Origin: Synechococcus sp. UW69
GTDB lineage: Bacteria > Cyanobacteriota > Cyanobacteriia > PCC-6307 > Cyanobiaceae
Length of the DNA: 64,000 nucleotides
Direction: 5' to 3'
Assembly (NCBI RefSeq): GCF_900474185.1
Contig: NZ_UCNW01000006.1
Location: forward strand, 62,001-126,000
The notes under the pieces are model-generated. The model was not told the origin of the DNA, did no database searches, and saw only the letters and a list, made by a program, of their open reading frames with translations. Numbering within the stretch: position 1 is the stretch's first letter; every line of letters begins with the position of its first letter. Both the position numbers and the translations under genes were made by a program. Below, piece after piece: positions 1 to 64,000 of this stretch.

Positions 1-243
1 GCGCAGATGACGAAGAAGACCCTCACCGGATTTGGTCAGGTGACCCTGGGCGGGTTTGTTGATCAGCTTTTCGCGGGATTCGCCAAAGCCGATCTGCACT
101 GCGGAATAACCGTCAGTGTCGTTGTTTTTGAGTTGGGTGATGCGGCAGGGGCCGGCTTCGATCAAGGTGACCGGAACAGCTCTGCCCTGCTCGTCGAAGA
201 ACTGGGACATACCCAGCTTCTTCCCGAGAATGCCGATGGACAT
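1..243 (-). CDS. rplC: 50S ribosomal protein L3, N-terminal part
   Basis: Read from the ATG at 243 the product begins [16 protein letters not shown] and continues with [16 protein letters not shown], the characteristic start of bacterial L3. L3 is an early-assembling protein of the large subunit that binds 23S rRNA near the peptidyl-transferase centre. Only about 81 residues are present; the gene runs off the left edge of the window. In cyanobacteria rplC heads a long ribosomal protein operon, which would continue leftward. It is divergent from ndhN. Confidence 0.93.
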
Positions 244-623
244 GGGTGGGGAGGAAGCGCCAGCGTGGACAACCACCAGGCGGAGATCCGCATGGGGTCA
301 GGTGCTGATCGATTGGACGCAGACGTGGTTCGAAGCTGAACTCCCGAGGGAGTGGATTCGAATGGGCTAGCGAACGATGCAGCGAGGCTGGGACTTGCAT
401 CTGCACGGTGTGCTGTTGCAGTTTCCCGACGGGGATTTCCGAAGAAAGCTCCCGTACTGGCCTAGAGATCCGACGCAATCGTCGAATCTGTTCTGTCGAC
501 TGGAGGCCCGGCTAGCGGACGGGCACAGAAACACAGAACAAACAACGAACCTACACCACCGCCCTTGCAGCTCCCCTGATCCCTCTGCCTGCTGCCAGAA
601 TCACTCCAATCCCTGTAGATGCC
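244..623. promoter_or_regulatory. Divergent intergenic region rplC/ndhN
   Basis: 380 bp with no credible gene; the short ORFs here have no recognisable product. It must hold the promoter and leader of the leftward ribosomal protein operon and the promoter of rightward ndhN. I see no confident -10/-35 boxes or hairpin terminator. Confidence 0.5.
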
Positions 624-1085
624 ATGCCTCTGCTTCTCACCGGTCAGGCATTTCGCCGCGATCTCGAAGCCAATGGCTGTCTGGCTGTTCAGGCCCCGCT
701 CGAGGGTGGTGCAGAAACGCGCTTGCTGCGTCGTTTGCGAGGCGCTGGATACCGCACCCGCATGACATCAGCCCGGGGACTCGGTGATCCGGAGGTGTTC
801 CTCACCCAGAAGCACGGCATCCGTCCTCCTCATCTGGGTCATCAAAGCGTGGGTCGTGGTGCTGCTGTGGGAGAAGTGCAGGAGGTGGCTCCCCAGCTCG
901 GAGACCTGTTTGAGGGTGATGCCCCTGTGGCTCTCTGGCTTCTTGAGGGTCAGGTGCTGTCGCGTTCGGAACTTCTCTCGCTTTGCGACCTCTGCAAGCG
1001 CGAACCCCGATTACGCATCATCGTGGAGATGGGTGGTGCCCGAAGCCTGAAGTGGGAACCGATGACCACACATTTGAACGCCTGA
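624..1085 (+). CDS. ndhN: NAD(P)H-quinone oxidoreductase subunit N
   Basis: A 153-residue protein ([18 protein letters not shown] at the start, [17 protein letters not shown] at the end) matching NdhN, a peripheral-arm subunit of cyanobacterial/plastid NDH-1. The complex works in cyclic electron flow, respiration and CO2 uptake at the thylakoid. The length is normal for the family. Its 3' end overlaps the start of ldpA in another frame, suggesting co-transcription and translational coupling. Confidence 0.93.
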
Positions 1086-2083
1086 CACCTGAGGAAGCCC
1101 TCGATCAGGGCCGCTGGGTCAAGCTCATCTGTGGGGCCAGCAATCAGGATTTGCCTGCCATTGCCGATCTGACCGCTGTTTTTGCGGCTGTCGGTGTTCA
1201 TTGCATTGATGTGGCTGCCGATCCAGCGGTCGCGCTTGCAGCCCGTCGTGGCCTCGACTGGGCTGAAGCCCAAACGGGCCATCGTCCCTGGCTCATGGTC
1301 AGCCTCAGCGATGGCATGGATGCTCACTTCCGCAAGGCTTGGTTCGACGCCGACCGCTGTCCCGCGGACTGTCCGCGTCCTTGCGAAAGGATTTGCCCCG
1401 CTGCAGCAATTCCGCCCGGTTCTGGGATCGACCAGCAGCGTTGCTATGGCTGTGGTCGCTGCTTGCCGGCCTGCCCCCATGGGCTAATCGAGGAACGCGA
1501 CCATCGACTGACTCCAGAGCAGGTGATCACGCTGCTGAAATCCATTCAGCCCGATGCGGTGGAGATTCACACGGGGTCTGGGCATGAGGAGGGCTCCACG
1601 ATGCTGATCCAAAGCCTTCAGCACCACAACGTTCCCTTGCAGCGCTTGGCCGTGAGCTGCGGGTTGGAGGGGCATGGCGTGAATGCTGATCAGTTGGCTC
1701 GGTTGCTGTGGCATCGCCATTCCTGTTTGCGGCAAGCCGGTTACAGGCCCCTCTGGCAATTGGATGGGCGGCCGATGAGTGGTGATGTGGGGGCTGGAAC
1801 AGCGCGGGCTGCGGTTCAGCTCTGGCGTGCCATGCGTCTTCTGGCACCACCTGGTCCGCTGCAGCTTGCCGGTGGAACCAATGCCGCAACGGTGGATCTC
1901 TTGCATTCGACGGAACGGCCGGCTGGCATTGCCTTTGGTGGTGTGGCGCGTCGCTTGCTGATGCCCGTGCTCAATGAGGCGCAAACCCGTGGATCTGCCC
2001 TGTGGCAATGGCCCGAGGGTTGGGAGCGTGCCCTCTCCCTTGCGCGTCCATTGGTTACTCCATGGCTGCGCCGCTCTTGCTAG
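1052..2083 (+). CDS. ldpA: LdpA-type iron-sulfur protein (circadian/redox input)
   Basis: Contains two cysteine clusters typical of 4Fe-4S binding: [14 protein letters not shown] and, about 25 residues later, [14 protein letters not shown]. The rest ([48 protein letters not shown]) matches cyanobacterial LdpA, known in Synechococcus elongatus as a redox-sensitive factor modulating circadian period. The frame is open from 983, but the family-like N-terminus begins near GTG 1052, giving a 34-bp overlap with ndhN. The start is inferred. Confidence 0.85.
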
Positions 2084-2105
2084 AAGGCTGAAACGCGCAG
2101 ATCCC

Positions 2106-3734
2106 ATGGGCACGCAACGGGTCACCGACGATCTGGATCGCCTTCTCGAACTTCTGCCGGATGCCGTGCAGGAGCAGTTGCGGGAGGAGGAGGCTCGACA
2201 GCAGTTGCTTGAGGTGGTGCTCGATCTCGGTCGACTCCCGGAAGCGCGTTATCCAGGTCGTGCCTTGGCACTGGGCTCCACGCCCTTGTCTCGGGAGGAC
2301 CTTGCGGCGGTGGTGGCCAGGATTGGTCAGTTCGGAGGCGATAACCGAGCAGGGATTGAAAGGACCCTTCACCGGATCAGCGCGATCCGCAACCGCCAGG
2401 GTGAGGTGGTTGGTCTGACCTGCAGGGTGGGGCGTGCCGTGTTCGGCACCGTTGCCATGGTGCGGGATCTTTTGGATGGAGGGCAGTCCCTGCTGTTGAT
2501 GGGGCGCCCGGGTGTCGGCAAGACAACGGCATTGCGGGAGATCGCCCGGGTGCTCGCTGATGAGTTGGAGCGGCGCGTTGTGGTGATTGACACGAGCAAT
2601 GAGATCGCGGGTGATGGCGACATCCCGCATCCCGCTATTGGCAGGGCCCGCCGCATGCAGGTGGCCAGGCCTGAACTGCAGCACCAAACCATGATCGAGG
2701 CGGTGGAAAACCACATGCCTGAAGTCATCGTGATCGATGAGATCGGCACCGAGCTGGAGGCGCAGGCGGCGCGCACCATTGCTGAGCGTGGCGTGGTGCT
2801 GGTCGCCACCGCTCATGGCAATGCCCTGGCGAACCTGATCAAGAACCCCACCCTTAGTGATCTGGTGGGTGGAATTCAGGCGGTCACCCTTGGGGATGAG
2901 GAGGCCCGGCGGCGGCGCAGTCAGAAGACGGTGCTCGAGCGCGCGGCTGACCCAACTTTTCCGGTTGCGGTTGAAATGCACAGTCGCCACCGCTGGGCCG
3001 TGCATACCGACGTTGCTGCCACGGTGGACCAGTTGCTCAGGGGCCTGCAGCCCAGAGTTCAGGAGCGCGAGCTGACTGCTGAGGGTGGTGTTCAGCTTGT
3101 CGATCCCCCGCAGTCGTCGGGTTTGCTAAGCCCTCCTTCTCCTCGACCGGCAGCTGGACGGCCTGTCTCTGTTCCTGTGTCTGTGCCTCAGACCAGTGCA
3201 GCAGAAGCATCTCCTCCTGCCCCTCCTGAGAACACCGACGTTTTGCAGGTTCTCTGTTGTGGGATCACCCCCCGGCTTGTGGACGAAACCATTCGTTCTC
3301 ACGGCTGGACTGCGCGGGTGGTGGACGATTTAAGTGAGGCGGATGTTGTGTTGAGCATTCGGCTGGGACTCAGCCGTCAACCGTCTCTGAGGCGTCAGGC
3401 TAGGGATCTTGGGATTCCAATCCTGGTGATCAAGTCCGACACCCTGCCCCAGGTGACCCGTGCTATGGCTCGCCTCTTGAGTCGTCGGGCAAGTGAAACG
3501 GCTGCGGATGCCATCGCTCCCGATCGGGCGTCAAAGGACGATGAATTTGCTGCTCTTGAGGAATGCCGGCTTGCAGTGGAACAAGTGGTGATGCCGCAAG
3601 GCAGGCCCGTGGAGTTGTTGCCGCGAACTGAACGCGTGCTTCGCATGCAGGCGGATCTTGTCAGTCGTTACCAACTGCGTAGTGATGTTTTCGGTCAAGC
3701 CGAACAGTCGCGTTTGCGGGTCTTCCCTCCCTGA
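2106..3734 (+). CDS. SpoIIIAA/Ycf45-like AAA ATPase with R3H domain
   Basis: The ATG at 2106 gives a 542-residue protein. A P-loop (GRPGVGKTT, about residue 137) is followed by a Walker B-like segment ([10 protein letters not shown]) and [17 protein letters not shown], the signature of the ATPase shared by stage III sporulation protein AA and chloroplast Ycf45. A proline/serine-rich linker separates this from a C-terminal region ending in [21 protein letters not shown], which resembles the R3H single-strand nucleic-acid-binding domain of the cyanobacterial family. The cellular role is not established. Confidence 0.85.
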
Positions 3735-3837
3735 TCGCGCTTCGCTTGATTCGCCCGGTGGATTGACGAAGGGTTGGCTGCTATGAGTAACTATTAGTGC
3801 TCCGGTGAGCCGCAGGTTGTGGTCTTTTCCGGTTCAG

Positions 3838-3909
3838 TGGGCCGTCGCCAAGCGGTAAGGCAGCGGGTTTTGGTCTCGCCATTCCTAGGTTCGAATCCTA
3901 GCGGCCCAG
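3838..3909 (+). tRNA. tRNA-Gln (TTG)
   Basis: A 72-nt cloverleaf: acceptor TGGGCCG pairs with CGGCCCA, discriminator G. The anticodon loop is TTTTGGT with TTG as anticodon, and the T arm is CCTAGGTTCGAATCCTAGC. CCA is not encoded. The HAD phosphatase gene starts 9 nt downstream. Confidence 0.95.
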
Positions 3910-3918
3910 TTTTTGTCC

Positions 3919-4668
3919 ATGAACCATCGACCCTTGCTGGTGTTCGATTTCGACGGGGTCATCGTCGATGGCATGGCCGAGTACTGGTGGAGTGCTTGGC
4001 ATGCGTGTCTTCGCCTTGATGCCTCTCCGACAGGATTGACTCCCGACCGGGTGCCTGATGCGTTCCGTCGGCTGCGCCCATGGGTGCATCACGGTTGGGA
4101 GATGGTGTTGCTGGCTGCTGAGCTGCCTGTTCTGGATCCCCAGGTTTGGATGCAGTCCTACGCCGAAGCCCAGGCGCTCGCTTTACAGCGTCACGGATGG
4201 GAGCCGGAGCAGCTGCAAGCCGCCCTGGATGCGTCCCGTGATGAATCTGTTCGGCAGAACCGCTCCGCTTGGTTGGCGTTGCATCGGCCCTTCCCAGGGT
4301 TGGTGGCAAGGCTCCGCCAGCTTGAGGCTGAGGGCGTGGACTGGGCTGTCCTGACCACCAAGACTCAGGCCTTTACCGCTGAGCTGCTGAACAGTCTTGG
4401 CCTGCATCCCTGGCGTTTGGACGGTCGCGAAGCTGGAGCGAAGCCCCAGGTTTTGCTTCGGCTTCAGCAGCAGCGAACGTTGTGTGGCTTCGTTGAAGAC
4501 CGTCGGGCGACGCTGGAGGCTGTGCGGTCCACGCCAGGGTTGGAACGACTGCCCTGCTTCCTGGTGAGTTGGGGCTATCTTCGCCCCCAGGATCAGAGCA
4601 ATCTTCCTCCCGGGATTGCGTTGCTCCATCCGGATCGTTTCCGGGCCCCCCTGGCGCAATGGCCCTGA
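3919..4668 (+). CDS. HAD-family hydrolase
   Basis: A 249-residue protein with HAD motif I near the N-terminus (LLVFDFDGVIVDGMAEYWW: DFDGV), motif II TTK in VLTTKTQAFTAELL, and motif III/IV VEDRRATLEAV. The layout resembles phosphoglycolate phosphatase-like HAD phosphatases, but the substrate cannot be read from sequence. ATG 3919 is preferred over the upstream TTG 3913 because MNHRPLLVFDFDG places motif I correctly. It begins right after tRNA-Gln and is followed by recA. Confidence 0.85.
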   Translation: MNHRPLLVFDFDGVIVDGMAEYWWSAWHACLRLDASPTGLTPDRVPDAFRRLRPWVHHGWEMVLLAAELPVLDPQVWMQSYAEAQALALQRHGWEPEQLQAALDASRDESVRQNRSAWLALHRPFPGLVARLRQLEAEGVDWAVLTTKTQAFTAELLNSLGLHPWRLDGREAGAKPQVLLRLQQQRTLCGFVEDRRATLEAVRSTPGLERLPCFLVSWGYLRPQDQSNLPPGIALLHPDRFRAPLAQWP

Positions 4669-4676
4669 TTCGCTAC

Positions 4677-4690
4677 GGTACGCTTGTACT
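4677..4690 (+). promoter_or_regulatory. LexA (SOS) box upstream of recA
   Basis: GGTACGCTTGTACT fits the cyanobacterial LexA consensus RGTAC-N3-DGTWCB at every defined position. It lies 65 bp upstream of the recA ATG and just after the stop of the HAD gene, where a repressor site would overlap the recA promoter. Confidence 0.8.
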
Positions 4691-4754
4691 ACCTGAGACG
4701 ATTCGGCGCTTCTGTGGCATTGGATCTCTCGTTCCTTAGTTTCAGGTCTCTTCC

Positions 4755-5876
4755 ATGCCTGCAGATATGAAATCCAGTGCTTCCGACCCCCGCTCCTCCG
4801 GCGAGAAAGACAAGGCGCTAAATCTGGTCCTTGGTCAGATCGAGCGCAACTTCGGTAAAGGGTCGATCATGCGGCTCGGCGATGCCTCCCGCATGAGGGT
4901 GGAGACGATCTCCACCGGTGCTCTGACCCTTGATCTTGCCCTGGGTGGTGGTTACCCGAAGGGCCGGGTGGTGGAGATTTATGGCCCAGAAAGTTCCGGT
5001 AAAACCACTCTCACCCTGCATGCGATTGCTGAAGTGCAGAAGCGTGGTGGTGTGGCGGCCTTCGTGGATGCGGAGCATGCTCTGGACCCCGTTTATGCCG
5101 CTTCGTTGGGTGTGGATGTTGAGAACCTTCTGGTCTCTCAGCCCGATACCGGTGAGATGGCTCTGGAGATCGTCGATCAACTGGTGCGATCGGCGGCGGT
5201 TGATCTTGTCGTGATCGACTCGGTGGCCGCTCTCACGCCCCGCGCCGAGATCGAGGGAGAAATGGGAGACCTGGCGGTTGGCAGTCAGGCGCGTCTGATG
5301 AGTCAGGCCATGCGCAAGATCACCGGCAACATCGGCAAGTCGGGTTGCACCGTCATCTTCCTCAACCAGCTGCGTCTCAAGATTGGTGTGACCTACGGCA
5401 ATCCAGAGACGACCACTGGAGGTAATGCGCTCAAGTTCTATGCCTCGGTTCGCCTCGACATCCGTCGGATTCAGACGCTCAAGAAGGGGACGGAGGAATT
5501 CGGGATCAGGGCCAAAGTGAAAGTGGCGAAAAACAAGGTGGCGCCACCCTTCCGCATTGCTGAATTCGACATTCTTTTTGGCCGCGGCATCAGCACCCTG
5601 GGCTGTCTGCTCGATCTCGCCGAAGAGACAGGCGTGGTTGTGCGCAAGGGCGCTTGGTACAGCTACGAGGGAGACAACATCGGGCAGGGTCGCGACAACA
5701 CCATCACCTGGATGGAGGAGAACCCGGAATCGACGGCCACGATTGAGACGCTCGTGCGTCAAAAGCTGACGGAAGGTTCGGAAGTGAAGTCGAATTCCAT
5801 GCGGCCCCTAGCGGCTGCTGCGAAGGCGACTGTCGATAAGTCGACTCCGGGTAAGGCCCCGGAAGCGGCTGCTTGA
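4755..5876 (+). CDS. recA: Recombinase RecA
   Basis: A 373-residue RecA: Walker [24 protein letters not shown] (Walker B), [35 protein letters not shown] (L2 loop and following strand), and an Ala/Lys-rich C-terminal tail. RecA polymerises on ssDNA for homologous pairing and stimulates LexA self-cleavage. A LexA box lies 65 bp upstream, implying SOS control. The stop lies 2 bp from the stop of the convergent DUF1815 gene, so there is no room for a separate terminator. Confidence 0.98.
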
Positions 5877-5878
5877 TC

Positions 5879-6223
5879 TCAGCCGGCTTGGGTCAGTGAC
5901 TGCTTGCCGCAGACCTGGCCCTGCTGAGCCAGTTCAACCATTCGGTGTAGTTCCTGGATGGCTTCAGCTCCCTCCAATTTCACGAGTTCTCGGCCATTGC
6001 GGGATTCCACCCAGCTGATGCCGAAATCGGAGACAAGAAAGCGCACAATGTGGCCATCGCCGATGTCAGCCACAAAAGACGCGCCATGGCCATCGCGGCC
6101 GTCGCCGCAGGAGTAACAGGTGGCTGTGACGCCGGCAGTTTCGAGGCTGCCGGCGAGGGCCTGCAGGCTCATCACCAAGTCTTCGACGACAGACCTGTAG
6201 TGCTCGGCTAAACGCGGAAACAT
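5879..6223 (-). CDS. DUF1815 family protein
   Basis: A 114-residue protein starting MFPRLAEHYRSVVEDLVMSLQ with CYSCGDG, VRFLVSDFGISWVESRNG and a C-terminal helix. This pattern matches DUF1815, a small soluble family found in nearly all cyanobacteria with no assigned function. It is convergent with recA and followed upstream by another cyanobacterial small-protein gene on the same strand. Confidence 0.85.
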   Translation of the reverse strand: MFPRLAEHYRSVVEDLVMSLQALAGSLETAGVTATCYSCGDGRDGHGASFVADIGDGHIVRFLVSDFGISWVESRNGRELVKLEGAEAIQELHRMVELAQQGQVCGKQSLTQAG

Positions 6224-6293
6224 GATTGAGTCTCCAATGAGACCAATCCTAAAAGTTTTCTTTCGTTTTCGCGTGTTTGGTCCGGCTGGCCGA

Positions 6294-6542
6294 TCAGGGG
6301 GTATCCGAGAGCGTCCACCAGCCTGCGGCGGGTCCGATGAATCGCACCGTGATCCATAGGACCACCATGGCTCCGATGCCGATCCAGGCGCCGCGTGTGG
6401 TCACCGCCATGAACTGTTGTGTCTGATTGCGCGTCAGAGGAAGCCAGGACACCACTCGCGGCGATGTATCCGGTGCTTTTGTGTTGGCCTTGGGCTGACG
6501 AGGGGGCATGCCCTGTGCAGCTCGGCGGCGTGCTTCTCCCAT
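6294..6542 (-). CDS. DUF2839 family small membrane protein
   Basis: An 82-residue protein beginning MGEARRRAAQGMPPRQPK, then a basic region and one transmembrane helix (WIGIGAMVVLWITVRFIG, about residues 53-70). The MGEARRRA start and single C-terminal helix are typical of DUF2839, conserved in cyanobacteria, function unknown. It lies 36 bp after the larger helicase-like gene on the same strand, probably in one transcript. Confidence 0.85.
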   Translation of the reverse strand: MGEARRRAAQGMPPRQPKANTKAPDTSPRVVSWLPLTRNQTQQFMAVTTRGAWIGIGAMVVLWITVRFIGPAAGWWTLSDTP

Positions 6543-6577
6543 GCACTTCTGCGCGTTGAACGGAGGTTAGGCGTTGT

Positions 6578-8029
6578 TCAGTCCGGCAGCAGTCGCTGCA
6601 GTGGAATCCAAGGCTCAAGCCGATGCAGCACCTGATCACCCCAACTGCGCCCTCGGAGACGACCATCAAGGATGGCTAGGCGTCCACCGCTGCGTCGCAG
6701 TGGTGCAATGGCTGCTGGAATCAAGCTCAATGCTTCCGGCAAAAGCAGAGTGCGGAACCAGTCTTCGCCCTGTTGTTTCATGCGTTCCACCCTTGCTGAT
6801 GTGAGTGGATTGTCCAGGCTGGCGAGGGGAAGCATGCCGATAATCAGCTGCGCTGGAGAGGGGAGATGCTCCTGATGCTCAAGCCACCAGTCCCAGCTGC
6901 AGGTCACCACACCATTGCTTTCGGGTGCAGTCGATTCATGGTCCACACGGCGTCCGAATTCGGCAGCCAGGGAGCTGGTGAGCTGTCGCCGTAGTTGGTC
7001 GTCATTGATCAGCAGGATGGTCATTCCCGCCTGACCAAGGATGAGCCGTCTGCTCTCCTCAAGGAGATGTTGGGAATAGATCCGTGTGTTCGGCAGCGGC
7101 TGGCGGCGGGGGGCATAGAGAGGGAGGGGTTCATTGAGCTCCCGTTCGCGCAGTGTTGCGCGGACGTCGGGGACCACCCCCGCCTGCTCAAACTCCAGAT
7201 CCAGCCTTGCGTTATCTCCATTGCTGCTAAACATCAGGCAGGGGTGATCATGCAGAACCCCCCGCAGAAGTTGAAGGGGTTCCAAGGGGGCCAGCTGCCA
7301 GCGCCATTGGAGCAACCGGTGATCGAGTTCAGCCCACTCCGTCCAGTCCGCCGGGTTGATCTTTCGGAGCTTGTCCCAGGGCTCAGGGCTCGATGGCATC
7401 AGCTGGAGGAGGTCACGCAGCGCTTGCCCTGCTGATCCCTCGAGTCGCACCGCGCCCCCTGGTCGCGTGGCTCCAGCGAACAGCTGTCGGCTCATCCGGT
7501 CATGCAGCTCCATCAACCCGGCTTCAGCCTGTGGGCAGGCTTGGCGAAGCTCGTCCCAGTGATGGGGAGTGATCTCAAACGTGAGGGCGTTGCGCATTCG
7601 ACGGCTCAACTGATCCATCTCCGGGATCAGCAGTTGTCGCGTGCCCAAGTGCCCGTCCCGATGGGCCTGAATCAGCTCTGCAACATCCATCAACCAGAGC
7701 TGTGGCCCCTCAGGTGGGGTTGTCCCTTGCCAACAGGGAAGGCGTAGGCCCTGGTTCCGTAAACGGGGCAATTCCAACTGGAGCAGGCGCCGACGCTGGG
7801 GGGCCGTCAACACAAGAGCCCCAGCTTCGGGAGCCAGACAAAGCGGTACAAGAAGACCGAGCCACCAACGTTCGCTGCTGCTGGGGGGGAGTTGGACGAG
7901 TGTTGTATCGCGACGCCTCAGGCTTCTGGCCACCAACCGGCTCAAGGTCAGGTGGTGGGGCCAATCCGATTCCTCCTGGCGTAGCAGGGTTTTGATCTGA
8001 TGGTGGGCCTGGGCTTCCAACATCGTCAA
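6578..8029 (-). CDS. Helicase-like protein lacking a Walker A motif
   Basis: 483 residues. The overall pattern (N-terminal RSLRRRDTTLVQLPPSSSERWWLG where a P-loop would be expected, then ALVLTAPQRRRLL, LLIPEMDQLSRR in the DEAH-box position, and a C-terminal LRRSGGRLAILDGRLRGRSWGDQVL) resembles the cyanobacterial DinG/Rad3-like helicase family. The GKT/S of Walker A and the acidic DExH are missing, so catalytic helicase activity looks unlikely. ATG 8023 (MLEAQ) is an alternative start. It is divergent from tyrA with 32 bp between them. Confidence 0.55.
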   Translation of the reverse strand: MTMLEAQAHHQIKTLLRQEESDWPHHLTLSRLVARSLRRRDTTLVQLPPSSSERWWLGLLVPLCLAPEAGALVLTAPQRRRLLQLELPRLRNQGLRLPCWQGTTPPEGPQLWLMDVAELIQAHRDGHLGTRQLLIPEMDQLSRRMRNALTFEITPHHWDELRQACPQAEAGLMELHDRMSRQLFAGATRPGGAVRLEGSAGQALRDLLQLMPSSPEPWDKLRKINPADWTEWAELDHRLLQWRWQLAPLEPLQLLRGVLHDHPCLMFSSNGDNARLDLEFEQAGVVPDVRATLRERELNEPLPLYAPRRQPLPNTRIYSQHLLEESRRLILGQAGMTILLINDDQLRRQLTSSLAAEFGRRVDHESTAPESNGVVTCSWDWWLEHQEHLPSPAQLIIGMLPLASLDNPLTSARVERMKQQGEDWFRTLLLPEALSLIPAAIAPLRRSGGRLAILDGRLRGRSWGDQVLHRLEPWIPLQRLLPD

Positions 8030-8061
8030 ACCCTAAGCAGGGCTCCCCCTGTGATTGGTTC

Positions 8062-8988
8062 ATGGCAATCCATCCATCAACATGGCTTTACGACCCTGCA
8101 GGAGTGATGGCGGTGCAACCGGGAAGGGTGGGGATCGTTGGCCTTGGATTGATTGGGGGATCCCTCGGTCTCGATCTCCAGGCGCAAGGTTGGACGGTGC
8201 AGGGTCTCGTGCATCGTCAGATCACGGCGGATCGTGCCATGGCCCGGAGGCTGGTGGGAACGGTGTCGACGGATCCGCGCTGCCTCGCGGATTGCGATGT
8301 GGTGATCCTGGCCTTGCCGATTCCCTTATTGCTGAACCCACCTGAAGAGTTGGTGGCCGCACTGCCTAAATCAGCGGTGGTGACCGATGTCGGTTCGGTT
8401 AAGCAGCCCGTTTTGGCGGCTTGGCGCCACCGGCATCCCCGCTTTGTGGCGAGTCACCCCATGGCGGGTACGGCCCAGGCGGGCGTCGATGCCGGTGTGC
8501 TGAATCTGTTCCGAGGTCGCCCCTGGATCGCAACTCCGGATGCTCAAACGGACCCCATCGCCCTGGACCAGGTTCGTGATCTTGCCCTCAGCGTGGGTGG
8601 ACATTGGCTGACGTCCACCGCCTCTCAACACGACCAGGCCGTTGCTTTGATTTCGCATATGCCGGTGCTGGTCAGTGCCGCACTGCTGCGTGCGGTGGGC
8701 GATGAGCGGGATCCGGAAATCCGGCAGCTGGCGATGGTGCTGGCCTCCAGCGGCTTTGCCGACACCAGTCGCGTGGGTGGAGGGAATCCGCAGTTGGGGG
8801 TGGCGATGGCCTCCACCAATCGAGATGCGGTGTTGCGCGGATTGGCGGCCTACCGCTGGAGCCTCGAGCAGCTTGAAGATGCCGTTCTCCAGCAAAACTG
8901 GTCTCAATTGGAGTTGGAATTGCTCCGAACGCAAACCCTGCGCCCAGATTTTTTGAGGGCACCTGGTGAGGTCAGCTCCGAAAGCTGA
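8062..8988 (+). CDS. tyrA: Prephenate/arogenate dehydrogenase
   Basis: The Rossmann motif GIVGLGLIGGSLGLDL near residue 24 and the TyrA signatures VTDVGSVK, SHPMAGTAQAG, H in TASQHDQAVALISHMP and GFADTSRVGGGNP are all present. It makes tyrosine precursor from prephenate or arogenate; cyanobacterial enzymes usually prefer arogenate with NADP. ATG 8107 (MAVQPGRVGIVG) is an alternative, more typical start. The 3' end overlaps the convergent crtD by 17 bp. Confidence 0.93.
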   Translation: MAIHPSTWLYDPAGVMAVQPGRVGIVGLGLIGGSLGLDLQAQGWTVQGLVHRQITADRAMARRLVGTVSTDPRCLADCDVVILALPIPLLLNPPEELVAALPKSAVVTDVGSVKQPVLAAWRHRHPRFVASHPMAGTAQAGVDAGVLNLFRGRPWIATPDAQTDPIALDQVRDLALSVGGHWLTSTASQHDQAVALISHMPVLVSAALLRAVGDERDPEIRQLAMVLASSGFADTSRVGGGNPQLGVAMASTNRDAVLRGLAAYRWSLEQLEDAVLQQNWSQLELELLRTQTLRPDFLRAPGEVSSES

Positions 8989-10474
8989 GGGGCTGTCCCC
9001 GTTCCGCCATGAGCTGACGGCAGGCATTCAGGGCAGACAGGCTGACCCCTGCTGTTCCCTCGCCTGGGTGAAGGCTGTCGCCGCAGAGCCAAAAACCGGG
9101 CATGGGCGTTCGTCCTGCCAGGCCAAAGGGGCCAAACCGGCTGGGATGCTGCCCGAGTCCCCCCACCATTCCATTGGGACGACCCGTCCAGCCGGCGAAG
9201 CCCCGCGGCGTTGCCAGCTCAGCGTGCAACCAGGCATCCTCCCGAAGGTTGAGCCAGCTGTTCAGTTCTGCTTGGATCAGGGTCATCATTTCTTGCTTTC
9301 GCTGCTGATAGTCCGGCTCCGGCAAGCGGCACCAGTCACCCGTTGGAGTGAACACGCTGGCGATCAAGGTGGCCTGTCCCCGGGGCGCGCGCCCGTCGCC
9401 GTCGCGGCTGACAGAGACAAATAGGGATCCTGGGGATGCGCAGCCGCGCTGGAGATGGCCTGGGCAGGGATCGGGCAGGGCATCACGAGATACCGCTCCG
9501 TAGAGAACCAGTGCACCACTCGGTTCATGCAGGTTTTCTAGTCGCCTTCGATATCCCTTGGGCAGCTGATTCAGATCGATCAGTTTCAGCAGGCACTGGG
9601 GGGGAAGGCTGCAGACCACATCGCGACTGTTGAGTTGTTTGTGCTCGTCTCCGGCCGTGGTGACATGCACTTGCCAACCGGATGAGCAGGGCTGCATTTT
9701 GGTAACCCGATGCTTCAAAAGCACGTTCCCGCCGTCGCGCTTAATGGCGGCCACCAGCTGGTCGCTCAGCACCTGCATCGACCCCTCCAGATGCCAGAGC
9801 CCGAGAGGTGCTTGGGCCATCTGTAGGACGGTTGCGCCGTACAGCGCCGCCGTGCGATCGGCCGGCTCCTGTGAGTACAGCTTCAGCTGGAGGTCGAGAA
9901 AGCGCCGCAGCCGTGGATCGTCACCGCATCTACACAGCTGCAACAGATCGGCGATGGTCAGACCTGTGAACAGTCCCGATGCCAGCGTTGCGGGCCGCAG
10001 GGCCCGTAGCAACGTGCCGAGATCCCAGAGGGATCGTGGAGTCACCACGGGGTCCTGATTGGCGAACTGCCAGTTGCTCGAATGCAACTGATGGCAAAGG
10101 CTCCAGAAAGGTTTGCTGCCAGGAAACTGATGCTCCCGTTCAGCGGCCCACGCTTCCGGGTCATGCCAAAGGGGAATGGGGGGCGAGCCATCGCCCAGGT
10201 CGACCACACAACCTGGGTCCAGAAGCTCTGCCGTGGGCAGAGGCATGTCCAGATGCTTCAGCAGTCGTGCATGACTGCCCCCGGGCTCTAGCCCAGCGAC
10301 CTGGGTCGCCCCAACATCGAACACCCATGGACCACGCCGGAACGTTCCGGCACATCCCCCCGGTTGTTGATGCGCTTCCAGCAACGTGACGTCGACGCCA
10401 TCGCGGGCCAGCAGTGCCGCTGCCGTTAAGCCAGCGATTCCACCACCCACCACGATCACGCTGGAATCGCTCAC
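8972..10474 (-). CDS. crtD: CrtD-type carotenoid desaturase/FAD oxidoreductase
   Basis: A 500-residue FAD protein: dinucleotide-binding VIVVGGGIAGLTAAALLARDG at the N-terminus, LEAHQQPGGCAGTFRRG, and the C-terminal carotenoid-oxidoreductase motif FWLCGDSLHPGEGTAGVSLSALNA. In marine Synechococcus this position and length fit the C-3',4' desaturase CrtD clade; a CrtH-like isomerase is the main alternative, as the two are close relatives. Convergent with tyrA. Confidence 0.75.
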   Translation of the reverse strand: MSDSSVIVVGGGIAGLTAAALLARDGVDVTLLEAHQQPGGCAGTFRRGPWVFDVGATQVAGLEPGGSHARLLKHLDMPLPTAELLDPGCVVDLGDGSPPIPLWHDPEAWAAEREHQFPGSKPFWSLCHQLHSSNWQFANQDPVVTPRSLWDLGTLLRALRPATLASGLFTGLTIADLLQLCRCGDDPRLRRFLDLQLKLYSQEPADRTAALYGATVLQMAQAPLGLWHLEGSMQVLSDQLVAAIKRDGGNVLLKHRVTKMQPCSSGWQVHVTTAGDEHKQLNSRDVVCSLPPQCLLKLIDLNQLPKGYRRRLENLHEPSGALVLYGAVSRDALPDPCPGHLQRGCASPGSLFVSVSRDGDGRAPRGQATLIASVFTPTGDWCRLPEPDYQQRKQEMMTLIQAELNSWLNLREDAWLHAELATPRGFAGWTGRPNGMVGGLGQHPSRFGPFGLAGRTPMPGFWLCGDSLHPGEGTAGVSLSALNACRQLMAERGQPLSFRS

Positions 10475-10524
10475 GACGCCCTGAAGAATCAGGCCATGCT
10501 GGCAAGACAGGGGGCTTGCTGAGG

Positions 10525-11412
10525 ATGAACAGCGAACTGCGCCGGGATCTCACCGCGGAAGATGGCCCGTTGGCGGGGGCTGTCATCACGGATGTCTCCC
10601 CCGTCGGGGGTGGTTGCATTCATCAGGCCTGGAAACTGCGCCTCCGTGATGGTCAGGTGTTGTTTGCCAAAAGCGGTGGCGCTAGCGCGCTGCCCCTGTT
10701 TGAAGTGGAGGCGGAGGCCCTTGAGGCCTTGCATGCCCAAGCCGATGCCTCGTTCTTGGTTGTGCCCCAGCCCATCGCTCTGGCGGCACTGCCCCATGGT
10801 GCGGTGCTGCTGTTGCCCTGGTTGGATTGCGGTGGCAACGACCAAACAGCCCTCGGCCGGGGTTTGGCACTGCTTCATCAGTCGTCGATGGCTTCTAGCC
10901 CAGCTCGTTTCGGCTGGCACCGTGACGGCTTCATCGGCGCTGGACCTCAACCGGGGGGGTGGCGCGATGACTGGGGATCGGCCTTCGTGGAGTTGAGGCT
11001 GCGCCCGCAGCTCGAGGCCCTTGATGGGTTGAATCAAGCTTCAATCGACTTGGACCCGTTGTTGTATCGCCTTGCAGAGCACCTGAATGAGCATCAACCG
11101 CGTCCTGCGTTGGTGCATGGCGATCTATGGGGTGGGAATGCCGCCAGCCTCGCGGATGGACGGGGAAGCATTTTTGATCCCGCCAGTTGGTGGGCTGATA
11201 GGGAAGTCGATCTGGCCATGACCCAACTGTTCGGCGGCTTCGGGGAAGAGTTCCGATCTGCCTATCGGACAGTCCTTCATGAGGTTCCAGGCGCTGACGG
11301 TCGGGTGGAGATCTACAACCTGTACCACCTGCTCAACCACGCCAATTTGTTTGGGGGCGCTTACATCAACCAATGTCGAGCCAGTCTTGGCGATCTGGCT
11401 CGACGGCTTTGA
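10525..11412 (+). CDS. Fructosamine kinase-like protein
   Basis: 295 residues starting MNSELRRDLTAEDGPLAGA. It has the aminoglycoside-phosphotransferase-like catalytic loop LVHGDLWGGNAA and the metal-binding FDPASWWADREVDLAMTQLFGG, both diagnostic of the fructosamine/ketosamine 3-kinase family, which removes sugar adducts from proteins. ATG 10525 is used because the upstream part of the frame lies inside the divergent crtD promoter region. It ends 3 bp before the stop of the convergent CAAD gene. Confidence 0.88.
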   Translation: MNSELRRDLTAEDGPLAGAVITDVSPVGGGCIHQAWKLRLRDGQVLFAKSGGASALPLFEVEAEALEALHAQADASFLVVPQPIALAALPHGAVLLLPWLDCGGNDQTALGRGLALLHQSSMASSPARFGWHRDGFIGAGPQPGGWRDDWGSAFVELRLRPQLEALDGLNQASIDLDPLLYRLAEHLNEHQPRPALVHGDLWGGNAASLADGRGSIFDPASWWADREVDLAMTQLFGGFGEEFRSAYRTVLHEVPGADGRVEIYNLYHLLNHANLFGGAYINQCRASLGDLARRL

Positions 11413-11415
11413 GGA

Positions 11416-11802
11416 TCAGCCCAGGTACTCCTGTCGGAGTGTTTGAACACGCTGAACCAGGGCGTTGCGCTTGTCGCTGGTGGTCAGGTTCTGCCAGCTC
11501 CATTGGCCGACCACGACCACGCCGAGCAGTTCAAGCAGCCCTGGAACGATCGGTAGGAGATTGATCGTGTCCAGGATGCCCTTGATCAGAATCTGGGCAA
11601 TGATGACAGCGGCAAAGATGCCAACGATCTTGCCGATGCGTCCCATCTGACTCCAGTCGACCTGGTCAAGGGTGTCGTTCACCTTGCCCAGAACGTCGCT
11701 GTAGCGCTCAGCAAAGGAGGTGGTGTCTTCCTGAGCAGGACCGTCGACGGGTGTCGTCACGGTTGTGTCGGCATCCTTGACTTCAGTGGGGGCGTCACTC
11801 AT
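11416..11802 (-). CDS. CAAD-domain thylakoid membrane protein
   Basis: A 128-residue protein with an acidic/Thr-rich N-terminus (MSDAPTEVKDADTTVTT), an amphipathic segment, and two hydrophobic helices (IGKIVGIFAAVIIAQILIKGILDTI and IVPGLLELLGVVVVGQWSW), then a short basic tail. This is the CAAD domain, found appended to some cyanobacterial aminoacyl-tRNA synthetases and alone as the relative of plant CURT1 proteins that curve thylakoid membranes. ATG 11802 is preferred to 11814. Confidence 0.82.
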   Translation of the reverse strand: MSDAPTEVKDADTTVTTPVDGPAQEDTTSFAERYSDVLGKVNDTLDQVDWSQMGRIGKIVGIFAAVIIAQILIKGILDTINLLPIVPGLLELLGVVVVGQWSWQNLTTSDKRNALVQRVQTLRQEYLG

Positions 11803-11812
11803 GGAAACGACC

Positions 11813-12340
11813 ATGTCATTCGCTATTTCAGCTGAGGGTATCGGTGAGACGCGATATACGCCATCCGTGCTGCAAATTGATTACCGATGCCACACGGATC
11901 TGTGCTGCACGCTGCTGGCACCTCACCCCGAGGAGGGTTGTGCATTGCTGCTTGGCGAACGGGTCTCGCCAGGGCTCTTGAGACTTCAAACGGCCTGGCC
12001 CTGTTGCAATGTTTGGGGGCGAGGAGGATCAGAGCAGCAGCCCGTCATCGGCCGCCGCCGCAGATTTCTGGTGGACCCCAGAGAACAGCTTGCAGCGCAG
12101 CGTTGGGCTCGTGCACGCCATCAACGTTGTCTTGGCGTGGCCCACTCCCATCCGGCTTCCCCAGCAGTGCCATCGCATCACGATCGGCTTTGGGGAGAGA
12201 CTGAAGGTCTGATGCTGATTCTTTCGGCTTCGGTTGGGTTGCGTGCCTGGTGGCTGCATGGCGACCGCACCGTGGATGAAATTCCCATCCAGCTTTGGGA
12301 CACTCACAACCATGCAGGACCGATCGATGCTGAGTGCTGA
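11813..12340 (+). CDS. JAMM/Mov34-type metalloprotease
   Basis: Contains an N-terminal EEGCALLLGE and the zinc-binding JAMM motif GVAHSHPASPAVPSHHD (H-x-H-P-x-S, then D ten residues on), as in bacterial Mec+-like proteases that trim ubiquitin-like sulfur carriers. The start is uncertain: ATG 11801, ATG 11813 and GTG 11868 (before LQIDYRCHTDLCC, where family homology begins) are possible. The last 29 bp overlap the start of the E1-like gene, tying the two in one operon. Confidence 0.83.
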   Translation: MSFAISAEGIGETRYTPSVLQIDYRCHTDLCCTLLAPHPEEGCALLLGERVSPGLLRLQTAWPCCNVWGRGGSEQQPVIGRRRRFLVDPREQLAAQRWARARHQRCLGVAHSHPASPAVPSHHDRLWGETEGLMLILSASVGLRAWWLHGDRTVDEIPIQLWDTHNHAGPIDAEC

Positions 12341-13448
12341 TGAGCGGGGTCGCTATGCCCGCCATCTGATCCTTCCCGAGGTTGGCCCGGCAGGCCAGCT
12401 CCGGCTGAAATCTGCGTCTGTGCTTTGTGTTGGCAGCGGTGGGCTGGGATCTCCTCTGCTGCTTTATCTGGCTGCGGCAGGCGTTGGCCGCATCGGAATC
12501 GTGGATGGTGATGTGGTGGAGCTCTCCAATCTTCAGCGTCAGGTGATCCACAGCTCAAGTGGGGTTGGTCGTTCCAAGGCTCGGTCGGCAGCAGCTCGAA
12601 TCCATGAGCTCAACCCCCACTGCCAGGTCGATGTGCACGAACACATGCTTGATCTGGACAACGCCTTGGATCTCATCGGTGCCTATGACCTGGTGTGTGA
12701 CGGCACGGATAACTTCCCCAGTCGCTATCTGATCAACGACGCCTGCGTGTTGCTTGGCAAGCCACTTGTTTATGGATCCGTGCAGCGCTTTGACGGCCAG
12801 GTCAGCGTGTTCAATCGCACGCCGATGAGCCCTAACTACCGCGATTTGCTCCCAGAACCTCCCCCGCCTGAGTCTGTTCCGTCTTGTTCAGAGGCTGGGG
12901 TGATGGGCGTGATGCCGGGGCTGATCGGTCTGCTTCAGGCCACGGAAGCGATCAAGCTGATCACCGAGATCGGTGAATGCCTGGATGGTCGGCTGCTGGT
13001 GGTGGATGCCCTGGCGATGCGCTTTCGGGAACTCACCCTCCGCGTTGATCCCGATCGCCCGAAGATTGAAAGCCTGATTGACTATCGCGAGTTCTGCCGT
13101 CCGGCGTCATCGGAGATGGAATCCATCAATGTCACGGAGCTGAAGGCCTTGCTCGACTCCGCCCCAGGCGAGATTGTGCTTGTCGATGTGCGTAATCCTG
13201 CTGAGGCAGAGGTGGCTTCGATTGAAGGAAGCCACTTGGTTCCTTTGGCCTCCCTGGAGAGTGGAGAGGCGATCGATCTCGTGCGTTCCTTGGCGGAGGG
13301 ACGGCGCCTTTTGGTGCACTGCAAGCTGGGGGGGCGCTCTGCACGTGCTGTTGAGCTGCTGGGGCAGCAGGGCATCGCGGCCACGAATGTGACCGGTGGA
13401 ATTGATGCCTGGTCGCAGCAGGTGGATCCTGCGGTTCCCCGCTACTGA
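12312..13448 (+). CDS. moeB: MoeB/MoeZ-type E1-like adenylyltransferase with rhodanese domain
   Basis: 378 residues. The N-terminal ThiF/MoeB domain has VGSGGLGSPLLLYLAAAGVG, RYARHLILPEVG, VELSNLQRQVIH and CDGTDNFPSRYLINDA; the C-terminal rhodanese domain has VDVRNPAEAEVA and the active-site loop VHCKLGGRSARA. The enzyme adenylates, and the rhodanese sulfurates, the C-terminus of ubiquitin-like carriers such as MoaD or ThiS. The usual zinc CxxC pairs are not evident between the domains. It overlaps the JAMM protease gene. Confidence 0.88.
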   Translation: MQDRSMLSADERGRYARHLILPEVGPAGQLRLKSASVLCVGSGGLGSPLLLYLAAAGVGRIGIVDGDVVELSNLQRQVIHSSSGVGRSKARSAAARIHELNPHCQVDVHEHMLDLDNALDLIGAYDLVCDGTDNFPSRYLINDACVLLGKPLVYGSVQRFDGQVSVFNRTPMSPNYRDLLPEPPPPESVPSCSEAGVMGVMPGLIGLLQATEAIKLITEIGECLDGRLLVVDALAMRFRELTLRVDPDRPKIESLIDYREFCRPASSEMESINVTELKALLDSAPGEIVLVDVRNPAEAEVASIEGSHLVPLASLESGEAIDLVRSLAEGRRLLVHCKLGGRSARAVELLGQQGIAATNVTGGIDAWSQQVDPAVPRY

Positions 13449-13457
13449 ACCCCAGGG

Positions 13458-14606
13458 TTAGTAATCCACCCCTCGCTTGAGATCGACACCCTGTTCGGCG
13501 TAGTGCTTGTGGCACACCATCTCCGAATGGATGCTCGCTAGATCGAAATAGGCGGGAGGGTTTTTGCAGCGCCCCGTGATGATCACTTCGGTTTCGGCCG
13601 GTTTGCGGAGCAGTGTCTGCAGGATCGGTTCGACCGGCAGCAGCTCTAAGTCCACCGTGGGGTTCAACTCATCGAGGATCACGGTCTTGTAGAGGCCACT
13701 TGAGATAGCTGCCCTTGCGATCTCCCAGGCCCGCTCGGCTTCCACGTAGTCAATCGGTTCCTGCTGGCCCCGCCAGACGATCGCATCACGGCCGGAGCGG
13801 AGGTGGTCCACCAGATGGGGATAACTCTCGCGAAGGGCGGCGATCGCCGCGTCTTCGGTGTAGCCGCTCCCGCCTTTCAGCCACTGCAGGATCAAGACCC
13901 GATGGCTCTTGTCTTGGCTGATGCCCCGACCGATGGCCTGCAGGCCCTTCCCGAGCGCACTGGTCGATTTGCCTTTGCCTTCCCCGGTGTAGATCTCGAT
14001 GCCGCTGCTCACATTGAGAGGCACGACCCGGTTGTCGTTCATGCCCGGACGGCGATGGGCCCGCATCTCGGAGTGGAGGTCGGCTTCACGCACCAATGGG
14101 GCAGGTGCGGCCCGACCGGTGACGATGATTTCCATCCCCTCCGGCCGGTTGCTGAGGGTGCGGACCACATCCTCAAGATCCAGCAGGCCGAGGTCCAGCA
14201 CAGGATTGAGTTCGTCAAGCACCACCACCGAGTAGAGGGCACTAGCGATCGCGCCTTTGGCGATCACCCACCCCCGCTGCGCTTCCTCTCGGTCGAAGCG
14301 GGTGGCTTCCTCCGCCGTGAAGTGGTCGGCCCTTCCGGTGCGTAGGTGGTCGATCAGGTGTGGGAAGCCCTGCTGCAAGGCCTCAATGGCCGCATCCTCG
14401 TCGTAGGCACGGCCGGGACCCTTGAGGAAGCGCAGCAGCAGCACACGGGTCTGCCGCTGCTCGCAGATGCCGAGTCCGATGGTGCGCAGCACAACCCCAA
14501 GGGCGGCTTGGCTTTTGCCCTTGCCCTCGCCGTCATAAATGTGCAGCTGTCCATGGCTGCGCTCGCGACTGTCCGCTGCGGTGACGATGCCGATGCTTTG
14601 AGGCAT
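13458..14606 (-). CDS. cobO: Tandem-domain cob(I)alamin adenosyltransferase
   Basis: 382 residues made of two homologous CobO/BtuR domains in one chain. Each has a P-loop (DGEGKGKSQAALG near residue 25 and TGEGKGKSTSALG near residue 208), a WLKG/FLKG segment, VVLDELNPVLDLGLL / VILDELNPTVDLELL, and a terminal VTGRAAPAPLVREADLHSEM / ITGRCKNPPAYFDLASIHSEM. A single BtuR is about 190 residues, so this is a full internal duplication. It adds the adenosyl group to cobalamin. Both P-loops look intact. Confidence 0.92.
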   Translation of the reverse strand: MPQSIGIVTAADSRERSHGQLHIYDGEGKGKSQAALGVVLRTIGLGICEQRQTRVLLLRFLKGPGRAYDEDAAIEALQQGFPHLIDHLRTGRADHFTAEEATRFDREEAQRGWVIAKGAIASALYSVVVLDELNPVLDLGLLDLEDVVRTLSNRPEGMEIIVTGRAAPAPLVREADLHSEMRAHRRPGMNDNRVVPLNVSSGIEIYTGEGKGKSTSALGKGLQAIGRGISQDKSHRVLILQWLKGGSGYTEDAAIAALRESYPHLVDHLRSGRDAIVWRGQQEPIDYVEAERAWEIARAAISSGLYKTVILDELNPTVDLELLPVEPILQTLLRKPAETEVIITGRCKNPPAYFDLASIHSEMVCHKHYAEQGVDLKRGVDY

Positions 14607-14623
14607 GGGGGCGGCTCTTACCG

Positions 14624-15487
14624 TTGGAGCCTACAGAGATCAAACGATTTTCCCCGCTGATGTTTCGGTTGCAGGAGCCTTTGGCGGATCGTGAGCAGCA
14701 GCAGCTGGCTGAATTGCGGCAATGGATGGATGCGCAGTCCGCACTGTGTGTGGCCTATTCCGGTGGGGTCGATAGCACCCTGGTGGCGGCAATCGCCTAT
14801 GAAGCCAAGGGCAGTTCAGCCTTGGCGGTAACGGGCGTATCTCCGGCATTGGCTCCTCATCTGTTGCGGGAGGCGCGTGACCAGGCTGCCTGGATCGGCA
14901 TTCAGCATCGGGAGTGTCCTACGGCCGAGTTGAGCGACCCCGACTACAGCAGTAACCCCGTCGATCGATGCTTTGCCTGCAAGCGCGAATTGCATCACCA
15001 TCTCCAGCCCATTGCCGCGGAGGCGGGCGATGCGTTGGTGATTGATGGCGTCAATCTCGATGACCTGGGTGATCATCGCCCTGGTATCGAGGCCGCCCAA
15101 CAGGCTGGGGTTCGCTCCCCCCTGGCTGAATTGTCGATCGACAAAGCAGCGATCCGTCTGCTGTCTCGGGCCCTCGGTTTCCCCTGGTGGGACAAACCAG
15201 CGCAGCCTTGCTTGGCGTCTCGCTTCCCCTACGGCGAAAGCATCAGTGCTGAACGGCTGAAGCGGGTTGGCCAGGCGGAAGCCTGGTTGATCGCCAGGGG
15301 TTTCAGCACAGTCCGTGTGCGATCCCATGGTCTCGCTGCGCGCATTGAGGTGCCCAGTGAACAGATTCGCGCTGTGTTTGCGCTCGCGGAGAGCGAACCT
15401 CTGGTCGAAACCTTTCGCTCCCTTGGGTTCACCTCCGTCAACCTGGATCTCGAAGGTCTCGTCAGCGGCAAGTTGAATCGCCGCTGA
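14624..15487 (+). CDS. larE: LarE-type ATP-dependent sulfur transferase
   Basis: A PP-loop ATPase: VAYSGGVDSTLVAAIAYEA near residue 43, then CFACKRELHH, VIDGVNLDD, and CLASRFPYG, the segment holding the Cys that donates sulfur in Lactiplantibacillus LarE. LarE builds the nickel-pincer cofactor of lactate racemase. No larA, larB or larC is in the window. ATG 14660 (MFRLQEPLADRE) is an alternative start. Divergent from cobO, 17 bp apart. Confidence 0.88.
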   Translation: MEPTEIKRFSPLMFRLQEPLADREQQQLAELRQWMDAQSALCVAYSGGVDSTLVAAIAYEAKGSSALAVTGVSPALAPHLLREARDQAAWIGIQHRECPTAELSDPDYSSNPVDRCFACKRELHHHLQPIAAEAGDALVIDGVNLDDLGDHRPGIEAAQQAGVRSPLAELSIDKAAIRLLSRALGFPWWDKPAQPCLASRFPYGESISAERLKRVGQAEAWLIARGFSTVRVRSHGLAARIEVPSEQIRAVFALAESEPLVETFRSLGFTSVNLDLEGLVSGKLNRR

Positions 15488-15503
15488 ACGCTTGCCGGTC
15501 TGT

Positions 15504-15971
15504 TCAGCTGGGGAGCTGGGTCGGTGTCTCCACGGGTTCTCTCACCCCAGTGGCAATGGCTGCAGGCGTTTCGCGCAGAAAGCTTTTCAGCGCATGGCGT
15601 TTCGCTTGAAGCTCCGTGCAGAGAATCGCGCAGGCCTGCTCCGGCATGGTGTGGTCACCACAGGTGAACACATCAACGGCTGCGTAGCCGGATTCCGGCC
15701 AGGTGTGGATGGATATGTGGGATTCCGCCAGCAGGGCCAGACCCGTGACCCCCTGGGGCTGGAATTGATGGGTGATCAGGTTCAGCAGCGTTGCACCAGC
15801 GCCTTTGGCTGCTGAGGTGATCGTTGTGCGGATAAAGGCTTCGTCGTCGAGTCGGTTTGGATCGCAGTCGTAGAGCTCGAGAATGCAGTGTTTACCGACC
15901 ATGTCGGTGGCATGAATCTCAGTTGCACCCCATCCCGGGTTGGGATGCAGTTCAGAGAGGGTCTGCTCCAT
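15504..15971 (-). CDS. speD: S-adenosylmethionine decarboxylase proenzyme
   Basis: 155 residues from ATG 15971 ([15 protein letters not shown]). The autocleavage site lies in [21 protein letters not shown] (cleavage before the Ser of ESHI, giving the pyruvoyl group), and FTCGDH is the second active-site motif. It makes decarboxylated SAM for spermidine synthesis. The frame is open to a TTG at 15992, which is less likely as the start. Convergent with larE. Confidence 0.92.
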
Positions 15972-16002
15972 CAGGCGATGAGAGAAAAACAAGGCCGCCA
16001 GA

Positions 16003-17118
16003 CTATCTGATGTCCAGGTCTGGTCTCAGGTCTCTTGCTCCGAGAATTTGGGCCTGCTGCTGCCAGCCGCCGCCAAAGCCTTCGAGGTGGGTGGCGCTCA
16101 CCAGGCATTGATGCGATTCGCCCACGGCTTCGAGCAAGAGCTGCTGTCGGGTTGGATCCAGTTCGGCGAGCACATCATCGAGAAGCAGCAGCGGTGGCTC
16201 TCCGCACAACTGGGTCACCAACTCCAGTTCAGCCAGCTTCAGCCCCAGCACCAGCGACCGCTGCTGTCCAGCGGATCCAAACCGTCGTGCTGGGCTGCCG
16301 CCCAGGAGCAGGGCGATTTCATCCCGGTGTGGCCCCACGCGGCAGTTGCCGAGGCGTTCCTCGTCTTCCCGCTGCTCGCGCAGTTGCTCCTCAATGGCGA
16401 GTCGCCATGGTTCTTCGGCGTCTTCTCCGTCGAGTCGGCTGCCTGGTTTGTATTGCAATTCCAGAGCTTCTGTCCCACCGCTGAGGTGGGCCTGCCAGCG
16501 CTGGGCAATTGGTTCCAGCCGTTGCAGGGCCCGTTGACGCCGCCGGTGAATTCTGGTGCTGACCAGCGCCATCTGGACGTCAAAAGCGTCGAGCAGCGCA
16601 TGGCGTTCGGCGCTGGGGGTCTGTCTCTGGCGCCAAAGCTGGCTGCGCTGTCGCAACAACCGGTTGAGCCGTGCCATCAGATCGGCATAGACCGGTTCGA
16701 GCTGCAGCACGACGCGGTCAAGCCACTGCCGGCGCAGGCCGGGTTCGCCTCGCACCAAATCAAGATCCAGGGCGCTGAAGCCGATGCAGCGCAGCGGACC
16801 AATCAGGTCCAGCTGCCGATCCAGCAACTTTCCGTTCCGCTTGGCCTGACGCCCTCCCTGGCGACGAAGTTCCAGTTCCAGACGATCACCATCCCCCACG
16901 TCGGCACGGATCAGGGCCTGGGGTCTGTCCCACTGGATGAGGTCCCGATCATTGCTGCAGCGATGGGAGCGCAGGCTGCCCAGTAACTCAACCGCCTCGA
17001 GCAGGTTGGACTTGCCAATTCCGTTGGGTCCGATCACCAGCAAGCGCGGCTGCGTCAGTTCAAGCTGCAGAACGGTGTGGTTCCGGAAGCCCTGCAGCTG
17101 GAGCCTGTGTAGCCGGAT
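16003..17118 (-). CDS. recF: DNA repair protein RecF, non-canonical start
   Basis: SMC-like ATPase: Walker [11 protein letters not shown], signature [16 protein letters not shown], Walker [13 protein letters not shown] and the D-loop that follows. RecF loads RecA at gapped DNA with RecO and RecR. The conserved N-terminus ([20 protein letters not shown]) continues upstream of the first TTG at 17043, yet the frame up to its stop at 17176-17178 has no ATG, GTG or TTG. The ATC at 17118 aligns exactly with the initiator Met of E. coli RecF; CTG 17136 is another candidate. Start inferred. Confidence 0.88.
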
Positions 17119-17200
17119 GGGTGCAGGGGCGAACAGTGAGTAAGGTACCTGTATCGGGTCGGTTGCCGCTCGATATCACTGCGGCTTACCGCCGATCAGT

Positions 17201-17274
17201 GGGCATGTAGCTCAGTTGGATAGAGCATCAGATTCCGGTTCTGAGGGTCGGGGGTTCGAGTCCCTCCATGCTCG
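17201..17274 (+). tRNA. tRNA-Arg (CCG)
   Basis: A 74-nt cloverleaf: acceptor GGGCATG pairs with CATGCTC (one G-T pair), discriminator G. The D arm is GCTCAGTTGGATAGAGC, the anticodon loop has CCG, and the T arm is GGGGGTTCGAGTCCCTC. No CCA is encoded. It is divergent from recF. Confidence 0.95.
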
Positions 17275-17291
17275 TGTTTGACCTCAATGTC

Positions 17292-17747
17292 TCAGCTCAG
17301 GCTGAGTCCCATGGCTCGGATGCCATTGGGATCAATCAGAAAACCTTGCTCTTTGAGAGCCTGCAGGGCATCTGCTGGTGCCGAGATCGAAAGGCTGCAG
17401 CCTGGTAGATCCCGACGCAGGATTTGCAGGGCACGATGCACCAGAACAGCGAAGAGGATCGCTTGGTTTGGCCCCGGTTTCGCTGCCAAATTCCAAAGAT
17501 TGGCGTTGAGGGCTAGATCACTGGTGGCCCGCACAAATCCAATCAGTTCCCCATTCGACTCATCCAGGATGCTGATTTGCCACAGACTGCGCTGAAGCGC
17601 GAGCTCCCAGCGTTCTTCAGGGTGGGTTGATTCCCCACAGGACATCAGAAGGGTGTTGAGCTGTTCAGACGTTGGAGGGGTCGATGTCTCAAGTCGCGTG
17701 CCCTGGGGCAACGGTGGAATCGAGGGTTGTTGAAGGAACGACAGCAC
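17292..17747 (-). CDS. GNAT-family acetyltransferase
   Basis: 151 residues. The core ISILDESNGELIGFVRATSDLALNANLWNLAAKPG (strands 2-4), then NQAILFAVLVHRALQILRRDLPGCSLSISAPADALQALKEQGF, is the N-acetyltransferase fold with the acetyl-CoA loop and the late strand-turn-helix. The substrate is unknown. The gene starts 6 bp after the ppc stop and ends the psaD-trpE-gshA-ppc run. Confidence 0.75.
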   Translation of the reverse strand: MLSFLQQPSIPPLPQGTRLETSTPPTSEQLNTLLMSCGESTHPEERWELALQRSLWQISILDESNGELIGFVRATSDLALNANLWNLAAKPGPNQAILFAVLVHRALQILRRDLPGCSLSISAPADALQALKEQGFLIDPNGIRAMGLSLS

Positions 17748-17753
17748 AGTGGC

Positions 17754-20700
17754 TCAACCGGTGTTGCGCATGCCGGCTGCAATGCCATTGAGGGTGAGCA
17801 GTGCACCTCGCAGCAGCTCACTGCGGCTGTAGGTGCGTGTGTCTTCGGGCGCTCCCGGGGTTTCGCTCATGGGCGGTTGCCGGTTCTGATCACGCAGTCG
17901 CTTCAGCAGTGCAACCTGGAGAAAGCCCAGGGGAACGATGGTGCGATTGCGCAGATCAACGGACAACTGCAGCCCTTGATCAGCTCCCAGCAGTCGGTTT
18001 TGTCCCGTGATTTCCAGCACCAGCTTGCGGGTGAGTTCGTATTCCTTGGCGATCACTTGGAAGATCGCTTCAAAGGCCTCTCGCTGTTCGGGGTGCCCCA
18101 GGCTGTTCATGTAGTGATGAGCCAGGTCGAGATCCACCTTGGAGAGGGTCATTTCTACCTTTGAAATGAGCATCCGGAAGAAAGGCCAGCGTTGATGGAG
18201 GCGGCGCAGCAGATCGAGTTGTTCGGAGTCGCTGCCCACTTCTTCCGACAGAGCTGTGCCGAAGCCAAACCAGCTCGGCAGAAGAAATCGGCTCTGGGTC
18301 CAACCGAAGACCCAGGGGATCGCCCGCAGACTGGACAGGTCTTTTGCGCCTGTTTTGCGTCGGGCCGGTCTGCTGGAGATCTGCAGTTTGCTGATTTCCT
18401 CGATCGGAGTGACTTGCTGGAAGAACGCCACCAGATCGGGATTGTCGTGAACCAAAGCCCGGTAATGCTCCCTTGAACGGGTGGCGAGGCGACTCATCAG
18501 CTGATTCCAGCTTGGCGTCGCATCCAGCTGGTTGGTTACCAGGCTGTTTTGAACCACGGCCGTGGTCACGGTCTCCAGGTTGTACAGCGCCAACTCGGGC
18601 AGGCTGTACTTGGAGTTCAGTACTTCACCCTGTTCGGTGATTTTGATCCGGCCCTGCAGCGTGCCGCTGGGTTGGGCCAAGATCGCCTGGTAAGCCGGCC
18701 CTCCTCCACGACTGACAGACCCACCGCGGCCGTGGAAGAGGCGAAGCGCCACATCCTGGCGGCTGGCGAGTTCTTGAAGTGCGATCTGAGCCTGGTGAAT
18801 CTCCCAGTTGCTGGAGAGAAAGCCGGAATCCTTGTTGCTGTCTGAATAGCCCAGCATGAGCTCCTGCAGCGGCTGTTTCTGTTGGCCTGCAACCGGTAGG
18901 AGTTCGCGGTAGAGCGGCGTTTTAAACAACCCCTCCATCACCGCGGGGGCCCGTTGGAGATCCTCCACGGTTTCGAACAGCGGCACCACCAGTAGGGAGG
19001 CCCGTTTATTCGGCGGGTCCACCAGACCCGCCTCTTTCGCCAGCAGCAGAACCTCCAAGAGATCCGATGCCGTGTGGCTCATCGAAATCACATAGGAGTT
19101 GCAGATCCGCTGGCCGAATTCTTCCTGGAGGCGCTGCAGCATTCGGAACACCGCCAACGTCTCTGATGTCGGCGCTGACCAACTGGTGGCTGGCGGAATC
19201 AGGGGCCGGCGGGTCTGCAGTTCCTGGAGGAGCCATGCCATCCGCTGCGTTTCATCCATGTCCCCGTAGGCCTGGGGCAGTTCCAGGTTGCGGGTGAGTT
19301 CATCGATCGCATCGCTGTGGCGGGTGCTCTCCTGACGGATATCAAGGCTGGCCAGCGAAAACCCAAAGATGTGCACCTGGTGCAGCAGTGTGTCGAGCTG
19401 TTCGCAGCTCAATTCGGTGCTGACGAGGCTGTTGCGGACCAACTCCAGGTCACTGCGGAACTGATCCACCGAGGTGTAGTGGAGAACATCGGCTCCGCCG
19501 AGTCCGTCCTTGGGATCGGTCAGGGCTTCACAGGGCATCTGCCAGCCCGCCTCCGACAGCTGATTGTTGCGGGCAAGAGTGCGCTCAAGCTTTTCGAGCA
19601 CGTAGCAGAGCTTCAGCCGGTAGGGCTCCAGTCGGTATCGAGCTGCTCTGCGCTCGTAGATCTCCGGGAACCGGAGCCGGTCCATCTCCAGGGACTCCAG
19701 CAGTGATGGCGCCACCTGACTCCACTGCATGGAGATGCTCAGCTGCTGGCGTAGCGACTGGACGGAGTGGATGTACAGCTCCAGCATCAGCTGACGCTGG
19801 TAACAGGCTGTTCGCCAGGTGATGTCGGGTGTCACCGAGGGATTGCCGTCCCGATCGGAACCCACCCAGGAGCCAAATGTGCAGAAGGATGCCTGGGGCA
19901 CCTGGACATCGGGGTAATGCCGATGCAAAGCAGTGATCAGCCTCTTACGCAGTTTCGGCATCGCGTCAAACAACACCTGCTGGAAGTAGTGCAGGGTCGA
20001 ATCCACCTCATCGATCACGGTGGGTTTGAACTGGTGGAGTTCATCGGTCCGCCACCACAGTCGGATTTCCTCTTCCAGTTGGTCGCGACAGTCCTCGCGC
20101 AGCTGATTCGCGAGAGGGTTGTCTGATTGAAGTTGCTGGAGCAAGTTGGCCACACGTCGCTGCTTGTGACGCACGGTGTGCCGAACGATCTCCGTGGGAT
20201 GGGCGGTGAACACCAGACGGATATCCAGCTCCCGCAGCAGGTGCTCCACCTGCGCGGGGGGGACGTTCATCCGACGCAGCCGCTCGAAGACTTCTCCAAA
20301 GGTGGCTGGATCAGTCTGATTGGCGAGAGGGGGTGCAAAGGGATCAAAGGCGTCCCGTTGAGCCGACTCAGCACTGAGATTGGGCCGCAGGCTGTCGAGA
20401 TAGCTGTCTTCTTCGATCCGCTGCTCAAGGATGTTGATGAGCTGGAAATAGAGCGAAAAGGCGCGGGCCGCCGAGATGGCTTCTGAAAGATCCATGGCTC
20501 GGATCAGCTCGACGATCGCCTCGCTCGTGCTGTCGCCGTCCCGTCCCTCTAAGGAGACAGGGTCACTGAGTTGTTTGAGTCGCAGCAGACGTTCGCTCTG
20601 CTCCGGTGGGCACTCACTGCGCAGCACCGTCTTCCACAGGTCTTCAATCAGATCCAGACGGTGCTGAAGAAGCTGCCCGGCACCGGATGCACCACCGTTC

Positions 20701-20783
20701 AAGCGTGTTGTCTCGTTGTCGGAGACATGGGTGGTGGACTCGGGCATGAAGTCTCCACGCTGCGACGGACTCAACATGATCAT
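17754..20783 (-). CDS. ppc: Phosphoenolpyruvate carboxylase
   Basis: 1009 residues, full length. Signatures: [13 protein letters not shown] (N-terminal catalytic His), [32 protein letters not shown], and the conserved C-terminus [14 protein letters not shown]. It carboxylates PEP to oxaloacetate, feeding the incomplete cyanobacterial TCA cycle and amino-acid synthesis. ATG 20783 overlaps the gshA stop as ATGA, so translation is probably coupled; ATG 20747 ([10 protein letters not shown]) is a possible internal start. Confidence 0.98.
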
Positions 20784-21928
20784 CCCAAACAGGGTTCCCC
20801 GGTGGTTATCTGTTGTTCTTCCTGCTGCATCAGCTGGATCCCCTCCTGAAGCAAGTCATCGATGGATTGGCCCCGGGCATGAGCCGCTTCCCAGCGCATG
20901 GCCTGATTGCCGTGGGTCAGCAGTGCATCCAACGGCTTCAAATAAGCACTGAGCTGGAGGGATTCGGCGAGGGGAGCGAGCTCATCAAGCAGCTCCTCAA
21001 GCCAGTCCTTGCAGGTGATAGCACGGCGGCCATCCCGCCAATGCTTGAGTTCAGCCTTCAGGCTTGATTGAGCGACGGCTGCATCATTGCTGTCAGCCAG
21101 CTGGGCCAGCTCATCCGCGGATAGGACGCTGTTGCAAAGGGGATCGAGGCGAGTCATGTCCTGTCTGAGGGCCAGAAGCCGCAGCTCAAGCAGGCAGGTG
21201 ATCGCCAGCAGCTCATGGGGATTGGTGATGAGATCGCAGATGCGTAATTCCAGTCGGTTGAGGTCGTACGGGCGTCGCAGACCATTGGGACGAACGGACG
21301 TCCATAGGTGACGTTCGTTGCGCATGGCCCCCGTGGCCAGTTGCTCCTCCACCCACTGGATGTAGTGGTCGTGATCCCGAAATAGGGGAACCGATTGCGG
21401 CGTTAGGGGGAATTGATGCCATCTCTGGGAGTGGTGGCTTGTGCTGCGCCCATCCAGAAAGGGGGAACTGGCGCTCATGGCGAGCAGGAGAGCCGCCTCG
21501 CAGCGCACGAGCCGGACCGCCGCAAACAACCAGTTCAGATCTGTGATGCCGAGGTTGATGTGAATGCTGGCCGTCACGACCCTGGTGCCGTAAAGCCGCT
21601 CGATGAGAGCGTGATACGCATTGCCGGGGTCCGAGCGTTCGAACCGGCTGCTGTCTCCCAAACTCATGGTGCTGCCTGGCAGAAGCGTGAGCTCCCGCTC
21701 GTGCAGCCACCGCCTTAATTCCCGTCGGGGCGCGAGCAGTGCCTCGGGGAGTTCGGCGTAATCCCTGATCGGGTCGGTGATGTATTCGAGATTGCGACAG
21801 TCCGGTTCTGTTACGAAGCCAGGCAGTTCCCTGGCAACGTCGGTGGCGACGCCGACGTTGGCTCCGTTGGGCTGACCGGTGAACAGTTCGACCTCGAAGC
21901 CTTTCAGTAGAAGGTTTTGAGCTGTCAT
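20780..21928 (-). CDS. gshA: Glutamate-cysteine ligase, cyanobacterial type
   Basis: 382 residues from ATG 21928 ([18 protein letters not shown]). [57 protein letters not shown] and [17 protein letters not shown] match the cyanobacterial family that performs the first step of glutathione synthesis. Its ATG overlaps the trpE stop as ATGA and its stop overlaps the ppc start, so trpE-gshA-ppc form a coupled block. Confidence 0.9.
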
Positions 21929-23442
21929 CCCGGCGGGTTCAGGCAAGCCAGTGCTGTCAGCATTCCCCGTGCTTTGTTCAGGGTTTCCTCGAATTCAGCC
22001 GTCGGTTGTGAATCGGCAACGATGCCGGCCCCGGCCTGAACTTTGACCCGGCATCCACCACCGTCTCGTGGTTGCACCACCATGGTTCGGATCGTAATGG
22101 CCGTGTTGAGGGCTCCGGCCAGATCGACGGATCCATAGACCCCGGAATAGGGGCCGCGCGCATCGGGCTCAAGCGTATGGATGAGTTGCATGGCACGGAT
22201 CTTCGGTGCGCCGCTGACGGTGCCGGCGGGAAAGGCCGCCATCAGCAAATCCCACACATCGTGCGTCGGGGCCAGGCGTCCTTCGACTTGGCTGACGATG
22301 TGCATGACGTGTGAGTAGCGCTCGATCACCATGAGGTCTTGCACTGCCACGCTTCCGGGTTGGCAGACCCTGCCGAGGTCATTGCGTCCCAGGTCAACCA
22401 GCATCACGTGCTCAGCGCGCTCTTTGGGGTCGGCCAGCAGATCAGCTTCCAGCTCTCGATCCTCTAGTGGCGTGGCTCCCCGAGGTCGGGTGCCCGCTAT
22501 GGGCCGCAGGCTGGCATGGATGCCATCTGCTGCAGGCTCGGCTTGAACCATCACCTCCGGGCTTGAGCCGATCAGTTGCCAGTCCCCAAAGTCGAAGAAC
22601 GCCATGTAGGGAGATGGATTCACCATCCGCAAACTGCGATACAGCTCCAGGGGCGACTGAGGAACGTCGGTCTCAAGGCGCTGACTGATCACCAGTTGAA
22701 AGACATCGCCGGCCGCGATGTGTTCTTTGGCAGTGTCGACGGCGGCTTCGAATTCATCGCGGCTGCGGTTGGAGCGCACGGCGGGAAGTTCTTTGCTTCT
22801 GGCATCCCAGGTCAGCGGTTGGACGGCCGGAAGAGGTGCATCCATCCGTTGGCGCAGGTCGTCAATCCGTCCGATGGCGGACCGCCAGGCCTGTTCCTCA
22901 TCCGCGCCATCGGACAAGTCGCCGAAGGCGACGGCCGTGATCTGCCGTTTCACCTGATCAAAGATCAGGAGTGCGTCCATCAGCATCCAGATCCCGTCCG
23001 GGGGATCGGACGCGCCTCGGGGATGCACCGCAACGGTTGGTTCAATCCATTGGATCAATTCGTAGCCCCAAACGCCATAGAGCTGTCCCAGTGGGGGCAA
23101 GCCCGGCAGGTTGACGCAGGCGTAAGGAGCTAAGCAGTCGCGGAGCGATTCAAACGGGTTGCCCGTGAACTCGTCTTTACGACCATCGCGCCAAGTGCGT
23201 GTCAGACGGTCATTCCTGGCTGATGCTGTCCAGAGGGGATCGCAGGCGATCACACTCCAGCGTCCGAGGGTTTCACCTCCTTCGACGGACTCCAGCAAAA
23301 CACCTGGAGGCCTACCCTCTCCCACCTTGATCCAGGTGGTGAGCGGTGTTTCAAGATCTGCGGGCCAACTCTGAGCCAGAGGGATCAGGTTGGCTCCACT
23401 GCAAACCGCCTGATGAAAGGCGTCGCGATCGGGACTGAACAT
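21925..23442 (-). CDS. trpE: Anthranilate synthase component I
   Basis: 505 residues. LLESVEGGETLGRWSVI is the tryptophan-binding feedback motif of TrpE, and the C-terminal chorismate-binding domain has RPIAGTRPRGATPLEDRELEADLLADPKERAEH, LVDLGRNDLGRV and FPAGTVSGAPKIRAMQLI. It converts chorismate plus glutamine (or ammonia) to anthranilate. The LLES segment favours TrpE over PabB. It lies 60 bp after psaD on the same strand. Confidence 0.93.
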   Translation of the reverse strand: MFSPDRDAFHQAVCSGANLIPLAQSWPADLETPLTTWIKVGEGRPPGVLLESVEGGETLGRWSVIACDPLWTASARNDRLTRTWRDGRKDEFTGNPFESLRDCLAPYACVNLPGLPPLGQLYGVWGYELIQWIEPTVAVHPRGASDPPDGIWMLMDALLIFDQVKRQITAVAFGDLSDGADEEQAWRSAIGRIDDLRQRMDAPLPAVQPLTWDARSKELPAVRSNRSRDEFEAAVDTAKEHIAAGDVFQLVISQRLETDVPQSPLELYRSLRMVNPSPYMAFFDFGDWQLIGSSPEVMVQAEPAADGIHASLRPIAGTRPRGATPLEDRELEADLLADPKERAEHVMLVDLGRNDLGRVCQPGSVAVQDLMVIERYSHVMHIVSQVEGRLAPTHDVWDLLMAAFPAGTVSGAPKIRAMQLIHTLEPDARGPYSGVYGSVDLAGALNTAITIRTMVVQPRDGGGCRVKVQAGAGIVADSQPTAEFEETLNKARGMLTALACLNPPG

Positions 23443-23502
23443 CTCCTGATCATCGCAGCCAAGACCCGAAGATCACGACCTCCGGGCTTGCAGATTGATC
23501 GT

Positions 23503-23934
23503 TCAGGAGTCGAAGGTGTTGCGGCCGCTGAACTTGATGTTGGCAGGGTTGACGTTTTCGCCGATGCGACGGGCGTTGTGCCCGACCATGGAACGTCCTT
23601 CGTTCACCTTTTCGGGGAAAACACCATCCTTGGGATGCAGGAACTCGGTGTCACCACCGGGGTAGATCCGGTAGATCTTGTAGTCCTCAATCCGGGGCTT
23701 GAATTTTGTGCGCAGCTGGGTGCCGAGGGCGAGGCACTGCTCTTTGCGGGCGAAATACATCAGATTTTCGCCTGAGTTCATCAGGGCAGCCCCACCGGTG
23801 GGGAGCTCGAAAGCCTGCTCTGTCTTGCTGGTCCAGGTGATCGCGTATTTCTCTTCAGTCTCTGCTGAGTTCAGAAGTCCGCCAGTGCTGGCGATGTGCT
23901 GAGGAAGTTGACCATTCAACGCCGTTGCTGCCAT
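23503..23934 (-). CDS. psaD: Photosystem I subunit II PsaD
   Basis: 143 residues from ATG 23934 ([21 protein letters not shown]). It contains the PsaD core [32 protein letters not shown]-like region and [30 protein letters not shown]. PsaD sits on the stromal face of photosystem I and docks ferredoxin. The upstream 100 bp to the stop of the kinase gene must hold its promoter. Confidence 0.97.
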
Positions 23935-24036
23935 GGCTGAAGGAATCCACAAGAGCCGTTACGACTGGAAAGTAGCACCGTCATCGGCTGCTCTTTTGCT
24001 CTCCGAAAGCAAGCTTCACACCCGACAACATATTGA

Positions 24037-25386
24037 TCAGTTTCCTGGGGTGTGTACGGGGAAGAAAACGGTGATGTCGCGATCACGTCTGGACTGATAG
24101 CGCCCCCCCAGGCTGGCCATCATTTGGCGAGTTGCATCCTGACTTAACTGCAGGCTTCCAGTGCTGGGATCCCAGCTCAGGACGGTCCCTACTTCCTCGC
24201 GTTGGGGAGCTGTGCCGGGCTCGGTGGCTGAGGTTCTGTTGGGATGCTCCACATGGAGTTGAAGCTTCACTCGCGGGCCCGCCGCTTGGAGATGAAGTGT
24301 CAGCTGACTGCAGGGGGCTAGCCCTCTGGTGCAGCGGTCGATCAGACCTCCCAACATCGGTTCCAGCCGTCGGGAGTCACTGAGAATGGCCGGCAGGTCA
24401 GCGGTGAGGTCCAGCTCAAGGCTGATCCCTCTCCGATCCAGTTGCTCCGTCCAGCTGGGTGCAAGGGCGGTGAGGATGGCGTGTAAATCCGTGCGGGCCA
24501 AATTGGCTTCGTTGGGCTCCCGTTGAAGCTCGGCGGCATGGAAGATCAGGCCAAATCGGTCGATCTGTTCGCTGCATTCAACATCGATCTGACGCAAGCG
24601 ATTCACGACGACTTCGGGCAGATCCTTCCGCCGCAGCAGAGACCGGATCAATGTTCTGATCGTTGCTAGAGGGGTTCTCACCTCATGGGTGATGGCTTCC
24701 AGCAAATTCAGATCGCCATGGCTGGGGTCTTCTGGTGGGCGCTCGGCCTGGATGGGTTGCAGCATCAGCCCCGGGGCTGTTCCGGTGAGCCGTTCAGTTA
24801 GGCGGGGCCAGAACTGTTCTGACCAGGATCCATTGCCCTGAAGGGTGCCGATGGATTCGAGTGCTTTGCGCAGCTGATCGGCCTCTGCCGGTGACTGATG
24901 CTCCAGCCGACGCCCGAGCTGCAACAGAACATCACTGAGTGTTTCCGGGTCAGAACGCATCAGCAACTGGCGTTTCTGGGCGGGGCCGTGCAGGGCCAGG
25001 GCGACTTGGACCTCGGGCGTGATGACCAGCAGCAGGGGATCATCTCCGTCATCGCGGCGCAGTGACAAGCGTTGGCATCCCTGCAGCGTGCCTGGTTCAT
25101 CGCTGCTTGACCGTCCAGGTAGTGCCGTTGGATGAGGACTCAATTGATCCAGGCGCTCTGGAGCCCAGACCCATCCCTGCAGATGTTTCAGCAACTCCGG
25201 TTCGTAGAGAGCTGGCAGGGGCGCCGCTAGCCAGATTCCACGCTCAATTCCGCGCTCAAGCAGGTCCTGTTGCAGGGTCTCCAGAGCTGCCCACCAAAGC
25301 CTTCGGACACCGATCTCATCGCAGCGACCCTGGGGCACATCCTGCGCCAGTCGTTGCCGCAGGTCGGTAAAGGTTGGTCCGGTCAA
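24037..25386 (-). CDS. Histidine kinase-like protein with degenerate ATPase domain
   Basis: About 449 residues if started at TTG 25386, whose TTGA overlaps the rodA stop. An N-terminal region of about 220 residues without a recognised domain precedes an H-box, LLEAITHEVRTPLATIRTL (His about 234), followed by a dimerisation helix. The ATP-binding half lacks a normal N-box: in RLEPMLGGLIDRCTRGL no Asn is in place, and no DxGxG follows, although the terminal QMMASLGGRYQSRRDRDITVFFPV resembles a G2/F region. It may not autophosphorylate. The start is uncertain. Confidence 0.72.
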   Translation of the reverse strand: MTGPTFTDLRQRLAQDVPQGRCDEIGVRRLWWAALETLQQDLLERGIERGIWLAAPLPALYEPELLKHLQGWVWAPERLDQLSPHPTALPGRSSSDEPGTLQGCQRLSLRRDDGDDPLLLVITPEVQVALALHGPAQKRQLLMRSDPETLSDVLLQLGRRLEHQSPAEADQLRKALESIGTLQGNGSWSEQFWPRLTERLTGTAPGLMLQPIQAERPPEDPSHGDLNLLEAITHEVRTPLATIRTLIRSLLRRKDLPEVVVNRLRQIDVECSEQIDRFGLIFHAAELQREPNEANLARTDLHAILTALAPSWTEQLDRRGISLELDLTADLPAILSDSRRLEPMLGGLIDRCTRGLAPCSQLTLHLQAAGPRVKLQLHVEHPNRTSATEPGTAPQREEVGTVLSWDPSTGSLQLSQDATRQMMASLGGRYQSRRDRDITVFFPVHTPGN

Positions 25387-26621
25387 CGGAGTTGTGCCAA
25401 GGAGCGACGGCTCTGCCGAACCACAGAGAGGCAGAGGCCGAGGGCGATGAAATTCACAACCATCGCTGAGCGCCCATAGCTCAGGAAGGGCAGGGGGATT
25501 CCAGTGACAGGGCCCAGGCCAATGGTCATGAAGATGTTGACCACCACTTGAAACATCAGCATCGTGCCGATTCCGATCACCACGAGCGATTCGAAGTCGG
25601 TGCGGGCATTGCGCGCGACTTGAAGCAACCGCGCCATCAATGCAGCAAAGCCAAGAACCACGAGGAGACACCCAACAAACCCCGTCTCCTCGCCTAGAGC
25701 GCTGAAGATGAAATCGGTGTGTTGTTCGGGAATGAACCGCAGTTTGGTCAGTTGCCCTTGAAGAAGGCCCGTCCCCAAGACGCCGCCTGAACCGATGCCC
25801 ACGGTGCTTTGAAGGAGGTGATACCCCCCGCCGAGGGGATCCTTGCTGGGGTCAAGGAACAGCACCAAACGATCCCGTTGGTAGTCCTTCAGGCCATGCA
25901 TCCAAAGCCATGGTGTCACTGCCGCCATGGCGCTGTGGATGGCCAAGGTTGCTGTTGCCGCCAGGCGCTTCCAGGGCAGGGAGCGGTAGGAGACAACGAC
26001 CATCAGTGGGATCCAGATCCCCATGGCCCAGGGGAGAAGCCCTGACAGAAGGGCCGTCACCAGCGGTGACAGCAAAAGAATCACCCACTCAATTGGCATT
26101 CCCGACCAATAGAGCATCGTGAGCATCAGGGCGCCGAAGACAAGGGATGTGCCCAGATCAGGCTGGATGAACACCAGGAGCCAAGGCACGGCGATCACCC
26201 CCAGCGGACGCATGAGATCGATCGGTCGTTCCACCGGGTGTCGTGACAACACCGCTGCCACAAGCAGGATCGCGGCGATCTTGGCGAATTCCGACGGCTG
26301 AACATGAACCCCGCCGATGCTGATCCAGCGTTGGGCCCCCAGCGCCGTGGTTCCAATGACCCGTACCGCTATCAGACTGATCACGGTCAGGCCATAGACA
26401 GGAAGTAGCAGCGGTCGGAGCCGCTGAAGTGGCAGGCGTTCCAGTCCCAGCGCCAGCAGCACCCCAAAGGCCGCGGTGATCCAGTGGTGATACCAGTCGG
26501 CGTAGTCCGCCTGGCGTTGTGTGCTGGCGATCAGCACCCCGGCGATGGCGATCATCCCGATCGGAACACCCCAGAGCACCCACTCCCGGTGCGGTCTGCG
26601 GCGGTCACGTCGGCTGAACAT
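25383..26621 (-). CDS. rodA: Rod shape-determining protein RodA
   Basis: 412 residues with about ten hydrophobic segments and SEDS-family motifs: FQPDLGTSLVFG, GIGSGGVLGTGLLQGQLTKLRFIPEQHTDFIFSALGEETGF and LPFLSYGRSAMVVNFIALGL. RodA is the peptidoglycan glycosyltransferase of the elongasome. It starts 2 bp after the mrp stop, and its own stop overlaps the following kinase gene. Confidence 0.93.
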   Translation of the reverse strand: MFSRRDRRRPHREWVLWGVPIGMIAIAGVLIASTQRQADYADWYHHWITAAFGVLLALGLERLPLQRLRPLLLPVYGLTVISLIAVRVIGTTALGAQRWISIGGVHVQPSEFAKIAAILLVAAVLSRHPVERPIDLMRPLGVIAVPWLLVFIQPDLGTSLVFGALMLTMLYWSGMPIEWVILLLSPLVTALLSGLLPWAMGIWIPLMVVVSYRSLPWKRLAATATLAIHSAMAAVTPWLWMHGLKDYQRDRLVLFLDPSKDPLGGGYHLLQSTVGIGSGGVLGTGLLQGQLTKLRFIPEQHTDFIFSALGEETGFVGCLLVVLGFAALMARLLQVARNARTDFESLVVIGIGTMLMFQVVVNIFMTIGLGPVTGIPLPFLSYGRSAMVVNFIALGLCLSVVRQSRRSLAQLR

Positions 26622-26623
26622 CT

Positions 26624-27709
26624 TCAGGCGGGCTGGGTGACGGCCTTCAGCACTGCATCTGCGAGCCCCTTGAACTCTGCGGCGCTGGCTGATTCGCTGC
26701 GATTGATCACGATCGGCCGTCCTGTGTCTCCACCTTCCTGCACAGGCATTTCCATCGGAATTTGGGCCAGAAGAGGAACGTCGTAGTCGGAGGCGAGTTG
26801 GGCTCCGCCGCCACTGCCGAAGAGGGCATAACGGCAGTCGGGACGATCCGGAGGAATGAAGGCGCTCATGTTCTCCACCACGCCGAGGACGGGAATGCCC
26901 ATCTGCCGGAACATGGCAAGTCCCCTTCGCGCATCTTGCAGCGATACCTGTTGCGGGGTGGTCACGATCACAACTCCTGCCATCGGAACTGCCTGGGCCA
27001 GGGACAACTGCGCATCACCGGTGCCCGGCGGAAGGTCGACGACAAGAACGTCCCTTTCACCCCATTCGGCCTGGTAGAGAAACTGACGAATGATGCCGTT
27101 CAGCATCGGGCCACGCCAGATCACGGGCTGGTGATCATCGATCAGCAGACCCATGGACACCATGGCGATTCCGCAGGTTTCGATCGGGACAATCCGCTGC
27201 TGATCTCCGCTTCCCTGCACCTCCGGCGTTTGATCAGCCACACCCAGCATGGTTGGTGCGTTGGGGCCGTAGATATCGGCGTCCAGGAGCCCAACCCGCA
27301 GGCCGGTCTGGGCGAGTGCGCAGGCCAGATTGACCGCCACGGTGCTCTTGCCGACGCCTCCCTTGCCGCTGCTCACAGCAATCACCTGGCGCACTCCTGG
27401 GATCGACTGGCGTTCAGCCGGCTGTCCGTGGCCTGCTTGGCCAATCCCCCCCTGGCTTGGTGGTTGGCCGATCTCAATCTGGACGTCGTCGATGCCGTCG
27501 ATGCTCAGCAGAGTTTCCCGTGCCTCGGTCACGATTCGGTCTCTCTGACCTTGGGCGAAGCCGGGAAGGCTGAGGCGAAACACGGCCCGCGGCGGGCTGA
27601 TGCGGATTTGTTCGATCCAGCCGAGCTCCAGTGCCGATTTGCCACTGCCGGCATCTTTGACTTGCTGGAGGGCGTGGTTGGCCTGCTCGACCGGGTTCAT
27701 CAGTTTCAT
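26624..27709 (-). CDS. mrp: Mrp/ApbC iron-sulfur carrier P-loop ATPase
   Basis: 361 residues: an N-terminal DUF59/MIP18-like domain (ALQQVKDAGSGKSALELGWIEQI), then the deviant Walker A SSGKGGVGKSTVAVNLA, DADIYGPNAPTMLG, VVDLPPGTGDAQLSL and VENMSAFI. The usual C-terminal CxxC of Fe-S binding Mrp proteins is reduced here (only DRPDCRYALFGSGGG is seen). It is thought to move Fe-S clusters to apo-proteins. Divergent from hemF. Confidence 0.92.
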   Translation of the reverse strand: MKLMNPVEQANHALQQVKDAGSGKSALELGWIEQIRISPPRAVFRLSLPGFAQGQRDRIVTEARETLLSIDGIDDVQIEIGQPPSQGGIGQAGHGQPAERQSIPGVRQVIAVSSGKGGVGKSTVAVNLACALAQTGLRVGLLDADIYGPNAPTMLGVADQTPEVQGSGDQQRIVPIETCGIAMVSMGLLIDDHQPVIWRGPMLNGIIRQFLYQAEWGERDVLVVDLPPGTGDAQLSLAQAVPMAGVVIVTTPQQVSLQDARRGLAMFRQMGIPVLGVVENMSAFIPPDRPDCRYALFGSGGGAQLASDYDVPLLAQIPMEMPVQEGGDTGRPIVINRSESASAAEFKGLADAVLKAVTQPA

Positions 27710-27815
27710 TAGGGCAAGCCGGATCCTAGGGGCGTCGCCCGTGACAGTCCCTCACGGATGCTTGTCCAGGCCTGGGGTGACTTGGTTAGGTTTCGATGTC
27801 TTCAGTCTCTGACAC

Positions 27816-28904
27816 ATGGTCCGCTCCCTGATTCGCCGCGTCCTCGGACGCCAGGACGTGGGTGTCAGCAACTCCACCCTCGAGCTTCCCCCCAGCGACT
27901 CCAGAGATCGGGCTCGGGCAATGGTGATGGGGCTTCAAGACGAGATCTGCTCTGGTCTGGAAGCTCTCGATGGTGAAGGTCGCTTTGCAGAGGAAAGTTG
28001 GGTGCGGCCTGAAGGGGGTGGTGGCCGCTCCAGGGTGATGCGTGAGGGCCGTGTCTTTGAACAAGGCGGCGTGAATTTCTCAGAGGTTCAAGGGGAAGAA
28101 CTGCCTCCATCCATCCTCAAGCAGCGTCCGGAGGCGAAGGGTCATCCCTGGTTCGCCACGGGGACGTCGATGGTGCTGCATCCGCGCAACCCCTACATCC
28201 CAACGGTTCACCTCAATTACCGCTACTTCGAAGCTGGCCCGGTGTGGTGGTTTGGAGGGGGCGCCGACCTGACCCCCTATTACCCCTTCCTCGACGATGC
28301 ACGCCATTTTCATCGCACCCATCAGGCGGCCTGTGATTCGGTTCATCCGGATCTGCACAAGGTCTTCAAGCCCTGGTGCGATGAGTACTTCTTTTTGAAG
28401 CACCGTGGTGAGACCCGCGGCGTCGGCGGCATTTTTTACGACTATCAAGACGCCAACGGCACGCTTTACAAGGGACAGGACCCGGCGGGCCCAGCCGCCC
28501 AGGTGTCTGTACGTTTGGGGGCCAGACCGTTGAGCTGGGAGCAGCTGTTCTCGCTCGGCCAGGCCAACGGCAGAGCCTTCCTTCCCTCCTATGCACCCAT
28601 CGTTGAGAAGCGTCACCCGATGGCTTATGGCGACCGCGAGAGAGAGTTCCAGCTCTATCGCCGTGGCAGGTACGTGGAATTCAACCTGGTCTGGGATCGC
28701 GGCACGATTTTCGGATTGCAGACCAATGGGCGTACGGAATCGATCCTGATGTCTCTGCCCCCGCTCGTGCGCTGGGAGTATGGCTACACCGCAGAGGCCG
28801 GATCAAGGGAGGCCCTGCTGACCGAGCTGTTCACCAAGCCTCAGGATTGGCTTGGGGATTCCACCCTCGAAGACCGTTGCCGCCCCCATGGAGCGATCAA
28901 CTAA
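27816..28904 (+). CDS. hemF: Oxygen-dependent coproporphyrinogen III oxidase
   Basis: 362 residues with [58 protein letters not shown] and [31 protein letters not shown], all family signatures. It decarboxylates coproporphyrinogen III in heme and chlorophyll synthesis using O2. The last 4 bp overlap the stop of the convergent amidase gene. Confidence 0.97.
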
Positions 28905-29764
28905 CTGACGCCCTGAACGAGTGCGTTCACCACGCGCTCGGCCAGGCAGTTCACGGTTTGCTCCCTTGTGCTCGGATCTCTGAGCTTGGTTTCGAGGGGG
29001 GGTTCAAGCATGGCGATTTCAAGAATCCCGATGCCACGCCTTGGACCTCCAAGGCCTCCTCGAAAATTCCGTGGGAATCGTCCAAAGGCCTTGGCCAAGC
29101 TTTCATCGACGACATTGAGTGCACGCACGTTCGCGAGCACGGGAATCAGGCCTGAGCCGAAGCCATGGGGCCGGTAGGCATCGAAATGGATCTCTAGTAC
29201 ATATTCCCCGCGTTCGGAAAACACTTTGGCTTTCGACCAGTTGGTGGAAGGGTGGTTGTCGTTCGCGATGGTGATTGAGGGAGGGGTGTAAGACCGGATG
29301 TTCAAGCCACGTGCTTTGCCTTGGCTGACAACAGCAGCCTGAACCTCGCGGTTCCAGAACAGCTCATCCCGAATGCCCGGTTGCATCGGCGGACGGTTTT
29401 GCTGATCCACGGCATAACCCGGTGTTCCAGGACTGGCGGTGCCCTGGGAGTCGGCGTGTCCTGCCATGACGACGATCGGCAAGTTGGTTTGAACAGGGCT
29501 GCTACCGACCCAGCTCCCGGATTCCTTCGTGCGCGGGCCCAGCAGCGGGTCTGGCGTGGCGGGTGCGGGACAGGGTTTTGGGTCTGGCGGTGCCGGCGCT
29601 AGTTGCTCTGCTAGTTGCTCTGCTGGTTGCTCTTTCGACCCTGGTGTGCTCAGCCAATTGCGCTGTTCAGCAGCCTTGGTCATGGCGAGCGTCACCAGGG
29701 ACAGCCCTGTGATGGCAAGGCCTGTGGCAAAGCGACGCCGTTGAATCCAGGCCGGCAGACGCAT
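28901..29764 (-). CDS. N-acetylmuramoyl-L-alanine amidase-like protein
   Basis: 287 residues: a signal-anchor ([21 protein letters not shown]), a low-complexity Pro/Ala/Glu region with a short tandem repeat (AEQL AEQL), then an Amidase_3-like catalytic part with [12 protein letters not shown] (first zinc His), EIHFDAY (second His) and [11 protein letters not shown] (catalytic Glu). It would cleave the amide between MurNAc and the peptide stem in the periplasm. Confidence 0.75.
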
Positions 29765-29767
29765 GGT

Positions 29768-30322
29768 TCAGATGGGGGAGGAGAGCAGGGATCCATCACT
29801 GGCGAGTTCAAGGGTCTCGGCCAGTTCCAGTTCGATCGCGATCAATTCGTCGCGATGGGCCCGCAAGCGAATGGCGCTGCCTTCTCCCTCTGGAGGAGGT
29901 AGCAACTGCAGTTCTAAGGCTTCTGTGCGTGAGGCTCGTCGTGTGTAAAGAGCTCCGGCCATAGGTCCGACGCCAATCAACAGCAGGGGCCACCAGTGCA
30001 GTTGTGGTGACAGCTGACGCAGAACCAGGGCGAAGCAAGCGGAGCCGATGGCAGCCAGTAGAGACAGCAGGACGGCCAGGGGTTGGCTGGATGCCACCTT
30101 CCCCTTAAAGCGGAGCACCTGCCGCTCTGCATCTCCGCCATCTCGGCTCCAACCGCGAGCCTCCAGCCAAGCGCTGAGCCCGTCGAGAACGGTCAAGGGC
30201 GGTTGGGGAGACATCACATCCACAACAGTGGTTCGGTCTTTGCTTGCTGCCCGCAGGAAGAACACCAGGCCAATCGCCAGCAGAACGGTCAGCAGGAGAG
30301 TGGATTGGAATCCTGCAGGCAT
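29768..30322 (-). CDS. CCB2/CCB4-like cofactor assembly protein
   Basis: 184 residues: an N-terminal helix (STLLLTVLLAIGLVFFLRAA), a loop with VLDGLSAWLEARGW, a pair of hydrophobic segments (LAVLLSLLAAIGSACFALVL, WWPLLLIGVGPMAGALY), and a charged C-terminus. This fits the cyanobacterial family related to CCB2/CCB4, which attach heme ci to cytochrome b6. It starts 50 bp after the upstream gene and ends 3 bp before the amidase start, so the two are probably co-transcribed. Confidence 0.72.
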   Translation of the reverse strand: MPAGFQSTLLLTVLLAIGLVFFLRAASKDRTTVVDVMSPQPPLTVLDGLSAWLEARGWSRDGGDAERQVLRFKGKVASSQPLAVLLSLLAAIGSACFALVLRQLSPQLHWWPLLLIGVGPMAGALYTRRASRTEALELQLLPPPEGEGSAIRLRAHRDELIAIELELAETLELASDGSLLSSPI

Positions 30323-30372
30323 GGCATCCCGATCGTGATGAACCTTTTTAAGCCTTTCGCAGGCTGAATCGC

Positions 30373-30855
30373 TTAGTTCAACGCAAATCGGTGTGCGTCC
30401 AGCCAGCTGCGCCAGGGGGCCATGAGTCGCTCGGCTTCATTGCGGGCATCCGATTGAAGATGCAGCATGCGCCGTGGTCGTCCACGACTCGGGCAGCGTT
30501 GGGTGTAGCTGCTAATTGAGCCCTGTTGCTCGAGAAAATCCAGAGCCTGCTGCAGCACGGTTTCAGAGAGCCGTAGTTGTGGCTCTTCCTGGATCAATTT
30601 CTGCAGGAGCGCGGAGGGATAGTTGTCGTCTTTGAGCAGGCACTCAAGGATCCAGCAGACAGCCAGTTCCAGGTCGAGAAATTGTGGCGGTGGCTGGTGG
30701 AAGTACTGCTCGATGTCTGCCAGGCAGGTGCGCGATGGCTTTCTGCGGGAGAACACAGGCGAGGGATAACTCCCCCAATCAAATGCGATCTCATTTCGAG
30801 ATTCAAGAGGAGAGTCTTGAGACTTGCTGTAGAGGCGGTTGGCCACACTGGCCAT
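30373..30855 (-). CDS. Hypothetical protein, possible winged helix
   Basis: About 160 residues, start uncertain (ATG 30855, 30861 or 30873). The middle part (LAVCWILECLLKDDNYPSALLQKLIQEEPQLRLSETVLQQALDFLEQQGSISSYTQ) has the helix-helix-helix-wing look of a small DNA-binding domain such as PadR-like proteins, followed by a basic CPSRGRPRRM. I do not recognise the family with certainty. It is divergent from rnd, whose ATG is within 20 bp, so the two promoters overlap the coding regions. Confidence 0.6.
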   Translation of the reverse strand: MASVANRLYSKSQDSPLESRNEIAFDWGSYPSPVFSRRKPSRTCLADIEQYFHQPPPQFLDLELAVCWILECLLKDDNYPSALLQKLIQEEPQLRLSETVLQQALDFLEQQGSISSYTQRCPSRGRPRRMLHLQSDARNEAERLMAPWRSWLDAHRFALN

Positions 30856-30871
30856 ATCCATCCTTGAAGCC

Positions 30872-31516
30872 ATGGCTGAGCAGTCCTCGTCCCCTGCGGA
30901 ATTCGCCGTCTTTGATCGCGATCTCGATGCAGCTTGGACGGAGCGCTATTTGCAGTGCCCGCGGCTTGCGGTCGATACCGAAGCGATGGGATTGATCCAT
31001 GGTCGTGACCGGCTTTGTCTTGTTCAAATTGCGGACGCAGAAGACCGTGTCGCCTGTGTCCGCATTGGCTTGGGCCAGACCGAGGCGCCCAACCTGAAGC
31101 GCCTGTTTGAGGCCTCCACTGTGGAGAAGGTGTTTCACTTCGCACGGTTTGATGTGGCAGCTCTCGCCGCCGGTCTGGGGATTGCGGTGGATCCTGTCTT
31201 CTGCACCAAGGTCGGGAGTCGGCTCGGGCGGACCTACACCCCCCGCCACGGTCTCAAGGATCTGGTGATGGAATTGGTGGGTGTTGAGCTTGATAAGGGC
31301 GCCCAGAGCAGTGATTGGGGCCGTGTGGACGAACTCACGGATGCTCAGCTGGCCTATGCCGCTAACGACGTCCGATATCTCTTGCCGGCCCGGGAGCGTT
31401 TGGAACAGATGCTGCGACGGGAAGGGCGCTGGGATCTGGCTCAGCGCTGTTTTCAATGCGTTCCGGTGGTTGCCGAGTTGGACCGGCAGCGTTTTCACCA
31501 GATTTTTGAGCACTGA
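30872..31516 (+). CDS. rnd: Ribonuclease D-type 3'-5' exonuclease
   Basis: 214 residues from ATG 30872 (MAEQSSSPAEFAVFDRD). DEDD exonuclease motifs: LAVDTEAMGL (Exo I), HFARFDVAAL (Exo II) and YAANDVRYLLPARERL (Exo III with Tyr). Only the nuclease domain is present; the HRDC domains of E. coli RNase D are absent, as is usual for short cyanobacterial homologues. It would trim 3' ends of tRNA or other RNAs. Confidence 0.88.
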   Translation: MAEQSSSPAEFAVFDRDLDAAWTERYLQCPRLAVDTEAMGLIHGRDRLCLVQIADAEDRVACVRIGLGQTEAPNLKRLFEASTVEKVFHFARFDVAALAAGLGIAVDPVFCTKVGSRLGRTYTPRHGLKDLVMELVGVELDKGAQSSDWGRVDELTDAQLAYAANDVRYLLPARERLEQMLRREGRWDLAQRCFQCVPVVAELDRQRFHQIFEH

Positions 31517-31518
31517 AG

Positions 31519-31776
31519 TCAGTCTTCGAGCATGAAATTGCCATCTCCTTCGCTGTGCTCCAATAACGTGTTCAGCTGACGGGCGTGCTCACCGTTGTCG
31601 TTGTCGAGGGCGGCCAGCATGGATTCAGCCGTCGCCCGTCGCCCCTGCACATCGCGATGACCTTCACGGGCCGCGGCTTGCTCGACCTGGCGACGGGCGC
31701 TGGCGAGGCTGATGCTCAATCGACTCGCCAGCTGAGCGCAAAGTTTGACGAGGGTGGGGTCTTGAATCGCAGCCAT
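31519..31776 (-). CDS. Conserved hypothetical protein
   Basis: About 85 residues from ATG 31776 (MAAIQDPTLVKLCAQLASRLSISLASARRQVEQAAAREG). It is helical, charged and soluble, with an acidic C-terminus ending SEGDGNFMLED. The frame is open to 31908, but the upstream part overlaps the end of the LpxB-like gene. I do not recognise it; small proteins like this are common in marine picocyanobacteria. Convergent with rnd. Confidence 0.6.
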   Translation of the reverse strand: MAAIQDPTLVKLCAQLASRLSISLASARRQVEQAAAREGHRDVQGRRATAESMLAALDNDNGEHARQLNTLLEHSEGDGNFMLED

Positions 31777-31795
31777 CGCATCCAACCGGGGGTCT

Positions 31796-33037
31796 TCAGT
31801 ATCCGTTGAAGCGATCCAGGATGAGGCGTGCCAGCTGATCGCTCCCTCCTGCAGGTCCCATCCGCTGAGCACCGATTCGTCCCAAGTGGGAGCGGAGTGC
31901 CGGGTCATCCAGGAGGTATTCGAGCCGTCTGGTGAGCTCGGATTCGTCAGAGCACGGACGAACCGCTCCCCCCAACAGGCGGCTCTGACGGCGGGCGAAG
32001 CCTGGCTTGAACTGTGGTCCTCGTCCCGGCAGGGAAAGGGCAGGAATGCCTAGCCCCACCAATTGTTCCGTCGCCGTTCCGGCGGTGGCGATGCCGGCTT
32101 CCGCCCAGCCGGCCCATTGGTCAAAGCAACCTCGCCCGATCAGTACCAGGCAGGCTCCTTTCACCCAGCACGCTTCGGCACCCAGTTGGTCCGAAGGCGG
32201 CAGGCTGCGTCGAAAACCCAGTTGTTCAAGACTGTCGCTCAGTGCCTCTGCATCGGGTTGGGCGCCGACGGCCACGAGCAGTGCCATCGGCACACGGCCG
32301 GACAGCGCCATGGCGCTACGCACCAACCGCTGCAGGTTGCGCTGGGCCTCCGGCATGCGACTTCCGCAAAGCAGGAGCACCCGTCGGCAGCGTTCTAGGG
32401 CCGACGGCAACGGATGAATCCGTAGGCCATCCATCATCGGATTGCCCGGAGACAGAGCATCCACTCCTTTGCGGCGCAGGCCACGGGCCGTGAGGCGATC
32501 ACGCATGGCCACAACTCGACAGCGCCGCGAACGCATCAAGCTCCATTCCCAGGGATCCCATTCACTGCCTTTGAGCAGGTGGTAGCAGTCGCTTCTTGCC
32601 CGTCCGGGCCCGCTGCGCCAGGTGTAGTCGCTCTTGGGGGTGCCGATGAAACCAAAAGGGGAGCCACTGCTCCAGGCCATCAGCAGCGGCAGCAGATCGC
32701 CGACGGCAACGATGGGTTGGTGGTGATGACCCAGGCGGCGCACCAGGCGCCACTGGCTCCAGCTAAGGGTTGGAAGACCAGCGCTGAGGTCCGCCAGCAG
32801 TCCCCGTAGGCTTTGGTTGCTGAATCCGCCGCTTGGTAGAGCCGCTTTCGGCCCCATTCGCGTTAACCATCCCTGCTGAACCGCAGCATCAAAAACACGG
32901 CCCGTTCCCACCAGAGGAAGCACGGATAGGGAAAGTCGGGGAGCACGTCTATGGACGGCCTGGATGATCCGCAGGGTGATCAGGTCTTCTCCGTGGCCGT
33001 TGCAGAGAAACAGCAGAGAGCCAGGGGCATGGCTGAT
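31796..33037 (-). CDS. Lipid-A-disaccharide synthase-related protein
   Basis: About 413 residues starting SHAPGSLLFLCNGHGEDLITLRI, with GFIGTPKSDYTWRSGPGRARSDCYH, LLLCGSRMPEAQRNLQRLV, and a GT-B-like C-terminus GIATAGTATEQLVGLGIPALSLPGRGPQF. This is the cyanobacterial LpxB-related family, a predicted glycosyltransferase. The open frame continues antisense through tRNA-Cys, which cannot be coding. Between the tRNA and the conserved LLFLCNGHGED there is no ATG, GTG or TTG in frame; ATC 33037 lies 5 nt after an AGGGG. Start inferred. Confidence 0.8.
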   Translation of the reverse strand: MSHAPGSLLFLCNGHGEDLITLRIIQAVHRRAPRLSLSVLPLVGTGRVFDAAVQQGWLTRMGPKAALPSGGFSNQSLRGLLADLSAGLPTLSWSQWRLVRRLGHHHQPIVAVGDLLPLLMAWSSGSPFGFIGTPKSDYTWRSGPGRARSDCYHLLKGSEWDPWEWSLMRSRRCRVVAMRDRLTARGLRRKGVDALSPGNPMMDGLRIHPLPSALERCRRVLLLCGSRMPEAQRNLQRLVRSAMALSGRVPMALLVAVGAQPDAEALSDSLEQLGFRRSLPPSDQLGAEACWVKGACLVLIGRGCFDQWAGWAEAGIATAGTATEQLVGLGIPALSLPGRGPQFKPGFARRQSRLLGGAVRPCSDESELTRRLEYLLDDPALRSHLGRIGAQRMGPAGGSDQLARLILDRFNGY

Positions 33038-33070
33038 ACGATCCCCTGATGGGAGCGGCTGTTCCCCAGC

Positions 33071-33141
33071 GGCGGCATGGCCAAGTGGTAAGGCAGAGGA
33101 TTGCAAATCCTTTATCCCCAGTTCGAATCTGGGTGCCGCCT
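33071..33141 (+). tRNA. tRNA-Cys (GCA), integration target
   Basis: A 71-nt cloverleaf: acceptor GGCGGCA pairs with TGCCGCC, discriminator T, as expected for Cys. The anticodon loop TTGCAAA has GCA, and the T arm is CCCCAGTTCGAATCTGGG. Its last 21 nt plus two following bases recur at 42206-42228, so a mobile element is integrated in its 3' end and the gene stays intact. Confidence 0.96.
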
Positions 33142-33143
33142 TT
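33121..33143 (+). repeat. attL: 23-bp core in the tRNA-Cys 3' end
   Basis: Identical over 23 bp to 42206-42228; it begins at the GTTCGAA of the T loop and runs through the acceptor 3' strand into TTT. The bases on either side differ between the two copies, which fixes the repeat limits. Confidence 0.92.
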
Positions 33144-33152
33144 ATCTGATTG

Positions 33153-33173
33153 AGGCCCGAAAGGGTCTTTTTT
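33153..33173 (+). terminator. Terminator after tRNA-Cys
   Basis: AGGCCC-GAAA-GGGTCT stem-loop followed by five T. It lies inside the element, 12 bp after the tRNA, so the element supplies a new terminator for the tRNA it invaded. Confidence 0.75.
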
Positions 33174-33259
33174 AGTGGTTTTGGTATCTCCACGCTACTG
33201 AAATACCCCATATATAGCGTTTGACTTGAGTCTCATTTGCGACTGACTTATCCCGCTTT

Positions 33260-33280
33260 GGTGTAGCGGAGGTGTAGCGG
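33260..33280 (+). repeat. Left arm-type integrase repeat
   Basis: A tandem pair of GGTGTAGCGG units, 11 bp apart. The same 21 bp recur exactly at 42103-42123 near the other end. Short direct repeats on both sides of att cores are typical arm sites bound by the N-terminal domain of tyrosine integrases. Confidence 0.75.
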
Positions 33281-33342
33281 AAAACTTGTAATCCGCAGTT
33301 GCGACAAGTCTCCCAGATCTCCGATACACACACGCAAAGAAA

Positions 33343-33372
33343 AACCTCTGGAGTGCCCACACCCCAGAGGTT
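33343..33372 (-). terminator. Leftward hairpin terminator
   Basis: AACCTCTGG (33343-33351) pairs perfectly with CCAGAGGTT (33364-33372). On the minus strand the stem is followed by TTTCTTTG. It would end transcription from the DUF1651 gene before it reaches the tRNA. Confidence 0.6.
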
Positions 33373-33618
33373 CCGTCTCCTCGTTCTTGACCCCTTCACC
33401 TTCCTCCTGGATTTCTCCCGTGAGGAGTAGGAGAACCGTCAGAACAGGTAGTGGCGACCGTTCCTGGTTCGGTCCCCCGTAAGCATTGAGAAGGGGGGCA
33501 AGCGGTGCCCCCCCCCCCTGAAGGTCGTTGAGACCTGGTTTTACTGCTTCAGCGGTCTCTTACCTCATCCCTGGTCTAAAGCGGTTCAAAGCACCAGGGC
33601 ATCAGCAGATAGACCTGT

Positions 33619-33867
33619 TCAGGGTTCAGCAGTTGCACCCCAAGCAGGCGTCTTCAGCGGTTTCCATCCCTGCGTTTGAAGGGACTTCCATAACTGCTCT
33701 GCTGCGTCCTTACGGAGGTAATGCCTCTCTTTCAGTAGCGGTTCCTCTCCAGGAAGTAGTCGTCCCCTGTCCAGGAAAACCTTCGGATCCCGAACCCACG
33801 CCGTCTCGTCACGCCAGAACCGCCATATCCAGCAGTCGTCCTGATCAATCAACCAACCCTCTCTCAC
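33619..33867 (-). CDS. DUF1651 family protein
   Basis: 82 residues from GTG 33867, with GGAGGG four nt upstream. WLIDQDDCWIWRFWRDETAWVRDPKVFLDRGR, then LPGEEPLLKERHYLRKDAAEQLW and GWKPLKTPAWG, follow the DUF1651 pattern: Trp-rich start, DPxVFxDxGR, LLKxRxxLRxxxA, LW, GW. The family occurs in marine Synechococcus, Prochlorococcus and their phages, often in islands; its function is unknown. Confidence 0.8.
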   Translation of the reverse strand: MREGWLIDQDDCWIWRFWRDETAWVRDPKVFLDRGRLLPGEEPLLKERHYLRKDAAEQLWKSLQTQGWKPLKTPAWGATAEP

Positions 33868-33949
33868 TGAACCCTCCTGTTGAGTAGTGCATATGTTCTA
33901 CTCACGGTTAGCGGGGTCTGGTCAAGGGCGAAAAACGGAAGAAACGGGT

Positions 33950-34033
33950 GTTCCAAAAAGTTAGAGGTTGCGAGCAAGGATCAAACGAGAACACCAAAGG
34001 TCACTTCCACTGGGGTCTGACCGTTCCAAAAAG
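33950..34033 (+). repeat. Direct repeats upstream of the serine recombinase
   Basis: GTTCCAAAAAG occurs at 33950-33960 and 34023-34033, 73 bp apart, and GGGGTCTG precedes each (near 33913 and 34012). They sit 55-140 bp before the recombinase start and could be a recombination or operator site. Confidence 0.5.
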
Positions 34034-34054
34034 ACCGTTCGGTTGATTCTGTTC

Positions 34055-34060
34055 TATAAT
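34055..34060 (+). promoter_or_regulatory. -10 box of the serine recombinase gene
   Basis: A perfect TATAAT 28 bp before GTG 34088. No good -35 is evident; the GTTCCAAAAAG repeat ends 21 bp upstream, near where an activator or repressor would bind. Confidence 0.55.
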
Positions 34061-34087
34061 TCCAACAACAGGGGTGGTTTCTGGAAC

Positions 34088-34678
34088 GTGCTTGCCAAAT
34101 CAATCGGATACGCCAGAACTTCAACCTCCAGGCAAGTGGGAGGACTGGAGGCACAAGTGATCGCACTGCAGGAAGCGGGTTGCTCTGTGGTCTTCCAAGA
34201 GCAGGTCAGCACTCGGGTGAAGGAAGAGAACCGCCCACAGTTCCAAGCCGCTTTGTCGTCCCTTGAGAGCGGCGACGAACTGGTTGTGGCGAAGTTGGAT
34301 CGCTTGGGCAGGACCCAAGTGGAAGTGGTTTCACGCCTGCACCAACTCCAGGAGGAAGGCATCCATGTCCGAACTCTTGATGGAATGGTTTCGACCAAAG
34401 GACTAGGAAAGTTCGCTCCTGTTCTGATCGGACTGCTTTCTGGTCTGGCGGAGGTGGAACGGTCCCTGATCAACGAGAGAGTCCAGGAGTCAATTGCCCA
34501 CCGCAAAGCAACTGGAGGGAATCTTGGTGGTCGCCCGAAGACCAATGCAGCAAAGGAACGCCTGGTGCTTCGCCTGCGTGATGAGGGGTGCTCCTACCGA
34601 TCAATCAGAGAACAGACAGGACTTGCTCTCTCCACGATCCGCAGGATCATTTCGGAACAGGAGGCGGTGTCGTGCTGA
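34088..34678 (+). CDS. Serine recombinase (resolvase/invertase family)
   Basis: 196 residues from GTG 34088. SIGYARTSTSRQ carries the nucleophile Ser (residue 12 in YARTS), KLDRLGRT is the conserved active-site helix, and GLAEVERSLINERVQESIAHRK is the E-helix dimer interface. The C-terminal LRDEGCSYRSIREQTGLALSTIRRII is a Hin-type helix-turn-helix. The start at 34088 follows a TATAAT box; the frame is open to 33968, but that region holds the promoter repeats. It could resolve dimers or invert a segment of the element. Confidence 0.9.
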   Translation: MLAKSIGYARTSTSRQVGGLEAQVIALQEAGCSVVFQEQVSTRVKEENRPQFQAALSSLESGDELVVAKLDRLGRTQVEVVSRLHQLQEEGIHVRTLDGMVSTKGLGKFAPVLIGLLSGLAEVERSLINERVQESIAHRKATGGNLGGRPKTNAAKERLVLRLRDEGCSYRSIREQTGLALSTIRRIISEQEAVSC

Positions 34679-34860
34679 AGATTCTTTTGGGCGTGGCGTT
34701 GGGGTTTGTGCTCTTCACCAATGAAGGTGCCCGTCAAATCACCGCTGATGCTCTTCGTGCCGCTGCCGATGCCCTCGCTCCTGAGAAGGAGGGAAAGAAC
34801 TTTCAAGATAAGGTGAGAGACGTGGTGGAGGAGAAGGTAAAGAAGCGATCTACTTGGTAA
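34672..34860 (+). CDS. Small single-pass membrane protein
   Basis: 62 residues from GTG 34672, overlapping the recombinase stop. One N-terminal hydrophobic segment (MLKILLGVALGFVLF), then an amphipathic helix ARQITADALRAAADAL and a charged lysine-rich tail. Similar small proteins occur in marine picocyanobacterial islands and phages. Function unknown; the overlap ties it to the recombinase. Confidence 0.7.
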   Translation: MLKILLGVALGFVLFTNEGARQITADALRAAADALAPEKEGKNFQDKVRDVVEEKVKKRSTW

Positions 34861-34882
34861 CAGACATACCAAGGTATCGGGA

Positions 34883-36001
34883 TTATTCACACTTAAGAAC
34901 ATTGTATTCTAATTGCGCGTTCATGCTCCCCCTTAGAGCAGCAATGCGCAAGTACTCTTTTCTCTTCTTGCAATCACCACTTCTTCCGTAAACTCCTGCA
35001 ATTTGATAATAAAGCTCAGCGAAATTAGAAGGAACAGTCTCTGCTTTATGACATTCAATGGCACGAAAAAACTGTTTTATTGCTTTTTGATCTTGTGATT
35101 CACGCGCAAGAACAACGCCATATAAACCGATTGCACGACAATTATCATTCTTCAAATGCAATGCTCTGTAAATATCTTTTTTGGCACCCTTGAGTTCGCC
35201 TATGTTGAGTTTTGCAGATGCTCTATGAACAATTAGATAGGAGCACTTATTAACATCCTTTGCGGCATCAGCGTTTCTTATGCCCAACTTTTCAGCGCTT
35301 TTTTTGCGCTCATCCAACGCCCGCCTCTTAGAGAGACCATCACAATCATCTGCAGTAGAAAAATTTGCACCGTGTGGACTATCACGATAATAATGCGCCT
35401 TTGCTTGATTAAGTTCTGCAAAAGTATCATCAATAAGTCCCTCTATTCTTTGATCTTGCTGCAGGTCTTCAGTGCGTTTATTTCTCTCGTAAAAACTCAT
35501 AGATAACAATATCGCCAAGGGTATTAATGGTATTACTGGCAAGATATTCATTATGCGGTCAAATAATTTTTTTCCTTTATTGCTCTTAAATGAATGACTT
35601 GATTCTTGGTCAATCAACTTGATCCGTTGATCATTAGATTTTCCTGACTTAAAGCTGACTGAAGATTCTTTGATCAACTCGTAGAAATTTTTATTAATGC
35701 TTACAGTCGAAAGGGCATCCAGGATCTTCTCTATTTCACCAAGAACAGATCTATCTGTTTTTAAAATATTTCTATGGATACCTTTTAGGTGCTCAACTTC
35801 ATAGAGAAGGCGCGAGTAGGAATCAAATGAATCATCTGGTGGTTGGGTTATTTTACTCATTTCCCCCTCCCAACCACATAGTAAATTAATTGCTCTATCC
35901 CAGTTATAAGAAGAACCAGTTACCTGATGCGAGACTTCTTCGAGCCTGGATGGACCCATCCTTTCTCTAATAACCAACTCATAAAATTCTTGTTTATTCA
36001 T
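34883..36001 (-). CDS. TPR-like membrane protein of the island
   Basis: 372 residues. The soluble, charged N-terminal half (MNKQEFYELVIRERMGPSRLEEVSHQVTG) is followed by one transmembrane segment (IMNILPVIPLIPLAILLSMSF, about residues 152-172) and a C-terminal helical-repeat region with tetratricopeptide-like units (YLIVHRASAKLNIGELKGAKKDIYRALHLK; AIGLYGVVLARESQDQKAIKQFFRAIEC; YYQIAGVYGRSGDCKKRKEYLRIAAL). Codon use is AT-rich, unlike core genes. No known system is recognised. Confidence 0.75.
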   Translation of the reverse strand: MNKQEFYELVIRERMGPSRLEEVSHQVTGSSYNWDRAINLLCGWEGEMSKITQPPDDSFDSYSRLLYEVEHLKGIHRNILKTDRSVLGEIEKILDALSTVSINKNFYELIKESSVSFKSGKSNDQRIKLIDQESSHSFKSNKGKKLFDRIMNILPVIPLIPLAILLSMSFYERNKRTEDLQQDQRIEGLIDDTFAELNQAKAHYYRDSPHGANFSTADDCDGLSKRRALDERKKSAEKLGIRNADAAKDVNKCSYLIVHRASAKLNIGELKGAKKDIYRALHLKNDNCRAIGLYGVVLARESQDQKAIKQFFRAIECHKAETVPSNFAELYYQIAGVYGRSGDCKKRKEYLRIAALRGSMNAQLEYNVLKCE

Positions 36002-36282
36002 GAAATAATCTACTGCTTTCTCTATATATTTTCATTATAGCATTATGCATAAACCGATGACTACAGCGATGCATGCGATTAGATAGTAATAATCAAAATG
36101 CACAAGAATTGCCAAAAACAATAAACGAGAGCATAAAGTGGCCACACATCTCGTCAAATCAAAACTTTATGGAAAATATGTTATTAAAAAGGTTCAGATA
36201 AATACAGAAACGTCCGAAGGACTTGCGAGTGAAGCGAGCAATGTATGGCGATTGCTTCTACTGAAGAATTCAGATTGCTATA

Positions 36283-36326
36283 TAATTACTAGGACTTATT
36301 AATTACTAGTAGAAGGATTCACTAGG
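36283..36326 (+). repeat. Iteron-like direct repeats before Rep
   Basis: AATTACTAGG at 36283 and AATTACTAGT at 36301, 18 bp apart, plus TCACTAGG at about 36319. Their position about 100-135 bp before a HUH-like Rep gene suggests Rep binding sites. Confidence 0.4.
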
Positions 36327-36364
36327 AACAATAAGACCTCTAATCAACTGAATAATGGGTTGTT

Positions 36365-36379
36365 CTCTGTATATCAGAG
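36365..36379 (+). repeat. Small stem-loop before Rep
   Basis: CTCTG-TATAT-CAGAG, 39 bp upstream of the Rep ATG. HUH nucleases often nick in such hairpins; it could also be an operator. Confidence 0.35.
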
Positions 36380-36417
36380 ATTATCAATAACAACACAATA
36401 TAAGAACCAATAAGATT

Positions 36418-37011
36418 ATGATTAAAGATACACTAAACAAACTTATAGAAGATTGTAGTATTGAGTTTAAGTATTTTGTGACTATTCCTTATAGGTTTAA
36501 GCAATCTGATTTAAGGCAAGTCAGTAGTGATAACAGGGGATTACGAAGAACCATTCGTGATTTCTACCAGTATCCGATCAGGATCTGGTTCTTCAATGAG
36601 GTTCATACGGATCCTGTCTCCAGGCACTACGGAGGATTCCACCGCCACTTGCTGGTGGAGGACCTTCCTCCAGAACTCTGGAAAACGCCCTCAAAGCGTA
36701 TGGAGCGGTTCCTGTCGGAGCGCGATGCAGAAGCACTCTTCACCGCCCTCTCTGGGGGCATACCAACGGACACCCAGAAGGTTGCTCTCTTGAAGCGTGT
36801 GCTCCGACTCCACTCCTCCGTTCCCAATGGAACACTGGGGGTTGTGGTGAAACCGATCACCGAACTCAACGGTGTTCTGGGGTATTGCACCAAGCAAGTG
36901 GGCAAGGACCTTTCCATTGCCGACGTTATTGACCTGACCGCAAGTGATATGGACTTAACGACTGGTGACTGGAATGCACGAAACCCAAGACAGGAAGCAC
37001 TACCTCGCTGA
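36418..37011 (+). CDS. HUH-type replication initiator-like protein
   Basis: 197 residues. Three features match rolling-circle Rep/relaxase nucleases: a strand YFVTIPYRF (19-27, motif I-like), GGFHRHLLVE with H75-R-H77 (the HUH metal site), and GYCTKQ with Tyr156 and Lys159 (motif III YxxK). There is no helicase domain. The first 100 bp are AT-rich and the rest GC-rich, giving a mosaic look. Two overlapping short genes follow. The assignment rests on motifs only. Confidence 0.62.
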   Translation: MIKDTLNKLIEDCSIEFKYFVTIPYRFKQSDLRQVSSDNRGLRRTIRDFYQYPIRIWFFNEVHTDPVSRHYGGFHRHLLVEDLPPELWKTPSKRMERFLSERDAEALFTALSGGIPTDTQKVALLKRVLRLHSSVPNGTLGVVVKPITELNGVLGYCTKQVGKDLSIADVIDLTASDMDLTTGDWNARNPRQEALPR

Positions 37012-37186
37012 ACTTATAAATCTCTATAGAGAACAACTGAATAAACCAATCGCCGACACCTTTGGCGAACTCATACAGGAGATACGAAAAGAATGTATTC
37101 AGGAATTAGACCAAATCAGACAAGTGGATATGGAAGCGACTCTCTTGGTGAAGAGCAGGAGCACAAAGGCACTGTTATCTCCATAA
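36974..37186 (+). CDS. Small helical protein after Rep
   Basis: 70 residues from ATG 36974 (MHETQDRKHYLAELINLYREQLNKPIADTFGELIQEIRKECIQELDQI), mostly charged helix. It overlaps the Rep gene by 38 bp and the next gene by 94 bp in other frames, an arrangement typical of compact mobile elements. No family recognised. Confidence 0.5.
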   Translation: MHETQDRKHYLAELINLYREQLNKPIADTFGELIQEIRKECIQELDQIRQVDMEATLLVKSRSTKALLSP

Positions 37187-37344
37187 GCGTTCCGTTCCAC
37201 GAACTGGACCTAATTGAGGAGATGGATCTTCAGGCACGTATGGAGTGCTGTTCCTCCAGGTCCCACTACTTCAGACGCCTGATCCGTAGAGGCAAGGCAG
37301 AGAAGCAGCACGCCGAATGGTCAGCGTTATGGGGAGACAAGTGA
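37093..37344 (+). CDS. Ribbon-helix-helix-like DNA-binding protein
   Basis: 83 residues. After a short leader, TVISISVPFHELDLIEEMDLQARMECCSSRSHYFRRLIRRG fits the ribbon-helix-helix (CopG/Arc) pattern: a strand of alternating hydrophobic residues, helix A, an SRS turn and helix B. Such proteins often control copy number or rep expression. It is the third of three overlapping genes. Confidence 0.65.
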   Translation: MYSGIRPNQTSGYGSDSLGEEQEHKGTVISISVPFHELDLIEEMDLQARMECCSSRSHYFRRLIRRGKAEKQHAEWSALWGDK

Positions 37345-37418
37345 TGCCGTTAAACGATGGTCCCTCAGGGAATCCACAGACTTCTACCGCTTGAACAACG
37401 ACAAGCCACAAAAGATCC

Positions 37419-37435
37419 TAATTACATCGTAATTA
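37419..37435. promoter_or_regulatory. Palindromic operator candidate
   Basis: TAATTAC-ATC-GTAATTA, a perfect 7-bp inverted repeat with a 3-bp centre, in the intergenic stretch between two ribbon-helix-helix genes. Such dimer-binding sites are typical for this repressor class. Confidence 0.45.
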
Positions 37436-37561
37436 CAACTGACACTGCCGAAGCATAATTGAGGATTTAAATCGAGGGAATATGATCAACCCAAGCAGAT
37501 ACAGGCAAGAGAAGAAAGGATCTTTTGAACGAAATACATAAGCAAACCGACAAGAAATTAA

Positions 37562-37690
37562 ATGAACATCCGATTTGACACAGTTACTGCAGCAATGTTG
37601 AAGGAATTAATTAAGAGGGATCGCCAAACAGACCCGAAAAGCTACCTCTCCGATCTGATCAGAAAGTTATATCAATCAAAATATAGATAG
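37562..37690 (+). CDS. 42-residue ribbon-helix-helix-like protein
   Basis: ATG 37562 opens a 42-residue product starting MNIRFDTVTAAMLKELIKRD and ending SYLSDLIRKLYQSKYR. The pattern, a short strand with NIRFD, helix A, a turn with PKSYLS and helix B, is a minimal Arc/CopG fold. It lies 127 bp after the palindrome. Confidence 0.5.
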   Translation: MNIRFDTVTAAMLKELIKRDRQTDPKSYLSDLIRKLYQSKYR

Positions 37691-37845
37691 CCATACCTGC
37701 ACTACCTTCAGCCACCGAAAGAACAAGGCAGGGGCAAAAAGATTTGATCGCAAGACATACAAAAATGGATTAGCACTTAAATTCATATCAACCGCAAGCT
37801 AGACGAAGCATGAATAGCTGACAATAGACTTTAAAGTATACGTGT

Positions 37846-38367
37846 TTATTTTATTGCGCAAGAGCGATCGCCAGATTTTGTCCTGAGCCAAGCATTTGAA
37901 ATCTGCCTTGACTCGCCATGCCCAACAGTATAATTAAAGTATATTGACTCATCATAACTTCTAAAATACCTAGACTGGCCACCATAAAATATGGCTGTAG
38001 AACCAGGCTTACTGTAATCATTCAATGTTATTAGGCTTTCTAGATTATTCTGACTGACCGAACGCTCAACAACAACTTCTTTTTCTGAGATGCTTAGCAA
38101 GACGTTGATATCACCTTTGCATATAGCAGAAATCATGGAAGCAGACTTTACTGGAATGCAAATACCAGCATGAATAGCTATAATCATAAAAGCGTATCTG
38201 CATATTGAGATTTTGCAAACAACAAACAAATCCGAAACTCTTTTGGAGGTATATATCCGCAGCGATTGAAACCCCGAGATGCCACTGCATAAATCACTTG
38301 TAGTTACACCCACTTTCATGCCCATACTCATTAACGCTCTAACCATAACAATCGCAAATGGAATCAA
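37846..38367 (-). CDS. Hypothetical protein of the island
   Basis: 173 residues if the first ATG is used. There is a hydrophobic stretch (YAFMIIAIHAGICIPVKSASM) in the middle, and a C-terminal half that looks like a folded domain (LITLNDYSKPGSTAIFYGGQSRYFRSYDESIYFNYTVGHG). The N-terminal part is poor in typical coding features, so the true start may be internal, near the hydrophobic stretch, which could then be a signal peptide. Not recognised. Confidence 0.45.
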   Translation of the reverse strand: MIPFAIVMVRALMSMGMKVGVTTSDLCSGISGFQSLRIYTSKRVSDLFVVCKISICRYAFMIIAIHAGICIPVKSASMISAICKGDINVLLSISEKEVVVERSVSQNNLESLITLNDYSKPGSTAIFYGGQSRYFRSYDESIYFNYTVGHGESRQISNAWLRTKSGDRSCAIK

Positions 38368-38428
38368 CGATGTAGTGCAGAAAAATTTGACTGCCTATAC
38401 TAATCTAATGCAATAAAAGTAATAGAAA

Positions 38429-39271
38429 ATGAATTTTAAGTTGTTTTTGGCATTTAGTTCGTCAATTCTTCTTTCTTCCTGCACTACTACAGAATACCAG
38501 GTAAATCCAGCGACCTCAAGCGGAGATGGTAATTCTCCCAAGGGTACTCAATCAATACGCAATTCTGAAAGCGAAGGCTATATGCGCATTCTGGGTGACT
38601 TTAGGTGGGACAAATCCTTATCGGCAGAAATGATGGCATCATCAGATGCATTTAAAAAATACGTTCCAAAATGTGCTTATGGAGAGGCCAGAAAAGACCA
38701 ATCACTAAATCAGTATGTAGAGACTTATCATCATAAAGATGGCAGATCTTATCTAAAAGGAAAAGTTGGCGAAGACGGATTTAAAGCAATAGAACAATAC
38801 AAAGTGGAAGGTCATTTCGGGGACGAAGTGCATCTTCATATCGGAGCAAATGCAGGCAGTACGAAGATGTATCTGCAGCTAGATCGTGCTGGCGATTATT
38901 ATCGTCCAATTGTGAGGGACACTAGAGGTGTTTACCCAGACTACTCGCAGAGTGATTGTGAGTTTTCTGTAGGTGGGATTAACATGTTATTGAACAAAGC
39001 TTATTTTACTTCTCATCCCAATACAAGCACTAAGCAGGTGCTTTTTAGCATGGAGTTTTTTATTAATAATGAAGCTGAGAGAAGGGCATTTTGGGCATTA
39101 ATTGAGCAAAAATATGAGCCAAAGTATAGTGAACAGACTGGGCATATAACTGGATACTGCTCAAAGTATTCTTGCTTTCACTTTCGCGGCACTTCGGGAG
39201 TTGAAATTTATCGTACTGAATACACGATCTCTGTCCTAGATGCTGTAAAGATTGATGAGAGTCAGTTTTAG
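38429..39271 (+). CDS. Putative lipoprotein of the island
   Basis: 280 residues. The N-terminus MNFKLFLAFSSSILLSSC is a short signal peptide ending in a lipobox (LLSSC), with the lipid-carrying Cys at residue 18, followed by a Thr/Ser/Gly-rich spacer. The mature part is beta-rich (VEGHFGDEVHLHIGANAGSTKMYLQLDRAGDYYRPIV) with several cysteines. The family is not recognised. It is AT-rich and the largest cargo gene facing right; a clear terminator follows. Confidence 0.72.
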   Translation: MNFKLFLAFSSSILLSSCTTTEYQVNPATSSGDGNSPKGTQSIRNSESEGYMRILGDFRWDKSLSAEMMASSDAFKKYVPKCAYGEARKDQSLNQYVETYHHKDGRSYLKGKVGEDGFKAIEQYKVEGHFGDEVHLHIGANAGSTKMYLQLDRAGDYYRPIVRDTRGVYPDYSQSDCEFSVGGINMLLNKAYFTSHPNTSTKQVLFSMEFFINNEAERRAFWALIEQKYEPKYSEQTGHITGYCSKYSCFHFRGTSGVEIYRTEYTISVLDAVKIDESQF

Positions 39272-39344
39272 CCAGATTAAGATTCTTCCCGAGCATACAT
39301 TCTGGACTAGTTCAAGATTTTTGATCCGCTAACGGCAGTACAGC

Positions 39345-39375
39345 AAAGGCAGGAACCCCGCAAAGTCCTGCCTTT
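39345..39375. terminator. Bidirectional hairpin terminator
   Basis: AAAGGCAGGA (39345-39354) pairs with TCCTGCCTTT (39366-39375), with T runs on both strands. It lies between the lipoprotein gene (+) and the acidic protein gene (-), serving both. Confidence 0.8.
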
Positions 39376-39385
39376 TTATGCCAAC

Positions 39386-39697
39386 CTAAGGAAGCGTATA
39401 AAACTCATAATCCTTTGCACGAATACCAATTTTCTTCGCCTTGAGAAACTGATATAGAGAGGCTCGAGGTGGAAGTCCTCCAGGTTCAAGCGTAATTTCA
39501 ACTTCTTCTTCTTCTAACTCAAACTCCTGTAGGCAAGCATTAAAATCTAAATCGGGATTTGTGGAATCAAAGAAACTCTGGGGAAGTGAATCTTCTAAAG
39601 TAGAGATGTACATTCTTTCCCACCCAGAATATAACTCCAGGAGTTCCTGAAGCTGGTTTTCTATATCAATAAAGTTGGGCAATTCGTGTGGTTTCAT
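39386..39697 (-). CDS. Small acidic hypothetical protein
   Basis: 103 residues from ATG 39697, strongly acidic, with EFELEEEEVEITLEPGG and two aromatic helices (ENQLQELLELYSGWERMYISTLE). The terminal LYQFLKAKKIGIRAKDYEFYTLP looks globular. Not recognised. It ends 11 bp from the shared terminator. Confidence 0.6.
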   Translation of the reverse strand: MKPHELPNFIDIENQLQELLELYSGWERMYISTLEDSLPQSFFDSTNPDLDFNACLQEFELEEEEVEITLEPGGLPPRASLYQFLKAKKIGIRAKDYEFYTLP

Positions 39698-40046
39698 GGT
39701 GAATATTGGTAGGGTTTACTTGTAATTGTGTAGAGCGAATAAAATTTCTCAAATCAGCACAAGCACTTCTCTTGAAGTTGGAAGAAGGAGAGCAGCAGAG
39801 AGAGTGAGTTCTCTTTCAGGAGTAAAGGATGGAACTCCAAGTGAATACTCAAATGCGATTTCTTTGCGAACCATTTTTTGTGCAGTAATCATTTTTCTAC
39901 GTGTGTTATGTGGATAATTGATTAGCAATTAAACCCAGCATTTACCCCCACCATTGTTGGTGTTTCTAATCTTGGATTTTAACGCAGGTTGCTGGTTCTG
40001 CGGGATTAATGAAAGGGCAGTGGTGTGCCCTTTCTTGTATCAGGAA
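39698..40046. other. Intergenic stretch with a hairpin
   Basis: 349 bp. A 63-codon frame on the plus strand (39726-39917) lacks a family and good context and is not called. A stem GAAAGGGCA (40011-40019) with TGCCCTTTC (40026-40034) precedes TTGTAT; it lies just beyond the stop of the leftward gene at 40047. Confidence 0.45.
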
Positions 40047-40340
40047 TTAGTAAAGTTCCAGATGAATAATGTGCTTTAACTCTTTCTTGCTGTTATACGC
40101 TTGAATCTTTTTCAAGAGTTTACTCGATTGATTGGATGGAATATTCCAGGTAGTTGCTCTACCCATACTTCCCAAGTATTCTCCCTTACAACTCTTCAGG
40201 ATGTTATCAAGAATATCACGATTAAGTTCTTGAATTGATACTTCCTTTTTAATCTCTTTTTCACTAAAGAAAAATGTTGCTGGGGAAAGTAGCGATGGAA
40301 AATCGCAATAGAGTTTTACGCAGAAGGTTTCAGCGGGCAT
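40047..40340 (-). CDS. Small hypothetical protein
   Basis: 97 residues from ATG 40340 (MPAETFCVKLYCDFPSLLSPATFFFSEKEIKKEVSIQEL), then a lysine-rich helical half ending KELKHIIHLELY. It may be a small alpha/beta protein. Not recognised. It is AT-rich and sits between the cargo genes and the integrase. Confidence 0.55.
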   Translation of the reverse strand: MPAETFCVKLYCDFPSLLSPATFFFSEKEIKKEVSIQELNRDILDNILKSCKGEYLGSMGRATTWNIPSNQSSKLLKKIQAYNSKKELKHIIHLELY

Positions 40341-40597
40341 AATGAATAAGGTAAGAGTTTATTCTGCTTTTAACTTGTTAGTTAAAGAACCAAGTAATTG
40401 GTTATGGGAGAAAATCCTTGCGGATTGAATGAAGTATTCAGTTGGTTGTCGGGTGGCGGTGTTTCCCGCCTTTCCGATGAACATATTATAGTCCAGAAGT
40501 CCTTTTGTGAACAGCATTCTGACCACTTCCATTGGCGGCGTGTTGACCCCCCTTATTTGATTAAATTGTGGTATAATTACGGCACCCGAAGCGTGAT

Positions 40598-42043
40598 TTA
40601 GAAGTCGTCTCCGACACGCTTGATGTTTGACCAGGTTGCTGGTTTTAATCGTTTTCTGCCCTTTGCTGCGTTGCGTTCTCGTCTGACTGGTTCCAGGTAT
40701 TTGCTGCGAAGTTCGTCGGTCGAAGTGTTCCCCTGATAAGCAAGATCCGCCAGACCCTCTGGTGTGCTGTAGAACTCGAAATCCTCTTCAACTAGCAGGC
40801 GGAATGCTGTGTGCCTCGTCTGCTTCGGTTCCACCCCTGACCTGGTGATTGGCGGTTGAACCACCGCTTTCAAGTGCTTGAACAGGTGCCTGATGTCGGG
40901 CAGCACAGAACTCCGAACTGGATCTCCGCCTGGTCGTTCTTTCTGTGGGAACACCAGATATCCCGTTGGTTTCCTCTTCGTCAGTCGTTCCCAGAACCTG
41001 TATCCGTCTGGTCTTGGGTTTTCCGTTCTCTGGGCGTCACGGTTCTGCTTGGTCTCTTCGAGAGTGCAGATCACCTGGTCTTCGCCCTCCCCTGCCTTGA
41101 ACCACTCCGCTTTCAAGCGGGGCAGGTCCTCCAGTCGCAGGTGGAAGAACCACATAAGGCATAGGGCGTCATACAGATCCACCCAGTTCCTCTGGGAGTC
41201 GATCCGCTTAAACGCTGAAGGCAGTTCCGCGTATTGCTCTGGGGTTAGGTCCTGTCGTGCCGCACCTCCTGATAGGTCGATGACCTTGCTGATGAGCGAA
41301 TCCCACTCCTTTCTCGTGAAATGGTCTCGTGGGTGCCTCTGATGGGTGATCTCGGGGAATTGCGGCAGCACTAGTGCTGGATAGTCCTTCTCCCTCGCTG
41401 CCTTCAGAAGGTGGTTGATGAGGGTCCGCAGGTCCTTCTTGGTTGCTCCGCCGTTGGTTGCGTTCCCCCGTGTGAGTGATCGTTCGTCCAGGAGCGTCCA
41501 GTAATCGGAGAAATCTCTGAAGGTGATTTCAGTCACTGCCTTCTTGGCGAATGGTTGGTGCTTGACCCCGTAACCCTCTGCTGACCAAAGGCGGTTGCGT
41601 TCTCTCGCCCACTTTTCAAACCCCCTCTGCTGTCTTTTTTTCCTGCTCTCGCTCTCGAACCAGGTCTCCCAGTAGTGGAAGAGCGATTTCTCGTCTTGCT
41701 GTGCCTGCTCCTTCTTCTGTGCCTTCAGATCCGCCAGGTCCTGCTTTGCCCACGCAATCGCCTTCTGTGCCGCTTCGTATGGGTCAGGGGTGCCTGTAGA
41801 CGCTTTACGCCTTACACGACGCTTCTTGCCGCCCCTGGCGCCTCCTCCGAAGTCTCTGGGGTCGTCTTCCTCCAGAGGGAGATATGCCGCCTCCAGGTTC
41901 TTGGATTTGGTGATCCTCTGAACCACCAGTCCGTCGGGGACGCCCCTACTGGGAAATCCAAGTTCCTCCACCACCAGCAGCGATTTCCGCTCACCGCTTA
42001 ACCAGTCCTCTGGAAGGGTTGGTTGTGGTTTCTTTCTGGGCAC
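40598..42043 (-). CDS. Tyrosine recombinase/integrase
   Basis: 481 residues from GTG 42043. The long basic N-terminal half (KKRRVRRKASTG near residue 75) would hold the arm- and core-binding parts. Catalytic residues: Arg303 in HLRLEDL, His411 and Arg415 in TRHTAFR, and Tyr449 in RSKYLEP. The gene lies 163 bp inside attR and reads inward. A TAGCGG copy lies in its ribosome-binding region (42048-42053, minus strand), so arm binding could repress its own synthesis. Confidence 0.88.
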   Translation of the reverse strand: MPRKKPQPTLPEDWLSGERKSLLVVEELGFPSRGVPDGLVVQRITKSKNLEAAYLPLEEDDPRDFGGGARGGKKRRVRRKASTGTPDPYEAAQKAIAWAKQDLADLKAQKKEQAQQDEKSLFHYWETWFESESRKKRQQRGFEKWARERNRLWSAEGYGVKHQPFAKKAVTEITFRDFSDYWTLLDERSLTRGNATNGGATKKDLRTLINHLLKAAREKDYPALVLPQFPEITHQRHPRDHFTRKEWDSLISKVIDLSGGAARQDLTPEQYAELPSAFKRIDSQRNWVDLYDALCLMWFFHLRLEDLPRLKAEWFKAGEGEDQVICTLEETKQNRDAQRTENPRPDGYRFWERLTKRKPTGYLVFPQKERPGGDPVRSSVLPDIRHLFKHLKAVVQPPITRSGVEPKQTRHTAFRLLVEEDFEFYSTPEGLADLAYQGNTSTDELRSKYLEPVRRERNAAKGRKRLKPATWSNIKRVGDDF

Positions 42044-42102
42044 CAGTCCGCTACCCCCTTAACGCCAGGTCGTGACGTTTTTACTGGGATCTCAAGGGTA
42101 GC

Positions 42103-42123
42103 GGTGTAGCGGAGGTGTAGCGG
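42103..42123 (+). repeat. Right arm-type integrase repeat
   Basis: Exactly the same 21 bp as 33260-33280 (two GGTGTAGCGG units). An additional GGTAGCGG lies just upstream, so three TAGCGG units occur here. Confidence 0.75.
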
Positions 42124-42205
42124 AGTGCCTGCTTGAGTAGGCGATTTTGTATCGCTTGAGCAACGTTTTGGTGCTTATTTAGTGCTTTTTAGGAGTTCAC
42201 GCCCC

Positions 42206-42228
42206 GTTCGAATCTGGGTGCCGCCTTT
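42206..42228 (+). repeat. attR: 23-bp copy of the tRNA-Cys 3' end
   Basis: Identical to 33121-33143. It is not followed or preceded by the rest of a tRNA, so it is a displaced tRNA end left by site-specific integration. Core chromosome resumes right after it. Confidence 0.92.
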
Positions 42229-42237
42229 GAATCCTCG

Positions 42238-42711
42238 TCACAGTTGAGCCTCCGCGCTCATTGCGGGAATGTTGCGTGAGTGACTCTCGCAGTTGACGGT
42301 TTCGGCATCAATCCAACAGCTTCCAGTGGCTGTGCGTGCCACTGGCAGGCCCGTGGGAAGTCCTCTGGCGTCAAAGCGGGCCCATGCGGTGCTGAGCAGG
42401 CTCGCGCTCCAGCTGCGCTGATCCAAGCGGCAGCCGGAGCGGTCGCAGAGAAGCGGACTGCCCTGGTCTCCATCAAGGCTCACGAAGCTCAATTGAAAAC
42501 TGCCCCCCGTCGCCTCATCGTCTCCGATGAAGCGAAGCCGCAGGCCACTACTTCCGTTCGCACTGATCTGGAGGCGCTTGCAATCCAAGGGACGCCCGTC
42601 GACAACGATGCGGCATTTTGAAGGCCTGTGCTCCAAGCGGCCAAAAGTCAGCATTGGATTGGCCGTTGCAGGAACGGCAAGCAGCAGGGAAGCCAGCCAC
42701 AGGCGGATCAT
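42238..42711 (-). CDS. Secreted hypothetical protein
   Basis: 157 residues from ATG 42711: a signal peptide (MIRLWLASLLLAVPATANP) and a mature part with four or more cysteines (SKCRIVVDGRPLDCKRLQI, LLCDRSGCRLDQRSW, SCWIDAETVNCESH). Its ATG overlaps the stop of the small upstream gene as ATGA. The family is not recognised; the disulfide-rich content suggests a periplasmic location. It ends 10 bp from attR. Confidence 0.7.
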   Translation of the reverse strand: MIRLWLASLLLAVPATANPMLTFGRLEHRPSKCRIVVDGRPLDCKRLQISANGSSGLRLRFIGDDEATGGSFQLSFVSLDGDQGSPLLCDRSGCRLDQRSWSASLLSTAWARFDARGLPTGLPVARTATGSCWIDAETVNCESHSRNIPAMSAEAQL

Positions 42712-42869
42712 CAGTAATCGCTGTCGGCGACGCACATGCCCAGGCAGCGAATGCCGTTGCTGGCGGTTCTTCGGCAGTGGTTGCAGAGGATGCGTTCCTC
42801 GTCTGCAGACGATCCCTCCACAGCCTGATCGGGCGATGTCGCAGGCTCCTGTGCGGGGGATGCGGTCAT
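42711..42869 (-). CDS. Small cysteine-rich cyanobacterial protein
   Basis: 52 residues from ATG 42869, ending ILCNHCRRTASNGIRCLGMCVADSDY. The CxxC and CxxxC spacing suggests a small zinc- or metal-binding knuckle, and this C-terminus is recurrent in small marine Synechococcus proteins. It is coupled by ATGA to the secreted protein gene and overlaps the aldo/keto reductase start by 2 bp on the other strand. Confidence 0.65.
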   Translation of the reverse strand: MTASPAQEPATSPDQAVEGSSADEERILCNHCRRTASNGIRCLGMCVADSDY

Positions 42870-43884
42870 GACGCAGCTGGACGAGATGAAGGCGATCATG
42901 GCTGGCAGCAGCGTCGCCCCGTTGAACGGCATCGGTTTTGGCACCTGGGCCTGGGGTAACAAGGCGGTTTGGGGATACGACCCCGAGCGGGACGATGGCC
43001 GACTGCGCGACACGTTTCGACAGGCCCTTAGTTCTGGGCTCAACCTGGTGGATACAGCGGATTCCTATGGCACAGGGAGGCTGACTGGGCGCAGTGAAGA
43101 GCTTCTTGGCGAATTCATGGCTGAGTTGCCAGCCCTTCGTCGATCCCAGCTGACGGTCGCGACAAAGTTGGCACCCTTCCCCTGGAGATGGGGCCGTCGA
43201 GGATTCGATGCCGCCTTTGAGGCCAGCCGAAAGCGTCTCAAAGGGCAGCTCCAGCGGGTGCAGTTGCACTGGAGCACCGCTCGCTATGCGCCTTGGCAAG
43301 AGGCAGGCCTTCTCGATGGCTTGGCTGAGCTCGTGCTTTTTGGCCGGGTCTCCGAGCTGGGGCTGTCCAATTTGGGCCCCCAGCGCTTGGCGTTGATCCA
43401 CAACCGTCTGTTGGAACGCGGTGTTTCCCTGCGCAGTGTTCAGGTTCAGTGTTCACTCCTGGCGCCTGGGGATGATCAGCTGCTCGAGTTGATCGCCGTC
43501 AGCAGGGACAGGGATGTGGAGGTTTTGGCTTACAGCCCTCTGGCCTTCGGCGTCCTTGGTTGTCCTCCCGGGGCTGAGCAGACGCTTCCCGCAACCTGGT
43601 TGAGACGTCGTCTGTTCCGGCGACTCCTCCCCGCAAGTTTTGAGCTGCGCAGGGTGATGCATGCCATCGCGATCGAGCATGGGGCAACGATGGTGCAAGT
43701 CGCCTTGAACTGGTGCAGAGCAATGGGTACGACGCCGATTCCTGGGCTACGAACTCCGAACCAAGCAAGGGATGTTGCCGGTGCACTGCAGTGGTCCTTG
43801 TCGACGCAGGAATGCCAGCGTTTGGATGCTGCCCGATGCAGTTGCAGCGAGCGGATGCCCGCTAATCCATTCCAGAGTCGCTAG
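42868..43884 (+). CDS. Aldo/keto reductase
   Basis: 338 residues. FGTWAWGN, NLVDTADSYGTGR (catalytic Asp and Tyr), VATKLAPFPWR (Lys), LQRVQLHWS (His), ELGLSNLGPQRL and a C-terminal PIPGLRTPNQARDVAGAL (NADPH phosphate-binding) are the TIM-barrel AKR signatures. The substrate is not predictable. Internal ATG 42889 or 42898 could also be starts. Confidence 0.9.
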   Translation: MTQLDEMKAIMAGSSVAPLNGIGFGTWAWGNKAVWGYDPERDDGRLRDTFRQALSSGLNLVDTADSYGTGRLTGRSEELLGEFMAELPALRRSQLTVATKLAPFPWRWGRRGFDAAFEASRKRLKGQLQRVQLHWSTARYAPWQEAGLLDGLAELVLFGRVSELGLSNLGPQRLALIHNRLLERGVSLRSVQVQCSLLAPGDDQLLELIAVSRDRDVEVLAYSPLAFGVLGCPPGAEQTLPATWLRRRLFRRLLPASFELRRVMHAIAIEHGATMVQVALNWCRAMGTTPIPGLRTPNQARDVAGALQWSLSTQECQRLDAARCSCSERMPANPFQSR

Positions 43885-43893
43885 GCGAGATGC

Positions 43894-44526
43894 TCAGGCC
43901 TCCGAGGCGGATTCGGGGGCTGGACTCACCACGACTGGGAGGCTGTCTCCGTTGGTGCGAATCGGAATGACCTTGTCTTCGGAGGGTTCCCGGGGAGTGG
44001 GAGCGGGGGAGGCCTCCTGCTGTTGAGCGCAGGCGGTTAGCGCTTCTTGCAGGAGTGAATCGAAGGTTGCCCCGGGCAGTCGATGCCGGGCGACCTCCAG
44101 AAATGTGCGAGGCAGGGATTCGCTTGCAGCGCTCTTTAAAGCAGGGTTGTTCTGACGGTTCTCCTGCTCGTCCTGAATGGCGCGGATGAATCGTCGGGTG
44201 ACGTCGCGTTTGGTGCACGCCTTGATCAGGGTGTCGCGCTCCTGAGGACCGTGACTGAGCTCCTGCTCCATGTCTTGAATCCGCCGTTCAAGGCTTTCCA
44301 AAACCTCTTCGGCTTCTTTCCCGATGTGGGCCAACTGCCCATCTGAGAGGTATGGCATGTCGGCCACGAAGACCTTGCCGTGATCTCGCAGTGTGAGAAA
44401 TGTCGGCCTTGCACCCTGCCTGTAGCCCTGCTGCCTGTCTTGTCCGGAAGCTAATGGGCGTCTTGGTGGAACCGGTCCTGCAGACGATCGACGTCGCGTG
44501 ATGCGCTGGGGCTTATCAAAAGGCAT
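43894..44526 (-). CDS. Conserved hypothetical protein
   Basis: 210 residues. A basic N-terminal tail (MPFDKPQRITRRRSSAGPVPPRR) is followed by FLTLRDHGKVFVADMPYLSDGQL, a coiled-coil-like helix (AHIGKEAEEVLESLERRIQDMEQEL), an alpha-helical middle and an acidic proline-rich end. It lacks membrane segments. The basic tail and helical core could bind nucleic acid, but no known domain is recognised. Confidence 0.6.
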   Translation of the reverse strand: MPFDKPQRITRRRSSAGPVPPRRPLASGQDRQQGYRQGARPTFLTLRDHGKVFVADMPYLSDGQLAHIGKEAEEVLESLERRIQDMEQELSHGPQERDTLIKACTKRDVTRRFIRAIQDEQENRQNNPALKSAASESLPRTFLEVARHRLPGATFDSLLQEALTACAQQQEASPAPTPREPSEDKVIPIRTNGDSLPVVVSPAPESASEA

Positions 44527-44645
44527 TGAAAAATAAATGTATTGACGTTGCTATCGGAAAAGATTCCGATGTGCTTGGCAGCACCCTATTCGATCCTTTC
44601 CGTTCTGGTGCTCAGCTGCATTGAACCCGTCTGAAACTGACGCAA

Positions 44646-45689
44646 TCAGGCGGGCACCCCCTCCAGAGCCATTGTGTTGCCCGGGTCGTTGGACTTGGAC
44701 GCCACGTCGCCAATCACCCAGGCCTGATGTTGTTTGACGCGGCAGTAATCGATGACAGTGCCTTCGCTCCCTGCCGGCACAACCAGACAGAAACCAATGC
44801 CGAGGTTGAACGTGTGCCAGAGGTCCCGTTCGGGAATGTCTCCTGCGTCCTGAAGCCAGCGGAAGAGTGGAGGCCTGGTCCAGCTGGTGGCGTCGATGCG
44901 AGCAGATAAGCCTTCTGGTAGGCACCGCGGCAGGTTTTCCGGTAGTCCCCCGCCTGTGATGTGGGCCATTCCGTGGAGCTCGCATCCGCCCTGCAGCAGA
45001 TGTTGCACGAGGTCGGCATACAGGGTTGTGGCTGCCAGTAGGTCGCTGATCAGAGGCCGCTGGTCATCGCCATAAACGGTGCTCGCATCAGCATTGGCGC
45101 GTTGCAGCACCTTGCGCACCAGGCTGAAGCCATTGCTGTGCACGCCGCTGCTGGCCACACCGATCACGCTGTCGCCAGGCTGGATGCGCTGGCCGTCAAT
45201 GAGTTGGTCTTCTTCGACGACGGCCACGCAAAAGCCGGCGAGGTCGTAGCGCCCCTTGGGATAGAACCCCGGCATCTCCGCGGTTTCTCCACCGAGCAAG
45301 GCACAGCCGCTTTGCCTGCATCCATCGGCGATTCCCTCCACGACCTCAGCCATCGCCGACGGCGCCAGCGCGCCAGTGGCCATGTAATCCAGAAAAAAGA
45401 GAGGCGCTGCTCCTGAGGTGATCACATCGTTGACGCACATCGCCACCAGGTCGATGCCCACGCCGTGATGGCTGCCATGCTCTTGGGCCAGCTCCAATTT
45501 GGTTCCGACGCCATCGGTGCCCGACACCAGCAGGGGCTTTCGCAGGCCGCTGGGGAGGCGCATCAGCCCCCCAAATCCCCCAAGGCCTCCGATGACTTCC
45601 GGTCGGTGGGTGGCTTCTACAGAGGCCTTGATGCGCTGCACGAACGCACGTCCGGCTTCAACGTCAACTCCAGCGCTCTTGTAATCCAT
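44646..45689 (-). CDS. purM: Phosphoribosylformylglycinamidine cyclo-ligase
   Basis: 347 residues from ATG 45689 ([13 protein letters not shown]). [68 protein letters not shown] and [13 protein letters not shown] are PurM signatures. It catalyses the fifth step of purine synthesis (FGAM to AIR). The frame opens a little earlier at 45707, but MDYKSAGVD is the usual start. Confidence 0.97.
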
Positions 45690-46008
45690 GGAATGAATCC
45701 GTTGCAATGATCCTGCAATGCCGGGGCGCCTGTGCGGCTTGAGCTGCCGGCACAGCTTCTGATTCGATCTGCTTATCGCCCCTTTATTTCCGGCTTATGC
45801 GTGGGGGCTTGCTTTTGGGTGTTGATCTGCCAGTCAGTGCGGGGATTGCCGGTGCAGTCGGGCTTGGGTTGTTGTGACGGTCATGGCGATGGGGCCCCAT
45901 TTTCTTTCGGGAGCGGTTTTTTTAGGTTCTAAAGCAACTCTTTGATTAGGCCAGTCAACGCTCGAGAACTGCGAATTCAGTTCCGTTTCGTTGGTCAAGC
46001 CGCTCTGC
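45690..46008. other. Intergenic region purM/rlpA
   Basis: About 320 bp, divergent, so it should hold both promoters. No credible gene or clear promoter boxes were found. Confidence 0.45.
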
Positions 46009-46548
46009 ATGCGAGTCCTTCTGACGGTTGCCACGCTCTCCGGAGCGATTTCAGGGAGTGCTGCACTCTTGCCGGTGGTGGCAAGCGATTTTCTGGCTGT
46101 TGATGGTGCAGAACGCCTGGATCCCCTCGATCTGGTCGTCGACCCACAGGTGTCTGAGTTGCAGGCAACGCTCTCTCCTGCAGAGGTCAAGAAAGTCGAT
46201 GCACCCCCTGCAGCTGAGCTCCCTAAGCCCAAGCTGAGGGTCGTCCCTGACGTCGTCAAAGTCATCACCGGAGAAGCCAGTTGGTACGGCCCCGGTTTTT
46301 ATGGCAACCGAACAGCGAATGGCGAGGTCTATCAGCCCGGCACGATGACGGCGGCCCATCGCACGCTTCCCTTCGGCACCAAGGTTCGTGTGACCAATCT
46401 TTGGAACGGGCGAAGCGCTGTTATTCGCATCAATGATCGTGGGCCCTTCGTTTATCACCGTGTGATCGACCTTGGCCACGGCGCCGCCTCCGATCTTGGG
46501 CTGACCGCCTCTGGAATTGCCCAAGTCAAGCTTGAGGTGCTGCGCTGA
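46009..46548 (+). CDS. rlpA: RlpA-like septal/peptidoglycan protein
   Basis: 179 residues from ATG 46009: signal peptide (MRVLLTVATLSGAISGSAALLPVVA), a proline-rich spacer, and the RlpA double-psi beta-barrel with GEASWYGPGFYGNRTANGEVYQPG, MTAAHRTLPFGTKVRVTNL and VIRINDRGPF. RlpA proteins cleave or bind naked glycan strands. The C-terminal SPOR domain of E. coli RlpA is absent. Its stop overlaps the probable start of panC-cmk. Confidence 0.87.
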   Translation: MRVLLTVATLSGAISGSAALLPVVASDFLAVDGAERLDPLDLVVDPQVSELQATLSPAEVKKVDAPPAAELPKPKLRVVPDVVKVITGEASWYGPGFYGNRTANGEVYQPGTMTAAHRTLPFGTKVRVTNLWNGRSAVIRINDRGPFVYHRVIDLGHGAASDLGLTASGIAQVKLEVLR

Positions 46549-48062
46549 GCCTTGTTGTTCTCTCCACGCAAGCCGAGCTGGAGATCTTCCGGACTGGCCT
46601 CCGTGGACCGCTTCAATTCGTGCCCACCATGGGTGGTTTGCATGAAGGCCACGGCCAGCTGATTCGCCGAGCTGCCCAACAAGGCCCTGTTCTTGTGAGT
46701 GTGTTCGTCAACCCACTCCAATTCGGTCCTACCGAAGATTTTGACCGCTACCCGCGCGCGCTCGAGGCGGATCGGGTTTTAGCCCAAGGCAGTGGCGCCA
46801 ACGCCCTCTGGGCTCCGAGTGTCGACACGGTCTACCCCGGTGGACTCAATTCAGTTGTGTCCCGGTCAGCGCCGGCCGCCCTCCAGTCCCATCTCTGCGG
46901 CGCATCCCGTCCAGGTCACTTTGATGGTGTGGTCACAGTCGTGGCCCGTCTCCTGCAGCTGGTGAAGCCCTCATGTCTTTGGTTGGGTGAAAAGGATTGG
47001 CAGCAGCTCGTGATCCTGCGCCGGCTGGTCGCTGATCTGGATTTGAACCTGGCGGTGCAGGGGGTTCCCACGCTTCGTGAAGCGGATGGCCTGGCATTGA
47101 GTTCCCGTAACCAGTACCTCTCTGCTGCGGATCGTGAGCGTGCTGCTGCTCTGCCAGCAGCTTTGCGCCGTGCTGATCAGAACGATCCCAAGGATTCAGT
47201 CCGCAGGAGCCTGTCTGATGCAGGGCTTGAGGTGGAGTATGTAGAGAGGGTCGATCCCCTCAGTCTTCAGCCCTGTGGGTCTGAAACCGCCATCTCGCTG
47301 CTGGCCGCGGCGGTGCGCTGCGGGACGACCCGTTTGATCGATCATGTCTTCCTGATGACTCGCCAGCCTCTCGTTGCCATTGATGGCCCGGCCGGTGCCG
47401 GGAAAAGCACCGTTACCCGGGCTTTTGCTGAGCGGTTGGGGCTGGTCTACCTCGATACCGGCGCGATGTACCGGTCGGTGACCTGGTTGGTGCAACAAAA
47501 CGGTGTGGACCCCCTGGATGCGACGTCCATTGAGGCTCTCCTGAACGCCTTGGATCTTCAGCTGCGGTCGCTGCCCGGTGGCGGCCAGCAGGTGTTGGTG
47601 AACGGGCAGGACGTGAGCGACGCGATTCGCTCCCCTGAAGTCACAGCGTCGGTCTCGGCTGTGGCGGCTCACCGCTGCGTGAGGCAAGCACTGACGGCAC
47701 AGCAGAAGGCGATGGGTGCCAAGGGTGGCTTGGTGGCGGAAGGTCGCGACATCGGCACGGCTGTTTTTCCGGATGCTGATCTAAAGGTGTTTCTGACGGC
47801 CACGGTGGGCGAGCGCGCCCGGCGTCGAGCCCTTGATCTTGAGCAGCGGGGTTTCCCGGTGCCTGAGCGATCTGAGCTCGAGGCACAGATCGCCGAACGG
47901 GACCATCTCGATAGCACCCGCGAGGAAGCCCCCTTGGTACAGGCAGAGGATGCCGTGGAGCTCGTCACCGATGGCATGAGCATTGCGGCTGTGGTCGACG
48001 CCCTGGTGACGGAGTTTCGGTCTCGAGTGGCCGAAGAAGCCTGGCCTACGCCGGCGGGCTGA
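46545..48062 (+). CDS. panC/cmk: Bifunctional pantothenate synthetase / cytidylate kinase
   Basis: PanC part: FVPTMGGLHEGHGQLIRRA, VFVNPLQFGPTEDFDRYPR, LWLGEKDWQQL, RNQYLS. CMK part: VAIDGPAGAGKSTVTRAFAERLGLVYLDTGAMYRSVTWL, GRDIGTAVFPDADLKVFLTA. The fusion is typical of cyanobacteria. The PanC N-terminal strand (LVVLSTQAELEIFRTGLRGPLQF) lies upstream of the first GTG at 46620, but no ATG, GTG or TTG is available there. CTG 46545 overlaps the rlpA stop as CTGA and has GAGG seven nt upstream. Start inferred; product about 505 residues. Confidence 0.9.
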   Translation: MSLVVLSTQAELEIFRTGLRGPLQFVPTMGGLHEGHGQLIRRAAQQGPVLVSVFVNPLQFGPTEDFDRYPRALEADRVLAQGSGANALWAPSVDTVYPGGLNSVVSRSAPAALQSHLCGASRPGHFDGVVTVVARLLQLVKPSCLWLGEKDWQQLVILRRLVADLDLNLAVQGVPTLREADGLALSSRNQYLSAADRERAAALPAALRRADQNDPKDSVRRSLSDAGLEVEYVERVDPLSLQPCGSETAISLLAAAVRCGTTRLIDHVFLMTRQPLVAIDGPAGAGKSTVTRAFAERLGLVYLDTGAMYRSVTWLVQQNGVDPLDATSIEALLNALDLQLRSLPGGGQQVLVNGQDVSDAIRSPEVTASVSAVAAHRCVRQALTAQQKAMGAKGGLVAEGRDIGTAVFPDADLKVFLTATVGERARRRALDLEQRGFPVPERSELEAQIAERDHLDSTREEAPLVQAEDAVELVTDGMSIAAVVDALVTEFRSRVAEEAWPTPAG

Positions 48063-48525
48063 GCTCGTCGAGCAGGTTGGAACAGGCATCCTCGAGCAGG
48101 TCGAGCACATGCTCGAAGCCCGCTTCGCCTCCGTAATAGGGATCTGGAACCTCTGTTTCAGAGAAGCTGCGGGCGTAGCTGAGCATCGGTTTGATGGTGG
48201 CTGTTGCCCTTTGGCCAGCTTCCCTGGCCAGTCCTTGCACGGCGGTGAGATTGTCGTCGTCCATGGTCAGCACCAGATCGAAACTCGAGAAATCGTCGAG
48301 GCTGATCTGTCGTGCGCGGCTGGGCAGCTGAATGCCACGGCGGTGGGCCGCTCCCTGCATGCGTCGGTCCGCCGGATTGCCCACATGCCATCCGCCTGTT
48401 CCGGCGGAATCCACCACGAATTGATCGCTGAGACCACGTTCCTGCAGCAGATGCAGAAACACGCCTTCGGCTGCTGGAGAGCGGCAGATATTGCCAAGGC
48501 AGACGAACAACAGTTTTTGGGTCAT
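48046..48525 (-). CDS. Low-molecular-weight protein tyrosine phosphatase
   Basis: 159 residues. The P-loop VCLGNICRSPAAEG at the N-terminus (CxxxxxRS) and the general-acid loop VPDPYYGGEAGFEHVLDLLEDAC are the LMW-PTP signatures. It is the last gene of the rpcT-rpcE-rpcF run, its ATG overlapping the rpcF stop as ATGA. It overlaps the 3' end of convergent panC-cmk by 17 bp. Confidence 0.93.
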   Translation of the reverse strand: MTQKLLFVCLGNICRSPAAEGVFLHLLQERGLSDQFVVDSAGTGGWHVGNPADRRMQGAAHRRGIQLPSRARQISLDDFSSFDLVLTMDDDNLTAVQGLAREAGQRATATIKPMLSYARSFSETEVPDPYYGGEAGFEHVLDLLEDACSNLLDELSPPA

Positions 48526-49154
48526 CCGGCGTTGATGCGTTGGAGGGCTCGTTGGGCCCGCAGCTGCACCACCCTGACACCCTCAGCATCGGAAGCGAGC
48601 TGCTTCAGCGAGGCATGGCCCTGTTCTGCCAGTTGCTGCGACACAGTCGTGCCGCGCAAACGCTGCTCGAGTCCATAGGCAGCTGCGTAACGCACGACCC
48701 ACTCGTCGTCTCGTCCCGCTTTGAGCAGTCCCTGGAAGCAACGTTCAAGCTGATCTTCCCCCGCGTCTTTGGGCAGCTCTAAGTCCGCCAGGCCGCGGGT
48801 TGCTGAGCGCCGCACGCTTGGTGCAATGTCGGCCTGGAGAGCATGTTCGAGAAGATCAAGACCCCGTGGATCCCTAAGCGCTGCAAGCACTTTCACCACC
48901 CATGCCCGTGCTCCGTAATTGCGGGAATCCAGGCTTACCAGAAGGGTGGGAACGATGTCTCGTCCCAGCTGAATCAGCCCCTGCGTCGCGACGGCTGCTA
49001 CCGCAGGATTGTTGAATCCAAGTACCTTCACGAGCGGCTTGGCGGCCTCAAGGTCGTTCAGTGCACAGAGGGCTTGCGTTGCTCGGACCAGTTCAGGGGT
49101 GCTGGTGGCGCGGTCGAGCATCTGAATGGCCTGGGCTAGTCCTGTCGTGGTCAT
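48522..49154 (-). CDS. rpcF: R-phycocyanin alpha lyase subunit, CpcF/RpcF type
   Basis: 210 residues of HEAT-like helical repeats (LVRATQALCALNDLEAAKPLVKVLGFNNPAVAAVATQGLIQLG; APSVRRSATRGLADLELPK; DDEWVVRYAAAYGLEQRL), the CpcF pattern. Together with RpcE it would attach a bilin at alpha-Cys84 of phycocyanin. It is coupled to both neighbours by ATGA overlaps. The gene is separate from rpcE, not fused as rpcG. Confidence 0.87.
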   Translation of the reverse strand: MTTTGLAQAIQMLDRATSTPELVRATQALCALNDLEAAKPLVKVLGFNNPAVAAVATQGLIQLGRDIVPTLLVSLDSRNYGARAWVVKVLAALRDPRGLDLLEHALQADIAPSVRRSATRGLADLELPKDAGEDQLERCFQGLLKAGRDDEWVVRYAAAYGLEQRLRGTTVSQQLAEQGHASLKQLASDAEGVRVVQLRAQRALQRINAG

Positions 49155-49927
49155 CAGAGCAGGCCATCCATCGCATCGAGGACCTCGTCTGGGTCGTCGT
49201 TGTGTTCCGCCAGTTCACGGAGTGCGACCAGCTTGAGGCTGGGCTCTACTGCAGCCGAGCGGATTGAGGGGATAGCGCCGATCCAGCCGGTGGCTCCGAG
49301 GTCGAGCAGCGCGCCACGGCGAACCAATGGTTCGGGATGGTTCAGCAGCTTTTTGAGTTCAACTCCCCAGTGATCAAGCGCTGTGAGCTGCAGCAGAGCT
49401 CGGCAGGCTGCTGAACGGATCAACGGCCGAGGATGTTTCGTGAACGGCTGAACCACTGCGAGGTTGCTGCTGCTGGCATCACCAATGTCACCAAGGGCCT
49501 CCAGCAGGGCTTCACAGGGTTCGTTGAGTAAGGGGGAAGAGGTCTGCTCTTGTCCAGCCCCCTCCAATCCACTGGCCAGCAAAGCGCGGATGCCCTCAAC
49601 AGCCCCACGGCTGCCCATCGCTCCAAGAGTGCGAACGACCTCTTCGCGCACGGCGTAGTCGTTCGATCTCAGCAGCAGCAGCAGGCGTTCTTCTGCCCTC
49701 GCATCCCTAAGCAGAGCAAGAGCACGGATCGCGTTGAGAGCTATACCGCGTCGTTCGGGATCGATCGGCGTGTCATTCAGTGCCTCAAGGGCTTTCAGCA
49801 GTAGAGGGATGGCATCTGGATGCTGGCTGCGCATCTTTCCCAGCCACCAGGCGGCGTAGTACTGCGCTGCAGGATCCTCCGTTTGGCGAAGGTTCTGGAT
49901 CACCTGCGCTTCACTCAGCGGTTCCAT
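49154..49927 (-). CDS. rpcE: R-phycocyanin alpha lyase subunit, CpcE/RpcE type
   Basis: 257 residues from ATG 49927 (MEPLSEAQVIQNLRQTEDPAAQYYAAWWLGKMR). The AAQYYAAWWLGKMR start and repeated HEAT units (RGIALNAIRALALLRDARAEERLLLLLRSNDYAVREEVVRTLGAMG) are typical of CpcE. It forms the lyase with RpcF. The ATG overlaps the rpcT stop. The frame opens to 49960, but 49927 fits the ATGA coupling. Confidence 0.88.
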   Translation of the reverse strand: MEPLSEAQVIQNLRQTEDPAAQYYAAWWLGKMRSQHPDAIPLLLKALEALNDTPIDPERRGIALNAIRALALLRDARAEERLLLLLRSNDYAVREEVVRTLGAMGSRGAVEGIRALLASGLEGAGQEQTSSPLLNEPCEALLEALGDIGDASSSNLAVVQPFTKHPRPLIRSAACRALLQLTALDHWGVELKKLLNHPEPLVRRGALLDLGATGWIGAIPSIRSAAVEPSLKLVALRELAEHNDDPDEVLDAMDGLL

Positions 49928-50520
49928 CACACCCAGGCCGACGCCATGTCGGCTGTCCAACTTTGGGTTTTCTTGAACTGGAACGGTCCAGCGATCGAGC
50001 CCCAGCAGCGCTCATTTGTGGTTGGGTCATGACCGCGGTCCAGGGTCGATAGTGCTTCCCCCTCCAGGTGAAAGCTGCTCACCAGCACGGTGTCTTTGCC
50101 ATCCCGCCGCACGATGCATTGGCAGCCGGGCTCCATGGCCCCGTGGTAGCCGTCTTGTTGTTCGACCACCTGGTAGTGGCATTGATCCAGGCTGATGAGA
50201 TCACTGTCCTGAATGGCAAGCCGCAGTTGCGGGTCAAACGTTGCCCCAGCGAAGCGTTCCGGATCGCGGAAGATGTGATTCCAAAGCTTGATGGCACCGG
50301 AGGGCTGTGCTTCAGCGCGGATCATTCGCAACCGGTAGGGATGCTTGGGGTCGACTGCGTAGGTCTGCTCGAGCAGGATCGATCCTGGACGCAGCTGTGC
50401 CAGGGGGCGATACCTCAGGAAGATGTGGGCATAGAGAGGCGGGTTGTCGAAGGCTTGTTGCTGGTTGCTGTACTCGCCGCAGAGCAGGTTGAGAAAACGC
50501 CGAACATTGGGGGTGATCAC
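49927..50520 (-). CDS. rpcT: CpcT/RpcT-type phycobiliprotein lyase
   Basis: 197 residues. RFLNLLCGEYSNQQQAFDNPPLYAHIFLRYRPL, YAVDPKHPYRLRMIRAE, GCQCIVRRDGKDTVLVSSFHLEG and DPTTNERCWGSIAGPFQFKK are CpcT/CpeT family signatures. CpcT attaches a bilin to beta-Cys153 of phycocyanin. It follows the rpcBA terminator and leads the coupled block with rpcE, rpcF and the phosphatase. Confidence 0.9.
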   Translation of the reverse strand: MITPNVRRFLNLLCGEYSNQQQAFDNPPLYAHIFLRYRPLAQLRPGSILLEQTYAVDPKHPYRLRMIRAEAQPSGAIKLWNHIFRDPERFAGATFDPQLRLAIQDSDLISLDQCHYQVVEQQDGYHGAMEPGCQCIVRRDGKDTVLVSSFHLEGEALSTLDRGHDPTTNERCWGSIAGPFQFKKTQSWTADMASAWV

Positions 50521-50554
50521 AGCGCTCTGATAAGGCCAGAAAAGAACAATAAAA

Positions 50555-50576
50555 AAAGCCCCCCGAAGGGGGCTTT
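50555..50576 (-). terminator. Terminator after rpcBA
   Basis: AAAGCCCCC / GGGGGCTTT stem with a short loop; on the minus strand the stem is followed by a T run. It lies between the rpcA stop and the rpcT start. Confidence 0.85.
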
Positions 50577-50594
50577 GCAGACAACATCACCTGA

Positions 50595-51083
50595 TCAGAT
50601 CAGGGCGTTGATGGCGTAGTCGATGTAGCTGTTGGCTTCGGTAGCAGCATCGCCGCTAAGGCCGTGGTTGGACTTGATGTGCTTCAGAGCTTCCACGTAC
50701 CAGGAAGGGGAGAGCTCAAAAGTACGGTTGATTTCGGCCAGGCCGGCAATCAGGTAGTCGTCCATGGGGCCAGTACCACCAGCGACCAGGCAGTAAGTGA
50801 TCATGCGCAGGTAGTAGCCCACGTCACGGGAACACTTGGCCTTGCCTTCAGGGGTTGCTGAGTAATTGGGCCCCGCCATCTGAGTGGTGTAGGGGAACTT
50901 GGTGTACACAGCTTGTGCTGCGCCGTTCACCAAGGAATCGGCCTTGCTCGTGAGGGCTTTGGCTGCTTCGAGACTGGCTTTGGCGCGATTGAAACGGCCG
51001 GAGGCAGCCTGAACTTCGGTGTTGCTCAGGAAACGACCCTGGGAATCAGCTGCTGCAACAGCTTCGGTAAGAGGGGTTTTCAT
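50595..51083 (-). CDS. rpcA: R-phycocyanin alpha subunit
   Basis: 162 residues, the standard length. Cys84 ([21 protein letters not shown]) is the single bilin site. [25 protein letters not shown] and the terminal [11 protein letters not shown] are typical of PC alpha chains. Forms the inner rod discs of the phycobilisome with RpcB. Follows rpcB by 42 bp. Confidence 0.95.
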
Positions 51084-51125
51084 TGGTTGATAGGAGAAGT
51101 GAAAGACGTCGGATCAACGCGTCGA

Positions 51126-51644
51126 TCAGGCGACGGATGCTGCGGCCTTATCGAAGTAGGTGCCGATCTCGCTACTCAACGAGGCGCAGTCGCCAGTGGA
51201 AATACCTGTTTTGTCGTTAACGATGGAAAGGGCTGCCTCCTTCATCAGGTTGACGCCTGCTGCAACCGAGGCACCAGGAGTACCAAGGGCCAGATAGGTC
51301 TCACGCAGGCCATTCAGGCAGCGGTCTTCCATCACGGAAGCGTCGCCGGTGAAAGCGGAGTAGGTGACGTAACGCAGGATGATCTCCATGTCACGCAGGC
51401 AAGCTGCCATGCGACGGGAGGTGTAAGCGTTACCGCCTGGTGAAATCAAAGAGGGCTGCTGAGCAAACAGCTGGCGTGCAGCCGAAGCAACAATGCTGGA
51501 AGCGTTGCTGGAAATGCGGTTGACGGCATCCAGACGCTTGTTGCTGTCGGAAACCATGGAAGCGAGGGCGTCGATCTCGCTGGTGCTGATGAATTGTCCC
51601 CGGGCATCGGCCTGGGCGACAACCTTGGTGAAGGCGTCGAACAT
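51126..51644 (-). CDS. rpcB: R-phycocyanin beta subunit
   Basis: 172 residues. Cys82 ([19 protein letters not shown]) and Cys153 ([16 protein letters not shown]) are the bilin sites, and Asn72 (GGNAYT) is the usual methyl-asparagine. First gene of rpcBA. The 176-bp upstream region holds an inverted repeat (51750-51764). Confidence 0.95.
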
Positions 51645-51749
51645 GGTTGTTGTTCCTGTGAACTACGTCTGGAAGGGGAATCTCAGACATGAAAGGGATA
51701 GCTGAAGGCTATTGCCTCCATCCCGTCGCCTGCGATTCTGACCAACAGC

Positions 51750-51764
51750 TCGGGAGCCTCCCGA
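51750..51764. repeat. Inverted repeat upstream of rpcBA
   Basis: TCGGGAG-C-CTCCCGA, a perfect 7-bp inverted repeat with 1-bp centre, about 106-120 bp before the rpcB start and 57-71 bp after the pebB stop. No T run follows on either strand, so an operator or leader hairpin fits better than a terminator. Confidence 0.45.
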
Positions 51765-51820
51765 AAGCTGTTCATAATGCTTAACTCCCTTGCTACAACA
51801 AGGAAGTGGTGAGGCTTTTC

Positions 51821-53915
<2,095 letters not shown>

Positions 53916-53975
53916 TGGCTTGAACCTGTGGAATAGATTAATTCAAGTCGACGAACGAATTATTGCCTAAGCGGA

Positions 53976-54218
53976 TCAAGATTGTGCCTGCTGCGCATTC
54001 TTCTGGGCGACGAGTTGTGACATGACTTCGTCGAGCCGTTGTAGCTCTGGATGCGCCGCTACCGTGGCGTCGATTTTTTTCTGTGAAAGGCGCAGTTTTT
54101 TGCCTAGACCAATTACATCTTGAAAAAGTCTTTCTCGGTAGGCAGCTAATTCCTCAATAGACTCTTGCAATTCTTTGATGCTGGGTAAATCGGACGCTGC
54201 GTTGTCCATGCATTTCAC
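53976..54218 (-). CDS. Small coiled-coil protein of the phycobilisome region
   Basis: 80 residues (ATG 54218 or 54209, MDNAASDLPSIKELQESIEELAAYRERLFQDVIGLGKKLRLSQKK). It is almost wholly helical and charged, probably a coiled coil. It lies 60 bp upstream of cpeS on the same strand and divergent from cpeBA. Conserved genes of unknown function are typical of this cluster in marine Synechococcus. Not identified further. Confidence 0.65.
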   Translation of the reverse strand: MKCMDNAASDLPSIKELQESIEELAAYRERLFQDVIGLGKKLRLSQKKIDATVAAHPELQRLDEVMSQLVAQKNAQQAQS

Positions 54219-55074
<856 letters not shown>

Positions 55075-55126
55075 TCTGCGGACGAACAAGTCTTCTCTTT
55101 TTACCTTCTCAGCACCTTTTACCTAA

Positions 55127-55630
<504 letters not shown>

Positions 55631-55650
55631 TCCGCTCAAGGTTCTAGCTG

Positions 55651-55683
55651 GAGGGGGGGGGGCACTTTGCTCCCCCCTTTTTT
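55651..55683 (+). terminator. Terminator after cpeBA
   Basis: A run of G (nine or more) followed by CACTTTGC and TCCCCCC, then TTTTTT: a very stable stem-loop with a T run, 20 bp after the cpeA stop. Confidence 0.88.
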
Positions 55684-55766
55684 GTGTCCGTCAGATGGAA
55701 GACCTTGAATCACCCATCACAGACAAGCTTCAATTCCATTAGATTTCTCAAAGAAACTGTTTTTTG

Positions 55767-56201
55767 ATGACAACGTTTGTTCTATCTCATAACTTACAAG
55801 TTCAATCAGAGCACGTGCGTGCATTGAATTTTGAGGAGCTTGCACAAGCACTTAAATCTCTTTCAGAAAATATTTCATCAACTACAGTTCTCGATCATCC
55901 TCATTGGAAACTCTCAATATCATCTGATTTGTCGCCGCAAGAACTGGCTGCTGATCTAGTTCAGACATGGTCTCAATACCGTCGACAACTTGGGCATGAG
56001 ATGAACCACGTTGTCTTGGCACTCGGTGGAAGGAAGGATTCCCCAGCTTCTCCTGGAGCTCCACTCCAGGAGGGATATTGGGGTGTTGACTTAGTTGAAA
56101 CAACCGATGAAGTTGCTTTTCTTCAGGCGATCAATTGGGATGTTCTTAAATCTGGGCGTCCAGAAGATTCCATTTTTCAGGTTTCCTCAGCATCCCTATA
56201 A
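55767..56201 (+). CDS. Conserved protein downstream of cpeBA
   Basis: 144 residues from ATG 55767 (MTTFVLSHNLQVQSEHVRALNFEELAQALKSLSENI). No membrane segment; it has a WQLSISSDL-like alpha/beta look in HWKLSISSDLSPQELAADLVQTWSQYRRQLGHEMNHVVLALGG, and an aromatic C-terminus (EGYWGVDLVETTDEVAFLQAINWDVL). It belongs to the unnamed conserved genes of the rod region. Function unknown. Confidence 0.65.
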   Translation: MTTFVLSHNLQVQSEHVRALNFEELAQALKSLSENISSTTVLDHPHWKLSISSDLSPQELAADLVQTWSQYRRQLGHEMNHVVLALGGRKDSPASPGAPLQEGYWGVDLVETTDEVAFLQAINWDVLKSGRPEDSIFQVSSASL

Positions 56202-56208
56202 GCAGTCC

Positions 56209-56562
56209 TTAAGACTGCTTTCGGCGATTTTTGCGACGACCAGAGCTTTTTTTAGTCTCTTTACTTTCTTCTATCTTGTCTGAGGTTTTCTTGCTAGAAG
56301 AAGACTCAGACGTCGATTTCAATTTCTCAACTAGTTGTCGTACCTTGGAAGTCGATTCTTTCGTTTTAGGTGTTGCTGTCAATGGACGATGCTCGGCTTT
56401 GCTCCACCCGACACATGTGATCGATGTTTTGCAACTTCTAAAAGCTTGCATCCATTGCGCCATGAATCGGGTGTCCACACCAACTGTGTGTGGCGTTGAG
56501 GGCCTACAGCCGTCCATCACTCCTGTCGAAACCTGAATCAATCGTCCTGGAAACGGTCCCAT
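56209..56562 (-). CDS. Lys/Ser-rich protein, unknown function
   Basis: 117 residues. The N-terminal half looks globular (GVDTRFMAQWMQAFRSCKTSITCVGWSKAE); the C-terminal half is a low-complexity basic/serine tail (TKESTSKVRQLVEKLKSTSESSSSKKTSDKIEESKETKKSSGRRKNRRKQS). ATG 56517 (MDGCRPSTPHT) is another start. Convergent with the preceding gene and divergent from cpeY. Not recognised. Confidence 0.6.
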   Translation of the reverse strand: MGPFPGRLIQVSTGVMDGCRPSTPHTVGVDTRFMAQWMQAFRSCKTSITCVGWSKAEHRPLTATPKTKESTSKVRQLVEKLKSTSESSSSKKTSDKIEESKETKKSSGRRKNRRKQS

Positions 56563-56696
56563 AATTTTTATAGTGGATAAAAAGAATTTTGCCCCTTGTA
56601 TCGTCTGTTGGCAAGCTTGCTAATACTTTCTTATCTTGACGTGAAGCATTCAATCATCTACAGCATGTAGAATCATTGAGAAGTTGGTCATTTCTG

Positions 56697-58016
56697 ATGC
56701 CCGGTGTTTTTGATAATATTCATGCTGGCCTTGATCAAAGTGAGGCCGTTAATATCCTGTCTAAAAAAGTTGATGATTTAGAGAGTGAAAGTGATTATTA
56801 TATGGCCGTTTCCCACCTGATCAATTTTCCTGACCCAATAACAAGCCAAGCATTATTAATTTTTCTCGATAGGCCGTCTACAGTTACACCTATAGGTCTT
56901 GCACAACGAAAAGCTGTAGAAGTTCTTGCGCGATTAGGGGTGACAGAGGCCAAACCTAAAATTGCGAGTTTTTTAGATAGCTCTGATATTTATATGGTTG
57001 AGAATGCTGCTTGGGCTTTGGCTCGTCTGAATTGTCAAGACCCTGAAGTGCATCAACGCATGATTCATTTGGTGGATGACACTTGTCAAAATCAAAGAGT
57101 CTTAATTCAAAGTTTATCGAAGCTTTCTGTTAAATCAGCAATTTCAACGATTTCGGCTCTTACAGCTCATGAAAAGCCTTCGGTGCGCGGTGCTGCTATC
57201 GCCGCCATGATTCAGCTATCTGGAGATCATTCACATCTGGCTGATCTTTCAGATCATTTGTACAGTTCCAATCAAATGGATCGACAGTCGGCTGTACAAG
57301 ATGTGATCGACGCGAATGCTGTTGAGCTTTTATCTGATTTAGTCCAGGCACCAATTTCCCCTGCATTTCGGATGCGAGCTGTTCGAGCTTTATTTGATAA
57401 CCCTGTAAAAAAACTCTCAAACGATCACGCAATAACAGCAGTTGATCAACTTTTTTTTGATGATCCTCGGTCGATAACTGTCCTTCATCATTACGCTGAA
57501 TCTATGCCTACACAGCTTTTGGTAGAGGGCTTGTTTCACCCAGATTTCAGTCGTTGTTATCTTGCGATGCAGGCGCTCTTCAACTGCGATGCTGAAGAGA
57601 CTTGGATTGCTGTTGACAATTGCTGGCGAGAAAAAGCCCATAATGACTACGGTGCGCACTATTTTTTGATGCGTTTGTTTGGACTGAAGGCAGGTTGGAG
57701 TGATGAAGCCCTTGTTCGAATATATAAAATCCTCTCGGATGCGATTATCGATAAGCGCCCACAATTTAGAAAATCACCACCAGCGGCTTTGTTATCATTC
57801 GCCAAATTGTTTCCTGGCCAATACGATTGTATTCTGGACAATTGTTTTTCTCTAGAAAATAAGCCTGGTTGGGATATGTGTTATGCAGGCCTCCTCTTAA
57901 TCCAAGCTGATCAGACAGATCGTCTGCAAATTCGACATCAACGTCAGCTACAACAGCTTGTCGAATCGGATGTCGACAGTTTGCTGCGTCTGAAAGCACA
58001 GGCAGTTATTGGTTAG
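56697..58016 (+). CDS. cpeY: CpeY-type phycoerythrin lyase
   Basis: 439 residues from ATG 56697 (MPGVFDNIHAGLDQSEAVNILSKKV). It has an E/F-type HEAT-repeat array: GLAQRKAVEVLARLGVTEAKPKIASFLDSSDIYMVENAAWALARLN, then further repeats, and NDYGAHYFLMRLFGL typical of CpeY/MpeY/MpeZ lyases. CpeY with CpeZ attaches phycoerythrobilin to alpha-Cys82 of PE-I. The TTG at 56676 is less likely as start. cpeZ follows 77 bp downstream. Confidence 0.88.
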   Translation: MPGVFDNIHAGLDQSEAVNILSKKVDDLESESDYYMAVSHLINFPDPITSQALLIFLDRPSTVTPIGLAQRKAVEVLARLGVTEAKPKIASFLDSSDIYMVENAAWALARLNCQDPEVHQRMIHLVDDTCQNQRVLIQSLSKLSVKSAISTISALTAHEKPSVRGAAIAAMIQLSGDHSHLADLSDHLYSSNQMDRQSAVQDVIDANAVELLSDLVQAPISPAFRMRAVRALFDNPVKKLSNDHAITAVDQLFFDDPRSITVLHHYAESMPTQLLVEGLFHPDFSRCYLAMQALFNCDAEETWIAVDNCWREKAHNDYGAHYFLMRLFGLKAGWSDEALVRIYKILSDAIIDKRPQFRKSPPAALLSFAKLFPGQYDCILDNCFSLENKPGWDMCYAGLLLIQADQTDRLQIRHQRQLQQLVESDVDSLLRLKAQAVIG

Positions 58017-58093
58017 TTGAGAACCAAATTCCAATTTCTTATGACCCGAGACATCCAATGCTAATATGGAAAATTCAATGATTAGTCTATTAA

Positions 58094-58732
58094 GTGAGCG
58101 ACGATTCGATTATTCCTTCAATTGATGCATTATTTGAGGATCTAATGCATCCCAATCCTAGGATTCAGGAAGAAGCCTGTTTGATTCTCTCTGAGCACTA
58201 TCAGAAAGAGGCGATGCCAAAATTATTAGAACTTTTCTGTCATTATGATCCCAAAGTATATAGAGCGGCTGTTAAAGGAATTGGTTTCTTTGGGAGTTCT
58301 GCATTCGATCCTTTGATCGAACTTTATGCAACAACTGAGAATCAAACTGCAAGGCGTTGTTGTCCGAAGGCATTCGTACAATTGTTCAAGAATTTTCCTG
58401 ATCAGCCTTTTCCTGATTCAGTGATGGAGATGCTGGAACAAGGGATTGATGATACAGATATGGTGGTCGTACAAGGTGCTTTGATGTGTCTCGGTCAGAT
58501 TGGTAAGCAACAATTTAAGTCTGAAGAGGCAATAAGACTTCTGGCAAGGTCTCTCAGCAGTGAAAATGTGGCTTTGATCTTTAGTGCATCTCAGGCTCTT
58601 GCCGATATCCCGAATCCTATGGCTGAAGATGCTTTGCATAAACTTCAAGAAAACAATGATGATCCATTGATTCAGGAAGCAGCTCAGTCTGCATTGGCAC
58701 GACTTCAGAACCTATTAAATTCTAGAAGTTAA
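58094..58732 (+). CDS. cpeZ: CpeZ-type lyase/chaperone
   Basis: 212 residues from GTG 58094. HEAT repeats (LMHPNPRIQEEACLILSEHYQKEAMPKLLELFCHYDPKVYRAAVKGIGFFG) and ARRCCPKAFVQLFKNFPDQPFPDSVMEML match CpeZ, the partner of CpeY that also stabilises PE. It is the right-hand end of the more GC-typical cluster; the AT-rich CA4 block follows. Confidence 0.87.
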   Translation: MSDDSIIPSIDALFEDLMHPNPRIQEEACLILSEHYQKEAMPKLLELFCHYDPKVYRAAVKGIGFFGSSAFDPLIELYATTENQTARRCCPKAFVQLFKNFPDQPFPDSVMEMLEQGIDDTDMVVVQGALMCLGQIGKQQFKSEEAIRLLARSLSSENVALIFSASQALADIPNPMAEDALHKLQENNDDPLIQEAAQSALARLQNLLNSRS

Positions 58733-58743
58733 TATCTTTTCCT

Positions 58744-59088
58744 TTATCCAGTTACTGTTTTTACTCCTTCATAATAGCCTCCAGCACGAAAATCGAAACG
58801 TTCTACTTTATCCTCTTTGGCACATGTTGTCTGTGAATAATGTAGGAGTGTGCTAAATCCTTCGGGTACCATTTTTGGGCATAACCTGCCTACATCATTG
58901 GCAAATGGGCAGAAATACACACCTGCCCATCGATTCAGGAAACGACCCTTTATTTCATCCGAAAAGATAAATCCATGTTGATCTGCGAGCTTGAGGATTT
59001 CCTCGGGCTCAGCTTCCTGGAAAAGAGCTCTGAATGGCAAATCTTCTTCTAGAACTTCAAGAAAGCGTATGAATTCAGCACGCGACAT
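58744..59088 (-). CDS. Nif11-like domain protein of the CA4 block
   Basis: 114 residues. The N-terminal half (SRAEFIRFLEVLEEDLPFRALFQEAEPEEILKLADQHGFIFSDEI) matches the Nif11/nitrile hydratase leader-like fold (EFxxFLExLExDxxLRxxLxxA, ILxLAxxxGFxFS). The C-terminal half has Cys in VYFCPFANDVGRLCPKM. It is divergent from the mpeW-type gene, and two copies of the TATCC-N5-TTAYCA motif lie just upstream. Not named here; it may be one of the unknown genes linked to CA4 islands. Confidence 0.7.
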   Translation of the reverse strand: MSRAEFIRFLEVLEEDLPFRALFQEAEPEEILKLADQHGFIFSDEIKGRFLNRWAGVYFCPFANDVGRLCPKMVPEGFSTLLHYSQTTCAKEDKVERFDFRAGGYYEGVKTVTG

Positions 59089-59104
59089 AGAGAATCTAGT
59101 TGCT

Positions 59105-59120
59105 TATCCATATTTTACCA
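59105..59120 (+). promoter_or_regulatory. Candidate FciA/FciB site 1 (TATCC-N5-TTACCA)
   Basis: TATCCATATTTTACCA. It differs from the exact motif at one position and sits 21 bp before site 2, i.e. two helical turns in direct orientation, as AraC-family proteins often require. Confidence 0.5.
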
Positions 59121-59125
59121 GCATG

Positions 59126-59142
59126 TATCCGCTTCTTATCAG
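59126..59142 (+). promoter_or_regulatory. Candidate FciA/FciB site 2
   Basis: TATCCGCTTCTTATCAG. It matches the site before the fci genes (62772) in 17 of 18 bp when one more base is included. It lies 38 bp upstream of the Nif11-like ATG. Confidence 0.6.
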
Positions 59143-59351
59143 AGTTGTTTTGCTTATGGAGGGTCCAGTGGGCTTTTCATTCTCCTTGGATGTAAGGGCC
59201 CCGTCCGCGTTGTCAGGCTTCTGTGCAAAAAGCAAAGTATTTAATCAAGCTTGATTTTGAGATTGGCTTGTTGCTGCTTGGTTCCTATGCAATGGATGAA
59301 ATTCTCATCGTGCTCTGATCACTTGCTTCACTTTATTCTTCTTAAGCTAGA

Positions 59352-59367
59352 TATCCATTAATTATCA
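59352..59367 (+). promoter_or_regulatory. Candidate FciA/FciB site 3
   Basis: TATCCATTAATTATCA, an exact TATCC-N5-TTATCA match, 84-99 bp upstream of the mpeW-type start. Confidence 0.55.
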
Positions 59368-59450
59368 ATTTTGCAGGTGCATGGGTCAATTCTTACCAAT
59401 TCATCGTTATAGGTAAATTCCGCTGTTAGAAATAAATATACGCGTTTCGC

Positions 59451-60644
59451 ATGGTGCCTAACTCGCAGAGATTTGATACTTTATTTTCGTGGATGGATGA
59501 ACAGCAGGCCATTAGATTGCTTTCACAAAATATTCGTACTCTCGATAATCCTGGCATTAAGTATATTGCAGCGACAAGGCTGGGAGCTTGTTCTTCGCGA
59601 GACTCTCTTGACGCGTTAGTTTTAGCTGCCACTGGGGACAGAGAAAATATTTTTGACTCTATTACACGCCGCAAATCTATTGAAGCACTAGGACGTCGAC
59701 GTGATCTCAGTACATTGCCTACCATTTATGATGCTATGTCTAGTAGCGATGAGCAGACGATTGTTAATGCGGTTGATACGTTGATTAATTTTGGCGTTCC
59801 ACTTGATTCTCAGTTTAAATCATCTCTTTTAAAGATCATTCAAGATGGCTCAGATGTACTTAAGCGTGTTGCAATTCAGTGCTTTAGTCGTTTGGAGATG
59901 CATGACAGTAATGGGATAATCTCTAAGCAACAGAGCAATCCAAATATATTAGTTAATGGCGCATCTATCGCTTATTCAATAAGAGTTGAAGGTGATAAGA
60001 GCAAGTTGCAGACTCTTACAGATCACCTCGAAAATACCAATGTTATTTATCGGAGATCGTCGGTTATTGATATTGGTGATGCTGGTGAGCCGTCTCTTTT
60101 GTCGAATATTGCAAAAGTAGCCGTTTCAATGCCCTTAAGAGCTAAAAGTGCGTTCAAGATAACTCCGAAGATTAAAACTGAATCCCAAAGAAGCCTGATC
60201 AATCAAATGTTGCAGGATGATTCTCGTCATCTCTGTTTCACGCAAAGTGTTGATGTACCTGTTGATTTAAAAGAAGTCTGCGACTTACTAAGGCATAGAG
60301 ACGAAGAACGGCAGTATTCGGGTGCAAAAACCTTGTTTACTTGGCCGGTTGCTGGTCTAACGGAGGCAATCAACTCTATTTGGGAGAATCATGGCTCCGA
60401 CTATGGCGTTCACTATCAAGTCAACTGTTTGATCTCTCAACTTGGATTAACAGAATTATCTTTCATTACCAAGGAATCATTATCAGAGCCAGCTCCACAG
60501 TATGCAAAATCAAAAATTGCAGCCACTTGGGGATGCTTAAACTTAGGTTTATCCGAATGTCGCAGTGAGATTGAAAATCTATTTATGATGTCTAGTTGGG
60601 AACCTCTTCGATGGACATGTGCAGAGGTTTTACGCAAGTTGTAG
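59451..60644 (+). CDS. mpeW: MpeW/MpeZ/MpeY-type phycoerythrin II lyase
   Basis: 397 residues of HEAT repeats. NPGIKYIAATRLGACSSRDSLDALVLAATG, ITRRKSIEALGRRRDLSTLP, HGSDYGVHYQVNCLISQLGL and EPLRWTCAEVLRKL match the MpeY/MpeZ/MpeW lyase family, which attaches (and in MpeZ isomerises) a bilin at MpeA Cys83. Placement inside the rod cluster next to the two AraC regulators suggests the CA4-B lyase MpeW, a phycoerythrobilin ligase; the symbol rests on context, not on a tested alignment against MpeZ. Confidence 0.68.
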   Translation: MVPNSQRFDTLFSWMDEQQAIRLLSQNIRTLDNPGIKYIAATRLGACSSRDSLDALVLAATGDRENIFDSITRRKSIEALGRRRDLSTLPTIYDAMSSSDEQTIVNAVDTLINFGVPLDSQFKSSLLKIIQDGSDVLKRVAIQCFSRLEMHDSNGIISKQQSNPNILVNGASIAYSIRVEGDKSKLQTLTDHLENTNVIYRRSSVIDIGDAGEPSLLSNIAKVAVSMPLRAKSAFKITPKIKTESQRSLINQMLQDDSRHLCFTQSVDVPVDLKEVCDLLRHRDEERQYSGAKTLFTWPVAGLTEAINSIWENHGSDYGVHYQVNCLISQLGLTELSFITKESLSEPAPQYAKSKIAATWGCLNLGLSECRSEIENLFMMSSWEPLRWTCAEVLRKL

Positions 60645-60676
60645 AGGGTTGATCTTTTATTGTTTTGATTAGTTGT

Positions 60677-61642
60677 TTAGAAAGGTAACTTGTACCGCCT
60701 CGATTTTTCTATGGTTTGACTTGGAAGTTCGCCAAAGGCAGTGTAGTAACGTCGCGCATATCTTCCTTGATGTTTAAACCCATATTTAATCGCAATATCA
60801 CGAATTGAGTATAGTTTTAATTTCTGACGAGCTTCCTTGTTGAGCATCATTCTTCTCGATTCTTCTAGCCTAATATGTGTCATCAGCTCAATGATTCCCA
60901 TGCCAAAGAATTCCTGACAGACGCGATATAATGATGCCTGGCTTGTGTTGATATGTTTGCAGACTTCAAGCAACGATAGAGGAGATTCCATAGACTTTTG
61001 GCTGTGGGCAAGGTTGATGATTTCTCTTAATTGACCGATGTTCTTTTGTCCGTGACTATTTTGTTCACTCATTGGTTCTTCGAGGCATGCTATTACTAGG
61101 TCAAAGTATTTTTCTGGCGTCTGAATTCCTGACGATACCTCTTTTCTTGCTAATCTTTTGAGTTGGCCTAGGGCATTATTATTGGAATAAACTCCCTGAT
61201 CACTCGTGAGTCTTTCGAGTCCATCGTATGCTTTGCAGTTTTTAAGCAATTCAAGGAGTAGTTTTTTATCAATCATGCAACCAGTACTAGAGCATTCACT
61301 GGAATATTTTCCCCATGCATTCCCTGGTACTGAGTTAATGGTTCCAAACCCAGCTAGGCTATTTTGGGCCATTTTAAATCCATCACAATATCCAAAGGCA
61401 TCTTGAATGTCTATTTTTGGAGTAATCCAATTGAAGTCGATGGTAACACCATTGCCCCATCCCTCGTACAGCAAGGTTTTGTTGGCAGATATTTCTGCAA
61501 GTGATACTTTATTGGCAGTTGCGGCTTGCATCGTATAGATACCATTGCCACCATCTAGCTGCGTTATTTTTGTAAGTTGACCCAGTTTTGCAAGCTCTTC
61601 AGAAATCTCTAGTGGATCTCGAAATTCAAAAGTTGTTTTCAT
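60677..61642 (-). CDS. AraC-family regulator, FciA/FciB type (downstream copy)
   Basis: 321 residues. A C-terminal AraC DNA-binding domain (SLLEVCKHINTSQASLYRVCQEFFGMGIIELMTHIRLEESRRMML, then YSIRDIAIKYGFKHQGRYARRYYTAFGELPSQTI) follows an N-terminal sensing domain. It begins 3 bp after its paralogue; the N-terminal FEFRDPLEISEELAK aligns with VFCDTLEMEEFCKAH of the other. Tandem AraC genes beside the mpeW/mpeZ-type lyase match FciA and FciB of marine Synechococcus CA4 islands. Which is A or B is not decided here. Confidence 0.78.
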   Translation of the reverse strand: MKTTFEFRDPLEISEELAKLGQLTKITQLDGGNGIYTMQAATANKVSLAEISANKTLLYEGWGNGVTIDFNWITPKIDIQDAFGYCDGFKMAQNSLAGFGTINSVPGNAWGKYSSECSSTGCMIDKKLLLELLKNCKAYDGLERLTSDQGVYSNNNALGQLKRLARKEVSSGIQTPEKYFDLVIACLEEPMSEQNSHGQKNIGQLREIINLAHSQKSMESPLSLLEVCKHINTSQASLYRVCQEFFGMGIIELMTHIRLEESRRMMLNKEARQKLKLYSIRDIAIKYGFKHQGRYARRYYTAFGELPSQTIEKSRRYKLPF

Positions 61643-61645
61643 GTT

Positions 61646-62677
61646 TTATTCTCCCTTCCAAGCACTGAATGAATATATATTCCTGTTTGATCGATCTATT
61701 GTTTGACTGGGAGTTTCTCCATAATACGAAGAGTAGGATTGCTCAAACTTTTTCCAGTTTTTGAAACCATAGTAAAGTGCTGTTCTTTTCTTTGTAAATT
61801 CTTTGAGTCCGGTTGAGGAATGGGGAGTTAAAAATGCCTTGCGCGTCTGCTCCAAACGTATTCTTCTGACAAGCTCAATTACATCCATGTTGAAAATTCT
61901 TCGACATGTAGTATTTAGAGAGTCTCTGTTTGAATTGAGGTATTCAGTAATTTCTTCGAGTGTGATTGGCGGCATTCCTGCACGATCTTCGTGAATTAGT
62001 TTGACCATATCTTCTATGAGGTCTGTTGACTCACACCGATGTGCATCAAATGTTGATTCATTATCTTCGTTGTCAAGAAATATGATTGCTAGATCGTAAA
62101 AGGAATTTGGTTTCTTTGATGGCTGGCCATTGAAATGATCATGGAATAATTTTTTGAGTTGAGTGCTGGCATGATCATCCGAGTCAATTCCAATGCATTC
62201 TTCGAGCCTTGCATAGGCATTAAAGGCATTCAATTTATTTATTCTTTCTTGTAATTTATTCCATTTTAAACTCATGCAGCAAAGCTCTTCATTTGCTCCC
62301 ACAATGTCCCAGATATTTCCTCCTGTTTTGTTGATCCGATTGAATCCGGCAATACTATTTCTCGTCATCTGGTGGCCGCTTATCGTTGTAAGTACCTCCT
62401 TATTTTTTGTCGCTAAACTATCTAGCCAGCAGAACGATACTGATTTTGTATTGGCTTCTTCCTCGTAGAGAAGTGTTTGGTTGGATTTGAAAATTTCAAG
62501 ATGGACATCTTGAATTGGTGAGCAAGTGGTCTGCGTTTCTAGAATTCCGGTGCTTAACTGAGTTACATTGCAGCCGAAGCTGGAGGTTGAATGATATTCC
62601 TCAAAATGTGCCTTGCAAAACTCTTCCATTTCGAGCGTATCGCAAAAAACATAATTTCGCGATCGTTTTCTTCGCAA
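61646..62677 (-). CDS. AraC-family regulator, FciA/FciB type (upstream copy)
   Basis: 343 residues from TTG 62677, which keeps the segment aligning with its paralogue; ATG 62629 (MEEFCKAH) would drop it. The AraC domain is MPPITLEEITEYLNSNRDSLNTTCRRIFNMDVIELVRRIRLEQTRKAFL with YYGFKNWKKFEQSYSSYYGETPSQTIDRS. First gene of the two-gene operon. A candidate operator lies 95-112 bp upstream. Confidence 0.78.
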   Translation of the reverse strand: MRRKRSRNYVFCDTLEMEEFCKAHFEEYHSTSSFGCNVTQLSTGILETQTTCSPIQDVHLEIFKSNQTLLYEEEANTKSVSFCWLDSLATKNKEVLTTISGHQMTRNSIAGFNRINKTGGNIWDIVGANEELCCMSLKWNKLQERINKLNAFNAYARLEECIGIDSDDHASTQLKKLFHDHFNGQPSKKPNSFYDLAIIFLDNEDNESTFDAHRCESTDLIEDMVKLIHEDRAGMPPITLEEITEYLNSNRDSLNTTCRRIFNMDVIELVRRIRLEQTRKAFLTPHSSTGLKEFTKKRTALYYGFKNWKKFEQSYSSYYGETPSQTIDRSNRNIYSFSAWKGE

Positions 62678-62771
62678 GACCTTTCAGCTTATTTTTTCTA
62701 CTCTATGGTTTTTGGGGCTCATGTGTACGAAGCTTGATGTTTTTCTTGAAGATTAAATTTTCACTTTCTGC

Positions 62772-62788
62772 TATCCGATTCTTATCAG
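62772..62788 (+). promoter_or_regulatory. Candidate FciA/FciB site 4
   Basis: TATCCGATTCTTATCAG, 95 bp upstream of the fci operon start; nearly the same 18 bp as site 2 upstream of the Nif11-like gene, in the same orientation relative to its gene. It would allow autoregulation. Confidence 0.6.
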
Positions 62789-62893
62789 ATTCGCTTGAAT
62801 TCCTTCTGTTTATGTTAGGCGGAGTAGAGGTTGAGCTGCTTAGGGCATCTTTTTAATGCTTTAGCCCTCTTATTCGTACTTGCTCCTGTGTTC

Positions 62894-63790
62894 TTATGAA
62901 TCTCTACTTAGTATGTTGATTGCAACATTGAATACTGCTTGTACTGACTCATCTGTTTCTGCTGACTTTGCTGTTTCTATGCTTTCGACTGATTTATATG
63001 CTTCTAATTTCATCAGTGCCATCGCAGTGTTCTTGCGTACCTGATTGTCTTCGTCGATCAACTTTTTGCACAGTATATGTTCAACATCTTCTGCATCGCA
63101 TGATTTTCCAATCAGTGTAACTGCTTCTGCTCTCACCTCCGGTGAGATGTCATCTAGTGCTTTGAATACTCTGATTTGCGCCCGAGGATCATCACTCTTT
63201 TGTATTTGATCTCCTAAAGCTGAAATTGCAGCAACTCGAACTTCAGCCACGTCTGAATCTGCAGCCTCTAGCAATGCCTCGGGTGCTTTGGCACCGATGA
63301 AACTTAGCGCCAGGTTGATCAAGCCAACCTGAAATGGTGTGCAGTCTGGATTTTTCAGGATTCCTAGTAAGGAATCCATGGCGTCGGGGCCAATGGTTGC
63401 CATTGCTCCAGCAGAAGATCCGAGTACAACTGGATCACTATCTTCTAAAAAGGCTTCAAGCAGATAAGGTAACGCTTCCTTGTTGCCAATTAAATTGAGC
63501 GTTTTTGCTGATGCTCTCCTGACGATGACATTCTGGTGACTTCGAAGTGCTTTACAGAGAATGGGTAGAGCTTTGTCTCCTACTGCGCCAAGACTTTTTG
63601 CAAAGGTGAGTCGCAGAGCTCCTCTCGCATCTCCGAGACCGGCGACCATTCGCTCGAGTGACTCTGCATCTGATTGAGGGATTTCACCTTCACCTAACTG
63701 TGTGCTGAGCTCATCAGCAAGCTGCTGTGCCTCTTCTTCCGTGAGTTGGCTTTCGCTGATTGATGAGATATCGGTGAAATCCTGGAGCAC
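62894..63790 (-). CDS. mpeU: MpeU-type phycoerythrin lyase
   Basis: 298 residues from GTG 63790, with PBS-lyase HEAT repeats: AGLGDARGALRLTFAKSLGAVGDKALPILCKALRSHQNVIVRRASAKTLNLIGNKEALPYLLEAFLEDSDPVVLGSSAGAMATIG. Length, N-terminal TEEEAQQLADELSTQLGEGEI and position fit MpeU, a lyase-isomerase for PE-II; CpeF is the closest alternative. Divergence or order at its right continues toward a linker gene. Confidence 0.78.
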   Translation of the reverse strand: MLQDFTDISSISESQLTEEEAQQLADELSTQLGEGEIPQSDAESLERMVAGLGDARGALRLTFAKSLGAVGDKALPILCKALRSHQNVIVRRASAKTLNLIGNKEALPYLLEAFLEDSDPVVLGSSAGAMATIGPDAMDSLLGILKNPDCTPFQVGLINLALSFIGAKAPEALLEAADSDVAEVRVAAISALGDQIQKSDDPRAQIRVFKALDDISPEVRAEAVTLIGKSCDAEDVEHILCKKLIDEDNQVRKNTAMALMKLEAYKSVESIETAKSAETDESVQAVFNVAINILSRDS

Positions 63791-63888
63791 GGTGGATGTC
63801 CAACTTCGTTGAGTCGCAATCTAAGCGACTCTGCTCAGGCACCTACCGGCTTGTGGGGCTTTGCAGTGTCGCCGCGTGGACACAAAAA

Positions 63889-63912
63889 TGCCCCCTTCCT
63901 GGAAAGGGGGCA
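63889..63912 (-). terminator. Terminator of the gene at the right edge
   Basis: TGCCCCC-TTCC / GGAA-A-GGGGGCA stem; on the minus strand it is followed by TTTTTGTG. It ends the gene whose C-terminus is at 63948. Confidence 0.85.
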
Positions 63913-63947
63913 GACGTGATGGCATTTCGGTGCCTAATTCATCTTCA

Positions 63948-64000
63948 TCAATATGGCAATGGCTTAACGCCGAAGGGACGGAAGGGAGCAGCGCCGGTTC
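63948..64000 (-). CDS. C-terminal end of a gene, possibly a phycobilisome linker
   Basis: In one minus-strand frame the last codons read TGAAPFRPFGVKPLPY followed by TGA at 63950-63948, with a strong terminator 35 bp beyond. Only 16 residues are in the window. A proline-rich, aromatic end like this is compatible with a phycoerythrin rod linker, which is expected in this cluster, but too little is visible to be sure. Confidence 0.4.
   Translation of the reverse strand, partial: TGAAPFRPFGVKPLPY

Follow-up and report, generated by a model that had tools for sequence, protein, structure and literature searches.

Marine Synechococcus cells that retune the colour of their antenna carry a short DNA motif, TATCC-N5-TTAYCA, in front of genes of their colour-switch island. 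The motif is conserved across the group and tends to decay where the AraC-type regulators FciA and FciB are lost, so it is probably where these proteins bind, although binding itself is inferred from sequence alone. We started from a window of 64,000 nucleotides of Synechococcus sp. UW69 (GCF_900474185.1, contig NZ_UCNW01000006.1, positions 62,001 to 126,000), which contains an island of the CA4-B type. The motif occurs exactly four times in the window, and the same four copies, all in this island (59105, 59126, 59352 and 62772), are the only exact ones in the whole 2.37-Mb genome, where the reversed control pattern has one match. No match was found in 100 dinucleotide shuffles of the window. 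The initial annotation had reported three exact copies and a fourth, at 59105, with one mismatch; this label was rejected, since the site at 59105 fits the pattern exactly. The direct tandem of 21 bp between 59105 and 59126 and the agreement of sites 59126 and 62772 at 17 of 18 bp were both correct. The observation holds and is stronger than first stated. All four sites read on the + strand, in the same direction as mpeW and opposite to unk10 and fciA. Weak copies cannot be called from the pattern alone, as with two mismatches allowed the window gives 11 hits against 12.5 expected; a probable degenerate partner of the site at 59352, not noticed before, rests on conservation and spacing only. 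The features of the region are collected in the table below.

Coordinates of the predicted sites and genes in the window, with the evidence for each
Positions	Strand	Feature	Evidence
59105..59120	+	putative operator copy 1 of the unk10 pair, TATCCATATTTTACCA; on the opposite strand contains TAAAAT, the likely unk10 -10 box	copy at this place in 9 of 9 CA4-B islands, 7 exact and 2 with one mismatch
59126..59141	+	putative operator copy 2 of the unk10 pair, TATCCGCTTCTTATCA; covers the likely unk10 -35 region	9 of 9 CA4-B islands, 6 exact and 3 with one mismatch; distance from copy 1 is 21 bp in 8 and 20 bp in 1
59352..59367	+	putative operator copy a upstream of mpeW, TATCCATTAATTATCA	8 of 9 CA4-B islands, 3 exact and 5 with one mismatch; not found in island L043
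59383..59398	+	probable degenerate copy b upstream of mpeW, GGGTCAATTCTTACCA, 31 bp after copy a	spacing of 31 bp in 8 of 8 CA4-B islands where the pair was found (not found in the ninth, L043); 4 mismatches to the pattern; leave-class-out score 5.4-8.8, below the best non-site of the window at 10.2
62772..62787	+	putative operator copy upstream of the fciA-fciB operon, TATCCGATTCTTATCA	8 of 9 CA4-B islands, 3 exact, 2 with one and 3 with two mismatches; not found in L043
59112..59117	-	likely -10 box of unk10 (TAAAAT), overlapping operator copy 1	inferred; a TGATAAAAT-like stretch is still there, by eye, in 8 of 10 fciAB-less CA4-B-type unk10 promoters
58744..59088	-	unk10, Nif11-domain protein of 114 aa	PF07862, 30.4 bits, cut-off 23.8
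59451..60644	+	mpeW-type phycobilin lyase (HEAT repeats)	named from its island context as in PMC3877281
60677..61642	-	fciB, AraC-type regulator with canonical, invariant first recognition helix	HTH_18 52.7 bits, cut-off 33.6; HTH_AraC 28.7 bits, above cut-off
61646..62677	-	fciA, AraC-type regulator with variable recognition helices (TTG start)	HTH_18 30.3 bits, just below cut-off 33.6

We then asked whether the motif is absent upstream of the orthologous genes in other strains and whether it is common elsewhere in the genomes with no link to CA4 genes, the two outcomes that had been named beforehand as able to overturn its reading as the operator of FciA and FciB, and neither came out against it. 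All 19 CA4-A islands found carry one exact copy before fciC, with mpeZ following in 17 of them and none found in the stretches of islands L055 and L058. Of the nine CA4-B islands, seven have exact copies and the other two have copies with one or two mismatches, so that 26 of the 28 fciAB-bearing islands hold an exact copy. Eight of the nine CA4-B islands have copies before unk10, mpeW and fciA, whereas L043 has only the pair between unk10 and mpeW. One locus with fci fragments only (L063, in genome G075) has no good site and is not among the 28. As a cross-type test, a weight matrix built only from CA4-A islands, from six distinct sites, ranked the four sites of the window first to fourth in 64 kb with scores of 23.8, 23.3, 16.2 and 16.2, the next being 12.7. 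In 200 shuffled windows the top score averaged 13.0 with a maximum of 19.6, so that the two weaker sites are within the range of the best score of a shuffled window, but the fifth best score never exceeded 13.0. Could the motif be due to chance, or to shared ancestry of island DNA without function? The islands are related by descent, but among 18 non-redundant CA4-A promoters the mean information is 1.77 bits in the motif and 1.62 in the -10 hexamer 7 bp on, while the flanks have fallen to 0.33 and 0.31. The same motif also occurs in different promoter contexts, and we consider this explanation very unlikely.

The motif is not in excess outside the islands. In 65 genomes, which did not include the third genus (G024, G070 and G097), a tally summed by hand gave 36 exact copies in islands, 3 next to unk10 in fciAB-less genomes and 29 elsewhere, against 32 for the reversed control. 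We read 16 of these 29 in their context: 12 lie inside an open reading frame, two of these frames being only 61-63 aa, and 4 lie between. An extended pattern with two mismatches gave 11 hits in the whole UW69 genome, 4 of them in the island, and the 7 outside equal the 7 of the reversed control, so no target outside the island was found. The mpeY/mpeQ promoter was also considered as a target, but it has no site in eight of nine CA4-B islands (best score 8.8) and one good site in L043 only. These counts bear on the possibility that a chromosomal regulator outside the island, for example a light or redox response regulator, reads the motif and that FciA and FciB act indirectly. A global regulator should have more sites, and FciA and FciB are the regulators that both island types share, whereas fciC is reported only from CA4-A (PMC3877281, PMC10904595). 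We regard such a regulator as unlikely, although it would accord with the retention of an exact unk10 site in three genomes without fciAB.

What happens to the motif where fciAB is absent is less uniform; this absence was judged from a sample of 400 that did not cover the whole family, and several of the genomes concerned are incomplete (G273, G317, G307 and G327 are 70-87 percent complete). None of six fciAB-less mpeZ islands has an exact copy, but five of the six belong to one clade. Of ten fciAB-less CA4-B-type unk10 promoters, none keeps site 1 exactly, while three (G147, G089 and G204, one lineage) keep site 2 exactly, G273, in which unk10 lies at a contig end, keeps it with one mismatch, and G295 still has a copy with two mismatches. 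It may be that decay is incomplete or that another protein uses the site. Three more fciAB-less genomes with a diverged unk10 and no mpeZ in the stretch seen (G174, G261 and G267) have no exact site there and are in neither the six nor the ten. On an Unk10 tree of 46 genomes fciAB status changes at least five times.

In all 19 CA4-A islands the copy before fciC stands 7 bp ahead of a TARAAT-like -10 box, so that TATCCA, 17 bp before this box, lies where a -35 box should be. The motif could thus be an unusual core promoter element, a -35 variant for one sigma factor, and at 62772 a TTGAAT is seen by eye at that distance in islands L035 and L036. However, in CA4-B the copies face away from unk10 and fciA, come in pairs before unk10 and mpeW and have, by eye, no conserved -10 box at that distance, and there is no excess elsewhere in the genomes. 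We therefore consider this possibility unlikely. A conserved TTAAGCTTNGTAAA-like element, seen by eye 18 or 29 bp before TATCC in CA4-A, was considered as a second half-site, but a form of it is still seen in fciAB-less islands and it is probably something else. The unk10-fciA interval of all 19 CA4-A islands has no site (best score 7.1, against 14.6-25.6 for the sites used for the matrix), and autoregulation of fciAB, which the initial annotation had included in its reading, is likely only in CA4-B. These scores, like those of the fciAB-less promoters, come from a matrix that contains the sites themselves; only the CA4-A-only scan and the leave-class-out scores are free of this.

The interpretation first proposed, an operator of FciA and FciB, is supported by these results, and we hold it with high, though not complete, confidence. 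The motif would be read by the island's own AraC-type regulators, most likely by FciB directly, with FciA acting as its antagonist. The first helix-turn-helix of FciB has a recognition helix, QASLYR, that is invariant in 28 of 28 sequences, whereas none of these six positions is invariant in 27 FciA sequences, from which the FciA of L055, broken at 121 aa, was left out; L044, with an N in its sequence, was also left out of one alignment, which held 26 of 28. Is it possible that FciA is instead the main reader and activates mpeZ from the site in blue light? Each island is stated to encode an activator and a repressor (PMC9705338), and fciA mutants are reportedly fixed in the green-light state (Sanfilippo 2016). 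Against this, the FciA recognition helices vary although the operator is strongly conserved, the fciAB-less BIOS-E4-1 is locked in the blue state (PMC3877281), and in CA4-A the site covers the -35 position and spacer. This alternative seems doubtful to us, but in fciAB-less islands the -35 region itself has changed, so a locked-on mpeZ need not mean the loss of a repressor. The best matches of the FciA model among solved structures were ToxT and Rns, with E down to 1.9e-7 but TM-scores under 0.4 over the whole chain; the FciB model was poor (pLDDT 64) and was not used for a fold search.

One 16-bp unit holds two TATC boxes 11 bp apart, as expected for the two helix-turn-helix units of one AraC-type monomer in successive major grooves, and two units 21 bp (unk10) or 31 bp (mpeW) apart lie on one face of the helix and could take a dimer. 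In this view the single unit of CA4-A sits on the -35 position and spacer of the fciC(-mpeZ) promoter, where a bound protein should block RNA polymerase. In CA4-B the mpeW units lie upstream of the likely core promoter, where a bound AraC-type protein can recruit polymerase, while the unk10 pair covers the likely core promoter of that gene. The sites, their conservation, spacing and exclusivity to the islands and their partial decay without fciAB are shown by our computation, whereas binding, the identity of the protein that binds, the promoter boxes (those of mpeW and fciA being guesses at the -10) and the sign of regulation are inferred.

Operators of the AraC/XylS family, such as araI1-I2 of AraC and the RhaS/RhaR sites, have half-site units of about 17 bp read by two helix-turn-helix units, direct repeats spaced about 21 bp and sites at or near -35. 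The motif described here has a different consensus, a single unit in CA4-A, a 31-bp pair at mpeW and a likely core-promoter position in CA4-A. The RhaS/RhaR pair, with which a comparison has been made (PMC3877281), likewise consists of two adjacent AraC-type genes acting on nearby promoters, but FciA and FciB are reported to act oppositely (Sanfilippo 2016), not as a cascade. The gene content and order of the island, unk10, fciA and fciB with mpeW between mpeU and cpeZ, agree with the CA4 islands of Humily 2013 (PMC3877281), in which we found no operator named; the motif and its spread over both island types are added here.

Type IV chromatic acclimation is a widespread light-colour switch in marine Synechococcus, and chromatic acclimaters make up over 40 percent of the population (PMC10904595). 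Its regulators are known, but in agreement with the initial annotation we found no published DNA site for them in the open-licence papers that we could search. A predicted 16-bp operator placed in 28 islands makes binding, promoter mutation and reporter tests direct. We tentatively hypothesize that the two island types respond in opposite directions because the same operator was moved relative to the core promoter, lying inside the likely core promoter of mpeZ, which is high in blue light, but upstream of that of mpeW, which is high in green light. FciB would then be active in green light, repressing mpeZ in CA4-A and activating mpeW in CA4-B, so that the end state is the green-light pigment in both, and FciA would be an antagonist that has largely given up DNA reading. 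Perhaps fciC, suggested as a possible cause (PMC10904595), would not be needed for the inversion, and the position of the site offers a simple, testable reason why one regulator pair could give opposite responses in CA4-A and CA4-B.

In this part of the work we examined the CA4-B chromatic acclimation island of the window, the sequence motif TATCCN5TTAYCA which is shared by its promoters, and the corresponding islands of related genomes. The gene names follow Humily 2013 (PMC3877281), which places the CA4-B island between mpeU and cpeZ. The motif occurs four times in the window and nowhere else in it, with no match in 100 shuffles, and the same four copies are the only ones in the 2.37-Mb genome. 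The observation made in the initial annotation, a common motif in front of the three transcription units of the island, is real, although the copy at 59105, which had been described there as having one mismatch, is in fact exact. A probable fifth, degenerate copy was also found.

Features of the CA4-B island and of other motif copies discussed in the text
Sequence	Position	Strand	Feature
Window	58744-59088	minus	unk10
Window	59105	 	exact motif copy
Window	59126	 	exact motif copy
Window	59352	 	exact motif copy
Window	59383	 	degenerate copy, 31 bp after 59352
Window	59451-60644	plus	mpeW-type lyase
Window	60677-61642	minus	fciB
Window	61646-62677	minus	fciA
Window	62772	 	exact motif copy
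L043 (genome G070)	1232	 	exact motif copy, about 85 bp upstream of the mpeY/mpeQ-like gene
L111 (genome G222)	2166	 	exact motif copy, about 250 bp upstream of a distant FciC paralog
L112 (genome G222)	2299	 	exact motif copy, about 140 bp upstream of a LysR-like gene
L121 (genome G283)	2253	 	exact motif copy, about 140 bp upstream of a LysR-like gene

To ask whether the motif accompanies these genes in other strains, which had been set as a test of its meaning, we searched 400 genomes of the family, drawn from a larger group, with FciB. An FciB of 50 percent identity or more was found in 28 of them, including the genome studied here, and all 28 have an FciA homologue beside it, although in the stretch L055 (genome G239) it is broken at 121 aa. 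A contig filed as a Crocinitomicaceae MAG (L066) also encodes an FciB, 82% identical to that of the window, and is probably a mis-binned Synechococcus contig. The surroundings of all 28, plus one with fragments, were retrieved. By gene order, 19 of the islands are CA4-A (unk10, fciA, fciB, fciC, then mpeZ in 17) and nine are CA4-B. No mpeZ was found in the stretches of L055 and L058 (genome G131), although both have an exact motif before fciC. The fciC gene was found by search in the 12 CA4-A genomes of one genus (g34), as an open frame in the islands L044 and L047, and by its start sequence, by eye, in the rest. All 19 CA4-A islands have one exact copy of the motif between fciB and fciC, reading towards fciC. 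Of the nine CA4-B islands, seven have exact copies, whereas L042 and L043 have copies with 1-2 mismatches. Considered by place, unk10 site 1 is exact in 7 of 9 and site 2 in 6 of 9, mpeW site a is exact in 3 of 8, and the fciA site is exact in 3 of 8, the rest with 1-2 mismatches. L043, the most divergent CA4-B island, has no fciA site and no separate mpeW sites: its unk10-mpeW interval is short and the one pair lies between the two genes. It is also the only one with a motif copy before the mpeY/mpeQ-like gene, as no site was found at that place in the other eight CA4-B islands. The stretch L063 (genome G075) holds a remnant island with fragments of fciA, fciB and an fciC-like gene and has no good motif copy.

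A matrix built from the six distinct CA4-A sites and scanned over the CA4-B window ranks its four exact sites first to fourth, whereas the weak copy at 59383 does not stand out by score when its own class is left out. Among 18 non-redundant CA4-A promoters, the motif holds 1.77 bits per position and the hexamer 7 bp later (TAAAAT in 9, TAGAAT in 4, others TAGGAT, TAAACT, TACAAT and TATAAT) holds 1.62, while the flanks hold about 0.3. A second conserved element (TTAAGCTTNGTAAA-like, by eye) lies 18 or 29 bp before TATCC in the CA4-A fciC promoters, its distance differing by 11 bp between lineages, and a form of it is also seen in islands which lack fciAB. In the 65 genomes of the two genera, 36 exact copies lie in islands, 3 lie beside unk10 in fciAB-less genomes and 29 lie elsewhere, against 32 for the reversed control pattern (all tallied by hand). 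Could some of the copies outside the islands nevertheless be used? The LysR-like genes of G222 and G283 are 75% identical to each other, with LysR_substrate below the cut-off in one and above it in the other. Of 31 genomes, only these two have a match above 40% identity, and both carry fciAB, so it may be an extra target. The FciC paralog of G222, which lies outside the island, is 46% identical.

We then asked what happens to the motif where fciAB is absent. Six genomes carry unk10 and mpeZ but no fciAB (G277, G295, G301, G307, G317 and G327), five of them with fciC, and none has an exact site there. In the five with fciC a remnant can be seen, with 3, 4 and 2 mismatches in G277, G317 and G295, and 5 and 4, counted by eye, in G307 and G327; TAGGAT, TATGGT or TATAGT is still found 7 bp on, again by eye. 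Their closest relatives by Unk10, G283 and G271, have fciAB and the exact site. The picture is less uniform for the ten fciAB-less unk10 promoters of the CA4-B type. None of them keeps site 1 exactly, but three (G147, G089 and G204, one lineage nested among fciAB-bearing ones) keep site 2 exactly, and G273, which is not on the tree, keeps site 2 with one mismatch. A TGATAAAAT-like stretch, the likely unk10 -10 box, remains in 8 of the 10 by eye. On the Unk10 tree of 46 genomes, which cannot tell gain from loss, fciAB status changes at least five times. Because these genomes are related, we give counts and not probabilities.

Which of the two regulators would read the motif? The first recognition helix of FciB (Q235-R240 of the window protein) is invariant in 28 of 28 sequences, and its second has six invariant positions of ten. 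In 27 FciA sequences, none of the first six positions and three of the ten are invariant, and the Pfam scores agree. By the MarA-DNA contacts, FciB R240 corresponds to a base-contacting arginine. The predicted model of FciA (pLDDT 76, pTM 0.75) has ToxT and Rns as best matches, with E-values to 1.9e-7 but a TM-score under 0.4 and an rmsd of about 12 over the whole chain, so that the two-domain AraC-type layout is likely, while the domain arrangement is unsure. This favours FciB as the reader, but does not exclude FciA. The interpretation given in the initial annotation, that the motif is the operator of FciA/FciB, is supported, and no operator for these regulators was found among the open-licence papers that we could search. 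The copies, their conservation and their placement were established by the sequence analysis, whereas binding itself, the identity of the protein that binds, the promoter boxes and the direction of the regulation are inferred.

The position of the motif suggests how it might act. With the -10 box at positions 24-29 from the motif start, a 17-bp spacer puts TATCCA on the -35 hexamer in CA4-A, where a bound protein would cover the core promoter. For unk10, the two copies cover both likely boxes. For mpeW, a possible -10 box (TGTTAGAAAT) starts 26 bp after the end of copy b, the degenerate one, so both copies would lie upstream, although this box is a guess. Published data fit a repressor at mpeZ and an activator at mpeW, both active in green light: mpeZ is higher in blue (6.7- to 333-fold) and mpeW is higher in green (36- to 1,150-fold), and BIOS-E4-1, which is without fciAB, is locked blue, with mpeZ not differing between colours (PMC3877281). 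The authors of that paper already suggested that the fci products repress mpeZ in green light. The fciA mutant is reported to be fixed in the green state and the fciB mutant in the blue state (Sanfilippo 2016). Why, then, do the two types of island respond to light in opposite ways? In PMC10904595 fciC is named as a possible cause of the opposite responses; the position of the operator is an alternative.
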